Origin: a virus
DNA length: 40,431 bases
Virus record (IMG/VR): IMGVR_UViG_3300025697_000055
Span: 1-40,431 of that record
Reading direction: 5' to 3' (one strand)
Made by a program: the position numbers and the translations under genes. Position 1 is the stretch's first letter. Every line of letters starts with the position of its first letter. The notes below the pieces were generated by a model that made no database searches, was not told the origin of the DNA, and was given only the letters and a program-made list of their open reading frames with translations. Of this stretch, positions 1 to 40,431 are shown one piece after another.

Positions 1-2151
1 CCTTCTCCCCTTCTCAATAGCAACACAACAAGCTGTCCCACTACCAACGAACGGATCAAGCACTACACAAGGGACAGACTCTTCAACCCCACAATCGCAA
101 GTAGCTTCCCAACCGATTGTCTTATCCTTCCTCAGCCTCCGCAACCTCATACCGTCTCCCCCTCGTATATCCTCTTCAACCGAACCATACTTGGTTTCTC
201 TTCCTGGTCTCGTATCCTCCCGAGTAGTTTCCACTACTCTCTTCCTAGGAGCACCACACTCAGGACAACATCCCATCTCACTAGTACCTGCAAGAATGCA
301 AGGCTCAACTAGCTTAGGAGGGAACGTAGCAAAGTGAGCACCACCATAAGCATAAGAAGGGATAGACCATACTGATCGTTTGTTGCGTGTTGGGTATGTT
401 TTACCCTCTGGTATTGTCGTAAAGTCGTGATACCCCTGGTCGTTGGGTATCACATTTGCGGCGTGAATAGCTTTTCTGTTTCTGACCGTTCTGCCTTCTA
501 AAGATTCCCTATCTATAGACTTTTCCTTGATTGCTTCTGCATCATAGAAGTATCCTCCGCGCTTGGCTAACAAGAACAGATACTCATGGGATTTTGTACA
601 TCGATTCCTAACTGGCTCTGGCATTGGATTAGGCTTGCTGTTGTGTGTGACTACACCACTGGCAAGAGTGAAAAGATGGGAGTCGCCAGCCACTCCAACA
701 TCATACATGAACTTTCCAGGTCCAGCATGGGAAGCGCAAATGTCTGTTATCTCACAACGATCCTTCTCGTTGAGATGACCACTTCTGGTCTTTCGTATCT
801 CTCCACGAAACCCTGGGAATTCTCTTCCATCAAACACACCGATACAAGGCTTGAGTGTCAACACCCATCCCAGTCTTGCACAAGCTACGCGAATGTCCCT
901 CGCCAAACCATGATTTCTCGTGAACCCCAATCTAATCCTTCGGTTTTCTTTATCAGTACTTCCATCCCCATGCAGATAGCCTTCCATCAAGGATTGTAAG
1001 AACTGGTTACTGTACTTCCACACACACGGATTGAAGTGTTTGTCTTTTGATGTTTTACCAGCAATCAACTCTCTGATGATAGATGTGACCACTTTGCCAT
1101 GGATGCTTATTGTTTGGTTGTTGCCTTTCATGCGCAGCGTGGCGTGTCCTCCGTATGATCTAACAATTTTGAACACCCTATTCCATCGTGCATATTCCTT
1201 CCTATGCCCAGACAACCCAAACTTATTGCTTTGGTGGTTCTCAGCACCCCACCCTTCTGCCAAGTACAATCCAGCAAGCCATGCGGCATCAACGTCAATA
1301 TGAATCGGGGATTTCAAGTCATCTGGTTCTGGTAGAGTGGATTGTGTGAGGCAATCCCCAATAGATAAACCCTCGGCCTTCACTAGCCCCTGATTCTTGG
1401 TTGGGAACTTGTGTTTAGCAGAACAGCTTATTGTTTCCCCACTCCTCAAAGTTAGCTTGACCTCTCGCCCATCCCGGGGAGTTCTGCTTACACCAAGAAG
1501 CTGGACCCACTCCTTACCATCCCACATTTTCACAGTGCCTGGGTCCAGCCTTGCGAGGTCTTTAATCATCATAGGCATATCCCCCTTCTGAGACCTAACA
1601 TAAACCCAAGTGGCACCACTCAAACACCAAATGATGTCCTGCCTTAGTACCCAACCATCAGCCTGCAATGCAAGAGCAACCCGCCAAGGAATACCGACGA
1701 GGTTTCCTGCCTTAGTCCCTTTTGTATTTGCCTTCCGAGAGTTCTCAGTTCGCAGACGAGAACTTTTATTTTGCCCTGGGTATTTTCTATCCACATCATT
1801 CCGGCCTGGAGAACCTCCCCCATACGTATCGCCGAGATTAAGCCAAACCGTTCCATCGTTCCTCAACACCCTCCTAACTTCAGAGAAGATTTCAACCATC
1901 CGATCAATATATTCTTCAGGTGTCTTTTCTGATCCTAATTCCTTTGTCTTGTCTGTTCCGTAATCACGTAAGCCCCAATAGGGAGGAGAGGTCATAACCA
2001 TGTGAACAGATTGTGCTGGTAGCTTACGCAATACGTCCAACACATTGCCTTGATAGAGCTTGACTGCCTTCCTATCCTTCGTGGTCCAATAAGGTTTTGC
2101 TCTCGCAACTCTCCGAAGCTTCCTTGGTACTTCCCTTTTCCGCCTAGACAT
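1..2151 (-). CDS. Beta-class DNA methyltransferase interrupted by an intein (3' end off window)
   Basis: This gene is open from ATG 2151 to the window edge, at least 717 codons. The extein has TSPPYW near residues 54-59 (motif IV) and DPFVGSG near 699-705 (motif I). That order is the beta class of N4-cytosine or N6-adenine methyltransferases that transfer methyl from SAM to a specific DNA site. Between them are HFATFP and a CPECG zinc-knuckle-like segment, usual in this family. After DIIW (residue 175) comes a 329-residue intein, and the extein resumes with SKPNPMPEP, so the joined sequence DIIW-SKPNPMPE is a normal family motif. The start overlaps the stop of the upstream ATPase gene by 8 bases, suggesting translational coupling. 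The base specificity cannot be read from sequence. Family call is firm; the missing C-terminus should be short. Confidence 0.93.
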   Translation of the reverse strand, partial: MSRRKREVPRKLRRVARAKPYWTTKDRKAVKLYQGNVLDVLRKLPAQSVHMVMTSPPYWGLRDYGTDKTKELGSEKTPEEYIDRMVEIFSEVRRVLRNDGTVWLNLGDTYGGGSPGRNDVDRKYPGQNKSSRLRTENSRKANTKGTKAGNLVGIPWRVALALQADGWVLRQDIIWCLSGATWVYVRSQKGDMPMMIKDLARLDPGTVKMWDGKEWVQLLGVSRTPRDGREVKLTLRSGETISCSAKHKFPTKNQGLVKAEGLSIGDCLTQSTLPEPDDLKSPIHIDVDAAWLAGLYLAEGWGAENHQSNKFGLSGHRKEYARWNRVFKIVRSYGGHATLRMKGNNQTISIHGKVVTSIIRELIAGKTSKDKHFNPCVWKYSNQFLQSLMEGYLHGDGSTDKENRRIRLGFTRNHGLARDIRVACARLGWVLTLKPCIGVFDGREFPGFRGEIRKTRSGHLNEKDRCEITDICASHAGPGKFMYDVGVAGDSHLFTLASGVVTHNSKPNPMPEPVRNRCTKSHEYLFLLAKRGGYFYDAEAIKEKSIDRESLEGRTVRNRKAIHAANVIPNDQGYHDFTTIPEGKTYPTRNKRSVWSIPSYAYGGAHFATFPPKLVEPCILAGTSEMGCCPECGAPRKRVVETTREDTRPGRETKYGSVEEDIRGGDGMRLRRLRKDKTIGWEATCDCGVEESVPCVVLDPFVGSGTACCVAIEKGRR
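640..1626 (-). mobile_element. Intein with LAGLIDADG homing endonuclease inside the methyltransferase
   Basis: The element has 329 residues, starts with Cys (codon 1624-1626), ends His-Asn (640-645) and is followed by Ser in the extein. These are the residues needed for protein splicing. A block-B-like segment SCSAKHKF lies near the N-terminus and the C-terminal block reads GVVTHN. Two LAGLIDADG-type helices are visible: WLAGLYLAEGW (host residues about 291-301) and LQSLMEGYLHGDG (about 385-397). The element should therefore excise itself from the precursor and also encode a DNA endonuclease that spreads the intein to empty alleles. It sits in a conserved motif next to the target-recognition region, as is usual for inteins. 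Splicing activity itself is inferred. Confidence 0.92.
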
Positions 2152-3478
2152 AATCAATAACCTCTCCGTAAAGCTTTGCCATTCTCTTTGTTAGTCTCCA
2201 ACGGACTCGATTATTCTTTGGGGTGTACTGTTCTACCGCGTTGATCTTCCGTAAGAACCGAAGCATAGTCCTCACTTTATTCTCTGCTCGATTCAGCTTC
2301 AATCCTAAGCTGGCAGAAGTTCTCCCCTCAGACTTTTCTTTGGCTAGTGTGTGTACAATATTCAAAGTTTGTCCCCGGCTTGTATCCAAAGCCACACGAC
2401 GTACCCTATCCATGACTGATGTGTCTATTGTGCGCTTATTCAAAACGAACGCGGTACACTTAGCCAATCGGATAAGCTGACTGACAAGCCTTGCCCCCAA
2501 CTCTCTCTCGGCTGTTTCCTCTTGGTGTTGAGAAGGTCTAGCGCGCATATGGCTCACGAACTTGCCGAGGCGCATACATTGGATCTTAGCTTCCCGATCC
2601 ATCTCAATTAGACCTAACTCTTGTGAAGCATTCTCGCGAAGGTAGTCCACGTAACCTCCTGTCAACGACATGGCCTTGGACAATTCCGGTTCATATTGTG
2701 TTTCCAGTTTGCCATCCGTTTCAATCCCCACGTTTTTCTCTGCTCGATTGGCTACCCTCCAAAGTATCTCGTCTTCCAGATCATCGTCAATACCTTCCAT
2801 GATGACACAATCCAAGAACCTCTCCCCTAATTCGCTTTGGTCTATTGACCTCAACGAACTAGTCCCACACAACAGCCAGGTCATCCGCACTCCCTCATAA
2901 TCCTTGCTCATAGTGTTTCGATAATGAGTACGGCTTGTGCTGTCATATAGGTCTCTTGCTTCGGAAAGAATCTGAGAGAGGTTGGGGCTTTGCAACAGCG
3001 TATCACCATCCTTTGTCACGAGCGTTTTGCCAAACAGCAAAGCCACGAGGCTGTTGTCTTCTTCCCCTGCTCCATCCGTCTTATACCCACTATGAAATCC
3101 TCTGATGGTGGACTTTGCCAAGACATAACGCTTGTTGGTACTAATAGCCTCACACAAAGTAGATTTTCCACAAGCGGCAGGCCCAATCACCTTGACCCAC
3201 AACTGGTCTCCAACGGCTTTCGTGCTTGCGATTGCGGCAAGCATGACAGTCAATGCATGGTCAAGACCGTCTGTCCATTTCATTGCTTTACGCCACGACA
3301 TAACCAATTTGCGGTAGTCTTGGCATTCTACGCACTCTATAGACTCTTGCCCTCCCGCCGTAGAGCCTTTTGTGCCCTCTGTAAGCCATTCCTTGGGGCA
3401 GGGGCATAGTTTGCCTAATAGCTCCCCGAGACGCTCTACACGGCCTGCTAGGCCCCCTCTCGCCTGCATTACACCCAC
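2144..3478 (-). CDS. P-loop ATPase of a phage replication module
   Basis: A 444-residue protein. The Walker A motif GPAACGKST lies near residues 98-106, and the later segment TWLLCGTSSL followed by an Arg/Asp-rich stretch resembles sensor-type regions of AAA+ ATPases. The N-terminus has a Cys pair (LCPCP) and a CVEC pair. The C-terminal 80 residues look like a winged-helix domain, with a run from NRAENKVRTML to WRLTKRM. I do not recognise a precise family. A DNA-dependent helicase or loader role is possible because it sits between two DNA methyltransferases and near the primase. It lies 3 bases downstream of the second methyltransferase and overlaps the next gene, so it belongs to the same operon. 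Confidence 0.8.
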   Translation of the reverse strand: MGVMQARGGLAGRVERLGELLGKLCPCPKEWLTEGTKGSTAGGQESIECVECQDYRKLVMSWRKAMKWTDGLDHALTVMLAAIASTKAVGDQLWVKVIGPAACGKSTLCEAISTNKRYVLAKSTIRGFHSGYKTDGAGEEDNSLVALLFGKTLVTKDGDTLLQSPNLSQILSEARDLYDSTSRTHYRNTMSKDYEGVRMTWLLCGTSSLRSIDQSELGERFLDCVIMEGIDDDLEDEILWRVANRAEKNVGIETDGKLETQYEPELSKAMSLTGGYVDYLRENASQELGLIEMDREAKIQCMRLGKFVSHMRARPSQHQEETAERELGARLVSQLIRLAKCTAFVLNKRTIDTSVMDRVRRVALDTSRGQTLNIVHTLAKEKSEGRTSASLGLKLNRAENKVRTMLRFLRKINAVEQYTPKNNRVRWRLTKRMAKLYGEVIDYV

Positions 3479-3481
3479 TTG

Positions 3482-5200
3482 TTATCTCCTATCTTGTGTT
3501 GCTAGCCTAATTCGATTCTCTGCCGTCCGAAAAGCCTCTTCATCATTATCGCAGCCGATGAATTTAATCCCTAGCCTCCGACAAACTACACCAGTACTTC
3601 CAGATCCCATGAAAGGATCAAAGACAACTCCACCCTCTGGCGGCGTTACCAAACGCACGAGGTATTCCATGAGAGCCAGCGGCTTCACTGTTGGATGCTT
3701 GTTCTCAACATCTCCCCCACAAGTCCTCTCACTTTTATTTGCCTTGGCACAATAGAACGCCCTACTTGGTTCTGAGACCTTCACCCCACGATCCATATTG
3801 TGATTTGTGAAACTCAACATGGCAACTACGGCAGAGCCATCTAAAATCATGGGGCTTGTCGTAGTCGTCGTGATGTTTATCTGCTTTGATTTCCCCACAG
3901 ACTTCGCAAGGTTGCCGTTTAACTTTGCCGTGCCTATGACCCAAGACCCTCGCAAGTACCCGCTTTCGGTACTCAGGATCAGTGCAATAACGTTTTCGCA
4001 AAGCTGCCTTAACAGCTTCGGCGTTACGTTCATAGAAAGTCCCTGCAAACCGCTTAACTGCCTGGCCCCTTGGCTGGCCTCTGTTACTACACGACTTAGA
4101 ACAGAAACGGCGACTTGATTTGGCAGGGACAAATTGTTGTCCACAGTATTCGCAAGTTTTATCTTCCACGGGAGTCTCCTTTTTGAATTGGATTGTACCG
4201 TGTCTATTATAGTCTTTGCACGCAAAAGAAACAAGGCTAAGTCTTCTTCTGTGTACGGACATTGTTTGAAAAACCGAGCGGCAGAGCCGGAGTCGCCGCC
4301 AAACGGCTTGGGGGGTTCCTTCCTTCCGCCATACGTGCCATAAACTGGGCTATTGCTTTTTCGCTCTGGAGCGTGGTGGGGCTCAAGACAACCGCTCTTC
4401 GTCTTAGGAAACAGCCCCACCACTTCATCGCTTCCGTCGTGGATTAGGTTGGCGGGGAAGCGGCCTTCTGGATTACCCGGTACATTCGGTCCTTGAATAT
4501 AATTCCCATCTGAACCATAAATAGTTACAGCATGGTGTCCGCCCCCATGTGGGGTGCCAGGGATTCGACACCCATCAACATTGATTCCGGCTACACCGTG
4601 CTTCACAGCATTATTTGCAAACGTGCCGTCGAGAGGTTTCATGGCAAGGATCACTGGCTCATAGCTCGGCTTCAGAGCAGTACCCCAACCGTCCCAGAGT
4701 TTGGCGGCGTCGGTTGCGGGGGCGGTGATAGCCGAACAGTCAATCGCACTGTTTTTGCCATGCCCTCCTGCAAACGAACCACCACGAATATCCTGGACTG
4801 GGGTTGCTGCCCGTCCTGTCTTTCGCCCCACCACTTCACGCTCTGCACCTGCTGCCTTGTCGAGGGATTTGCTGATGTTGTGTGACTTGGGGAAGCCCGA
4901 TCCGTACACCCACATGATACAATCGCGTATCTCCCAACCAGCATCCTCGATAGCACAAGCCAAACGGTGATAAGTTCTCGTGCCGCCGAAGGCTAGAAGC
5001 ATTGCTCCAGGTTTACAGACTCTGAGGAACGTCTGCCAGAATTGTACTCCTGGAACTCCATGGTCCCATTCCTTACCCATAAACTTTAGTCCATAGGGTG
5101 GATCGGTCACAATTGCGCTAACCGTGTTGCTGCGAAGTCTGCGGGCTGCCTTTCGGCAATCAAGAGGGTACAGGGTAGGGGAATATGTTGGCTTAGGCAT
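3482..5200 (-). CDS. Beta-class DNA methyltransferase with an HNH gene inserted in its reading frame
   Basis: A 572-residue reading frame with TDPPYG near residue 31 (motif IV), a long target-recognition segment, and KHPTVKPLALM plus DPFMGSGSTG near the C-terminus (motif I). This is a beta-class site-specific N4/N6 DNA methyltransferase. Family members run directly from the FF.. region into an FYCAKANKSER-type motif. Here about 157 codons (roughly 3758-4228) separate LALF from FYCAKA and resemble no methyltransferase. The inserted DNA carries an HNH gene in a different frame of the same strand, yet the methyltransferase frame stays open throughout. Its start overlaps the primase-like gene's end by 8 bases. 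Whether the long protein is active, or the insert is removed, is unknown. Confidence 0.9.
   Translation of the reverse strand: MPKPTYSPTLYPLDCRKAARRLRSNTVSAIVTDPPYGLKFMGKEWDHGVPGVQFWQTFLRVCKPGAMLLAFGGTRTYHRLACAIEDAGWEIRDCIMWVYGSGFPKSHNISKSLDKAAGAEREVVGRKTGRAATPVQDIRGGSFAGGHGKNSAIDCSAITAPATDAAKLWDGWGTALKPSYEPVILAMKPLDGTFANNAVKHGVAGINVDGCRIPGTPHGGGHHAVTIYGSDGNYIQGPNVPGNPEGRFPANLIHDGSDEVVGLFPKTKSGCLEPHHAPERKSNSPVYGTYGGRKEPPKPFGGDSGSAARFFKQCPYTEEDLALFLLRAKTIIDTVQSNSKRRLPWKIKLANTVDNNLSLPNQVAVSVLSRVVTEASQGARQLSGLQGLSMNVTPKLLRQLCENVIALILSTESGYLRGSWVIGTAKLNGNLAKSVGKSKQINITTTTTSPMILDGSAVVAMLSFTNHNMDRGVKVSEPSRAFYCAKANKSERTCGGDVENKHPTVKPLALMEYLVRLVTPPEGGVVFDPFMGSGSTGVVCRRLGIKFIGCDNDEEAFRTAENRIRLATQDRR
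3762..4169 (-). CDS. HNH homing endonuclease nested in the methyltransferase gene
   Basis: A 135-residue protein from GTG 4169. The start is chosen because AAGGAG (4176-4181) lies six bases upstream; the frame also extends to an ATG at 4262, but that part is methyltransferase sequence. The N-terminus has a zinc finger CEYCGQQF...FCSKSCSN. The C-terminus has CEVCG...KHHDDY...LCRSCHVEFHK, a typical HNH nuclease with paired Cys for structural zinc. Such endonucleases cut alleles lacking the insert and spread by gene conversion. It lies fully inside the methyltransferase gene in another frame. A good promoter lies just upstream, so it can be expressed alone. Confidence 0.85.
   Translation of the reverse strand: MEDKTCEYCGQQFVPAKSSRRFCSKSCSNRGQPRGQAVKRFAGTFYERNAEAVKAALRKRYCTDPEYRKRVLARVLGHRHGKVKRQPCEVCGEIKADKHHDDYDKPHDFRWLCRSCHVEFHKSQYGSWGEGLRTK
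4206..4234 (-). promoter_or_regulatory. Sigma70-type promoter for the nested HNH gene
   Basis: On the minus strand, TTGTTT (4229-4234), a 17-bp spacer and a perfect TATAAT (4206-4211) are found. The -35 hexamer is in the last host-gene codons and the -10 lies in the insert, 37 bases before the HNH GTG start. Confidence 0.6.
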
Positions 5201-6086
5201 TGAGAAAGTCCCTCACATCAAAACCACTTGGTAACTCGGGATCATAACCTAATTCTCCCCATTTTAGGTAGCCTACCGAAGACACCTTGGAGAGAATAGA
5301 GGCAGCACGCTTCATGCCAGTGTAACCTGCCGATGTTTTCTTCTTTCCTTGGGGATGGTCGCTGTCAAATAGTAGCCGAACGTTTTGCCCTTGAAACAAT
5401 CCAGACCATCGATCCAACGGAGAGTTGCAGCCAGGGACTCCAACCACGTTGATCTTGGAGAGAAGGCTTTTCGTTTTGTTTGAGGTTAGCGCTAGCCCAC
5501 CCCCCTCAGTTTCCTTCGCGTTGCCTAGCACTTCCCATAAGGCCATTGCATCCCAAGGCCCCTCGCAGATAAATGTTTGAGGCTTACTCTTATCAAACAA
5601 AGGGATACCAAACATTCCGTGATGAAGGGTGGGAGTGGGCAACAAAACCTTCCACCCCTTGATAGAAATGTATCGGCCCTTGATAGAAATGTATCGGTAA
5701 AGTTGGACAAGCTTACCTTGAGCAGAATAACCGGGAAGCATCCAACACCGATCAATTGTTGACTTAACGGCTCCCCAGTGCATCAAGGTTTCAGAGAAGA
5801 CCAGTCCTCGATCCTTTGTCAGCAGTTTGTATTTGCTTGTGGCTGCATCACTTTTCTTCCAAAGCAACTGAACAAACGATTGAGCATTCCCTCCGCCTTT
5901 CTTTCCTCCTTCACCACAGACAAAGCAATTCCAACACCCAGTTTTGACTTCAATGCTAAACTTGCCTTCTCTACCACACCAAGGACAATCGGCTGACGCT
6001 TGTTTCTCTCCCTCTCTCCATTGCAAATCCAAACCATGAAAAACGTAAGGTCTCAACTCTTGGGGATAATCCTTTAATCGTTTCAT
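5193..6086 (-). CDS. DNA primase-like protein (zinc finger plus TOPRIM)
   Basis: A 297-residue protein. The N-terminal zinc-binding cluster is C34, C37, C51, C54 (CPWC...CWNC), as in CHC2-type primases. A TOPRIM core follows, with the catalytic Glu in FICEGPWDAMAL (E175) and the DxD pair in LLFDSDHP (D241, D243). It probably makes RNA primers for replication, or is the primase half of a primase-helicase pair. It is short for DnaG and has no helicase domain. Residues 131-144 contain a seven-residue unit twice in tandem (RYISIKG), caused by a 21-bp duplication. It overlaps the genes on both sides by a few bases, so it is part of the left minus-strand operon. Confidence 0.85.
   Translation of the reverse strand: MKRLKDYPQELRPYVFHGLDLQWREGEKQASADCPWCGREGKFSIEVKTGCWNCFVCGEGGKKGGGNAQSFVQLLWKKSDAATSKYKLLTKDRGLVFSETLMHWGAVKSTIDRCWMLPGYSAQGKLVQLYRYISIKGRYISIKGWKVLLPTPTLHHGMFGIPLFDKSKPQTFICEGPWDAMALWEVLGNAKETEGGGLALTSNKTKSLLSKINVVGVPGCNSPLDRWSGLFQGQNVRLLFDSDHPQGKKKTSAGYTGMKRAASILSKVSSVGYLKWGELGYDPELPSGFDVRDFLNA
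5656..5697 (-). repeat. Perfect 2 x 21-bp tandem duplication in the primase gene
   Basis: Two identical 21-bp copies (5656-5676 and 5677-5697) add seven residues in frame. Exact identity suggests a recent slippage event. Confidence 0.9.
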
Positions 6087-6724
6087 GCTTGTGGGTTCTC
6101 CTCTGCATAGCAGTCAGGACAAAGTCCTGATGAATTGTTATCGTGAATGGGTGTTCTTTTGCATCGAGAACACTTGCGGGAATAGCTGTTGGTGTCCTCT
6201 TGACTCCCGAAAGATGCTCCCTCACAACAAGACCCACACACCACGCTATGGTAAGCCTCATGCGCCTCAACCTGTATTGCCTTCTCTTCAGCTCTTTCTT
6301 CTGGTTCTTCTGGCGTCTTCGTTGCTGTCTTCTTGATGATCTCTGCCTCTTTTTCCCTATCTCGGTTCTCTTCTACTGCTTGGGACTCGGAAAACTTTTC
6401 AGGATACCTCTTTTGAAGCTTTTGGATGTTAGCCTCCATGATAGCCTCTAAACTAAACCCGGCTGCATTACAAGCCTCAGCCATATACCAAAGACAATCC
6501 CCCAACTCTTCTTGGAGGTTAGTCTCATCCAGAGGTTGTCCATAGTATATCCACCGCTCGATAGCTGCTGCCAACTCTCCCACCTCCCCACACAACCCCA
6601 AGACAGCGTGGTTTAGTCTCACAGGTACAGGCAGCCCTTTCACCAAGGCCTTCATTCTGTTTCGCGAAACTGTTTGATTGCATTCTGTACGTTCCGCGAG
6701 TCGTTGGTATTGGTTCGCTTGCAT
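6083..6724 (-). CDS. MazG-like nucleotide pyrophosphohydrolase with C-terminal zinc ribbon
   Basis: A 213-residue protein starting at ATG 6724, which shares one base with the preceding TGA stop; the frame continues upstream only to a GTG. The first half carries the MazG-type signature LGLCGEVGELAAAIE and EELGDCLWYMAEACNAAG, whose Glu/Asp residues bind magnesium. The family hydrolyses (d)NTPs to monophosphates. The second half is a charged linker, then Cys pairs CGSCC and CSRCKRTP...LCPDCY forming a probable zinc ribbon, an unusual addition. In this neighbourhood it could remove unmodified dNTPs or clean the nucleotide pool. The fold call is firm; the substrate is not known. Confidence 0.85.
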   Translation of the reverse strand: MQANQYQRLAERTECNQTVSRNRMKALVKGLPVPVRLNHAVLGLCGEVGELAAAIERWIYYGQPLDETNLQEELGDCLWYMAEACNAAGFSLEAIMEANIQKLQKRYPEKFSESQAVEENRDREKEAEIIKKTATKTPEEPEERAEEKAIQVEAHEAYHSVVCGSCCEGASFGSQEDTNSYSRKCSRCKRTPIHDNNSSGLCPDCYAEENPQA

Positions 6725-7293
6725 CAGTATTTTCTCACCTCCCAAAAAACTGTGTTGTAGCCAGGCAGTGTTCCCCACTCTACGCTGTAGGTAGAAAACT
6801 CAACCACATGGCCTTCATAATTGTCCAACAAGTACATCAACCAATCATAGCTTCTTTCACACAAGAATTTTCTCAGGAGGGTGATTGCTATTATACCCCC
6901 TGCCACGTGCGTCTGGTCTTTAAGCGCTTCCCTCATAGGCTTAGCAACAGTCGTATAGGTTAGCTCATAGCTCCAGACTCCTCTTGAAACCTCTCCTTGA
7001 AAGATTGTCTTTTCGCTTGGAGCCATTGCACTGATATACAACGTGCTAGGATCAACCCCGTTTGCTGTAATCTTCCCCCAAGTAGTCACTACTTCCCGAG
7101 CCAGCAGATTGTACCAAGTAGGCCCGCCCGCCACTCTGTTTCGGATATGAAACAAAGCCCTTGGATTAGTTCCTGGAATGCGTTGGTCCAGTAGCCAACG
7201 ATCAAGAGCCTTCCAAGTGGGAGAGTGATTTCCAAATTCCCCCTTGGCATACCTCTTGACAAAGTTTCTCTTAGTAAGTACAGGCTTAACCAT
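6724..7293 (-). CDS. Hypothetical protein
   Basis: A 189-residue protein I do not recognise. It begins MVKPVLTKRN, is basic at the N-terminus and has an aromatic, beta-rich second half ending near NTVFWEVRKY, with no signal peptide or membrane segment. It overlaps the thymidylate synthase gene by 8 bases and the MazG gene by one base, so it is translated as part of this nucleotide-metabolism operon. Confidence 0.75.
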   Translation of the reverse strand: MVKPVLTKRNFVKRYAKGEFGNHSPTWKALDRWLLDQRIPGTNPRALFHIRNRVAGGPTWYNLLAREVVTTWGKITANGVDPSTLYISAMAPSEKTIFQGEVSRGVWSYELTYTTVAKPMREALKDQTHVAGGIIAITLLRKFLCERSYDWLMYLLDNYEGHVVEFSTYSVEWGTLPGYNTVFWEVRKY

Positions 7294-9205
7294 CAGATTG
7301 ATTTCCTGAAGGGGCTACTTTGCTTTTGTGTTCCCAAGCCTCTTTTCTTTTTTCTATCCAAGCTGTCCCTGCCTCCTTCCAATCGGGCGCATGTACCCGA
7401 CTCATTAAAGTCAAAGCGTTATTGTCTCCATAGTACCTCCGTTGCTTGTGCGCTCTGTATGCGCCGCACATAGGTTGGGCCACGTTACGGAGAAACGGCT
7501 CAGTAAACTCTTGATCTATCCCACGAGAAACAAAGCGAATAACTTCCATGTCAAATACGTCTGGGTTGTCTACCAGTGGTATCAGCTCCCATGGCTTTTG
7601 ATAATCCATCGAGAAATTGCTAGCCCACTTTTTAGGCTCCCACTTGTCTTTGTAGACGTGCAAGTTGTTTGTCAGGTGGTGATAGGTGCCAACCTCAACA
7701 CCAATACGCTTTGCCATGTACTCCAAGAGAAACGAATAGTGTACGACGTTTGCTCCCAACATTCCCCAAACCAAGTCGTTGCTACGATTGCAAACAGTCA
7801 TGTCTAGATAGCTTTTCCAAACTGCCACGTCTCTTTCTTGATGATGAACAGAGAAATAGACGTTGGTATTGCAATTATGCACAAGCACCCCATTGCTTAA
7901 TACTGCATTATGCCTTCCAGGAACCTCAAAATCATACACAGCCAACGTTCCGGCCCTCTCTACGCTCACTACACGATGATTCCCTTTTGATGCTTGATAC
8001 TCTTGGATCATCTCCCATTGTTCTTCAGTACGAAACGCCTTACGTTGCTGTAGTGCTTTTCTAAGTTCGGGTGTTAATCCGGCATAGTGTCTCTTCAAGC
8101 TAGCGGAGTGTTTTTTGCCTCTTGCATCTTTTTGGGATTCTGTCATTTTACAATGGGGATTATTCGCACCAAACTTACCTATAGCATTGTGTTGGCTTGC
8201 TTCCATTTGTTGTAAATTATCAAATTGGTTATTCAAGATATTACCATCTCTGTGGTGTATTGCAAATCCTCTGTGTATTGGCTCAACAAGACCAAAATAC
8301 TCTCTGTGCTCCCTTTTGAGATTAACTCCTGAAGTGTTTCTGTAAAGATTCCGTTTGAACTGTAAATATCCCTTTGGGCAATACCTACTTGCCGCAGTTT
8401 CTGGAAGAGCTGCAACTACATGATCGCCAACAACTAAATTACCCAAAGTGCATTCTTGCACCGATAATCCCACACAACGGCTTCCTTCAAACCTTCTTGT
8501 TTTGCGGTAGAACAAATGGTCATTTGTAGCTAAAACTGAAGAGTTATCATCAAACTTGATTCGGTAGACTTCTTTTTTACCAGACTTCCAAGCGTTAGTC
8601 ATCCAAGCCAATCGCTGATCTCCTGTGCCAGTATCCACAGTGTATACTGGATACTTAAATGTATTTTGAGTCTGGAATTTCTTAGCCAACCATTGGATAG
8701 TTTGGTCTCCCTCAGGAGACCTAAACTTTGTATTGCCTGCCAAACAAGGCAAATCTTTTGAATCTGTCTCCAAGTCTTTTGTTGGAGACCAGATAGACAA
8801 TACCTGACGACGGCAATCGGGGTCAGCTTCCAATGCGTCTGCAATCCTCAGTAGTTGATCCATCCCAAAGGCAACCCGCCAACGATGGCCATAAGCCCCA
8901 TGGAACTTCTCCCCATCGTCAGAGTAGTTGCCAATGTTGCTGTTGTAATACGCCAACGGCTGTACTTTGTTTGATCCTGAGAGCATCCACAGAGACTCAA
9001 ACAAATGAAAGAATGGGTTGGCGTCTCTTTCTGAATTGAACAGCACTCTCTGGAGAGGATGAGTGTAGGAGACCAATACTGGTTCAGTGACTTTGAGTAC
9101 GGGGCCATTACGGCTAGGCCGTTCAACGGTTGGAATAGACTTTAGAGCTATCCCGTTGACTAGTCGATCAAAAGCATCGTTGACATTACGAAAATGGAAG
9201 TGCAT
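7286..9205 (-). CDS. thyA: Thymidylate synthase / dUMP hydroxymethylase homologue with intein
   Basis: A 639-residue precursor with a 348-residue extein. Extein landmarks of the thymidylate synthase family are the Arg pair in DCRRQVLSIW, the catalytic-Cys motif DLP-CNTNVYF, NRSNDLVWGMLGAN and NNLHVY. The Asn in GAN aligns with the residue that selects dUMP in this family (dCMP hydroxymethylases have Asp there), so dUMP is the likely substrate. The product could be dTMP, or 5-hydroxymethyl-dUMP as in thymine-hypermodifying phages; sequence alone does not decide. The intein occupies residues 154-444, and the catalytic Cys is its +1 residue, so the unspliced protein should be inactive. Neighbours are a HAD nucleotidase and MazG. 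Confidence 0.92.
   Translation of the reverse strand: MHFHFRNVNDAFDRLVNGIALKSIPTVERPSRNGPVLKVTEPVLVSYTHPLQRVLFNSERDANPFFHLFESLWMLSGSNKVQPLAYYNSNIGNYSDDGEKFHGAYGHRWRVAFGMDQLLRIADALEADPDCRRQVLSIWSPTKDLETDSKDLPCLAGNTKFRSPEGDQTIQWLAKKFQTQNTFKYPVYTVDTGTGDQRLAWMTNAWKSGKKEVYRIKFDDNSSVLATNDHLFYRKTRRFEGSRCVGLSVQECTLGNLVVGDHVVAALPETAASRYCPKGYLQFKRNLYRNTSGVNLKREHREYFGLVEPIHRGFAIHHRDGNILNNQFDNLQQMEASQHNAIGKFGANNPHCKMTESQKDARGKKHSASLKRHYAGLTPELRKALQQRKAFRTEEQWEMIQEYQASKGNHRVVSVERAGTLAVYDFEVPGRHNAVLSNGVLVHNCNTNVYFSVHHQERDVAVWKSYLDMTVCNRSNDLVWGMLGANVVHYSFLLEYMAKRIGVEVGTYHHLTNNLHVYKDKWEPKKWASNFSMDYQKPWELIPLVDNPDVFDMEVIRFVSRGIDQEFTEPFLRNVAQPMCGAYRAHKQRRYYGDNNALTLMSRVHAPDWKEAGTAWIEKRKEAWEHKSKVAPSGNQSDG
7874..8746 (-). 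mobile_element. HNH intein at the active site of thymidylate synthase
   Basis: A 291-residue intein. It begins CLAGNTKF and ends GVLVHN, and the next residue, Cys, is the synthase nucleophile. ATNDHLF is the block-B-like segment with its His. An HNH-type endonuclease lies at host residues about 316-343 (AIHHRDGNILNNQFDNLQQ...QHNAIG). It needs Cys at +1, so it can only live where the host has Cys, and imprecise loss would destroy the enzyme. Confidence 0.93.
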
Positions 9206-9223
9206 AACAGGCTTCTCCGTTGG

Positions 9224-9787
9224 TTAGCATTTGAGGGAGTGGTCTAGGTTTTTGAGTGTGTACCCCAGTGGGTCATCACAAGCGTGGAGATGATTGCACC
9301 AAGCAGGATATAGGATGGCATTGCCTCCCGCCCTCTCAAACTGCGCAGTATTGGATTCACTGTCGTCAATCAAGATAGTATCTGGGTTGGCTAATAGGTG
9401 CTTGTGATTCGTGAGAACCAATCGGTTCCAATCCATCCCTAGATGCTCTTGCACCCATGCACGAATCCCAGCATAACTTGAAGTGTGTTGAGAAGGGCTG
9501 GAAACAATGTACCATTCCTCAATTAAAGACAGCCGTTGAGTATCCAACCAATGAATTAAATAAGGTGCTTCGGGGAGCATGAGAAGATCACGCCAAAAAC
9601 CTTCCCCAGCCCGATTGATCGGGTACCAAAAATCCTCGTCAGATAGCCCCAACTGTCTAACTAGGTCCCATGCCCCAGGAATATACGAGGGCAAAGCCTC
9701 AAACTCTTTCCGACTGTAGCCGTGAATCTTCAGGGCAGCCCCCGTAAAATCAGCCAAAACCTCGTGACAATCAAGCAGAATCCTCAT
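9224..9787 (-). CDS. HAD-superfamily 5'(3')-deoxyribonucleotidase-like protein
   Basis: A 187-residue protein. The N-terminus LLDCHEVLADF matches the nucleotidase motif LDxDGVLADF, and the segment TILIDDSESNTAQFERAGG matches the acidic C-terminal HAD motif. The family dephosphorylates deoxynucleoside monophosphates. Oddly, the second Asp of DxD is His (D7-C8-H9), which normally acts as general acid/base, so activity may be altered or lost. It is the first gene of the left operon, 18 bases upstream of the thymidylate synthase gene. A candidate promoter lies at 9840-9869. Confidence 0.75.
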   Translation of the reverse strand: MRILLDCHEVLADFTGAALKIHGYSRKEFEALPSYIPGAWDLVRQLGLSDEDFWYPINRAGEGFWRDLLMLPEAPYLIHWLDTQRLSLIEEWYIVSSPSQHTSSYAGIRAWVQEHLGMDWNRLVLTNHKHLLANPDTILIDDSESNTAQFERAGGNAILYPAWCNHLHACDDPLGYTLKNLDHSLKC

Positions 9788-9839
9788 AATTCAACCCCAG
9801 ATTCCAAGAATCCAAAAACTATTTTCCCAGCCTTAACCT

Positions 9840-9869
9840 ATTATAACATGAGGGTTTAGGGCTTTCCAA
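9840..9869 (-). promoter_or_regulatory. Promoter for the left minus-strand operon
   Basis: TTGGAA (9864-9869), an 18-bp spacer and a perfect TATAAT (9840-9845) on the minus strand. It faces the nucleotidase and thymidylate synthase genes and is back to back with the plus-strand promoter at 9904. Confidence 0.6.
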
Positions 9870-9903
9870 GGAGCCATCTTCAAAGATTTCCTACTGATTG
9901 GTA

Positions 9904-9932
9904 TTGCAATCCGTCGATACCCTAGTTATAAC
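9904..9932 (+). promoter_or_regulatory. Promoter for the lysine-rich protein gene
   Basis: TTGCAA (9904-9909), a 17-bp spacer and TATAAC (9927-9932). The same TTGCAW-17-TATAAC layout recurs at 25088-25116. Confidence 0.65.
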
Positions 9933-9990
9933 AGGCATAGTCGGGCATACGACATGCTCAACACACAACCCCAATTCGAGGAGCGAAACG

Positions 9991-10398
9991 ATGAAGAAAG
10001 TCACGAAGCCCACTGCCAAGAAGCCCACTGCCAAGAAGGCACCTGCTAAGAAGACGACGAAGAAGGCAGCCCCGAAGAAGAAGAAGACGACGAAGAAAGA
10101 AACGAAGAAGTCAGTGAAGAAAGATGGTGCCAAGGAAGTTGCATCCAAAGTTAATTTGGATATTGACCAAGTTCGCATCGTCCGGGCTCTAACCAACCGC
10201 AAGGAAGCTATTTCCATGGCTGACCTTAAGGACAAAGTTGGCATCGGTCGGGATAACAAGTACAGTGGCAAGTGGTTGACTTCCCTCAAGAGCCTTGAAT
10301 CCAGGAGGATTGTGTCAATTGGCACCCAAGAAAACGTCAGAGGGCACACTTACATCATCACAGCAATTGGACGCAAAATGGCTGCCAAAGTCAAATAG
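9991..10398 (+). CDS. Lysine-rich, histone H1-like protein with C-terminal winged helix
   Basis: A 135-residue protein; ATG 9991 follows GAGGAGCGAAACG. Residues 1-50 are a Lys/Ala/Thr/Pro tail with repeated KKPTAKK and KKAPAKKTTKK units, like histone H1 tails and bacterial histone-like proteins. The rest (VRIVRALTNRKEAISMADL...SLESRRIVSI...) reads as a winged helix-turn-helix. It probably binds and compacts DNA or regulates transcription. It is a single-gene unit with its own promoter and terminator, the only plus-strand gene in the first 25 kb, which points to separate and perhaps strong expression. The function is inferred from composition and fold. Confidence 0.85.
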   Translation: MKKVTKPTAKKPTAKKAPAKKTTKKAAPKKKKTTKKETKKSVKKDGAKEVASKVNLDIDQVRIVRALTNRKEAISMADLKDKVGIGRDNKYSGKWLTSLKSLESRRIVSIGTQENVRGHTYIITAIGRKMAAKVK

Positions 10399-10420
10399 AC
10401 CAAACCCCAAGTGAGACATT

Positions 10421-10449
10421 AGCCCCGGATTACTTCTGGGGCTTTTTTA
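10421..10449 (+). terminator. Rho-independent terminator
   Basis: AGCCCC (10421-10426) pairs with GGGGCT (10438-10443), followed by seven T. It ends the lysine-rich gene and overlaps the last codons of the convergent Mom-like gene. Confidence 0.85.
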
Positions 10450-11197
10450 TTGGGACCACTCCTCTACCAATAAGCATCTTGGTCGGTTGTCCTTCTTCAA
10501 TGCTATTTTGTGATCCTCCACATGGCAATACCACCTTGCCCTTATGGTCTTGGTTCGATGATCTAATCGTGTTTCTCGTCTTACCACGCGCCAACATTGG
10601 CTTAGGGTAGGCGAGACTCTTCAGCCCCATCTCTACCGCCTTCTTCATGCCAGCCTTGTTGATTGGTTTCCAATACAAATGCTTGCCAAGATCAAAATGA
10701 GGTGTCACTTGTGAATTTGGCATAGATTTCTTTAGGTCACTTACTGAACTTGTACCGTGTCGTTGGTTGCAAGTTCTGGCTGGCACAAAAACACCGTCAA
10801 TATTAAACCCATCTAGTCTCTTCTTGGTTGTCCCGCTGTAAATCCATGACGCAGCTTGGTAAATTCCTCCGTGATGGTCCTCTTCAATGTCAGCAAACGA
10901 GAGCACCAAATTGGCTAATTTGTGCTTCCTTATATGCCCAATTGCATTACCAATCATCCTCGTTAGTGGCTTATCATACTCGGGCAACCGCACAAGGCGA
11001 GTAAGTTCCCACAGATTGTGAACTTCCCACCTTCCAGTAGCAATTGAAAATATACAACAAGCCACAACTGATAATGGTGGAGTAACCACGTCCCCATAAC
11101 ACAACTGGACGTTACTTGGCATTCTGCCGCTGTAGTGATATGGAATCACCAAACTACGGCAAGCCTTCATACTCACTTCTCTATACTTACTAGCCAA
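10430..11197 (-). CDS. mom: Mom-like DNA adenine modification protein (GNAT-type)
   Basis: The segments PYHYSGRMP, LWELTRLVRLPEYDKP, LSFADIEEDHHGGIYQAASWIYSGTT and the RHGTSSV motif match the phage Mu Mom family. These acetyltransferase-fold proteins put a carbamoylmethyl-type group on adenine N6 in DNA and protect phage DNA from restriction. The start is uncertain. TTG 11197 has GGGAGG eight bases upstream and sits just before the conserved REVSMKACRSL segment; ATG 11227 and GTG 11272 are alternatives. It overlaps the ParB-like gene by 8 bases. The C-terminal 40 residues are basic and may bind DNA. Together with two methyltransferases and the HMUDK-like protein it indicates extensive DNA modification. 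Confidence 0.85.
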   Translation of the reverse strand: MASKYREVSMKACRSLVIPYHYSGRMPSNVQLCYGDVVTPPLSVVACCIFSIATGRWEVHNLWELTRLVRLPEYDKPLTRMIGNAIGHIRKHKLANLVLSFADIEEDHHGGIYQAASWIYSGTTKKRLDGFNIDGVFVPARTCNQRHGTSSVSDLKKSMPNSQVTPHFDLGKHLYWKPINKAGMKKAVEMGLKSLAYPKPMLARGKTRNTIRSSNQDHKGKVVLPCGGSQNSIEEGQPTKMLIGRGVVPIKKPQK

Positions 11198-12365
11198 TGT
11201 CGATACCTCCCATTCTTGGGTGTTCATCAAGAACTCTGAACCCAGCTTCGTCTTGAGTATAAGCCAAAGCACAATCGCTCATAACCAAGCGTTTCTTTTT
11301 TCTGAACACTTGCCAAGCTTTGACAATCATGGCAAGCTTTTCTCCTATTTGTACATTGGTATCTTCTTCAAGGTTTTCCGCTAACTTATTCAAGGATCGT
11401 TGCAGAGGTTTCAATGAGTCGCCAACTGAAAACTCACTCCAAAACTCGGCAGCAATTTCCCATTGAGTCATAATCAGTCTGGATTCACCATGGGGCTCCT
11501 TATCTGAATATGCATCATAGTCACTATCAGAAGCAGCCATAAGGTACATTAGCCCAGCAGCATAACCCAAACTGATATATTTCTTTATTGACCCAGCACA
11601 ATCTTCGTCGTAGACATGCTTGACGCAAGGCACAATCTTGGGGTGATTAGAAATGAACTCCAGAGCTTCGCTGTGTGTTCTTCTCGGCAAGAATGCGTTA
11701 TTAGATGCGCCAGTACGCTTCCATAGTAAGCGGACAGCGTAGTCCAAAATGCGTGTGATTGGTTTGCGGTCTTTCGGGCGGTGTTGGGCAAACGTCTTAG
11801 ACATAAACAAAACGTCCGCCAACGTTCTGGGCTTTACGTTATCCAATGTCCTCGTTGCTTCTTCACTTTCATCAGCCCCAAATGCAACCAATGTTTCGAT
11901 ACTTGGTTCCGTGTTCCACACTTTGGACCAATAGGAATGTTTTTGCCATAGTTGACATGCAAGAATCAACCCAATAAGTCTGTGTTGCCCGCTTAAAACT
12001 TGCCCATCCCGGCCGATGATAATTGTTTCCAAGTTCAACTTCCATCGCTTGTTGAGTATGTCTTGGGCTATAGACCTTGCCCATGAATCATCAAATGGGC
12101 GGTTCTTGCGATTGCAACTACATTGCACCTTACAGTTTTCTTCATCCTTAAACAAGTACCTATCGTGGAACTTGACTGTTCTTGTTTCTGTCTTCCATCC
12201 GAGTAATTGCTTGGCGTGGGCACAAGTTAACGCCTCGTTGCCAACACAAACCCGGACTTCTACGTCAGGATAAACATACTTAGGGCGCAATTTAATCTTC
12301 AATTGCTTCTTGCTTCCCACTTTCTTATGCCTACGTTTCTTGCTTCCTGTTTTCTTATGTATCAT
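11190..12365 (-). CDS. ParB-like protein, paralogue of the gene at 25279
   Basis: A 391-residue protein. A basic tail with repeated KKxGSKK units opens it. Then come DILNKRWKLNLETIIIGRDGQVLSGQ-type residues ending in GQHRLIGLILA, the signature of ParB/Srx-fold proteins. The rest is helical (NVKPRTLADVLF, DYAVRLLWKRTGA, RRTHSEALEFI, YAAGLMYLMAASDSD) and ends GGIDIG. The plus-strand protein at 25279-27012 has the same order of motifs and is a clear paralogue. ParB-fold domains include nucleases, CTPases and DNA-binding proteins, and which applies here is unknown. It has a four-base ATGA overlap with the upstream gene and is next to the Mom-like gene, so a part in DNA modification or its control is possible. 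Confidence 0.8.
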   Translation of the reverse strand: MIHKKTGSKKRRHKKVGSKKQLKIKLRPKYVYPDVEVRVCVGNEALTCAHAKQLLGWKTETRTVKFHDRYLFKDEENCKVQCSCNRKNRPFDDSWARSIAQDILNKRWKLNLETIIIGRDGQVLSGQHRLIGLILACQLWQKHSYWSKVWNTEPSIETLVAFGADESEEATRTLDNVKPRTLADVLFMSKTFAQHRPKDRKPITRILDYAVRLLWKRTGASNNAFLPRRTHSEALEFISNHPKIVPCVKHVYDEDCAGSIKKYISLGYAAGLMYLMAASDSDYDAYSDKEPHGESRLIMTQWEIAAEFWSEFSVGDSLKPLQRSLNKLAENLEEDTNVQIGEKLAMIVKAWQVFRKKKRLVMSDCALAYTQDEAGFRVLDEHPRMGGIDIG

Positions 12366-13603
12366 TGAATTGCTTTCTTGCCGGTTTCGGTTATCGTGTA
12401 CAAAAGTAAGTCTCGACTTCCCATGTCATGTTTCTCAACATGCACATATCCAAGAGTATCCAACGCCGGAAACTGCCAGCGCTTGAGAGCCTTATCTGTT
12501 TGGTTTGGTGGTCGGGGGCCTGCATAATCACCCACTTTTGTTGGATCTACTTTTGATCTCTTTGCAATTTGATTCCGAGACAATGGAGACCCTGACAACG
12601 ACAGACAATGCAAAATAGCCACTTGAGGCTTTTTCATCTTTGTTTGCCCATTTTCAATCTGGGTATACCCATCGCTTCTTTTTGCTTGGGGTCTCAAATC
12701 ACATGGGGTTTTTGCCACTTGCCCATCATACCTCCTCTTTGACCTACCAGTGTTGAACAACATGCGATTGTACTTATCAACCTCACAACAAATATGCTCA
12801 ATCTCCCGCATCTCAAACCGAGGCATATCGGGCAAGCGTTCCCTGGTTATTTTGAGCAGGTCTCGCATTCGTTTTTGCCAATCCTTTGGCTTGGGGGGAC
12901 AACTGGAGTTGGAAGTTATTTTCTCCTCTTCTCCTGCGAGCCAATACAATCCACGAATACACCCAGGCCCAGGATTGCACCACGTGAGCTTGTCCCTTGC
13001 ATTCTGTAACAAGTAAGTGAACCGAAGATCGGTAACCAATTCATAAGCCATGAACCCTCCGAGATAAGGATATTGGACTAACCACTCGTGTGCGTTCTGT
13101 AGGCTCTTGCCGAGTAGCTCGTTGACTAATAGCCTACGATCCTTCCACACAATATCCAAGCACTCGCAAACGTGCTCAACCTTGTTGCTGCCAGGTGCTG
13201 CTGAGATCATGTAGGCCCCCGTGAATACTTTTGTACCACAAGCAGTTCGTCTCCTCAACATCTTAGCAGTTGTGTGTCCTCGCCAACTAGTAAGCGAATC
13301 AAGACCGCGCCATTCCAACAAGGCTCTTCCCGTCTCAATCTTGTTGAACCATCGGAAGGCTACCGTGGCAAACAAAACTTCAGGAGAGTCTTTTAGGCGG
13401 TCTCTGATGTTTTCCCGAAACCAGACAGTGGTCTTGTCGTTTTCTCGGTAGGGATTTGTGAAGAAGAATTGTTGCAAAACCTCATCATCTGTCCAAGGTT
13501 TTGGTTTCCCTTTCTTCCTCTTGAGATAAATATTATGGCGTTCCCGTATCCAATACAAAAAACGATCCAACGCCGACAGCTTTGATACTTCAGAGACTCT
13601 CAT
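12362..13603 (-). CDS. 5-hmdU DNA kinase helical-domain / thymine pyrophosphorylase-like protein
   Basis: A 413-residue protein. The first half (FLYWIRERHNIYLKRKKG, PKPWTDDEVLQQFFFTNPYREND, TVWFRENIRD, FATVAFRWFNKIETG) resembles the helical domain of 5-hydroxymethyl-dU DNA kinases and the related alpha-glutamyl/putrescinyl thymine pyrophosphorylases of hypermodified phages. No P-loop kinase domain is fused, so it fits the stand-alone pyrophosphorylase-type clade better. The C-terminal 90 residues read as a winged helix (VAILHCLSLSGSPLSRNQIAKRSKVD...YTITETGKKAI). In known systems such proteins act on 5-hydroxymethyluracil in DNA to build larger thymine adducts. The family match is from memory of motif layout and should be confirmed by profile search. 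Confidence 0.65.
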   Translation of the reverse strand: MRVSEVSKLSALDRFLYWIRERHNIYLKRKKGKPKPWTDDEVLQQFFFTNPYRENDKTTVWFRENIRDRLKDSPEVLFATVAFRWFNKIETGRALLEWRGLDSLTSWRGHTTAKMLRRRTACGTKVFTGAYMISAAPGSNKVEHVCECLDIVWKDRRLLVNELLGKSLQNAHEWLVQYPYLGGFMAYELVTDLRFTYLLQNARDKLTWCNPGPGCIRGLYWLAGEEEKITSNSSCPPKPKDWQKRMRDLLKITRERLPDMPRFEMREIEHICCEVDKYNRMLFNTGRSKRRYDGQVAKTPCDLRPQAKRSDGYTQIENGQTKMKKPQVAILHCLSLSGSPLSRNQIAKRSKVDPTKVGDYAGPRPPNQTDKALKRWQFPALDTLGYVHVEKHDMGSRDLLLYTITETGKKAIQ

Positions 13604-13625
13604 AGCATTTCCTTGGGTAATGAGC

Positions 13626-13991
13626 TTAGTTTGTTACGCCAGACCAAACTTCCCCAAACTGGATTGTAACTCTCACTGTGAGTTTGTCTGGTCCCACTTT
13701 AGGGATAACAACTTCTGCCCGTTTATGGCAAGCTGGTAACTCAGGCCACTCACACTTGATGATTGCAGGGATAACATCCTCATCCCAAGCACTTGTGTAG
13801 GGCATTAACATACAAACGGCAAGGAAGTCGTCCAGCGTTGGCTCTCTTGTAAATCTGAATGTGTGGTCGTTTGACCCTACCCGAAAAATCAACTCCCATA
13901 TTCGGAGGCTACGGACTTCAGGTAGCCTCTCCAACAAGCCATCTTTTCTTCTCCATGAAGGTTTACGCTTACTTACTTCAGAGATTTTCAT
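13626..13991 (-). CDS. Hypothetical protein
   Basis: A 121-residue protein, not recognised. Its start MKISEVSKR resembles the start MRVSEVSKL of the next gene downstream, hinting at shared leader sequence or duplication of the junction. The centre (FRFTREPTLDDFLAVCMLMPY) is mixed alpha/beta and the end beta-rich. It has an ATGA overlap with the upstream gene. Confidence 0.7.
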   Translation of the reverse strand: MKISEVSKRKPSWRRKDGLLERLPEVRSLRIWELIFRVGSNDHTFRFTREPTLDDFLAVCMLMPYTSAWDEDVIPAIIKCEWPELPACHKRAEVVIPKVGPDKLTVRVTIQFGEVWSGVTN

Positions 13992-14467
13992 GCCCTAACT
14001 CCCTTCGTCTTGCGAGGATTGATCCTATCAGCGGTCTCGAATAGAGGTACAAGTTCCTTGAAGAAATTGTACTTTGTCCGCCAGTATTCAAACTCCGCCC
14101 AAGCCTGTTCTAGTAGTTCTTGCCTTTGTTGCTTGTGGCTAAGAACAGAAACCGTTTCACGGTACCCTCCCCCAGGCTTTATTCTATCCGACTTGAGGCT
14201 ACAGAAGGCTTGGACTTCCTTTGAGTCGTGGGTAATCACCGTAACCTCAACAAGCAACTCTCTGGCCTGGCGAATCCTATGCAGCCTTGCAGCCTTGGAA
14301 TCACTCCATTCAAACCTCGTATGTAAGTTGGGAAACCCCCTCTTATCTCTAGCTGCATCCACAACTTGCTCTGCTTTGAGGATACTGTTTTTTCGTATCC
14401 CTAGATTCTTCTTCAAGGCAACCAACTCTTGTCTCCGTAACTCAGTAACTGACTTAGACTTTTTCAT
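13988..14467 (-). CDS. Conserved phage protein of unknown function
   Basis: A 159-residue, mostly helical, basic protein. The segment FEWSDSKAARLHRIRQARELL resembles a widespread phage family with an FxWdDsxAAxxyRxxqAR motif whose role I do not know. It ends 4 bases into the next gene. Upstream of its start lies the 5-bp-period repeat array, so its mRNA leader would contain that array if transcribed from the polymerase side. Confidence 0.75.
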   Translation of the reverse strand: MKKSKSVTELRRQELVALKKNLGIRKNSILKAEQVVDAARDKRGFPNLHTRFEWSDSKAARLHRIRQARELLVEVTVITHDSKEVQAFCSLKSDRIKPGGGYRETVSVLSHKQQRQELLEQAWAEFEYWRTKYNFFKELVPLFETADRINPRKTKGVRA

Positions 14468-14492
14468 CTTTCACTCCTCGTTAGGGATTAAA

Positions 14493-14815
14493 CGTAACTG
14501 CCATAACACAACTTAACTCGACTTGACCCAACATGACTTGACAAGACTCGACTGCCGTAACGTAATGCAACCTGACTTGACTTGACCCAACATGACTTGA
14601 CAAGACACGACTGCCGTAACGTAATGCAACCTGACTTGACTTGACTTGACGAGACTTGACGGGACACGACTGCCGTAACGTAATGCAACTCAACGTGACT
14701 CGACATGACTGAACGAGACCCAACCAGACGGGACAGGACCAGACGAGACTGCCGTAACTTAACAGAACGTGACGCGACTGAACTCGACTTGACTCGACGC
14801 GACTGCCTTGACTTG
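14493..14815. repeat. Pentanucleotide-period array with about 59-bp higher-order units
   Basis: About 320 bp made almost wholly of five-base units ending in GAC or AAC (plus strand: TTGAC, ATGAC, AAGAC, TCGAC, CCAAC). Runs of units are punctuated by TGCC, which starts blocks near 14498, 14552, 14611, 14670 and 14749. The second and third blocks share most units in order (TGCC, GTAAC, GTAAT, GCAAC, CTGAC, TTGAC). It fills the whole gap between genes ending at 14816 and starting at 14467. Because 5-bp periodicity avoids stops, two minus-strand frames are open here, but they encode only low-complexity repeats and are not called. Confidence 0.9.
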
Positions 14816-15466
14816 TTACTTAGTGGAAGCAATAGAGAATGCTCCCCAACCTAAGCCAGCACACATTCGGCTAGCTTGTCGACCTTCCCCAATACCCACT
14901 TGCTTACCTGCACGAAGCAAGAGGTTGGCCACATCTTCCAACGTGAAGCGGTCGGCGTCATAAACAATACGAATGACAGCCTCCCAACCAGGGTTCCACA
15001 TAGGCCGAATCCGGATGTCTGGATTACCATTAGCAACACGGAGGGCTTGCTCAAACTTGTGGGGCTTCCCCTTTGTAATCTTGATCAGGGGAATGCCTTC
15101 ATCCTTGTCATAGTCTTCCGCTTCAATATAAACGCATTGCTTGGCTTCCGTCATCTTGAAATCAACCAACCGACAGGCAGCAATCATCGCCGCCTTAATA
15201 GCTGTAGCAGGAATAGCCCCATTAGGCCACTTAGACTTGGAGGGCATATACATAGCATCCAGATAGCATTGATTGAAGTCCTTTGGTTCCCTTTTCGTGG
15301 ACTTCTTGGCTGTTCCTCCTGCTTCCTGCTTTGCCTTCATTTGCTCCTTTGCCTTTTGGCTAAACTTTTGTTGAACGTAGGGGGAATCCCCAGCAATCTT
15401 GAACACTGCTGTCTTCAGATTTGGGGCGGAAATTACCACAGACTGACTAACTGATTTCTTAACCAT
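14816..15466 (-). CDS. Conserved phage protein, possible recombination/ssDNA-binding role
   Basis: A 216-residue protein. It starts with an SAPNLKTAVFKIAGDSPYVQQKFSQKAKEQM segment-type layout, then PNGAIPATAIKAAMIAACR, PHKFEQALRVANGNPDIRIRP and a Gly-rich end VGIGEGRQASRMCAGLGWG. I have seen this layout in a common phage family of unknown function found in recombination modules. An annealing or RAMP-like role is only a guess from context. It follows the DNA polymerase and a small membrane protein in the operon. The Shine-Dalgarno is AAGGAGAG. Confidence 0.8.
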   Translation of the reverse strand: MVKKSVSQSVVISAPNLKTAVFKIAGDSPYVQQKFSQKAKEQMKAKQEAGGTAKKSTKREPKDFNQCYLDAMYMPSKSKWPNGAIPATAIKAAMIAACRLVDFKMTEAKQCVYIEAEDYDKDEGIPLIKITKGKPHKFEQALRVANGNPDIRIRPMWNPGWEAVIRIVYDADRFTLEDVANLLLRAGKQVGIGEGRQASRMCAGLGWGAFSIASTK

Positions 15467-15517
15467 CGCTCCACTCTCCTTACATTAAAAGTGTTTGGGT
15501 TTGACGCTTTTCTTCGG

Positions 15518-15733
15518 TTACTCTTGGGCTTCATCCCACAGCCTTCCAATGCTCTCAATTCGAGAAGCATTGAAGCGGCTGGTTGTTTCCCTTGACTCAT
15601 CCAGACGGTCTTCGTCCTCCTTCAATCCTACTTTTGCGGCCAGCACGAATAGCCACAGAACCCCGAAGATCATCAAGGGGTAGACTGTAACACGAACCAA
15701 CAATTTGAATTGTCCCCATTGCTTATTGGTCAT
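15518..15733 (-). CDS. Small single-pass membrane protein
   Basis: A 71-residue protein. Residues about 10-33 (LLVRVTVYPLMIFGVLWLFVLAA) form one membrane helix, followed by an acidic and basic cytoplasmic-type tail (KEDEDRLDESRETT). AGGAAAACAGAG lies just before ATG 15733. It sits in the 280-bp space between DNA polymerase and the next gene. Function unknown. Confidence 0.7.
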   Translation of the reverse strand: MTNKQWGQFKLLVRVTVYPLMIFGVLWLFVLAAKVGLKEDEDRLDESRETTSRFNASRIESIGRLWDEAQE

Positions 15734-15746
15734 CTCTGTTTTCCTT

Positions 15747-17783
15747 TCATGGAAGTTCTGTTTCTCCCCAGTTATTGGGATGATACTCTACACTGACGGG
15801 CGTAGGAATCCCCACGTCTTCTCCCCCCTTCGCCATGAGTTTCTGTAGCTTCCTGATCTTTGGTAAGTTTGCTCTACCTCCCTTCGGAAAGTCAAAGACA
15901 ATCTCGTCATGTACCTGCATGACCATATAGTATCCCGTGCCTTCCCTCTTACGCTTGTTTATCCTGTCCAGATACTCTTGACAGTATACCATTGCCTTGC
16001 TGGCTATCCACATCGCTGTTCCCTGAACGTGGTAGTTAAGCGGGACAGTCGGCAGAATGCTTCCCCAGCGCGTGCGGGTACAGGACAAGGGATAGCCTTG
16101 GGTATTGTCTAGAGTATTGTCTGGGACAGTTTCGACAAATCCTTGGTCTTGGGCTAGCTGAACCATTCTCTCGTTGAGTTTCTTGATCCGACTGAACCTT
16201 GATTGTATCCTATGCTGGGCTCCTGGAACGTGGTAGGCTCTGTCGGCTGTCCCGCTCTTTTCTACAGCCCCATATTGTACAGCGAAGTTCCCGTTCTTTA
16301 CCCACTGGTACCAAGTTGTTGCATATTTCTTCTTGGCTTTAAGTAGTCCCTTGGGGTCTTTCTTATCATACTTATCTGGATGAAGAATTGAGAATACGAG
16401 TAAGTGATTAGAACCGAAGAAGGGAGGCTTGTCAGGCTTCTCAAAAAGCTTTATCATCTCCATTTCTCCTGCTTCGTAGGCAGGTATCCGCAACTCCAGA
16501 TTATTGTAGTCTAAGCTCCACCACTCCCTTTCTCGAATAGGCCCGAAGCAATACCGAAGATTGAATCCCTCTTGCTTGCTGATATTTTGCTCGTTGGGAT
16601 TTTGGCTAGAAAATCTTAACGTATCCGTTCCCGTTGTGTTGAGGGATGGATGCAAACGATACCAAAGTCCATGTTTGCTGCAAGACTTAACAGGCAACCA
16701 AAATCGTTGATAACTCTCCATGTATGAAAGCGCTGTGCTTCTCTTACGTTTTGCCTTCAAGGCATTCACAAACTCCAAACTCTCTCCCTCAGGCAGAGTG
16801 GCTTGCCAATGCTCTAGTGTAGCTGCATCCAAGGACGGTGCGCTTGTTTTCTGGCTTAACTTCAGGGGAGGCAACTTGAGCTTGTCGAAGACAAGTTCTC
16901 GGATAGAATTGTTGTTCCCTCCCTTGGGAATAGACAGCTCAAACTTGTGGTTAAGAGCCACCCCCAACATAACCTTGTTGGCCTTCCCTACTTCCTGGGT
17001 GAACACCTTTTGAAGCTTCTCTAACCTCTTCCGGTTGATGGTTATCCCATGCCTCTCCATCTGCACAATAATTGGAACAAGCTTCAGCCTCTCCAGATAG
17101 ATTTCCCACAGCCCTCTGAGTTTGAGCAGTTCCTTTTGCTTCTTCCAAAGAGGGAGCGTAGCAGAGCTATCACCGTTTGCATATTTGATGCAGACTGTAT
17201 GCCACGGATGGTCCTCGGGATAGTCTAGCTCAGCAGCAACAGCCGAAGGAACCCAAGCATCATACTTCCAGACCTTCCCCTTTGCGCTTGGCATATCTGG
17301 GCGGCCTGGATGTGCCAAAGCCCAATCAGGTCTCTCCGATTTGACTACAGACTTTGCCTCCATTACAGCCCTATGAAGTCTCTCTTCAAGAGGGTCCATA
17401 TTGATTGACAAATACACCATAGCCATTGTGGATAAGTCATGTTGTTGGTTGCTTGCTAACAGATGACCGGCCAACAGTGTGTCATAGGTTTTATGCCAAG
17501 GCCAATCGCTGAAATCCTCCTTCCCTATTCCGATAGTTGCCAGGGCTTGGATATCAAACTTAGGATTCTGGAAGACAATCGCTTCAGCGTTTCTGATCTC
17601 TTCTTTTACCTCTTGGATCTCGTTTAGAGGGGCTATCACTTTACGGGTCAAAGGATCTACTGGCCACTGCCAATAGATGTTCTCATCTTGCTCATTGCAA
17701 ATGGTTACGATGTACGGCTTTGCCCCATGATGCAAATCCAATCCAGTGGTCTCAGTGTCAAGTGATATCATCTTCCACCCCAT
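15747..17783 (-). CDS. polA: Family A DNA polymerase with 3'-5' exonuclease
   Basis: A 678-residue replicative polymerase. The exonuclease domain opens with SLDTETTGL (residues 7-15) and continues with YDTLLAGHLLASNQQHDLSTMAM. Polymerase motif A is SLDYNNLELR (about 422-431), motif B is in KYATTWYQWVKNGNFAVQYG (about 485-504), and motif C is QVHDEIVFDFP (about 622-632). The catalytic Asp residues are present. Position 762-type selectivity cannot be judged without alignment, and there is no 5'-3' exonuclease domain. ATG 17771 is an alternative start with GGGTGG before it. It overlaps the preceding small gene by 26 bases. Confidence 0.96.
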   Translation of the reverse strand: MGWKMISLDTETTGLDLHHGAKPYIVTICNEQDENIYWQWPVDPLTRKVIAPLNEIQEVKEEIRNAEAIVFQNPKFDIQALATIGIGKEDFSDWPWHKTYDTLLAGHLLASNQQHDLSTMAMVYLSINMDPLEERLHRAVMEAKSVVKSERPDWALAHPGRPDMPSAKGKVWKYDAWVPSAVAAELDYPEDHPWHTVCIKYANGDSSATLPLWKKQKELLKLRGLWEIYLERLKLVPIIVQMERHGITINRKRLEKLQKVFTQEVGKANKVMLGVALNHKFELSIPKGGNNNSIRELVFDKLKLPPLKLSQKTSAPSLDAATLEHWQATLPEGESLEFVNALKAKRKRSTALSYMESYQRFWLPVKSCSKHGLWYRLHPSLNTTGTDTLRFSSQNPNEQNISKQEGFNLRYCFGPIREREWWSLDYNNLELRIPAYEAGEMEMIKLFEKPDKPPFFGSNHLLVFSILHPDKYDKKDPKGLLKAKKKYATTWYQWVKNGNFAVQYGAVEKSGTADRAYHVPGAQHRIQSRFSRIKKLNERMVQLAQDQGFVETVPDNTLDNTQGYPLSCTRTRWGSILPTVPLNYHVQGTAMWIASKAMVYCQEYLDRINKRKREGTGYYMVMQVHDEIVFDFPKGGRANLPKIRKLQKLMAKGGEDVGIPTPVSVEYHPNNWGETELP

Positions 17784-18054
17784 ACTCTGAGACAGGTCTA
17801 GTCACTATACCATTGCTGTCCAGATTATCTGCCCTTGGGGTGTTGAACCACTGCTTAACAGATTGCAACCACTCCGCTCTACACCCCTTGCAAACCCTCA
17901 ATGTATAAATCCTGTGTTTGACAGCAATACCTACAGACTGTAGGTACACAATATCGAAAGGGATACCCAACTCCATGAGATCGTAAAGACAGGAAAGATG
18001 GAGGGTCCGCATGTTTTGCCCTACCTCTCCACATCGTTGGCATTTCTCACTCAT
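17758..18054 (-). CDS. Small zinc-finger-type phage protein
   Basis: A 98-residue protein starting MSEKCQRCGEVG and followed by RTLHLSCLYDLMELGIPFD. A second Cys pair, VCKGCRAEW, could complete a zinc site. The layout is common in small phage proteins of unknown function. ACAAGGAGCGTAGG precedes ATG 18054. Its end overlaps the DNA polymerase start, suggesting coupling. Confidence 0.75.
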   Translation of the reverse strand: MSEKCQRCGEVGQNMRTLHLSCLYDLMELGIPFDIVYLQSVGIAVKHRIYTLRVCKGCRAEWLQSVKQWFNTPRADNLDSNGIVTRPVSEYGVEDDIT

Positions 18055-18067
18055 CCTACGCTCCTTG

Positions 18068-18277
18068 TTAATACAACACTTTTACAACTCGTTTAGTCTC
18101 GTGAATAAATGGGTGGTTCGTGAAGACAGCCCTGGCTGATTTCCTGGCTTGCCCCATAACTGCATACAATTTTGATCGACAGACAAGCACGCCAGGACCG
18201 TCCCAAGGATCAGTTATAAGGGACCAATAAGATCCCCCAGATTTTAGTTCCTAGTATTTTAGTTTGTATCGGGGCAT
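18068..18277 (-). pseudogene. Small gene with in-frame TAG at codon 9
   Basis: ATG 18277 follows AAGGAG at good spacing inside the end of the HNH gene. The frame reads MPRYKLKY, then TAG (18251-18253), then 60 protein-like codons (ELKSGGSYWSLITDPWDGPG...VFTNHPFIHETKRVVKVLY) to TAA 18068. No start codon lies between the TAG and the conserved-looking part. Frame and ribosome-binding site are intact, so either one nonsense mutation or sequencing error interrupts it, or the TAG is read through. It then hands over to the next gene's Shine-Dalgarno. Function unknown; no other gene here needs TAG reassignment. Confidence 0.55.
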
Positions 18278-18795
18278 TTCTTGTACTCCTTACCATCGAT
18301 AATCAATCTCCACTCAGAAGCTTCTGCTGCCATCCCATCATAGACTTCCTGGAGGCGTAAGCCAGCAGCCTCCAACACCCTATCTCCATGCTGTATTACA
18401 GCCTTGTATTTTACATGGGTTATCTTGCCCTCTTCTAGCAGTGCTGCAAGCCTCCCTGAATGGATGTAATTGTGACACAAGTGGCAGAGAGGGACAGTCT
18501 CCAAGTAGGTCATTCGACCAAGTAAGTAGTCTACGCTGTAGAGTTCATGTCCCTCTAACCATTGCCGATACGAGGCGTTGCCTTTGTGTACTCCACAGGC
18601 AACACAATGGAAGGCGGTTGATTTGTAGGATGCTTGCCGAGTTTTGTCCCACCACTTTGCTCCAAGGACAACCCTGGGGGCTAGGCCATGCAAAGGCTCT
18701 GGGATTCTCCTGCAACGGAGAACTTCAGGACGTAGCTTCCACGCAAAAGCTTTGCGCCTCTTAATTGCTTCCATCAGTTTTGAGGTTTTAACCAT
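18259..18795 (-). CDS. HNH-type nuclease-like phage protein
   Basis: A 178-residue protein starting at ATG 18795 (AAGGAACGGG before it). Cys pairs CVACG and CHLCHNYIH flank EGHELYSVDYLLGRMTYLETVPL, a treble-clef HNH arrangement; RVVLGAKWWDKTRQASYKST upstream is typical of this phage family. It may be a free-standing nuclease rather than a homing enzyme. It overlaps a small zinc-finger gene at its start and the TAG-interrupted gene at its end. Confidence 0.8.
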   Translation of the reverse strand: MVKTSKLMEAIKRRKAFAWKLRPEVLRCRRIPEPLHGLAPRVVLGAKWWDKTRQASYKSTAFHCVACGVHKGNASYRQWLEGHELYSVDYLLGRMTYLETVPLCHLCHNYIHSGRLAALLEEGKITHVKYKAVIQHGDRVLEAAGLRLQEVYDGMAAEASEWRLIIDGKEYKKCPDTN

Positions 18796-18899
18796 CCCGT
18801 TCCTTTGCAAGGCACACACTCTTTTTTCTTACTACTCTTACCAGTTCCCCCACAGGCTTTGCACCGCTTCTTGAGGGGCCTACGTCTTTTCTTTTTCAT
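18774..18899 (-). CDS. 41-residue zinc-finger protein (DnaJ-type CxxCxGxG)
   Basis: A short gene with ATG 18899 and GGGGAAACC before it. After a basic start (MKKKRRRPLKKR) come CKACGGTGKS and CVPCKGTGWL, two CxxCxGxG units that bind one zinc as in the DnaJ central domain. It overlaps the HNH gene by 22 bases. It might bind RNA or partner proteins; no function can be assigned. Confidence 0.75.
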   Translation of the reverse strand: MKKKRRRPLKKRCKACGGTGKSSKKKECVPCKGTGWLKPQN

Positions 18900-18931
18900 G
18901 GTTTCCCCATGTAATTCGGCTAATAACTAAG

Positions 18932-19042
18932 TGGCCCTGGCAGGAATCGAACCTACATTACTCCTTTACCAAATGCCAATAAGATACCGCCCTAGGCGGT
19001 AAAATACCTGGGTGTAGACTATGCCAATTATCTCACAGGGCC
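18932..19042 (-). tRNA. tRNA-like element with abnormal central region
   Basis: A 111-base element. The 5' GGCCCTG pairs perfectly with 3' CAGGGCC. A D-arm-like AGAT/GTCT stem encloses AATTGGCATA, and a good T arm has GTAGG/CCTGC with loop TTCGATT, then discriminator A without encoded CCA. The 58 bases between D and T arms are too long for a normal anticodon and variable arm. They contain a TACCG/CGGTA hairpin with loop CCTAGGG (triplet TAG, C instead of T at position 33) and a possible TTTACC/GGTAAA pairing. It may be a tRNA with an insertion, a degenerate Leu-like tRNA or a tRNA mimic. It lies in the gap between minus-strand genes. Confidence 0.5.
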
Positions 19043-19050
19043 AAATAAAG

Positions 19051-19095
19051 GCTAGTGGGGCTTTTGCCCAAGGAGAAGCTACTCACCCCACTAGC
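19051..19095 (-). terminator. 10-bp stem-loop before the tRNA-like element
   Basis: GCTAGTGGGG and CCCCACTAGC pair perfectly around a 25-base loop. On the minus strand the stem is followed by CTTTATTTGG, a weak U-rich tail. It may terminate the acidic-protein transcript or act as a processing site for the adjoining tRNA-like RNA. Confidence 0.5.
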
Positions 19096-19140
19096 TGCTA
19101 TGTCAAGGGGAAACCCCAAGAGATAGCGAAGACAAGAAAC

Positions 19141-20259
<1,119 letters not shown>

Positions 20260-20289
20260 AGTAGCTTCTCCAACTTCAAAATAGGATTG

Positions 20290-20319
20290 GTTATAACCTA
20301 CCTCAACTCTCTTCCACAA
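20290..20319 (-). promoter_or_regulatory. Candidate promoter for the acidic protein gene
   Basis: TTGTGG (20314-20319), 18 bp and TATAAC (20290-20295) on the minus strand, about 30 bases upstream of ATG 20259, between csrA and this gene. Confidence 0.45.
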
Positions 20320-20327
20320 CTCTCTAG

Positions 20328-20513
20328 CTAATTCCTCTTTCTGATTTCTCCTTCCTTTTCAATGTCTCTTGCTACTTCTTCCCGATGAACTGCAATTTCT
20401 TTAGGTGCAGTAATTCCCAACCGAACTACCCCACCCCGAAGACTTAGTACGGTAATAACTATGTCCTCCCCAATGAGTACCCGTTCGCCGTTTCTCCTGT
20501 TGAGCACAAGCAT
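20328..20513 (-). CDS. csrA: CsrA-family translational regulator
   Basis: A 61-residue protein that matches CsrA/RsmA along its whole length. [43 protein letters not shown] and the basic tail are diagnostic, and Arg44-type and Leu4-type RNA-binding positions are present. CsrA dimers bind GGA motifs, often over Shine-Dalgarno sites, and change translation or mRNA decay. The gene starts 2 bases after the Sak4-like gene's TAG and shares its ribosome-binding region (GATGGAGAATAG). A phage copy could reprogram host carbon-storage and motility genes or control the phage's own mRNAs, several of which carry ACAAGGAG at their start. Confidence 0.95.
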
Positions 20514-20515
20514 GG

Positions 20516-21346
20516 CTATTCTCCATCAATAACTGATTGGATTTTCTGGTAAGACGGATTGACAATACAGTCAGGCAGCACAACATCAGGAGAGACACGA
20601 AAGCCAGTCATGTAGATGGGGTGAGGGCCGATCCGCAGGCAGTATTCTATTTTACCCGTCTTTTGCCTACTCTCTGTAACCTTCTTACCAATCTTGCGTT
20701 TCTTGATCGTGACCTCTTCCTGCAAGAAACATTGTCCGATGTAATCACAAGCCCCGTTAAGCCAACCGGCAACGCTGGGAGTCAAAGCACTTCCCACAGT
20801 AGGAAACACTCCCAAGTCATTATCACTCTCATCGCCCTTGCTGAAGTCTCTTTCGTGCGCAATAATCACGACATAAGCGTTGGCCTTTGCTGCTAAATCA
20901 AGGAGTGCCCTCAACCGCTCTTTTGTTTGGCTTCCACAAGTCTGCCAGTCCCCCTGTTTAGCGATGCCCCAAGTCTTTTGGATTGGCATATCCTCCAACC
21001 CTAAAATCTCCTTCAGGATCATATCTTGAAGTCCACCAGCAGTATCCAAGACAACTGACTCATACTTACCGTCGGAGACTAGAGGCAACAACTCATCTAG
21101 GTCTGTTGTTCTCTGCAATTGGACAAACTGCACCCCCTTCATTTTACCCAAGCTGGCAGTTCCGTCTTCCGTTCCAATTAGCAGAAGAGGCTTAGGAAAG
21201 GAACAAGCCAGCCGAGTCTTTCCCCGCTTCCCCAGCCCATAGACATTCAACTTCATTCCTGACCGTCTTGAACCTACGTCGTGAATACGGCCCAAGACTC
21301 CGCTCTTGGTTACTCTCTTCCTCGACTGCTTAACAATCTTTGGCAT
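20516..21346 (-). CDS. Sak4-like RecA-fold ATPase (single-strand annealing/recombination)
   Basis: A 276-residue protein. Walker A is GLGKRGKTR (residues 37-45) and Walker B is SVVLDTAG (about 96-103). The protein then runs into a RecA-like core ([16 protein letters not shown]) and a C-terminal beta region. This is the phage AAA_24/Sak4-type nucleotide-binding family, which works with an SSB in recombination. That fits the neighbours: an acidic SSB-like protein, a RecB/Cas4-like nuclease and a RuvC-like resolvase. AGGAAAAGCAA precedes ATG 21346. Confidence 0.88.
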
Positions 21347-21355
21347 TTGCTTTTC

Positions 21356-21568
21356 CTAAAATGGTTGGTTTGAGTCAATAAGGATTATCAACTCTTGCGT
21401 TATCTCTTTCAATGCCTCGTTTGTGTTGTGGGTTGTCGTCCTCAACTCTTCTAGTTCAGCCAACATGCCACACAGTTTCAACCTCAACCCTTCGTCCATC
21501 AGAGGCTCTTTGGGTTTCTGTTTCTTCCTCTTCCTCTTGGGCTTCTTAGTCTTCGATGATGCAGTCAT
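21356..21568 (-). CDS. Small basic, coiled-coil-like protein
   Basis: A 70-residue protein. The first 22 residues are nearly all Lys/Arg/Pro (TKKPKRKRKKQKPK). Then comes a Leu- and Glu-rich helix (LKLCGMLAELEELRTTTHNTNEALKEI...) likely to form a coiled coil. AGGTTTGTA precedes ATG 21568, inside the end of the upstream gene. Function unknown. Confidence 0.65.
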   Translation of the reverse strand: MTASSKTKKPKRKRKKQKPKEPLMDEGLRLKLCGMLAELEELRTTTHNTNEALKEITQELIILIDSNQPF

Positions 21569-21971
21569 TACAAACCTCGATTTTTAGGGTGCCCTCTCCA
21601 CCACAACTCATAGTATCCAAACTGATGGAGTATCTTTGGCCTTGGTAGACTATCGGATTTCCTCCGGCTGCTCTGATTCTTCTTACCAAATCTTTTCTGC
21701 AAGCTGTTTCTTGTTTGGTTGCTCTCTTAGATTCTCTCTCAGCATTCTTCACGGCTTCGATTGCTTCCAAGTATTTGGTAAGACCTTCTCGGATTTTCTC
21801 TTTCTCTTGCATTATTCCAGTTCTCCAAACAGGCTGTCCAGCCTTTAGTTTTTGGGTCATCTCTTCCACAACAGTTTCGTGCATGTCGTTTGCTTTGTCG
21901 TCAGCATCTAATTTAGCTATGCCCCAAGGACTATCAACATGGACTTCCGTTCGTTTGACTGTCTTATTCAT
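21546..21971 (-). CDS. Hypothetical helical protein
   Basis: A 141-residue protein, highly charged and helical in the middle (EKEKIREGLTKYLEAIEAVKNAERESKRATKQE). It has a beta-rich end with CGGEG and CNDC Cys residues that could bind metal. An ATGA overlap links it to the nuclease gene upstream. Not recognised; it belongs to the recombination operon. Confidence 0.72.
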   Translation of the reverse strand: MNKTVKRTEVHVDSPWGIAKLDADDKANDMHETVVEEMTQKLKAGQPVWRTGIMQEKEKIREGLTKYLEAIEAVKNAERESKRATKQETACRKDLVRRIRAAGGNPIVYQGQRYSISLDTMSCGGEGTLKIEVCNDCIIED

Positions 21972-23074
21972 TCCAGTTCTCCAAATAGGCTGTCCACGTT
22001 TTCCAACCCCAGCTTGCTCCCTGTGTTGATGTATTCATCCAATTCTCCGCTTCCGCCCTCAGCAAGCACATTCCAAAACCCGTAGGGTGTCCGCCAGTGG
22101 AGTGTGTTAACAACCCCAACACCAAACGGCGTAGGTCCAGATTGAACCCACTCCCACCAATCGCAGAGTTGCTCAAGAATGGGGTTGAGAAACTCCCGCT
22201 TGAATCGCTCCAAATCAGCGGGAGTTATCTCAACCTTCCACCGCATGAAGTACCAACTCGGCTCTTCAGCAATTAGTCCCTGGAGCCTCTCGTAGTATTG
22301 GTCAGGAGTCTCCCCCCTTGGATTACTCTTGGTGGGTTTGTGTTGGCGTATCGAGTGCTTGCCTCCTGCCAACGGGCGGCGAACTACATTGTACCTTACA
22401 CCCTTGATTTCTTTGGGACTAAACCTAGGAGATTCAGTCATCGCAACAAGGTACAACATGGTCTGCAAATCAAACCCGCTGCCCACCTGTTGCTTCAATA
22501 CATCCTCCTTGATATCTCCCTTCGTCTTGTTTTCTTGGAGATAGACTCCCCCAGTTTTCTTACTCCCAATCCAATCCACGCTGTCCCACTTTCCTCGCAA
22601 CAAAACAATCCGACCTGAGGGAAGCTTGTAAGGTATCTTGAAAGTTTCCTCTTGACAGATAGGCTTTCGGCTCTTCACGTCTGGATGATTCTTCCAGTAT
22701 TCCACATAGATGGGAAACTGGAGTTTGCAAATGGAATACCACTTGTTGATAACATCGCTGTCCATTTTGTATCTCTGCGCTAACTCGCAGCAATACCCCA
22801 GCAGGGCATCTAGCCAAGGAGGATCAGCAACAGGATTATTGACTATGGGATTACCGCTCTCTGCAAAGACTTCCTCACAGATATGCCACATCTGCCCATA
22901 CTCAATTGCATGATTGAACTTCCTCTGAGGTCTCAGGCCCTCAACCGTGAGTACACGGAACCGTTCACGACAACAAAGGAATCGACTCAACATGGATTGG
23001 GTAATTCCATCTACTTCCGGCCCCTTCCACAGAGGCTTTTGAGACTCCAGCTTCTTTGTTCTAATTACCACCAT
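21968..23074 (-). CDS. PD-(D/E)XK nuclease (RecB/Cas4-like)
   Basis: A 368-residue protein. It has an N-terminal ITQSMLSRFLCCRERFRV helix typical of RecB-like nucleases, then the nuclease core: Glu in EETFKIPY (about 147), Asp in LRGKWDSVDW (about 164-168) and the ExK motif in LQENKTKG (about 180). Such enzymes trim DNA ends for recombination. There is no clear 4Fe-4S set, though CC at about 34-35 is present. TCAAGGAGCAAAACG precedes ATG 23074, and the preceding small gene overlaps by 14 bases. It is grouped with SSB-, Sak4- and RuvC-like genes. Confidence 0.88.
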   Translation of the reverse strand: MVVIRTKKLESQKPLWKGPEVDGITQSMLSRFLCCRERFRVLTVEGLRPQRKFNHAIEYGQMWHICEEVFAESGNPIVNNPVADPPWLDALLGYCCELAQRYKMDSDVINKWYSICKLQFPIYVEYWKNHPDVKSRKPICQEETFKIPYKLPSGRIVLLRGKWDSVDWIGSKKTGGVYLQENKTKGDIKEDVLKQQVGSGFDLQTMLYLVAMTESPRFSPKEIKGVRYNVVRRPLAGGKHSIRQHKPTKSNPRGETPDQYYERLQGLIAEEPSWYFMRWKVEITPADLERFKREFLNPILEQLCDWWEWVQSGPTPFGVGVVNTLHWRTPYGFWNVLAEGGSGELDEYINTGSKLGLENVDSLFGELE

Positions 23075-23279
23075 CGTTTTGCTCCTTGAAAGGTAAGATC
23101 AAAGGAAACTCATTGAGAGTGATTGCTGTTATTTTCACTCCTGCCACAATTCTTGTCCCGTGGATAGAGCGGGCTACCTCAGATTCTACTCTCTCCCTAG
23201 GCCCAACATATTGGATCAACCGTAGCAGTTGAATTTCGTCGTCTCGAAACTTACCTGAAATCTCTTCTGGCGTTTTCAT
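23061..23279 (-). CDS. Hypothetical small protein
   Basis: A 72-residue protein from ATG 23279, chosen because ACAAGGAGCAAAACG lies directly before it; the open frame extends further upstream. Helical start, beta-rich end (GTRIVAGVKITAITLNEFPLILPF). It is the first gene after the structured leader at 23347-23420. Function unknown. Confidence 0.7.
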   Translation of the reverse strand: MKTPEEISGKFRDDEIQLLRLIQYVGPRERVESEVARSIHGTRIVAGVKITAITLNEFPLILPFKEQNDGGN

Positions 23280-23346
23280 CGTTTTGCTCCTTGTCCTTGG
23301 GATTCTAGATTCATCACCCAACGCTTTGTTCATTGTAAAGAAAAGT

Positions 23347-23420
23347 GCAACGGGGGCAGCAAGCTATGGAAGGCAATATTTGGGTAGCTTCCCAATAAGG
23401 GCTACGGCTGCCCCCGTTGC
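23347..23420 (-). ncRNA. Structured 5' leader with 14-bp closing stem
   Basis: Bases 23347-23360 and 23407-23420 are perfect 14-bp complements (GCAACGGGGGCAGC). Inside, the segment at 23384-23390 can pair either with 23361-23366 (AAGCTA/TAGCTT) or with 23401-23405 (GTAGC/GCTAC), giving two mutually exclusive hairpins. The minus-strand promoter at 23431-23458 would start transcription within a few bases of the stem, so this is the very 5' end of an mRNA for the gene at 23279. The poor T-run argues against a simple terminator. Confidence 0.6.
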
Positions 23421-23430
23421 GTAAGCCCCT

Positions 23431-23458
23431 ATTATAACCTATTGCAAAGCGTCCGTAA
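23431..23458 (-). promoter_or_regulatory. Internal promoter inside the end of the glycosylase gene
   Basis: TTACGG (23453-23458), a 16-bp spacer and a perfect TATAAT (23431-23436). Transcription would begin near 23424, directly in front of the 14-bp stem. Confidence 0.55.
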
Positions 23459-24026
23459 TTTCTTGTAAAGTAACAACACACCGGCGGACGGCAAGAGGCT
23501 TTTGGCTGTCATCTAGATGCAAGATATGCGCTGGGTGTAGTATCTCCGCAAAAAGCATCGGCTTGCCCTTCAGCCACTCCACGCCTTTTGGCTTACCATC
23601 TAGGCGGAATTGTGCTTCGCCTGCAATATGACGGCTCACGAGCTTGCCTACCGAGACAATCGCTCTTGGCTTTGCTATTCGCACCATTTCTCTGAGTCTG
23701 TTAGCACAAGCCAAGACGCATTCTGTAGGAGGTTCGTTGGTTCCTCCCCTCTTTGCTTCTCTAGGAAAGCAAGCTACTAGATTTGTGAGGCAGTAACTCA
23801 ATCCGGATACTTCCACTGTCCTCTTGATAAGAGACAACAGCAAGTGACCGGCTGGACCTACAAACGGCCTCCCAATTATATCCTCACTTGCCCCAGGAGC
23901 CTCCCCAATGAATAGTATGTCACAAGGTATCTTCCCTCTAGCCAATACTATTTTGTTTCTCTGTTCCCCAAGAGGGCATTGAGAACAGTACTCCCACTTC
24001 CTAACGTGCTTCTGGTAAAGTGTCAT
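23439..24026 (-). CDS. Uracil-DNA glycosylase, family 4/5-like
   Basis: A 195-residue protein starting at ATG 24026 (AGGAAATCC before it). The active-site region is FIGEAPGASEDIIGRPFVGPAG, and LTNLVACFPRE and LHPAHIL are the later motifs. The Cys pair CSQC near the N-terminus and further Cys fit the 4Fe-4S site of family 4/5 enzymes. The enzyme removes uracil or damaged bases from DNA. In a phage that makes modified thymine or uses dUMP chemistry it might police the genome or attack host DNA; this is inference. Confidence 0.88.
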   Translation of the reverse strand: MTLYQKHVRKWEYCSQCPLGEQRNKIVLARGKIPCDILFIGEAPGASEDIIGRPFVGPAGHLLLSLIKRTVEVSGLSYCLTNLVACFPREAKRGGTNEPPTECVLACANRLREMVRIAKPRAIVSVGKLVSRHIAGEAQFRLDGKPKGVEWLKGKPMLFAEILHPAHILHLDDSQKPLAVRRCVVTLQEITDALQ

Positions 24027-24033
24027 GGATTTC

Positions 24034-24234
24034 CTATTGGAACAGATTGGTTTTGGGTTTACCATTTGGCGTAATGGGTATGGGGGATGTGCAAACAACC
24101 TCTCCCAATTTTGTATCTCGAAACTCTACAGTGAATGGACAGTCCCTTTCACCGCTGATGATTTTCTTCTCATATCTAGAGAAGGAATCCTTTTGACCTG
24201 TGAGAGTACCATCAGGTTTGATTCTCAGAGCCAT
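24034..24234 (-). CDS. Hypothetical small protein
   Basis: A 66-residue protein from ATG 24234, preceded by ACAAGGAGGACTAGG that overlaps the stop of the RuvC-like gene. It is beta-rich (DCPFTVEFRDTKLGEVVCTSPIPITPN) and not recognised. The tight junctions put it in the recombination operon. Confidence 0.7.
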   Translation of the reverse strand: MALRIKPDGTLTGQKDSFSRYEKKIISGERDCPFTVEFRDTKLGEVVCTSPIPITPNGKPKTNLFQ

Positions 24235-24235
24235 C

Positions 24236-24766
24236 CTAGTCCTCCTTGTGTTTGCGTTTACAATACTCGGCAATCAAAAGTGCGTCCGCTGTCTTGAGGG
24301 TAACCTCCACGGAAGGAAACAATTGTTGAGCTTTTGCCTTCAACCGATTCTTCCATTGTGTATTTGTTTCTCCCCCATACCTCTGTTCTCTTTCCTTGCC
24401 CTTGTTTTTCCCCCTCTTGATTAAGACTGTCCTTGTTTTGTTGTGCTGTTTTCTAGGACGAATACCAAGAGCCTTCTGCCATGCCCTCGGAGATACACTC
24501 TCAAAGGGTATCCCAGAAGCAATCAATGCCATCCGTAATCCTCCGTAGCCTGCCCCAAACTTGAAGGTGCTGGATACTCCTTGCCCAGGCATGGAGTGGA
24601 CTTCTTCAATAGCTGCAAATGTGTTAGAAGGGATAGATGCAAACCAATCCCAAATATCTTTCTCCGTTTCTGGCATGGGGGTTACATCATCCTCGAAAAC
24701 GTCCCCTCCTAGAAAGACAAGACCCCCATTCTGTCCTGGGTCTATCCCGACGAAGTGGTCAGCCAT
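24236..24766 (-). CDS. ruvC: RuvC-like Holliday junction resolvase
   Basis: A 176-residue protein with the RNase H-fold signature: FVGIDPGQNGGLVFL (first Asp), IEEVHSMPGQGVSSTFKFG (Glu), and a C-terminal TADALLIAEY (Asp). It would resolve four-way junctions before packaging or during recombination. GGAGAGGTTG precedes ATG 24766, which overlaps the TGA of the preceding gene (TGATG). The stop TAG sits inside the next gene's Shine-Dalgarno. Confidence 0.88.
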   Translation of the reverse strand: MADHFVGIDPGQNGGLVFLGGDVFEDDVTPMPETEKDIWDWFASIPSNTFAAIEEVHSMPGQGVSSTFKFGAGYGGLRMALIASGIPFESVSPRAWQKALGIRPRKQHNKTRTVLIKRGKNKGKEREQRYGGETNTQWKNRLKAKAQQLFPSVEVTLKTADALLIAEYCKRKHKED

Positions 24767-24957
24767 CAACCTCTCCTTTCTATCGTGACAAACTTGCCAT
24801 CAATGCTAACACTCACCTCCACATCAAATTGCTTAGCGCGAGTGCGAATCATAACGCTTAACGAGTGGGGCTGGCAAGAAAAGTCTGTTCCCTGCTTCAA
24901 GGTAATCTTTCTTCGCTTCAGCCACTTCTCCCATGGATACCGAAATGGGACTGCCAT
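24766..24957 (-). CDS. Small protein opening the minus-strand recombination operon
   Basis: A 63-residue, basic protein (MAVPFRYPWEKWLKRRKITL...) with a beta-rich second half (FDVEVSVSIDGKFVTIERRG). GGGAGAAACAG precedes ATG 24957. It is the first gene of the minus-strand operon and is coupled by TGATG to the resolvase gene. A perfect TATAAT at 25008-25013 could be its promoter, but its -35 is weak. Function unknown. Confidence 0.7.
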   Translation of the reverse strand: MAVPFRYPWEKWLKRRKITLKQGTDFSCQPHSLSVMIRTRAKQFDVEVSVSIDGKFVTIERRG

Positions 24958-25087
24958 CTGTTTCTCCCTCGTGTTGCATTGGTAATTTGTTTCCCGATTA
25001 CAAATACATTATACCCTACATTCCCCTTGCTTTTGCTTTGCCCCCTTCCCCGCGATTCCTAGAGGAAATGCCAAAAATAATCTGCCC

Positions 25088-25116
25088 TTGCATTGCTACC
25101 GGGTTTGTGTTATAAC
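25088..25116 (+). promoter_or_regulatory. Promoter for the plus-strand ParB-like gene
   Basis: TTGCAT (25088-25093), 17 bp and TATAAC (25111-25116). The 321-bp region 24958-25278 is a divergent control region. It also holds a 6-bp hairpin GCCCTC/GAGGGC near 25225-25243 in the leader and a weak minus-strand TATAAT at 25008-25013. I see no gene in it. Confidence 0.65.
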
Positions 25117-25278
25117 TTAGGGTGCAGGGGTCTATTTACATAATATACATAGTATAAGGTGTAGGAGTAGAGATTTTGCCCTTTACTTTTTTGCGCTCGC
25201 TTGTTACAAATAGGCAACCGGAAAAGCCCTCCCGGAAGAGGGCACGGATTTCACAACTCTTTCTCAAGGAGCGTCCTA

Positions 25279-27012
25279 ATGGCACGTCGTGTAAAGAAGT
25301 CTAAAGTAGTTGCCCCCAATCTCTCGGACCAAACAGACGAAAGGGAAATCGTACACCCAAAACCGATTGTGAAACTGTTGGTTGGAAAGACAGCACTCAC
25401 CGCGAAGAGGGCAAAGCAGTTGATGGGTTGGATAGAGGAAAAAGATAAGGTCAACTTTGGCAAAGATTTCCTTCTAGTAGACAGGCAAGGTAAGAAGGTA
25501 CGCTGCCTGAACAACGTCAACAATCGACCCATCTATAAGTCTGTCTACCTCACACTCATGCAGGAGATATTGAGGGGGCGGTGGCAACTCAATATGGAAA
25601 ACAGAATCATCGGGATTACCGGGTTGATTCTCAACGGTCAGCACACCTTCATAGCTCTGATCCTCGCAGTACAAGAATGGGAAGAGAACCCGGACAAGTA
25701 CCCATTCTGGAAAACAGAGCCTACCATCGATACCTCGATTGGTTATGGCATCTCTGAAGCAGACAACATTATCAACACCATGGATACGTGCAAGCCCCGT
25801 TCCCTTGCTGATGTCATCTACCGTTCAGCTTTCTTCTCTAATCTGAACAACCAACAACGGAAAGCAGCCGCAAGGGCTACTGACTATGCTGTCCGTCTTC
25901 TCTGGCACCGCACGGGCGCTGGTATCGATGCTTTTGGTTTGCGTCGCACCCATGCAGAATCTCTCGACTTCATTGAACGTCACCCGAAGATACTTGAATG
26001 TGTGAGCCACATCCTAGAAGAGGAAGGCAAGGAAAAGCAAATCAGCCGATACCTCTCTCCCGGATATGCCTCCGCTCTCCTGTACCTTATGGGCTGTAGC
26101 AATTCGGATCCAACAGAGTACACCGAAGCAGAGAACCCAAGCGAATCCCTCTTGGATTGGAAGCATTGGGAGAAGGCTTGTGATTTCTGGGTACTACTCG
26201 CGCAAAAGGCAGACGAAGTTTCAGCCGTCGCAACCGAACTGGCAAACATCATTGACGAGGATGGGGGCACGAATCTTGAACGGCAGGCACTTGTTGCCAA
26301 AGCTTGGAATCTCTACGTTGAGGGCAAGCCTGTTACGGTCAAACGGATTGCCATCAATTATGCGGTCGACGAAGACGGCCTCAAGGTTCTAGATGGACTA
26401 CCCAATGTAGGAGGAATTGACTTAGGCGAACCAGAAGAAACGGATGAAGAGGATATTGCACAACCAGACCCCAGCCCCAAGGAAATCACCAAGCGGTCTG
26501 CTACAGCTATCGTCAAAACCCAGGTCGGCAAACTAGGAAGACCTGAGCAAGCCAAGAAAGGATCGTGGACCAAGGGAGACGTAGCTTGGGTGTCAGAAGC
26601 AGGCGACACCTACCTTGGCAAGCTCGTTACAAATCCCGTGGAAGGCTCAGACAACGAAGTCCGCGTAGACTTGCAGGACGCCCAAGGAGACGAATGGGAA
26701 GTTTCCTGTTCTTGCCTCTCCCTCAAACAACCCAAACCGGAAACGGAAGAAGAAGAAAACGAAGAACCCCAGATGGCTGTCCCCCACAAGCAAGCCAAAT
26801 CCAAGAAAGGTAAGGGCAAGAAAAATTGGAAGGCCCTCCCTGGAAACGTCTGTTGGGTAGACAATGGCGAAGAAGAACCGTGGCAAGGCAAGTTGATTGA
26901 CCTTCTCGGCAAGAATGCCAAGCTCAAGGTTTTGCGGGGGCATGGAGGGGCTGGCAATACGAGGGCGGCCTTGGTCGAGCATCTTCGCGAGACTCAACCG
27001 ACGAAGGGCTAG
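25279..27012 (+). CDS. ParB-like protein with C-terminal extensions, paralogue of 11190-12365
   Basis: A 577-residue protein; ATG 25279 follows AAGGAGCGTCCTA. Residues 1-390 repeat the layout of the minus-strand paralogue: AKQLMGW, a GLILNGQHTFIALILA motif (GQHRL in the other copy), CKPRSLADVIY, DYAVRLLWHRTGA, RRTHAESLDFI, GYASALLYLMG and a final VGGIDLG. A linker and two similar small beta domains follow (GDVAWVSEAGDTYLGKLV, GNVCWVDNGEEEPWQGKLI), which look like SH3/Tudor- or KOW-like repeats. The change of the Arg in GQHRL to Thr may mean loss of a ParB-type active residue. It is the first gene of the plus-strand unit and has its own terminator, so it is probably made in large amounts. Confidence 0.85.
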   Translation: MARRVKKSKVVAPNLSDQTDEREIVHPKPIVKLLVGKTALTAKRAKQLMGWIEEKDKVNFGKDFLLVDRQGKKVRCLNNVNNRPIYKSVYLTLMQEILRGRWQLNMENRIIGITGLILNGQHTFIALILAVQEWEENPDKYPFWKTEPTIDTSIGYGISEADNIINTMDTCKPRSLADVIYRSAFFSNLNNQQRKAAARATDYAVRLLWHRTGAGIDAFGLRRTHAESLDFIERHPKILECVSHILEEEGKEKQISRYLSPGYASALLYLMGCSNSDPTEYTEAENPSESLLDWKHWEKACDFWVLLAQKADEVSAVATELANIIDEDGGTNLERQALVAKAWNLYVEGKPVTVKRIAINYAVDEDGLKVLDGLPNVGGIDLGEPEETDEEDIAQPDPSPKEITKRSATAIVKTQVGKLGRPEQAKKGSWTKGDVAWVSEAGDTYLGKLVTNPVEGSDNEVRVDLQDAQGDEWEVSCSCLSLKQPKPETEEEENEEPQMAVPHKQAKSKKGKGKKNWKALPGNVCWVDNGEEEPWQGKLIDLLGKNAKLKVLRGHGGAGNTRAALVEHLRETQPTKG

Positions 27013-27064
27013 GATTCGGCAAAATCTCCTAGCCTCTTCCCAACAACCCCCAGATTTCCCTCTT

Positions 27065-27090
27065 GGCCCCCTTAACCGGGGGCCTTTTTT
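27065..27090 (+). terminator. Rho-independent terminator
   Basis: GGCCCCC (27065-27071), loop TTAACC, GGGGGCC (27078-27084), then six T. It closes the ParB-like gene. Confidence 0.92.
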
Positions 27091-27197
27091 GTACCTAATC
27101 CAAAAATACTTTTTAGCCGTAACCCCCTTATGTGTAATAGGTTACAAGCATCGGGGAAACTATTTTGCCTAAATCCGGATATTTTCGCCCCCTGCTA

Positions 27198-27225
27198 TTG
27201 CATTCCACAACCGATACAGTATACT
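27198..27225 (+). promoter_or_regulatory. Promoter for the small-gene and helicase unit
   Basis: TTGCAT (27198-27203), 16 bp and TATACT (27220-27225). Transcripts would start near 27232 and carry a leader of about 200 bases with hairpins and the hammerhead ribozyme. A 25-codon frame from ATG 27232 lacks a Shine-Dalgarno and is not called. Confidence 0.55.
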
Positions 27226-27269
27226 AAGGGCATGAGAAACAAACAACACAACACGAAACACACGGGAGA

Positions 27270-27342
27270 GGGCAAAGCCCCGAAGGCCGGACAGCGGCCG
27301 ATAAGCTGAGCAAGGGAATACGGAATACGCAACTCAGTCGGC
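27270..27342 (+). promoter_or_regulatory. Leader RNA with competing hairpins
   Basis: GGGC/GCCC (27270-27280) and GGCCG/CGGCC (27285-27299) form small hairpins. The second strand of the latter can instead start a larger one, GCCGA-TAAG-CTGAG pairing with CTCAG-TCGGC (27297-27342), with TAAG as a bulge. The overlap makes the two structures exclusive, a layout seen in regulatory leaders. No known riboswitch class is recognised. Confidence 0.45.
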
Positions 27343-27360
27343 TTCAATGACCGATGGCTG

Positions 27361-27423
27361 GATTGCAAATGGTCGACGGAGATTGGTACTCCGTCCTGAT
27401 GAGAAACCTCGAAACCCTTTCCT
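27361..27423 (+). ncRNA. Hammerhead self-cleaving ribozyme
   Basis: All core elements occur in order. The cleavage triplet GTC is at 27372-27374. Stem I GACGGAG/CTCCGTC (27375-27381, 27389-27395) has loop ATTGGTA. CTGATGA is at 27396-27402. A short stem II G-A/T-C (27403-27404, 27409-27410) has loop AACC. GAAA is at 27411-27414. Stem III pairs 27365-27373 with 27414-27422, with mismatches at C417/T370 and C421/C366. Cleavage is expected after C27374, 61 bases upstream of the ATG at 27436. The two-bp stem II is short and activity is untested, but the chance of this arrangement being random is very small. Confidence 0.85.
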
Positions 27424-27435
27424 GGAGAACGAACG

Positions 27436-27627
27436 ATGACCAGCCAAAAACAAATGATTCAAGAGGAACTCCTGAAACTGCTACAAGGCGACTGTGGCGT
27501 CCGGTGGGGAACGGTTGTCTGGAAAATCACCAAGACCCACTACAAGCTGGGGGGAGCCAAGCGGGGTGGCGGAATGGAAAGTGCCTCACTAGCGGAAGCC
27601 ATCGACTACATACACGACCACATTTAA
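27436..27627 (+). CDS. Hypothetical small protein downstream of the ribozyme
   Basis: A 63-residue protein; ATG 27436 follows GGAGAACGAACG. It reads MTSQKQMIQEELLKLL..., then beta-type VRWGTVVWKITKTHYKLGG, then a helix SLAEAIDYIHDHI. Not recognised. It is the first coding region after the hammerhead ribozyme and is followed by a hairpin element also found after the next gene. Confidence 0.7.
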   Translation: MTSQKQMIQEELLKLLQGDCGVRWGTVVWKITKTHYKLGGAKRGGGMESASLAEAIDYIHDHI

Positions 27628-27675
27628 CCGACCTGGCCCCGATCGCCTCAATGCAAGACGGGAGGGATCGGGCCG
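27627..27675 (+). repeat. Inter-gene hairpin element, copy A
   Basis: About 48 bp, nearly identical to copy B at 27982-28030 (both begin CCGACCTGGCCCCGA and share GACGGGAGGGA and CGGGCCG). It folds as GGCC-CGATC-CCTC against GAGG-GATCG-GGCC with two single-base bulges. It sits directly after the stop of the first small gene. Being far from the downstream T-run, it is not an obvious terminator. Confidence 0.75.
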
Positions 27676-27708
27676 TTTACTTACAACTTTTTTCACGGAG
27701 AACGAACG

Positions 27709-27981
27709 ATGAAACCAGTAATAGGACACCTGCATTATGATGAGAAGCTTCGGACCTTTTTGATGATCCTCGCAGCAAACAAGCTTAGCGTAAAAGTGTA
27801 CAACGGAAAACATTGGCGGTTCCAAAAAAGATGTGTCATCGAGGGAAGCCCAAAACAATGGGCACTGAGGATTGGCAGCGGAAACAACGGATGGAGAATT
27901 GAGTTCAACGAGTCAGAAATAAACGACTACGACCCTGACATCACCAATATGGTAATCGACTTTGATCCTGAAGACGAGTAG
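27709..27981 (+). CDS. Hypothetical small acidic protein
   Basis: A 90-residue protein; ATG 27709 follows CGGAGAACGAACG, the same leader as the previous gene. Beta-rich (KVYNGKHWRFQKRCVIEG, WALRIGSGNNGWRIEFNESEI) with an acidic end (VIDFDPEDE). Function unknown. Confidence 0.7.
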   Translation: MKPVIGHLHYDEKLRTFLMILAANKLSVKVYNGKHWRFQKRCVIEGSPKQWALRIGSGNNGWRIEFNESEINDYDPDITNMVIDFDPEDE

Positions 27982-28030
27982 CCGACCTGGCCCCGACCGC
28001 CTCACAGTGAGACGGGAGGGAGCGGGCCGA
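27982..28030 (+). repeat. Inter-gene hairpin element, copy B
   Basis: Second copy of the element at 27627-27675, again immediately after a stop codon. The outer GGCC pairs and inner CCTC/GAGG pairs are kept, while two middle pairs are broken. The loop has gained CTCA/TGAG. Confidence 0.7.
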
Positions 28031-28063
28031 CACGGCCAACCTCCCCAAACGTTTGGAGATACT

Positions 28064-28276
28064 ATGACCCCAACACAAGCATCCAAGATCATCGGCTGTA
28101 GCCCCCAGCAAGTCCGATACCTTGCAAGGCACGGTAAAATCAAAGCCTCCAAGGAAATCTTGCCTTGGGGGTATCACTGGAATCTGGATCCAAAATCTGT
28201 CACAAGTTATGCACGCAAACCCCAGACCCAAGGCTTCCCGCGAGGGAAGAAACACAAGGAGCGTTCTAATGGCTAG
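28064..28276 (+). CDS. Small helix-turn-helix DNA-binding protein (excisionase/MerR-like)
   Basis: A 70-residue protein; ATG 28064 follows TTTGGAGATACT. Residues 2-30 (TPTQASKIIGCSPQQVRYLARHGKIKA) match the winged HTH of AlpA/excisionase and MerR-type small regulators, followed by a basic tail. It probably binds DNA as a regulator or recombination factor. Its end overlaps the next gene by 8 bases, and that gene's Shine-Dalgarno ACAAGGAGCG lies within it. Confidence 0.75.
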   Translation: MTPTQASKIIGCSPQQVRYLARHGKIKASKEILPWGYHWNLDPKSVTSYARKPQTQGFPRGKKHKERSNG

Positions 28277-28523
28277 TTGCCCAAAATGCAGACAAGAATG
28301 GTTATGGGATTGGTGTCGAGACCTCTTCACAAAGCCCGATGGCACCAGTTGCAGGGAGGAGGTACACAGAGAGAATGGAAAAAACGATGGGGAGGACTAC
28401 TATTGTGATTGTGGACAGCATCTAGGCACCTTGGGGAGAGAAGATGCTGTCCGCAATGAGCCCGAGGAGTGGGCTAGGATTGATTGGGAAAGCGAAAACC
28501 ACTCGTATGAACCGTACACTTAA
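28269..28523 (+). CDS. Small Cys-rich protein
   Basis: An 84-residue protein; ATG 28269 follows ACAAGGAGCGTTCTA. Cys pairs CPKCR and CDCG enclose a Trp-rich segment (EWLWDWCRDLF), which suggests a zinc ribbon; the tail is acidic. Function unknown. Confidence 0.68.
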   Translation: MASCPKCRQEWLWDWCRDLFTKPDGTSCREEVHRENGKNDGEDYYCDCGQHLGTLGREDAVRNEPEEWARIDWESENHSYEPYT

Positions 28524-28541
28524 TTTCCAAGGAGCGAACCA

Positions 28542-30221
28542 ATGAAGAATTGTGAGCAATGCGGTAGGGGCGTTGCCCGCCGTACTCGGGATACTGGGGG
28601 ATTGTTAGTCTGTCAGGATTGTCTAGAGGGAAAAACCAAACCAAAGGAAAAATCCAAAACCAAAAAAGAGACTAAGCTTGGGAAGTCCTTCAAGAGACGT
28701 AACGCCAAAACCCAGCACGTAATCGTGGAAGCCTATGCTGGAACAGGCAAGACCACTACGCTGGTCGAGGGATTGAAAGCCATGCGAGGTTTGCCCACTA
28801 AAATCAAACCCAGCACGCAACAACAAGCCGTTTGGGATGCTCTCAGGCAGAGTCCGAAAGATTCTCGGGCTTGCTTCGTCGCCTTCAACAAAGCGATTGC
28901 AACCGAGCTCCAAGAGAGGGTTCCTGAAGGTTGTGATGCCATGACGATCCATAGTATGGGGTATCGTGCTATCCGAGAGGCGTTTGGCAAAGTGCAAATC
29001 TCCTCATGGCGGGTATCAGATATAATCGCAGAGATTATGGAAATGGATATCCGAGAAATCCGACGAAAGAAGTTTGAGGTTCTCAAGGCAACCGAAAAGC
29101 TGGTTGGACTTTGCAAATTGAATCTAGCTCTTATGGACGAAGGAGAAAATACAGAAGAGGCCATTACAAATCTAGCAGCCTACTATGACATCGATCTCAA
29201 CGGGAATGCGAGCGAAGTCCTCACACTTGTCCCTCGCGTGCTAGAGCGTTGCAAGGAAGCAGCCCGAGATGGGAAGATCGATTTCAACGATATGGTTTGG
29301 CTCCCAGTTATCCTTAACCTTCCGCTTCAGCAGTACGATCTATTGCTGGTAGATGAAGCCCAAGACCTCAACCGCTGCCAACAAAGTCTTGTCAAGAGGG
29401 CAGGCCGCCGGCTTATCTTTTGTGGTGATCCTTGCCAAGCCATCTACGGATTTGCTGGGGCCGACTGTGACAGCATGGATAAGCTTCGCCATGAGCTAGA
29501 TGCCACCCCGCAAGGCTGCCTACACCTACGCCTGACAGTCACCCGCCGATGTGGCAAAGCCATCGTCAAGGAAGCTCAAAAGATCGTACCCGGATTTGAG
29601 GCACACGAAAGCAACAGCAAAGGCAACGTCAATCAAGCTTCCCTACCCAACGAGGAAACCGGCAAAGGTTACTCAACGCTGGTAGCTGACGGGGACATGA
29701 TCCTCTGTCGAGTCAACGCTCCGCTTGTTTCTGAGTGCTTCAATTTCATCAAGGAGGGAAAGAAGGCAAACATCCGAGGGAGAGACGTAGGGCAAGGCTT
29801 GATAAGCACAATCAAGAAGAGCAAGTCAACTACGGTTGTTCAACTTGTCTCTTGGCTAGGAGATTGGCTAGACCGAGAACAGAAGAAGGAGCAAGCCAAA
29901 CGCAACTCCTCTGAAGGACGTTCCATTGCCTTGCAAGATCGTCACGACTGCATTCTGGCATTCACGGAAGGGGCAACACAAACGGCAGAAGTCGTTGCCA
30001 AAATCGAGGCTGTCTTCACCGACGATAAGAATGGGGGAATCCTTCTCTCATCAGTACACAAAGCGAAAGGGCTAGAAGCCAAGCGGGTTTTCATCCTCAT
30101 GCCTCCCAATAGTGGAATGCCCCATCCGATGGCTAAATCTTCTTGGCAAATCAAGCAAGAATGGAATCTAAAATACGTCGCACTCACCCGGGCCATCGAG
30201 GAATTGGTTTGGGTGTCCTAA
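28542..30221 (+). CDS. UvrD/Rep-like SF1 DNA helicase with N-terminal zinc finger
   Basis: A 559-residue protein; ATG 28542 follows AAGGAGCGAACCA. CEQCG...CQDC (residues 4-27) is an added zinc finger. Helicase motifs are Q/I VEAYAGTGKTTTL (62-74), Ia CFVAFNKAIATEL, II LLLVDEAQD, III IFCGDPCQAIYGFAGAD, IV LTVTRRCGKAIV, V LLSSVHKAKGLEAKRVFIL and VI YVALTRAIEELVWVS. It would unwind DNA 3' to 5' in replication or repair. It is shorter than UvrD, with reduced 1B/2B domains. It is the only large gene of the ribozyme-led plus-strand unit. Confidence 0.93.
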   Translation: MKNCEQCGRGVARRTRDTGGLLVCQDCLEGKTKPKEKSKTKKETKLGKSFKRRNAKTQHVIVEAYAGTGKTTTLVEGLKAMRGLPTKIKPSTQQQAVWDALRQSPKDSRACFVAFNKAIATELQERVPEGCDAMTIHSMGYRAIREAFGKVQISSWRVSDIIAEIMEMDIREIRRKKFEVLKATEKLVGLCKLNLALMDEGENTEEAITNLAAYYDIDLNGNASEVLTLVPRVLERCKEAARDGKIDFNDMVWLPVILNLPLQQYDLLLVDEAQDLNRCQQSLVKRAGRRLIFCGDPCQAIYGFAGADCDSMDKLRHELDATPQGCLHLRLTVTRRCGKAIVKEAQKIVPGFEAHESNSKGNVNQASLPNEETGKGYSTLVADGDMILCRVNAPLVSECFNFIKEGKKANIRGRDVGQGLISTIKKSKSTTVVQLVSWLGDWLDREQKKEQAKRNSSEGRSIALQDRHDCILAFTEGATQTAEVVAKIEAVFTDDKNGGILLSSVHKAKGLEAKRVFILMPPNSGMPHPMAKSSWQIKQEWNLKYVALTRAIEELVWVS

Positions 30222-30234
30222 CAAAGGAGAACCG

Positions 30235-30321
30235 ATGAAGAAATTGCTACTCGACTGGACCATCATTATCCTGGTAGCCCTGATTTGTGCTTTGTTGTGG
30301 CAGGTCAGCGTTCAACCGTAA
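30235..30321 (+). CDS. 28-residue membrane peptide
   Basis: ATG 30235 follows AAAGGAGAACCG. The product starts MKKLLLDW and has one hydrophobic helix (TIIILVALICALLW) ending QVSVQP. It is plausible as a small phage membrane protein, but too short for any family claim. Confidence 0.55.
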   Translation: MKKLLLDWTIIILVALICALLWQVSVQP

Positions 30322-30359
30322 AGGAAACCTCTTCAAGTGGGATGTTAAGGAGAAATTGC

Positions 30360-30599
30360 ATGACAATCAACGGAACGAACTACCGACTCACTAAGCACGG
30401 CCGCAAACGATTCCTCCAGCGGGTCGAAGCAGCCACTGATACGCAAATAATCCGAACGGCAGTTGCGGGGCGATTGGGCTATTGTTTTATTTGGCGGCCA
30501 GCAATATACGGGGATGGGTTTCGGCTCATAACGGTACTACGGGCGGTCAAGGTGGGAGAGGATAACCAACTCAAGCATGAGGAGAAACGAAGTGGCTAA
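30360..30599 (+). CDS. Hypothetical protein with KHGRKRFLQR motif
   Basis: A 79-residue basic protein; ATG 30360 follows TAAGGAGAAATTGC. YRLTKHGRKRFLQRV followed by a beta-rich half resembles small RelE-fold or similar phage proteins. This is only a resemblance. It overlaps the next gene by 8 bases. Confidence 0.65.
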   Translation: MTINGTNYRLTKHGRKRFLQRVEAATDTQIIRTAVAGRLGYCFIWRPAIYGDGFRLITVLRAVKVGEDNQLKHEEKRSG

Positions 30600-30741
30600 G
30601 ATTAAATGCCCAGCTTGCGGAAGACAGCAAGAGGACAGAGGGAAAGAGTCATCTTGCATTCGTTGCGGGTTTCAGCCTCTCCCTTCCCGCAAGTACCCCA
30701 AATCTAGTTTGTTTCACACAAGAAAAACCAATCTAGCCTGA
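30592..30741 (+). CDS. 49-residue zinc-ribbon protein
   Basis: GTG 30592 follows GGAGAAACGAA and is preferred to the in-frame ATG 30577, which lacks a ribosome-binding site. CPACG and CIRCG (about residues 6-10 and 24-28) form a likely four-Cys zinc ribbon; the tail is basic. Function unknown. Confidence 0.65.
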   Translation: MAKIKCPACGRQQEDRGKESSCIRCGFQPLPSRKYPKSSLFHTRKTNLA

Positions 30742-30752
30742 GGAATGGATTC

Positions 30753-31007
30753 ATGCAGACTGTACAAGCTGGGGACCGTGTTAAACTAATGGCAGTGTTC
30801 AACGATCCTGACCCACTCATGGTTGGGGAAGAAGGAACCGTCATAGCTGTTGATGGCTACGGATTAGGTGACAGTCACTGGAAGGTGTTAGATGTTTGTT
30901 GGGACAGTTGCCCCGCAAAGTCCTATACCTTGGTTAGTCCTCCTGATATTGTTTTAGTAGAAAACCGAAAGGAGAATCATGGAAGCACCTGCCCCAACGA
31001 TTTCTGA
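30753..31007 (+). CDS. DUF4314-like small beta protein
   Basis: An 84-residue protein; ATG 30753 follows TGAGGAATGGATTC. GDRVKLMAVFNDPDPLMVGEEGTV, followed by a WDxxxxxSYTL turn and PPDIVLVE, fits the DUF4314 family, a KOW/SH3-like fold of unknown role. Its last 29 bases overlap the next gene. Confidence 0.72.
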   Translation: MQTVQAGDRVKLMAVFNDPDPLMVGEEGTVIAVDGYGLGDSHWKVLDVCWDSCPAKSYTLVSPPDIVLVENRKENHGSTCPNDF

Positions 31008-31149
31008 GATGGTAGCCTACGCAAAAGCCAAAGGACTACCAGACCCTCGTGAAATAATGCTTGATATTCTCGATAGAGAAGAAAGGATCAACAGACGAAG
31101 ACGAGACCGAAGCAATAACCAAACCCAAATATTCCAAGGAAAAGTGTAA
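30979..31149 (+). CDS. 56-residue hypothetical protein
   Basis: ATG 30979 follows GAAAGGAGAATC. Helical and charged (SEMVAYAKAKGLPDPREIMLDILDREERINRRRRDR). It overlaps the upstream gene and shares one base with the next (TAATG). Function unknown. Confidence 0.65.
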   Translation: MEAPAPTISEMVAYAKAKGLPDPREIMLDILDREERINRRRRDRSNNQTQIFQGKV

Positions 31150-31328
31150 TGGCGCAGGACAAGAATATCACAGTGGCCGGAATGGTTTTGCCTTATGATC
31201 ACGTTTGGATGCAGCCAAAAGCAACAGAACCAAAGCCCCATCGGGTGAGCAACAAGCGTAGCCTACGCGCACGCAATGGAGCTGTCCCTCACGCAACCAC
31301 CAAACCTAGAGCAAATCGAGGAGGCTAG
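31149..31328 (+). CDS. 59-residue basic hypothetical protein
   Basis: ATG 31149 overlaps the preceding TAA, and AAGGAAAAGTGTA lies before it. Pro- and Arg-rich with a disordered basic end (VSNKRSLRARNGAVPH...). It is the last gene before the plus-strand terminator. Function unknown. Confidence 0.6.
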   Translation: MAQDKNITVAGMVLPYDHVWMQPKATEPKPHRVSNKRSLRARNGAVPHATTKPRANRGG

Positions 31329-31355
31329 CCTCAAGCTACTCTTTAGCTACACATT

Positions 31356-31394
31356 ACCCCCTATTGGCAGCAATGCTGGTAGGGGGTATTTTTA
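31356..31394 (+). terminator. Rho-independent terminator of the plus-strand unit
   Basis: ACCCCCTA (31356-31363) pairs with TAGGGGGT (31380-31387), followed by ATTTTT. The loop contains an inner CAGC/GCTG pairing. Confidence 0.9.
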
Positions 31395-31715
31395 TGCGCT
31401 AATATCCATCCCCAAAATCTCCTGTTTTGCCCCTCTCTAAGCCTCTGGAGAGGCTTGGGGTGTAATGTTCCCCTGGCTGCCTTGCGTGCTTCTGTAGGCC
31501 CCTTTACGGCCTTGTGTGGGGCTATCTAGGGTAAGACTAGGGGCTACGGCCGGGGCTAGGTAAGCAGGGAGGCAAGCTAGATGGGAGGAATAGCCTAGAT
31601 TAGGGCCATATCGGGCTGAGAAGGCCCCTCTATGGGCCTTCGATGCTATCTAGGGCAAACTACCCTAGGATTCTCCCGAGAGGCTTAGGGGGACTAGATG
31701 CAAGATTGGGGAGAC
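31395..31715. other. Hairpin- and CTAG-rich intergenic region
   Basis: No credible gene. The region holds perfect hairpins AAGCCTCT/AGAGGCTT (31439-31456) and GAAGGCCC/GGGCCTTC (31620-31641), two direct copies of GCTATCTAGGG (31521-31531 and 31645-31655) and eight CTAG tetranucleotides between about 31520 and 31700. It lies between convergent transcription units, each with its own terminator. It could be a replication or packaging site, or an RNA; nothing decides this. Confidence 0.65.
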
Positions 31716-31777
31716 AAAAACCGTGGCCCCCATCTCACAGGCTGGAGCGAAAACCTGCGAGGGGGAGGGGGCCACGG
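31716..31777 (-). terminator. Terminator of the minus-strand glycan operon
   Basis: CCGTGGCCCCC (31721-31731) and GGGGGCCACGG (31767-31777) pair perfectly for 11 bp. An inner CAGG/CCTG hairpin lies in the loop, and five T follow on the minus strand (31716-31720). Confidence 0.85.
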
Positions 31778-31787
31778 AAGAGATCAA

Positions 31788-32516
31788 TTATTCTGGCAGC
31801 AGCTTCTCGGCTTCAAACGTTTGGGTACGTCTCCGATTGTCGATCAATTTCCTCAAGTGTCTTGCCCTCTCCTGTTGGCTGTCTGGAATTGTCTTGTCTC
31901 TGTAGGGTGTAATTCTGCCACACCAATTACGTCCAGCCAATCCTAGGTGGAGGACATTCCAAGAGGTTCTGATTTTGTGTTGGGCATCCCACTTCCGCTG
32001 GAAGAAACTGTCTGCCCCTCCTGCATGAGTCCAGTTGGTTTCGTGCCATGGAGGATGGCCAAGACAATCATCCTTTGCATGGAATATCTGAGTGTAGCCT
32101 GCCCACTCGGTTTGATTCCCGTGCAGTCGATACCTCTGCCAATCTACTTCCCCGGGAACAGGGGAATGAACGTCTTTATTCATGCGCCTCAAAGGCCCGT
32201 AGAGATAGCCTGGGAGGTAATTGGTTTCGGGGATTATTTTTGGCCAAAGAACATCGGCGTCCATAATACACATCAACCCATGCCTACCATATTTGTCTAA
32301 CGCTTCCTCTAGGGCTGCCCACTTGTTGAACATTGCCCCTCGGTCGAAGAACGTATTGGTGGTGTATACTTGCGCGTTGTTGTTTCGGGCAACTTGTTGT
32401 GAGTCTTTATCTGCATGAGAGGTTACTACCATGACTTCGCCAAAGTGATGGCGATTATACGAGAGGGTTATGGCCAACAAATCTGCATAATCAACAGAGA
32501 CAAGAATGGCTCTCAT
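31788..32516 (-). CDS. GT-A-type glycosyltransferase-like protein
   Basis: A 242-residue protein from ATG 32516 (GGGAGAAAACT before it). It begins MRAILVSVDYADLLAITLSYN, then has GEVMVVTSHADKDS and the acidic MDADVLWP motif that binds metal and sugar nucleotide in GT-A enzymes, and a later GGADSFF. It would transfer a sugar to the glycan built by this operon. It is the last gene before the terminator, overlapping the FkbM gene by 4 bases. Confidence 0.75.
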   Translation of the reverse strand: MRAILVSVDYADLLAITLSYNRHHFGEVMVVTSHADKDSQQVARNNNAQVYTTNTFFDRGAMFNKWAALEEALDKYGRHGLMCIMDADVLWPKIIPETNYLPGYLYGPLRRMNKDVHSPVPGEVDWQRYRLHGNQTEWAGYTQIFHAKDDCLGHPPWHETNWTHAGGADSFFQRKWDAQHKIRTSWNVLHLGLAGRNWCGRITPYRDKTIPDSQQERARHLRKLIDNRRRTQTFEAEKLLPE

Positions 32517-33106
32517 AGTTTTCTCCCTAATGTGTCCTTCACGTACCAATCTTCAATCTCTTGCGCGTGTCCGAGTACATACCCCTTAGAGAAAAGGAGT
32601 TGCCTGATTTTGTTTCTTTGTGTAACCACTTGGTTATGCTCCACTGTGATTGCTTGGAATTGGAATCGGTCAAAATCATGCGCCGAGAGGATAGCAAACT
32701 CAGAACCCTCAGTGTCTAAAGAGAGCCACTCAATTATTTTTGGGGCGTTGTGTTCCAATAGCAGAGTTGGGAGCGTTATTGTTTGCTTGGAAACAATATC
32801 ACTGTCTGTTCTATCGTGGGCATCGTAGAATTGGTTAGCAATTCCTGACAACTCTACCCCGTTGCCTCTCACTTCTCGGAAGTCTATCGTATCTCCATCA
32901 ACACTCCAAAGGCAACGAGAATCAACTTTACATTTTCTGCTTCTTTTCAATCCCCTAAAGGCGGAAGAAGGTTCAACGCAAATCCCATCCCACCCTTGTT
33001 GTTCTAGCGCGTAGGTTTGGGAGTCTCCTATACCGTCGTGTGCTCCTGCTTCAATGAAGTATCCAGGCGCGGGGAATAGATTACCAATCCATTTGTAAGA
33101 AATCAT
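32513..33106 (-). CDS. FkbM-family methyltransferase
   Basis: A 197-residue protein. ATG 33106 is chosen because upstream codons overlap the radical SAM gene. FIEAGAHDGIGDSQT is the SAM-binding motif I, WDGICVEPSSAFRGL is motif II, and IEWLSLDTEGSEFAIL is the FkbM hallmark. These enzymes O-methylate sugars or related hydroxyls, here probably on the operon's glycan. Confidence 0.88.
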   Translation of the reverse strand: MISYKWIGNLFPAPGYFIEAGAHDGIGDSQTYALEQQGWDGICVEPSSAFRGLKRSRKCKVDSRCLWSVDGDTIDFREVRGNGVELSGIANQFYDAHDRTDSDIVSKQTITLPTLLLEHNAPKIIEWLSLDTEGSEFAILSAHDFDRFQFQAITVEHNQVVTQRNKIRQLLFSKGYVLGHAQEIEDWYVKDTLGRKL

Positions 33107-33108
33107 TT

Positions 33109-33843
33109 TTAGTCCACTCCGTAAAGGCTCATATGGGAGGGTTTCCAATCTCTGAGTTTGTTGGCCCAATAGGGGCCTGCCACGTCCCCGGTGTTGGCTA
33201 TGAGTTTGCGTTGCCTCTCTGGCCCGCTGTAATGCCCACACAAATGGCAAAGAGTTTTGGCCTGTTGAAGCATCGACTCGTGGCTTAAATCTTGCAACCG
33301 CTTGGTCCCAATATCTTGTCCTGTGACTCTTGCGATAGACGCCCCAGCACCACAGAGAAAATATCCGTGTTTTGTGAAGCCTATTCCACAAGCCTCAGCC
33401 CCATAGATACTACATGGAGGCAATTGCAGAATCCCCTCATCAATTGGGGCTTGTCGAGTATTACAAAACCACTCTGGGGTTTTGGTTTTGGACTTGGCTT
33501 CGACAGCAATTCTTACCCCGTTATCTTCAAGCCATGATTGATGGTTGGAGAGGTTTCCTAATCCGTTACTGATTACGGTGAGCTGCCCAGGGTACAATTT
33601 GCGGTAGTCAATTAGTAACCTGACAATGTCTCGGAATTGCTTATGAAGTGTGGGCTCCCCACCGAGGACATGGATGCGTTTCCAATGCCACTGTTGGTCT
33701 ATTGCTTCTCGAACAAATTGTTGTACTTGCTCCACTGTCATTGGGGTTGTTGGTGCTGCATCCAGAAATCTATCGCAACCAAAACAAGAGCAGTCACAAT
33801 TAGTATTGATTTCCATTTCTACGTGGAAGAACGATTGGGTCAT
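33109..33843 (-). CDS. Radical SAM protein
   Basis: A 244-residue protein from ATG 33843 (AGGAGGCACCCAA before it). The CxxxCxxC cluster is CDCSCFGC, followed by the VLGGEPTLH motif that binds SAM. Additional Cys residues near the C-terminus (CHLCGHY) could hold a second iron-sulfur cluster. The reaction is unknown; as one of two radical SAM enzymes in a glycan operon it may alter a sugar or attached group. It overlaps the next upstream gene by 4 bases. Confidence 0.88.
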   Translation of the reverse strand: MTQSFFHVEMEINTNCDCSCFGCDRFLDAAPTTPMTVEQVQQFVREAIDQQWHWKRIHVLGGEPTLHKQFRDIVRLLIDYRKLYPGQLTVISNGLGNLSNHQSWLEDNGVRIAVEAKSKTKTPEWFCNTRQAPIDEGILQLPPCSIYGAEACGIGFTKHGYFLCGAGASIARVTGQDIGTKRLQDLSHESMLQQAKTLCHLCGHYSGPERQRKLIANTGDVAGPYWANKLRDWKPSHMSLYGVD

Positions 33844-34598
33844 TTGGGTGCCTCCTGGGTATTGCCATCCAGCAGGATTGTGCCAACTCCCGCTGAACGT
33901 CCTTTCCAATAACGTAGCCATGCCTCATGTGCATTGGCTGCTGGCTTTCCTCGTTTCTTATTTTCTATGGCTCTTTTGCTGTCTTCTAGATTGATGTATT
34001 CTCGATGAACAAATCCTCGGGCACAAACCGCATCATAGCTTACCCTGGGTGGCCGATCTTGGATATCATGGAAGAATGCAATACCTTGGGGATTGATGTA
34101 TGGGTAGTATTGCCAAAAGTCCAGATCAAAATAACTCTTGTCGCCGTCAATAAACAGACAATCGATTTTGTCTTGGGCTAGCCAATCCCGAACAAAGTCC
34201 ACGACGTTTTGATCGTAGGAACTATTGGGTATCCAGAGGAAGTCTATGTCAGGGAAGGCTTCTTCAAAATAAGCTGCGTAGGGGGTACCCCGAATCTCGC
34301 AACCTATCACCCGTTCTACGGAGGGAACACTTTTGCACCAATGATACAAGCCTCCGCCCTTGTCCGCCCCTATTTCGCAAACAACCTTGGGTTGAATGCC
34401 TCGGGCTGTCTGCATCATATAGGCCATCTCCTCTCTACGTTGAAGAGGAAACATATATGCTGAGGCGAAAATCTCCTCGTATACGTCTTGCCCATTGGGG
34501 CGTTGGTCTTCTGTCTTGAAGAGTTTGATGAACTCCTCACAGAGACCAACGGGCAGTGGGTCGTTTTTGGCTCCAGGCCACTCAGGTTGATAGATCAT
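33840..34598 (-). CDS. Class I SAM-dependent methyltransferase
   Basis: A 252-residue protein. VVCEIGADKGGGLYHWC is motif I, VERVIGCEIRG is motif II, and DCLFIDGDKSYFDLDFW is typical of Methyltransf_24/cephalosporin-hydroxylase-like enzymes. Substrate unknown, probably a glycan component. It has a four-base ATGA-type overlap with both neighbours. Confidence 0.85.
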   Translation of the reverse strand: MIYQPEWPGAKNDPLPVGLCEEFIKLFKTEDQRPNGQDVYEEIFASAYMFPLQRREEMAYMMQTARGIQPKVVCEIGADKGGGLYHWCKSVPSVERVIGCEIRGTPYAAYFEEAFPDIDFLWIPNSSYDQNVVDFVRDWLAQDKIDCLFIDGDKSYFDLDFWQYYPYINPQGIAFFHDIQDRPPRVSYDAVCARGFVHREYINLEDSKRAIENKKRGKPAANAHEAWLRYWKGRSAGVGTILLDGNTQEAPK

Positions 34599-35542
34599 GG
34601 ACAGCTCCTTTTTGCGTTGCCTAAGTAATCAGTCATCATGTTTAGTTGTTGATTGCCAAGTTGGCTTCTGTCTGTAACAATTTGCACTTTCCTGTGTTGG
34701 TCTTTGGGATGATAGATGGGGGCGTGTGTGGGGCTTACTTGATCAACACCATTTGGGTTTTGTGCTAGCTCTCCGTATCCCCTCAGAGGCACACCGCAAG
34801 CGGGGCAATACTGTTTGATTTGTTGAGCAAAGGATTCTATTGGTTGCTTCCACCAATCAGGTGTGACAATGAATCCCAGGTCTGGATGGTTTGGATTGCC
34901 TTGGTGCAGCATTGCTAGTGATCCGGCTATCTCGCAGAAGAACGCTCGAAGTTCTCCCCGAAAGACACAAATCATAGCAGACCAATGCTGGTTGATATCG
35001 CAGTTGGAAATCAACTCCCACATTTCTTCCTCATCTGAAATAATATCCTGCATTGCGACGTAGGGAGGACTGTGGCGGCTATCATCTTTGATTCCGAAGG
35101 GATTACACTCAGGCCAACTAGACTTAAAATCACTATAGGCTGTTTTGTCTAAGTGTACGTTAAGATTGGAAACAGCCGGATTAAACGTCTGGCGCATCGC
35201 TGCGCCTTTTCCTAGAGGATTGTTACACCAAAGCCCCCGTTGTTCAAAGGGAATATGGTCTGCAAGTATTGTGCATATTTCAGCGAACTGAGGGTGCATG
35301 GCAGGATTGCCACCGAAGACTCCAACCACGCCTGGATAATCTGCTAGGCTGATACAAGCCTTCTCAAATTGTTCCTTGGAAATAAAATCGCAAGGGCCTT
35401 TTAGGTTACTGGCTTGTGTACATCCAAAACACGCCTTATCACAAGCACGAGTCAGCCAGATTTGTATTACCCCTCCCCTCCACTTCTTTGGTCGATGTTG
35501 TCCTGGAGGAATCATCCTTGAGATAGCTTCAAACTCTTTCAC
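34595..35542 (-). CDS. Radical SAM protein
   Basis: A 315-residue protein. The cluster motif CDKACFGC (CxxxCxxC) is followed by VFGGNPAMHP. A CPACG pair and a His/Asp-rich C-terminus may bind a further metal. It shares the general layout of the radical SAM gene at 33109 but is not a close copy. Reaction unknown. It overlaps the cytidylyltransferase gene by 14 bases. Confidence 0.86.
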   Translation of the reverse strand: MKEFEAISRMIPPGQHRPKKWRGGVIQIWLTRACDKACFGCTQASNLKGPCDFISKEQFEKACISLADYPGVVGVFGGNPAMHPQFAEICTILADHIPFEQRGLWCNNPLGKGAAMRQTFNPAVSNLNVHLDKTAYSDFKSSWPECNPFGIKDDSRHSPPYVAMQDIISDEEEMWELISNCDINQHWSAMICVFRGELRAFFCEIAGSLAMLHQGNPNHPDLGFIVTPDWWKQPIESFAQQIKQYCPACGVPLRGYGELAQNPNGVDQVSPTHAPIYHPKDQHRKVQIVTDRSQLGNQQLNMMTDYLGNAKRSCP

Positions 35543-36023
35543 GTACTCGCTCCTTAATTTTAGTAGTTGACTCCCGTTGAGTGTATGGAAGGATGACTAT
35601 TCTACATCCGTTCCTTTCTGCCCAATGCTCTGCTAGTTTGTGTCTTGTTTCTTTTCCCCAATTCTGCCCGATAGCAAGCACCGAAGGTTGAAATAGGTTT
35701 AGATGATTGAGAAAATCTAGGGTTGAATAAGGTAGAGCATGGTCAACATACACCAAAGCGCGAAGCATTTTCACCCTATCATTGCAAGGAATGATTGGCG
35801 GTCTTCCCTTGTCTTCTATTACTGTTGCATCACTAGGAACACCTACGATCAACGCGGTCCCTAATGAGCGTGCGCGTTGGAGAAAAGACACATGACCTAC
35901 GTGCAACAAATCCCAAACCCCTGGGGCATAAACTACGACGTTTTGTACAGCAGGATTTTGCGCTTCCTTTTTATTTCTTGAAGTCCAGCCAACTGCACGT
36001 TTGTATAATGCCGATAGAGACAT
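35529..36023 (-). CDS. Cytidylyltransferase (glycerol-3-phosphate type)
   Basis: A 164-residue protein. VYAPGVWDLLHVGHVSFLQRA holds the HxGH nucleotide-binding motif, and STTKIKERV at the end matches the family's ISTTxI motif. It activates glycerol phosphate, ethanolamine phosphate or a similar group as its CDP derivative. Together with LicD this suggests a phosphodiester-linked decoration of a glycan. ATG 36023 has AGAGGAA at good spacing, and the resulting 91-base overlap with the upstream methyltransferase gene is unusually long. Confidence 0.88.
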   Translation of the reverse strand: MSLSALYKRAVGWTSRNKKEAQNPAVQNVVVYAPGVWDLLHVGHVSFLQRARSLGTALIVGVPSDATVIEDKGRPPIIPCNDRVKMLRALVYVDHALPYSTLDFLNHLNLFQPSVLAIGQNWGKETRHKLAEHWAERNGCRIVILPYTQRESTTKIKERVRERV

Positions 36024-36505
36024 GAAAAATTCCTCTCAATGTCTGAAGTATCGAGGGTTTGCAAATCACAAATCACAAAGTACTTGGCAGAAAATGCTTT
36101 GATGTAACTCTGCAAAAAGGAAACATAAGATTCAGGCTTGATTAAAACTGAAAGCAGGTTGCCAATTACTATTATGTTGTAGTGGGAGGCAAAGTCAGAA
36201 ACAGAATCGACTACCGATTCTATGTCTTCAAATCGGGCGAAACGAAACTCCCCTGGATTGTTTTTTCTTGCATGATCTACTGCTGTTTGAGAACCATCAA
36301 AACCGAGGTAAGGTACTTCAACAAAGCTGGATAGGTATCCTTGACCACACCCCACGTCTAAGCAAGGACCACCACGCTTATTTATGATGAATGCCAAAGG
36401 TTTAAGGACAGTCGTTTGAAACTCTGGACTACGTAGATAGTCGTAGTAGTCTTTAATGCCGTGGACTTCGTTTAGCTCTTGGGGAGATTGGTTGAGGTTA
36501 AGCAT
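35933..36505 (-). CDS. SAM-dependent methyltransferase
   Basis: A 190-residue protein from ATG 36505 (GAGGATTACCTCG before it). CLDVGCGQGYLSSF is motif I, and YLGFDGSQTAVDHARK gives the acidic ribose-binding residue. It probably methylates a component of the glycan. The C-terminus (IKRKRKILLYKTS) is encoded in DNA also used by the next gene. Confidence 0.85.
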   Translation of the reverse strand: MLNLNQSPQELNEVHGIKDYYDYLRSPEFQTTVLKPLAFIINKRGGPCLDVGCGQGYLSSFVEVPYLGFDGSQTAVDHARKNNPGEFRFARFEDIESVVDSVSDFASHYNIIVIGNLLSVLIKPESYVSFLQSYIKAFSAKYFVICDLQTLDTSDIERNFSCLYRHYTNVQLAGLQEIKRKRKILLYKTS

Positions 36506-37082
36506 CGAGGTAATCCTCTGGGATACATTCCTTCGTAATGAAGTCGTAAATTCTAGTACGGGATACGTGGTCATCCTTAGGTATTTTCCACTCCTCCCCG
36601 TATTCTCTTTCTAAATAAGTTTCAATCCTGTACGGAATATTGAAGACCCTACCAAACATTTCAATTTGACTGTAGTTCTCTAATAATTCTGCCTCATGTA
36701 CTAGCGCGTAAGGCTCCAGCACGGAAGGATGAACGGGGCTAGCCGTAAATCTGAGGGTTCCCCAGCGGATCATACCAACAAGATCAACCTTGGCTCCATA
36801 TTTCCAAGCTACGATAGTCCTAATTTTGTGGAAGGGTAGAGAAAACGTCTCAACCTGGAAATCGAGGGAGGCTAAACGGGAAACTAGGGGCACGGCAATA
36901 GGTGTTAGATTCTCTTGAAGAATGCCAAAGTCAACGTCTCTTTCAGTGGGAACAAATCCGTTGTCTCTGTATGCTCCAAGGGCCGTTCCCTGCATGAGAA
37001 AGAATGGTATATCCAAGCTGTGGAGTAGACCAGAGACTTCTAGCAAGCACTTGCAGCCAGCTTCTTTATCCATTAGTGACAT
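36498..37082 (-). CDS. LicD-family nucleotidyltransferase-fold protein
   Basis: A 194-residue protein. FLMQGTALGAYRDNGFVPTERDVDFGI carries the LicD/nucleotidyltransferase GS and DxD motifs. LicD proteins transfer phosphocholine or similar CDP-activated groups to surface glycans, which fits the cytidylyltransferase nearby. It overlaps the glycosyltransferase gene by 10 bases. Confidence 0.85.
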   Translation of the reverse strand: MSLMDKEAGCKCLLEVSGLLHSLDIPFFLMQGTALGAYRDNGFVPTERDVDFGILQENLTPIAVPLVSRLASLDFQVETFSLPFHKIRTIVAWKYGAKVDLVGMIRWGTLRFTASPVHPSVLEPYALVHEAELLENYSQIEMFGRVFNIPYRIETYLEREYGEEWKIPKDDHVSRTRIYDFITKECIPEDYLDA

Positions 37083-38251
37083 CGAGGATAGTCCTTTCGT
37101 AAGCGTTCAATATCTACTAATAACTTTTTTGCCAACCGGCGATAGTCGTAGTATTCTTTAGCTGCATGGGCATATTCCTGTTGGATTTTGGGGTCGTATG
37201 TATTGCAAAGGTCTTGAACAAGCTGGGCTAAAGTGGGGATTGGAATACCTGGGGGTATTCTTACGATGTTATCATCTATGGATGGCATCACTTCATCTGT
37301 CGGCAAGTCTGTAATTACCCGGCAACCACAAGCAGTTGACTCTACAATTTTGCGGAGTGCATAGCCATAAATTGAGCTAGTACAGATTGATACTTTGTAC
37401 CTGTTAAGTAGCTTCAAAAAAGCTGGAGTTTCGCATCCCTTTCTATGGTACCCCGGATGCTTATGGTAGTCCACCATTGGGAGGCTTTTGAGATTGTCTC
37501 TAATACGCTCTCGCATAGGGTAGGCTCTCGACATTGCACCAGAAAATAAGCAGTTCATTCTTTTGGGGGCATAGGCAGGAACTACCTTAAGGTCCAGGCT
37601 GTGGTATGTCCTGATTAGATGTTCAGGCCTTACGTAGGGAGCATTATGGCAAACAATAGCTGGATGGTAATAAATAATCCATGCGTGACAGCCCATATCC
37701 TTCGCTGCCTCTGCATGATATTTAGGTCGTTGGTGTGAATCTTTGAGGATAGTTAGCTTAAATATGTTGGGTTGACCTGCTAGAGAATTGACCTTTGTGA
37801 ATGCTGCGTCATGGTCTCTAAAGTCTCTTGGTGCCACGTCCCACTCTCGCTTGTCTTGCAACACGACAACGCCTGGCTTCATTGTGGCAATAATGCTGCG
37901 CACATCCGTTTGATTATGTGGTAAGCCATGCCCAACCAAAGCATATCCGGCATGTTTCAACCCGTTAAAAATTTGCCACCCCTCATCTGTTGTGTGATGC
38001 TTCATAGAGGCTACCCCAAAAGCTATCCCACTTGAACCTCCGCCAACGTAGGGAGGGATAGCTAGTTGTTCAAATCCCCCAGGTTTTGGTAGACTTTCTA
38101 TCACATCTTGGACCGTCCTGAGTCGCTTCGATTGGCTTTGGGAGACCTCGGGTTTTATGGGATCAAATCCTAACCAAGCTTTCGCAAACTGCTGAAACTC
38201 CGGGCTGTTATAAGCTTCCGCCCACTCGTCTGGAACGGAGATTGTTTTCAC
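37073..38251 (-). CDS. GT-B-type glycosyltransferase-like protein
   Basis: A 392-residue protein. The C-terminal half has YALRKIVESTACGCRVITDL, the EX7-type segment that binds the donor nucleotide in GT-B enzymes. The N-terminal half is less typical (IPPYVGGGSSGIAFGVASM). It probably adds a sugar to the operon's glycan; donor and acceptor are unknown. Confidence 0.8.
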   Translation of the reverse strand: MKTISVPDEWAEAYNSPEFQQFAKAWLGFDPIKPEVSQSQSKRLRTVQDVIESLPKPGGFEQLAIPPYVGGGSSGIAFGVASMKHHTTDEGWQIFNGLKHAGYALVGHGLPHNQTDVRSIIATMKPGVVVLQDKREWDVAPRDFRDHDAAFTKVNSLAGQPNIFKLTILKDSHQRPKYHAEAAKDMGCHAWIIYYHPAIVCHNAPYVRPEHLIRTYHSLDLKVVPAYAPKRMNCLFSGAMSRAYPMRERIRDNLKSLPMVDYHKHPGYHRKGCETPAFLKLLNRYKVSICTSSIYGYALRKIVESTACGCRVITDLPTDEVMPSIDDNIVRIPPGIPIPTLAQLVQDLCNTYDPKIQQEYAHAAKEYYDYRRLAKKLLVDIERLRKDYPRCH

Positions 38252-38260
38252 GACTAATCC

Positions 38261-38956
38261 CTAGGTGAGAAATTGTAGGGCATCGAAGTCTTCTCCCAAG
38301 AAAGAGAGAGCTTCAGGGTGGGGTTGATTGCTGATGGAACTCTCGTGTCCCATGTGTTGTATCAAGGATGGGGAGTGGATGTATTCTTTGTAGCCTGCCT
38401 GACGAAACGCTTCAACGATTGTGCCATCAATCTTCTTGTGCTTTCTCCATCCAGTTGTTCTTGGCTTATTCACTATGTGCGGTTGCTGTAGAAGAGCGGA
38501 GACGGCTTTTCGGTCAAAGACAAGAGCAACAGCCCCACGCCCTCGTTGGTTAGATTCTATCCACCCTCTACTCTCCTCTAGTAGCTTTTCGTTGTCCATA
38601 AAGGACAGCAAATTGAGGTAACCTTTTTCAGGATACTCACACTTTTCTAGATAGGCTTTGAGATTGGGGTATGTGATAAGATCATCTTGGAAAATTGCAA
38701 ACCGGCTACACTCAGGATTCCTCACATACAATTCCCAAAGGGAGAGTATCCAATTCCCAAACGTAAGGACTGGGGATTGTCTGTAGGTAGTGGGCAACCC
38801 TAGAGAAGCATACTCACCGGGGTTGTAGGGACCATCCACAAATAGGCGGGGACAATCAAACCCAGCCTTTCTCAGAGATGTTAGAGTGGTTGGTAGGGTT
38901 GTGTGCCTACGCTCTGGCACGGTTGTGATACCGTAGCTCCACTTAATCAGTTTCAT
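38261..38956 (-). CDS. GT-A-type glycosyltransferase-like protein
   Basis: A 231-residue protein from ATG 38956 (GGGGAAGTGG before it). It begins IKWSYGITTVPERR, a layout of small phage and bacterial glycosyltransferases, and has an acidic metal site FAIFQDDLI; PGEY and SSISNQPHP come later. It overlaps the Cys-rich gene by 4 bases. Confidence 0.78.
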   Translation of the reverse strand: MKLIKWSYGITTVPERRHTTLPTTLTSLRKAGFDCPRLFVDGPYNPGEYASLGLPTTYRQSPVLTFGNWILSLWELYVRNPECSRFAIFQDDLITYPNLKAYLEKCEYPEKGYLNLLSFMDNEKLLEESRGWIESNQRGRGAVALVFDRKAVSALLQQPHIVNKPRTTGWRKHKKIDGTIVEAFRQAGYKEYIHSPSLIQHMGHESSISNQPHPEALSFLGEDFDALQFLT

Positions 38957-39327
38957 AATAGCCACTTCCCCTTTGGGCATTGTTCAGTCAACATCTTTGC
39001 TTTGTTCAGTACGGCTATCTTGCTGTTGTTCACGCAACATCCGCACTTACGACATTTGCCATTCTTGGTGTAATGCTCGCACGCTACACACACTGCAAGG
39101 CACGCCTCAACTTCTGGTTGCGTTCGCGTTGGATACCCGGCTGCCCTCCAGCGGATCAGCGCATCAGCATAGTGTTTAATATGCTCTGGCTTGATTCCGA
39201 GTCGGTCGGCTACTGGTTGGAGGTCTCTAGGTGTGGGTTGTTCTGGTTGCTGCTTCTCTGGCTGTTCAACGGGCTGCCCTTGTCGCTTCTCTCGTTGTTG
39301 CCTCATGTATTCGTGTGCCAGCTTCAT
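38953..39327 (-). CDS. Cys-rich phage protein
   Basis: A 124-residue protein. It has a Gln/Pro-rich N-terminus (QPVEQPEKQQPEQPT), then CVACEHY, CRKCGCCV and a final TEQCPKGKWLL. This Cys pattern is common in small phage proteins encoded next to virion genes and probably binds zinc or an iron-sulfur cluster. It links virion-type genes and the glycan operon with one- and four-base overlaps. Confidence 0.72.
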   Translation of the reverse strand: MKLAHEYMRQQREKRQGQPVEQPEKQQPEQPTPRDLQPVADRLGIKPEHIKHYADALIRWRAAGYPTRTQPEVEACLAVCVACEHYTKNGKCRKCGCCVNNSKIAVLNKAKMLTEQCPKGKWLL

Positions 39328-40124
39328 CAGGTCACCGGATTCGTGAGGCTCAGCTTCACCTGTAACGCCGTGTTGTCATTCAGGTCACTCATGTCCCTGG
39401 CCGACGCAAACCTCTCGGCTCCGATCAAGTTGCCCGCCGAGTCGGTCAGGTAATATCCGTAGGCTGATTGGGCCGGGTCGGTATCGCCAGTTGCCGTCCA
39501 CGATACGGTGCAGGATGTAATCTCTGCCGTGTTCACATCCAGCGTGCCGTCGCCCCAACATGAAAATACGATGCTCGCGTACCCGGCGAAGTCGCACTCC
39601 GTGTAATCGCCGATAACGTCGTCGGCCGCTGGGGTGATGTCGTTCTTGAAAAGATGGACGCGGTACGGCTCGAACGCCTCGACGATGCGTTTCATGTACT
39701 CGTTGCAAAACATCCACTCTTCGCTGCCGGTGTCCTTCAGGTGGATCTGCAACCGAACCAAGACCGCGTCCCCGCAATCCTCCAGCACCCGTGGCGTGGA
39801 TGACAGCATAGCCCCGGCCACTTCGTCCGCATCGTAGTACCCGAGCACGCCGTAAATATCGTTATCCGTCGCGCCGTCCGTGTGCTGGAATAGCTCGGTA
39901 TCGCTGTAAGTGCTCGCCGCGTCACCGTCCAAGGTCGATGCCTGAAAGGCCGTCGTGTTCGCCGCGTACCCCGTGTAATCCGCCTCGGTGAAGTCGGCCC
40001 AGGCCATGTCACGCGACGGCTCGCCGCTGGTCGGGAGCTTCCAGAGCTTGAGCGACGTGCCGAACTCGGCCTTGTACAGGTCCAAGATGTTGTCGCGGTA
40101 TTCGGTCGAGATTACAAATGCCAT
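39327..40124 (-). CDS. Probable virion structural protein
   Basis: A 265-residue protein. It holds two related segments (WADFTEADYTGYA and IGDYTECDFAGYAS), and a C-terminal GYYLTDSAGNLIGAERF...LQVKLSLT region. This layout is common in phage virion proteins encoded near tail genes. Codon use is clearly richer in G and C at third positions than in the glycan operon downstream. Its exact place in the particle is unknown. Confidence 0.7.
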   Translation of the reverse strand: MAFVISTEYRDNILDLYKAEFGTSLKLWKLPTSGEPSRDMAWADFTEADYTGYAANTTAFQASTLDGDAASTYSDTELFQHTDGATDNDIYGVLGYYDADEVAGAMLSSTPRVLEDCGDAVLVRLQIHLKDTGSEEWMFCNEYMKRIVEAFEPYRVHLFKNDITPAADDVIGDYTECDFAGYASIVFSCWGDGTLDVNTAEITSCTVSWTATGDTDPAQSAYGYYLTDSAGNLIGAERFASARDMSDLNDNTALQVKLSLTNPVT

Positions 40125-40126
40125 AG

Positions 40127-40431
40127 CTACACCAAGGTATGGGTTATTTCGAGTTTCAGAACGCCTTCAAGGGTTTCGCGACTTACCAGGCTCTGCTCGG
40201 CTTCCAGTTTCAACACGCCCTCAACGGTCTCGCGAATGTCAAGAATTGAGTGCTCGGCTTCCAGTTTCAACACACCTTCAATAGTCTCGCGTTCAGTGAA
40301 GGAATGGTCAGCTGTTAGCTTGAGAACGCCTTCGATTTCATGTTCGGTCCACTCGACATCGTTGTCAAAGTCGTCACAAACCGGGGACGTTGAACAATCA
40401 ACAAAAGAAGAGCAGGTGTTAAGATGAAATC
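40127..40431 (-). CDS. Partial virion-type protein with tandem EGVLKLEA repeats (5' end off window)
   Basis: The frame is open from the right window edge to TAG 40127 and gives the last 100 residues. It contains four tandem units of about 18-19 residues with the core ET(I/V/L)EGVLKLEAxHS. They read as short beta hairpins or a repetitive stalk, as in fibre or other tail-surface proteins. The frame stays open to the edge without a suitable start. Function beyond a likely virion role cannot be stated. Confidence 0.72.
   Translation of the reverse strand, partial: FHLNTCSSFVDCSTSPVCDDFDNDVEWTEHEIEGVLKLTADHSFTERETIEGVLKLEAEHSILDIRETVEGVLKLEAEQSLVSRETLEGVLKLEITHTLV
40150..40345 (-). repeat. Tandem 54-57-bp coding repeats
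   Basis: DNA encoding the EGVLKLEA units repeats four times with scattered silent and replacement changes, so it is older than the perfect duplication in the primase gene. Confidence 0.75.

Follow-up and report, generated by a model that had tools for sequence, protein, structure and literature searches.

The window analyzed here, i.e., the whole stretch of 40,431 bases, is a virus contig that carries genes for a DNA polymerase A, a UvrD-like helicase and other phage replication functions. Between a terminator and the start codon of a small gene, its plus strand harbors a short element with the layout of a hammerhead ribozyme, and the features of this region are the following:

27065-27090, plus strand: intrinsic terminator of the upstream gene 25201-27012, with an all-GC stem of 7 bp and a T run after it
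27198-27225, plus strand: candidate promoter, TTGCAT (27198-27203), 16 nt and TATACT (27220-27225), with a weak -35, read by eye
27263-27272 with 27415-27424, plus strand: candidate long-range extension of stem III, CGGGAGAGGG with CCCUUUCCUG, enclosing the leader hairpins
27365-27422, plus strand: predicted type III hammerhead including a local stem III, 65.2 bits with a covariance model trained without the window
27424-27427, plus strand: Shine-Dalgarno GGAG, 8 nt before the ATG
27436-27627, plus strand: 63-aa ORF with Shine-Dalgarno and ATG, the first gene past the element
28542-30221, plus strand: UvrD/Rep-type helicase gene (Pfam UvrD-helicase, 1.3e-22; phrog_1967, 1.4e-81)

The earlier note on this DNA had described the element as part of the leader of a small-gene/helicase transcript running from a promoter at 27198. 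The promoter stands as a weak sigma-70-like consensus match but was not reported by the promoter scan, while the helicase gene does run in the same direction but its link to the element is loose, as it starts 1.1 kb downstream (28542), past several small ORFs. Position 27436 is the ATG start codon and not the Shine-Dalgarno. The 63-aa ORF matched no Pfam or PHROG family and its protein had no relative in the viral contigs; besides, positions 26900-28600 showed no DNA similarity to sequenced phages. The helicase was found in the viral contigs as one identical copy (L114), in which the ribozyme region could not be compared because that contig ends 345 nt upstream of the helicase gene.

Some additional characteristics of the window were recorded along the way. 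A 51-nt hairpin-forming repeat, 86% identical between its copies (27625-27675 and 27979-28029, plus strand), lies 3' of the stop codons of the genes starting at 27436 and 27709, and the Shine-Dalgarno leaders of these two genes are nearly identical (27418-27439 and 27691-27712). The unknown-function family phrog_5931 is matched by two proteins, encoded at 25201-27012 (plus strand) and 11193-12365 (minus strand). Also on the minus strand, an intein that includes an HNH endonuclease domain interrupts the thymidylate synthase (7289-9205), and a DNA methyltransferase (3485-5200) has its matched parts at the ends (residues about 2-178 and 498-569), leaving a large middle stretch that is possibly another insertion such as an intein. 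A Mom-like DNA modification protein and a 5-hmdU DNA kinase helical-domain protein (10433-11272 and 12365-13603, minus strand) suggest hypermodified phage DNA.

Every element named in the earlier note was found in order on the plus strand within 27365-27422, and its parts can be assigned as follows:

27371-27373 with 27414-27416, plus strand: local stem III, continued after a mismatch by 27367-27369 with 27418-27420
27372-27374, plus strand: GUC cleavage triplet, with the cut predicted from the sequence after C27374
27375-27381 with 27389-27395, plus strand: stem I hairpin, perfect 7 bp (7/7 Watson-Crick)
27382-27388, plus strand: stem I loop AUUGGUA, 7 nt
27396-27402, plus strand: catalytic core CUGAUGA (C3-A9), invariant in the 25-member alignment described below
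27403-27410, plus strand: stem II of 2 bp (G27403-C27410 and A27404-U27409) with loop AACC
27411-27414, plus strand: GAAA (G12, A13, A14 and A15.1), invariant in the same alignment
27385-27387 with 27406-27408, plus strand: candidate loop I-loop II pseudoknot (G27385-C27408, G27386-C27407 and U27387-A27406)

This is the type III order, namely the 5' strand of stem III, UH, stem I, CUGANGA, stem II, GAAA and the 3' strand of stem III. The core nucleotides C3, U4, G5, A6, N7, G8, A9, G12, A13 and A14, the pair A15.1-U16.1 and C17 are all present, and stem II, with G10.1-C11.1 and a closing loop, has 2 bp in this copy. G27401 corresponds to G8 and A27412 to A13, matching the roles implied by the mutations that had been suggested at these positions. 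The local stem III comprises three contiguous pairs (U27373-A27414, G27372-C27415 and G27371-C27416), a U.C mismatch and then AAA/UUU, which places it among the weakest of its family.

A covariance model derived from 24 relatives, with the window left out, scored the element at 65.2 bits with an E-value of 5.3e-20 (such E-values being rough, according to the warning of the tool itself), and the next best place in the 40 kb reached 7.9 bits, so that no further hammerhead was detected across the window with the family model. Only one other CTGANGA in the window is preceded by even a 4-bp hairpin, and no equally complete motif appeared on either strand of 250 simulated 40-kb windows. A direct repeat (D5, 27397-27420 and 27738-27761, 75% identical) was considered as a second copy and rejected, as it lies within a 90-aa ORF and has no stem I. 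A sequence that resembles a hammerhead merely by chance would be compatible with the lack of an Rfam match at the gathering score and with single-sequence folding, in which the element had no excess stability over shuffles; nonetheless, given the empty simulated windows and the score from a model that never saw this sequence, we assign that explanation next to no probability.

Searching the whole window against Rfam matched no family at the gathering score, and with an E-value limit only sroD was returned (28.7 bits against a gathering score of 50). When 521 bases were searched, the sole match was a sub-threshold one to RF02276, Hammerhead_II (27347-27412, 22.4 bits against a gathering score of 37). 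The element indeed resembles this family in its stem I hairpin with a UGG loop, CUGAUGAG, the short stem II and the pairing between loop I and the flank of stem II, and thus it might be read as a type II hammerhead. However, type II hammerheads are permuted, with GAAA and stem III placed before the cleavage site, and the RF02276 alignment lacks the GAAA strand altogether and pairs only poorly where a stem III hairpin should be. The one GAAA that comes with stem III pairing lies 3' of stem II, as in the type III order, which makes a type II identity extremely improbable. The type III family of Rfam, RF00008 (Hammerhead_3), has the same permutation as the window element, but the element did not reach its gathering score of 48.5 and is absent from its matches. 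The earlier note had named the lack of a covariance-model hit above threshold among the results that would refute a hammerhead, and judged by Rfam this is the result obtained, although the model derived from relatives recognized the element clearly. This miss can be attributed to model coverage, since all other family members scanned are missed by Rfam too: the gathering score was reached by none of the type III members scanned, and L107 matched RF00008 at 30.7 bits.

The relatives were found by scanning viral contigs with CTGATGAGNNACCNCGAAAC, which returned 21 loci, 11 of them with GTC or GTT and a hairpin of about 7 bp and varied sequence directly before the match. Further scans extended the set to 25 aligned members including the window, plus L004, L098 and L109, a family size that is a lower bound set by the exact-match scan patterns. 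In the GTDB genomes, the strict family pattern had no match, and the three matches to a looser pattern lacked a proper stem I and were taken as chance. We conclude that the element is a member of a family with at least two dozen members in other phages that has been missed by Rfam.

Comparative analysis of the 25 aligned members strengthens the assignment, and the pairing of stems I and III is independent evidence because the scans fixed letters of the core and loops and not those of these two stems. Standard pairs occupy 90.3% of the alignment cells, compared to 34-45% when the partners are slid by 1-3 columns. Moreover, 14 of the 19 pairs show changes on both sides. Such two-sided changes occur in 116 cells, whereas shuffled alignments have 36 +/- 4.5, and the covariation score of 0.612 compares with a shuffled value of 0.159. 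In stem I, 99.4% of the cells are paired and six of the seven pairs change on both sides, and stem III covaries across the family; T16.1 is invariant and C17 is conserved in at least 90% of the members. The first pair of stem II is invariant and the second is formed in 10 of the 25 sequences. The minimal stem II pointed out in the earlier note is a family-wide trait and not an oddity of this copy. With its 65.2 bits, the window element scores well inside the family range.

The pseudoknot between GGU of loop I and ACC of loop II, which is absent from the earlier note, provides at the sequence level the contact expected between the two loops, being complementary in every aligned member (100% of cells paired). 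Where the scans left loop I unconstrained, GGUA occurred in 11/11 loci with hammerhead context, and where loop II was unconstrained, ACC occurred in 16/16 family loci detected, although these counts are small and include near-duplicates. Additionally, L099 carries the exchanged combination GGC/GCC and was the sole match in the collection to this matched pattern, which demanded both sides, whereas the mismatched GGC/ACC pattern had no match there. L099 also has GUC, stem I, stem III and a Shine-Dalgarno, none of them selected for by the pattern. Apparently, the short stem II is compensated across the family by this predicted loop-loop pseudoknot.

The position relative to the downstream gene is conserved as well. 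The distance from the cut to the start codon is 42-76 nt across the members, mostly 51-63 (61 nt in the window copy), and nearly all of them have a Shine-Dalgarno in between. Among the loci fetched from the same scans, a Shine-Dalgarno and an ATG 45-80 nt past the cut accompanied 21 of the 26 hammerheads, compared to 3 of the 59 decoys. The downstream proteins are mostly small, mutually unrelated and of unknown function. Taken together, the independent family model, the covariation and the conserved position relative to the gene strongly support the original hammerhead call, and 27365-27422 very probably encodes a real self-cutting RNA, a hammerhead ribozyme.

It has been demonstrated that bacteria and phages carry hammerheads of all three permutations, with a stem II one or two base pairs long, and that clustered copies flank phage genes (Perreault et al., 2011; PMC3088659). 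In the same study, a pseudoknot was critical for fast cleavage, and about 40% of the representatives had one in the loop I-stem II region (PMC3088659). Bacterial hammerheads are also enriched in the vicinity of Mu-like phage genes and of further self-cleaving ribozymes (PMC10085705, 2023). The family described here shares with the hammerheads of PMC3088659 the catalytic core, the short stem II, the pseudoknot, the phage or prophage context and the presence of several hammerheads flanking genes, but it is uniformly type III, mostly with a 7-bp stem I and an NNNGGUA loop, has a 2-bp stem II, mostly with an NACC loop, and keeps an almost constant spacing to the start codon. The arrangement highlighted in the earlier note, with a hammerhead in front of a replication-type unit, has a precedent in HHphage of the haloviruses HF1/HF2, which lies 13 nt upstream of a helicase gene and for which an in vivo 5' end was mapped within 3 nt of the cut (PMC3088659). 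In both cases a tailed dsDNA virus has the hammerhead shortly before an early transcript of the replication type; nevertheless, HHphage stands 13 nt before the helicase start codon itself and has core insertions near C3, whereas in the window copy the core is canonical and the next gene is the 63-aa ORF, the helicase following 1.1 kb downstream. A search of the open literature for a later description of this type III subfamily returned nothing beyond PMC3088659 and PMC10085705. As far as sequence tells, the window element is thus one of the known phage and bacterial hammerheads, and what may be new, in a comparison with the text of the 2011 study, is a uniform type III subfamily that Rfam reached in none of the loci scanned, together with the near-fixed distance to the start codon.

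Consistent with the ribozyme assignment, other self-cleaving ribozymes were found close to several family members. An Rfam type II hammerhead lies near the member in L051, while in L109 a family hammerhead has, about 230 nt further downstream, a Twister-P5 ribozyme that reaches the gathering score (12149-12219, minus strand). L011 and L005 each have a type III copy and, past it, type II copies before each of the next genes, and in L036 (1000-3800, minus strand) we interpret 2.7 kb as containing a single type III hammerhead and about five of type II before successive small genes. The type II copies of L036 have their Shine-Dalgarno (GAGGA/GAGGAG) within or adjoining CUGAUGAGG, and near position 3092 of this locus ACCGAAACGAGGA before an ATG looks like a copy with its middle deleted. 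Homologous small genes (MS.L/Y..EQR....SARAKNRK) occur in L005 (1000-1700), L011 (3180-3880) and L036 (2790-2870), all on the minus strand, and the hammerhead upstream of them is type III in L005 and L011 and apparently type II in L036, i.e., a permutation change at the same gene.

From the sequence, the family membership, the covariation and the position of the element, we infer how the RNA would fold and cleave and what this would do to the mRNA. Most likely, the 5' leader of this phage operon contains a pseudoknot-stabilized type III hammerhead that self-cleaves co-transcriptionally and leaves the mRNA with a defined 5'-hydroxyl end, as the geometry implies and as the earlier note had proposed. 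Once the leader was transcribed, stems I and II would fold side by side, held by the GGU/ACC pairing, and the hammerhead would cut itself after C27374. The 5' product would end in a 2',3'-cyclic phosphate and, assuming that transcription starts from the candidate promoter, measure about 143 nt. The remaining mRNA would begin with a 5'-hydroxyl on the 7-bp stem I hairpin, with no unpaired 5' nucleotides; the 63-aa gene would have its AUG 61 nt from this end and its Shine-Dalgarno free. The likely benefit would be a short, defined, hairpin-capped 5' end that carries no triphosphate, whatever the transcription start. In bacterial mRNA decay, base-paired 5' ends lacking a phosphate are poor starting points for 5'-end-dependent decay, so that a stable defined 5' end is the most economical function to propose.

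Not every sequence that conforms to the hammerhead consensus is active, however, as 4 of 18 such hammerheads were inactive in vitro (PMC3088659), and this weighs against self-cleavage in the present case. Furthermore, when the leader is folded freely to minimum energy, GGUC pairs with a GACC upstream of it in place of stem III, and the hammerhead-constrained leader fold is 11.5 kcal/mol less stable than the free fold under an energy model that ignores the pseudoknot and the tertiary contacts of the core. This competing predicted fold is the main computational reservation about cleavage activity. Along with the weak local stem III and with the fact that no relative has the same leader, by which ongoing selection could be seen, it would suit a former ribozyme that is inactive here and persists as a hairpin of the leader. 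Decay should have cost such a copy some of its parts, but all core positions, the pseudoknot and both pairs of stem II are intact and the score is well within the family range, and for these reasons we regard such a relic as very unlikely.

The proximity of stem III to the ribosome binding site raises another alternative, in which cleavage is coupled to translation: the uncut stem III, perhaps as a long-range helix in the window, would hide part of the Shine-Dalgarno, and the cut would free ribosome binding. Consistent with this proposal, the 3' strand of stem III reaches up to or into the Shine-Dalgarno in L006, L009, L017, L018, L020, L051, L098, L100, L102, L106 and L108, and the 7-bp stem III of L035 covers an entire TAGGAG. 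In the window, the helix between 27263-27272 and 27415-27424, which was noticed after the fact, is a 10-bp duplex of -17.7 kcal/mol (p 0.025 against shuffles) that ends on the first G of GGAG, and with only the hammerhead pairs constrained, the energy model by itself places 8 bp of this duplex in a stack on the local stem III. On the other hand, the local stem III of the window copy ends 7 nt before the Shine-Dalgarno, and a gap is also present in L005, L039, L101 and L107; the short spacing to the Shine-Dalgarno would alone yield overlap; and the long-range helix, besides its p of 0.025, lacks comparative support, as it was sought in relatives and not found, none of them sharing the window leader. 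We consider a translation switch of this kind possible but doubtful. Its extension to the whole family, with the Shine-Dalgarno held in or beside stem III until the cut, cleavage timing or gating early-gene translation, the device standing before nearly every operon gene in L036, L011 and L005, and the window copy acting through the long-range helix, which would extend stem III around the entire leader, appears rather unlikely.

The study that described phage hammerheads did not settle what they do for the phage (PMC3088659). With self-cleavage that defines the mRNA 5' end as the preferred reading, the role becomes testable through the near-invariant geometry, which brings cut, stem I hairpin, Shine-Dalgarno and start codon together in about 60 nt, and the functions to be separated are the definition of the 5' end with protection of the mRNA and the release of the Shine-Dalgarno. 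Moreover, the Rfam hammerhead models overlook a recognizable phage subfamily, which implies that counts of hammerheads in viral genomes are too low. A possible bench system is the cultured Vibrio phage Phriendly (L098, MN062185.1), which carries the best-known neighbor of the family, a variant outside the 25-member alignment. This unannotated hammerhead variant, at 1492-1552 near the left end of the genome, has the core CUGAAUGA with one extra A and lies directly before the annotated ribosome binding site of gene 002, which falls within stem III.
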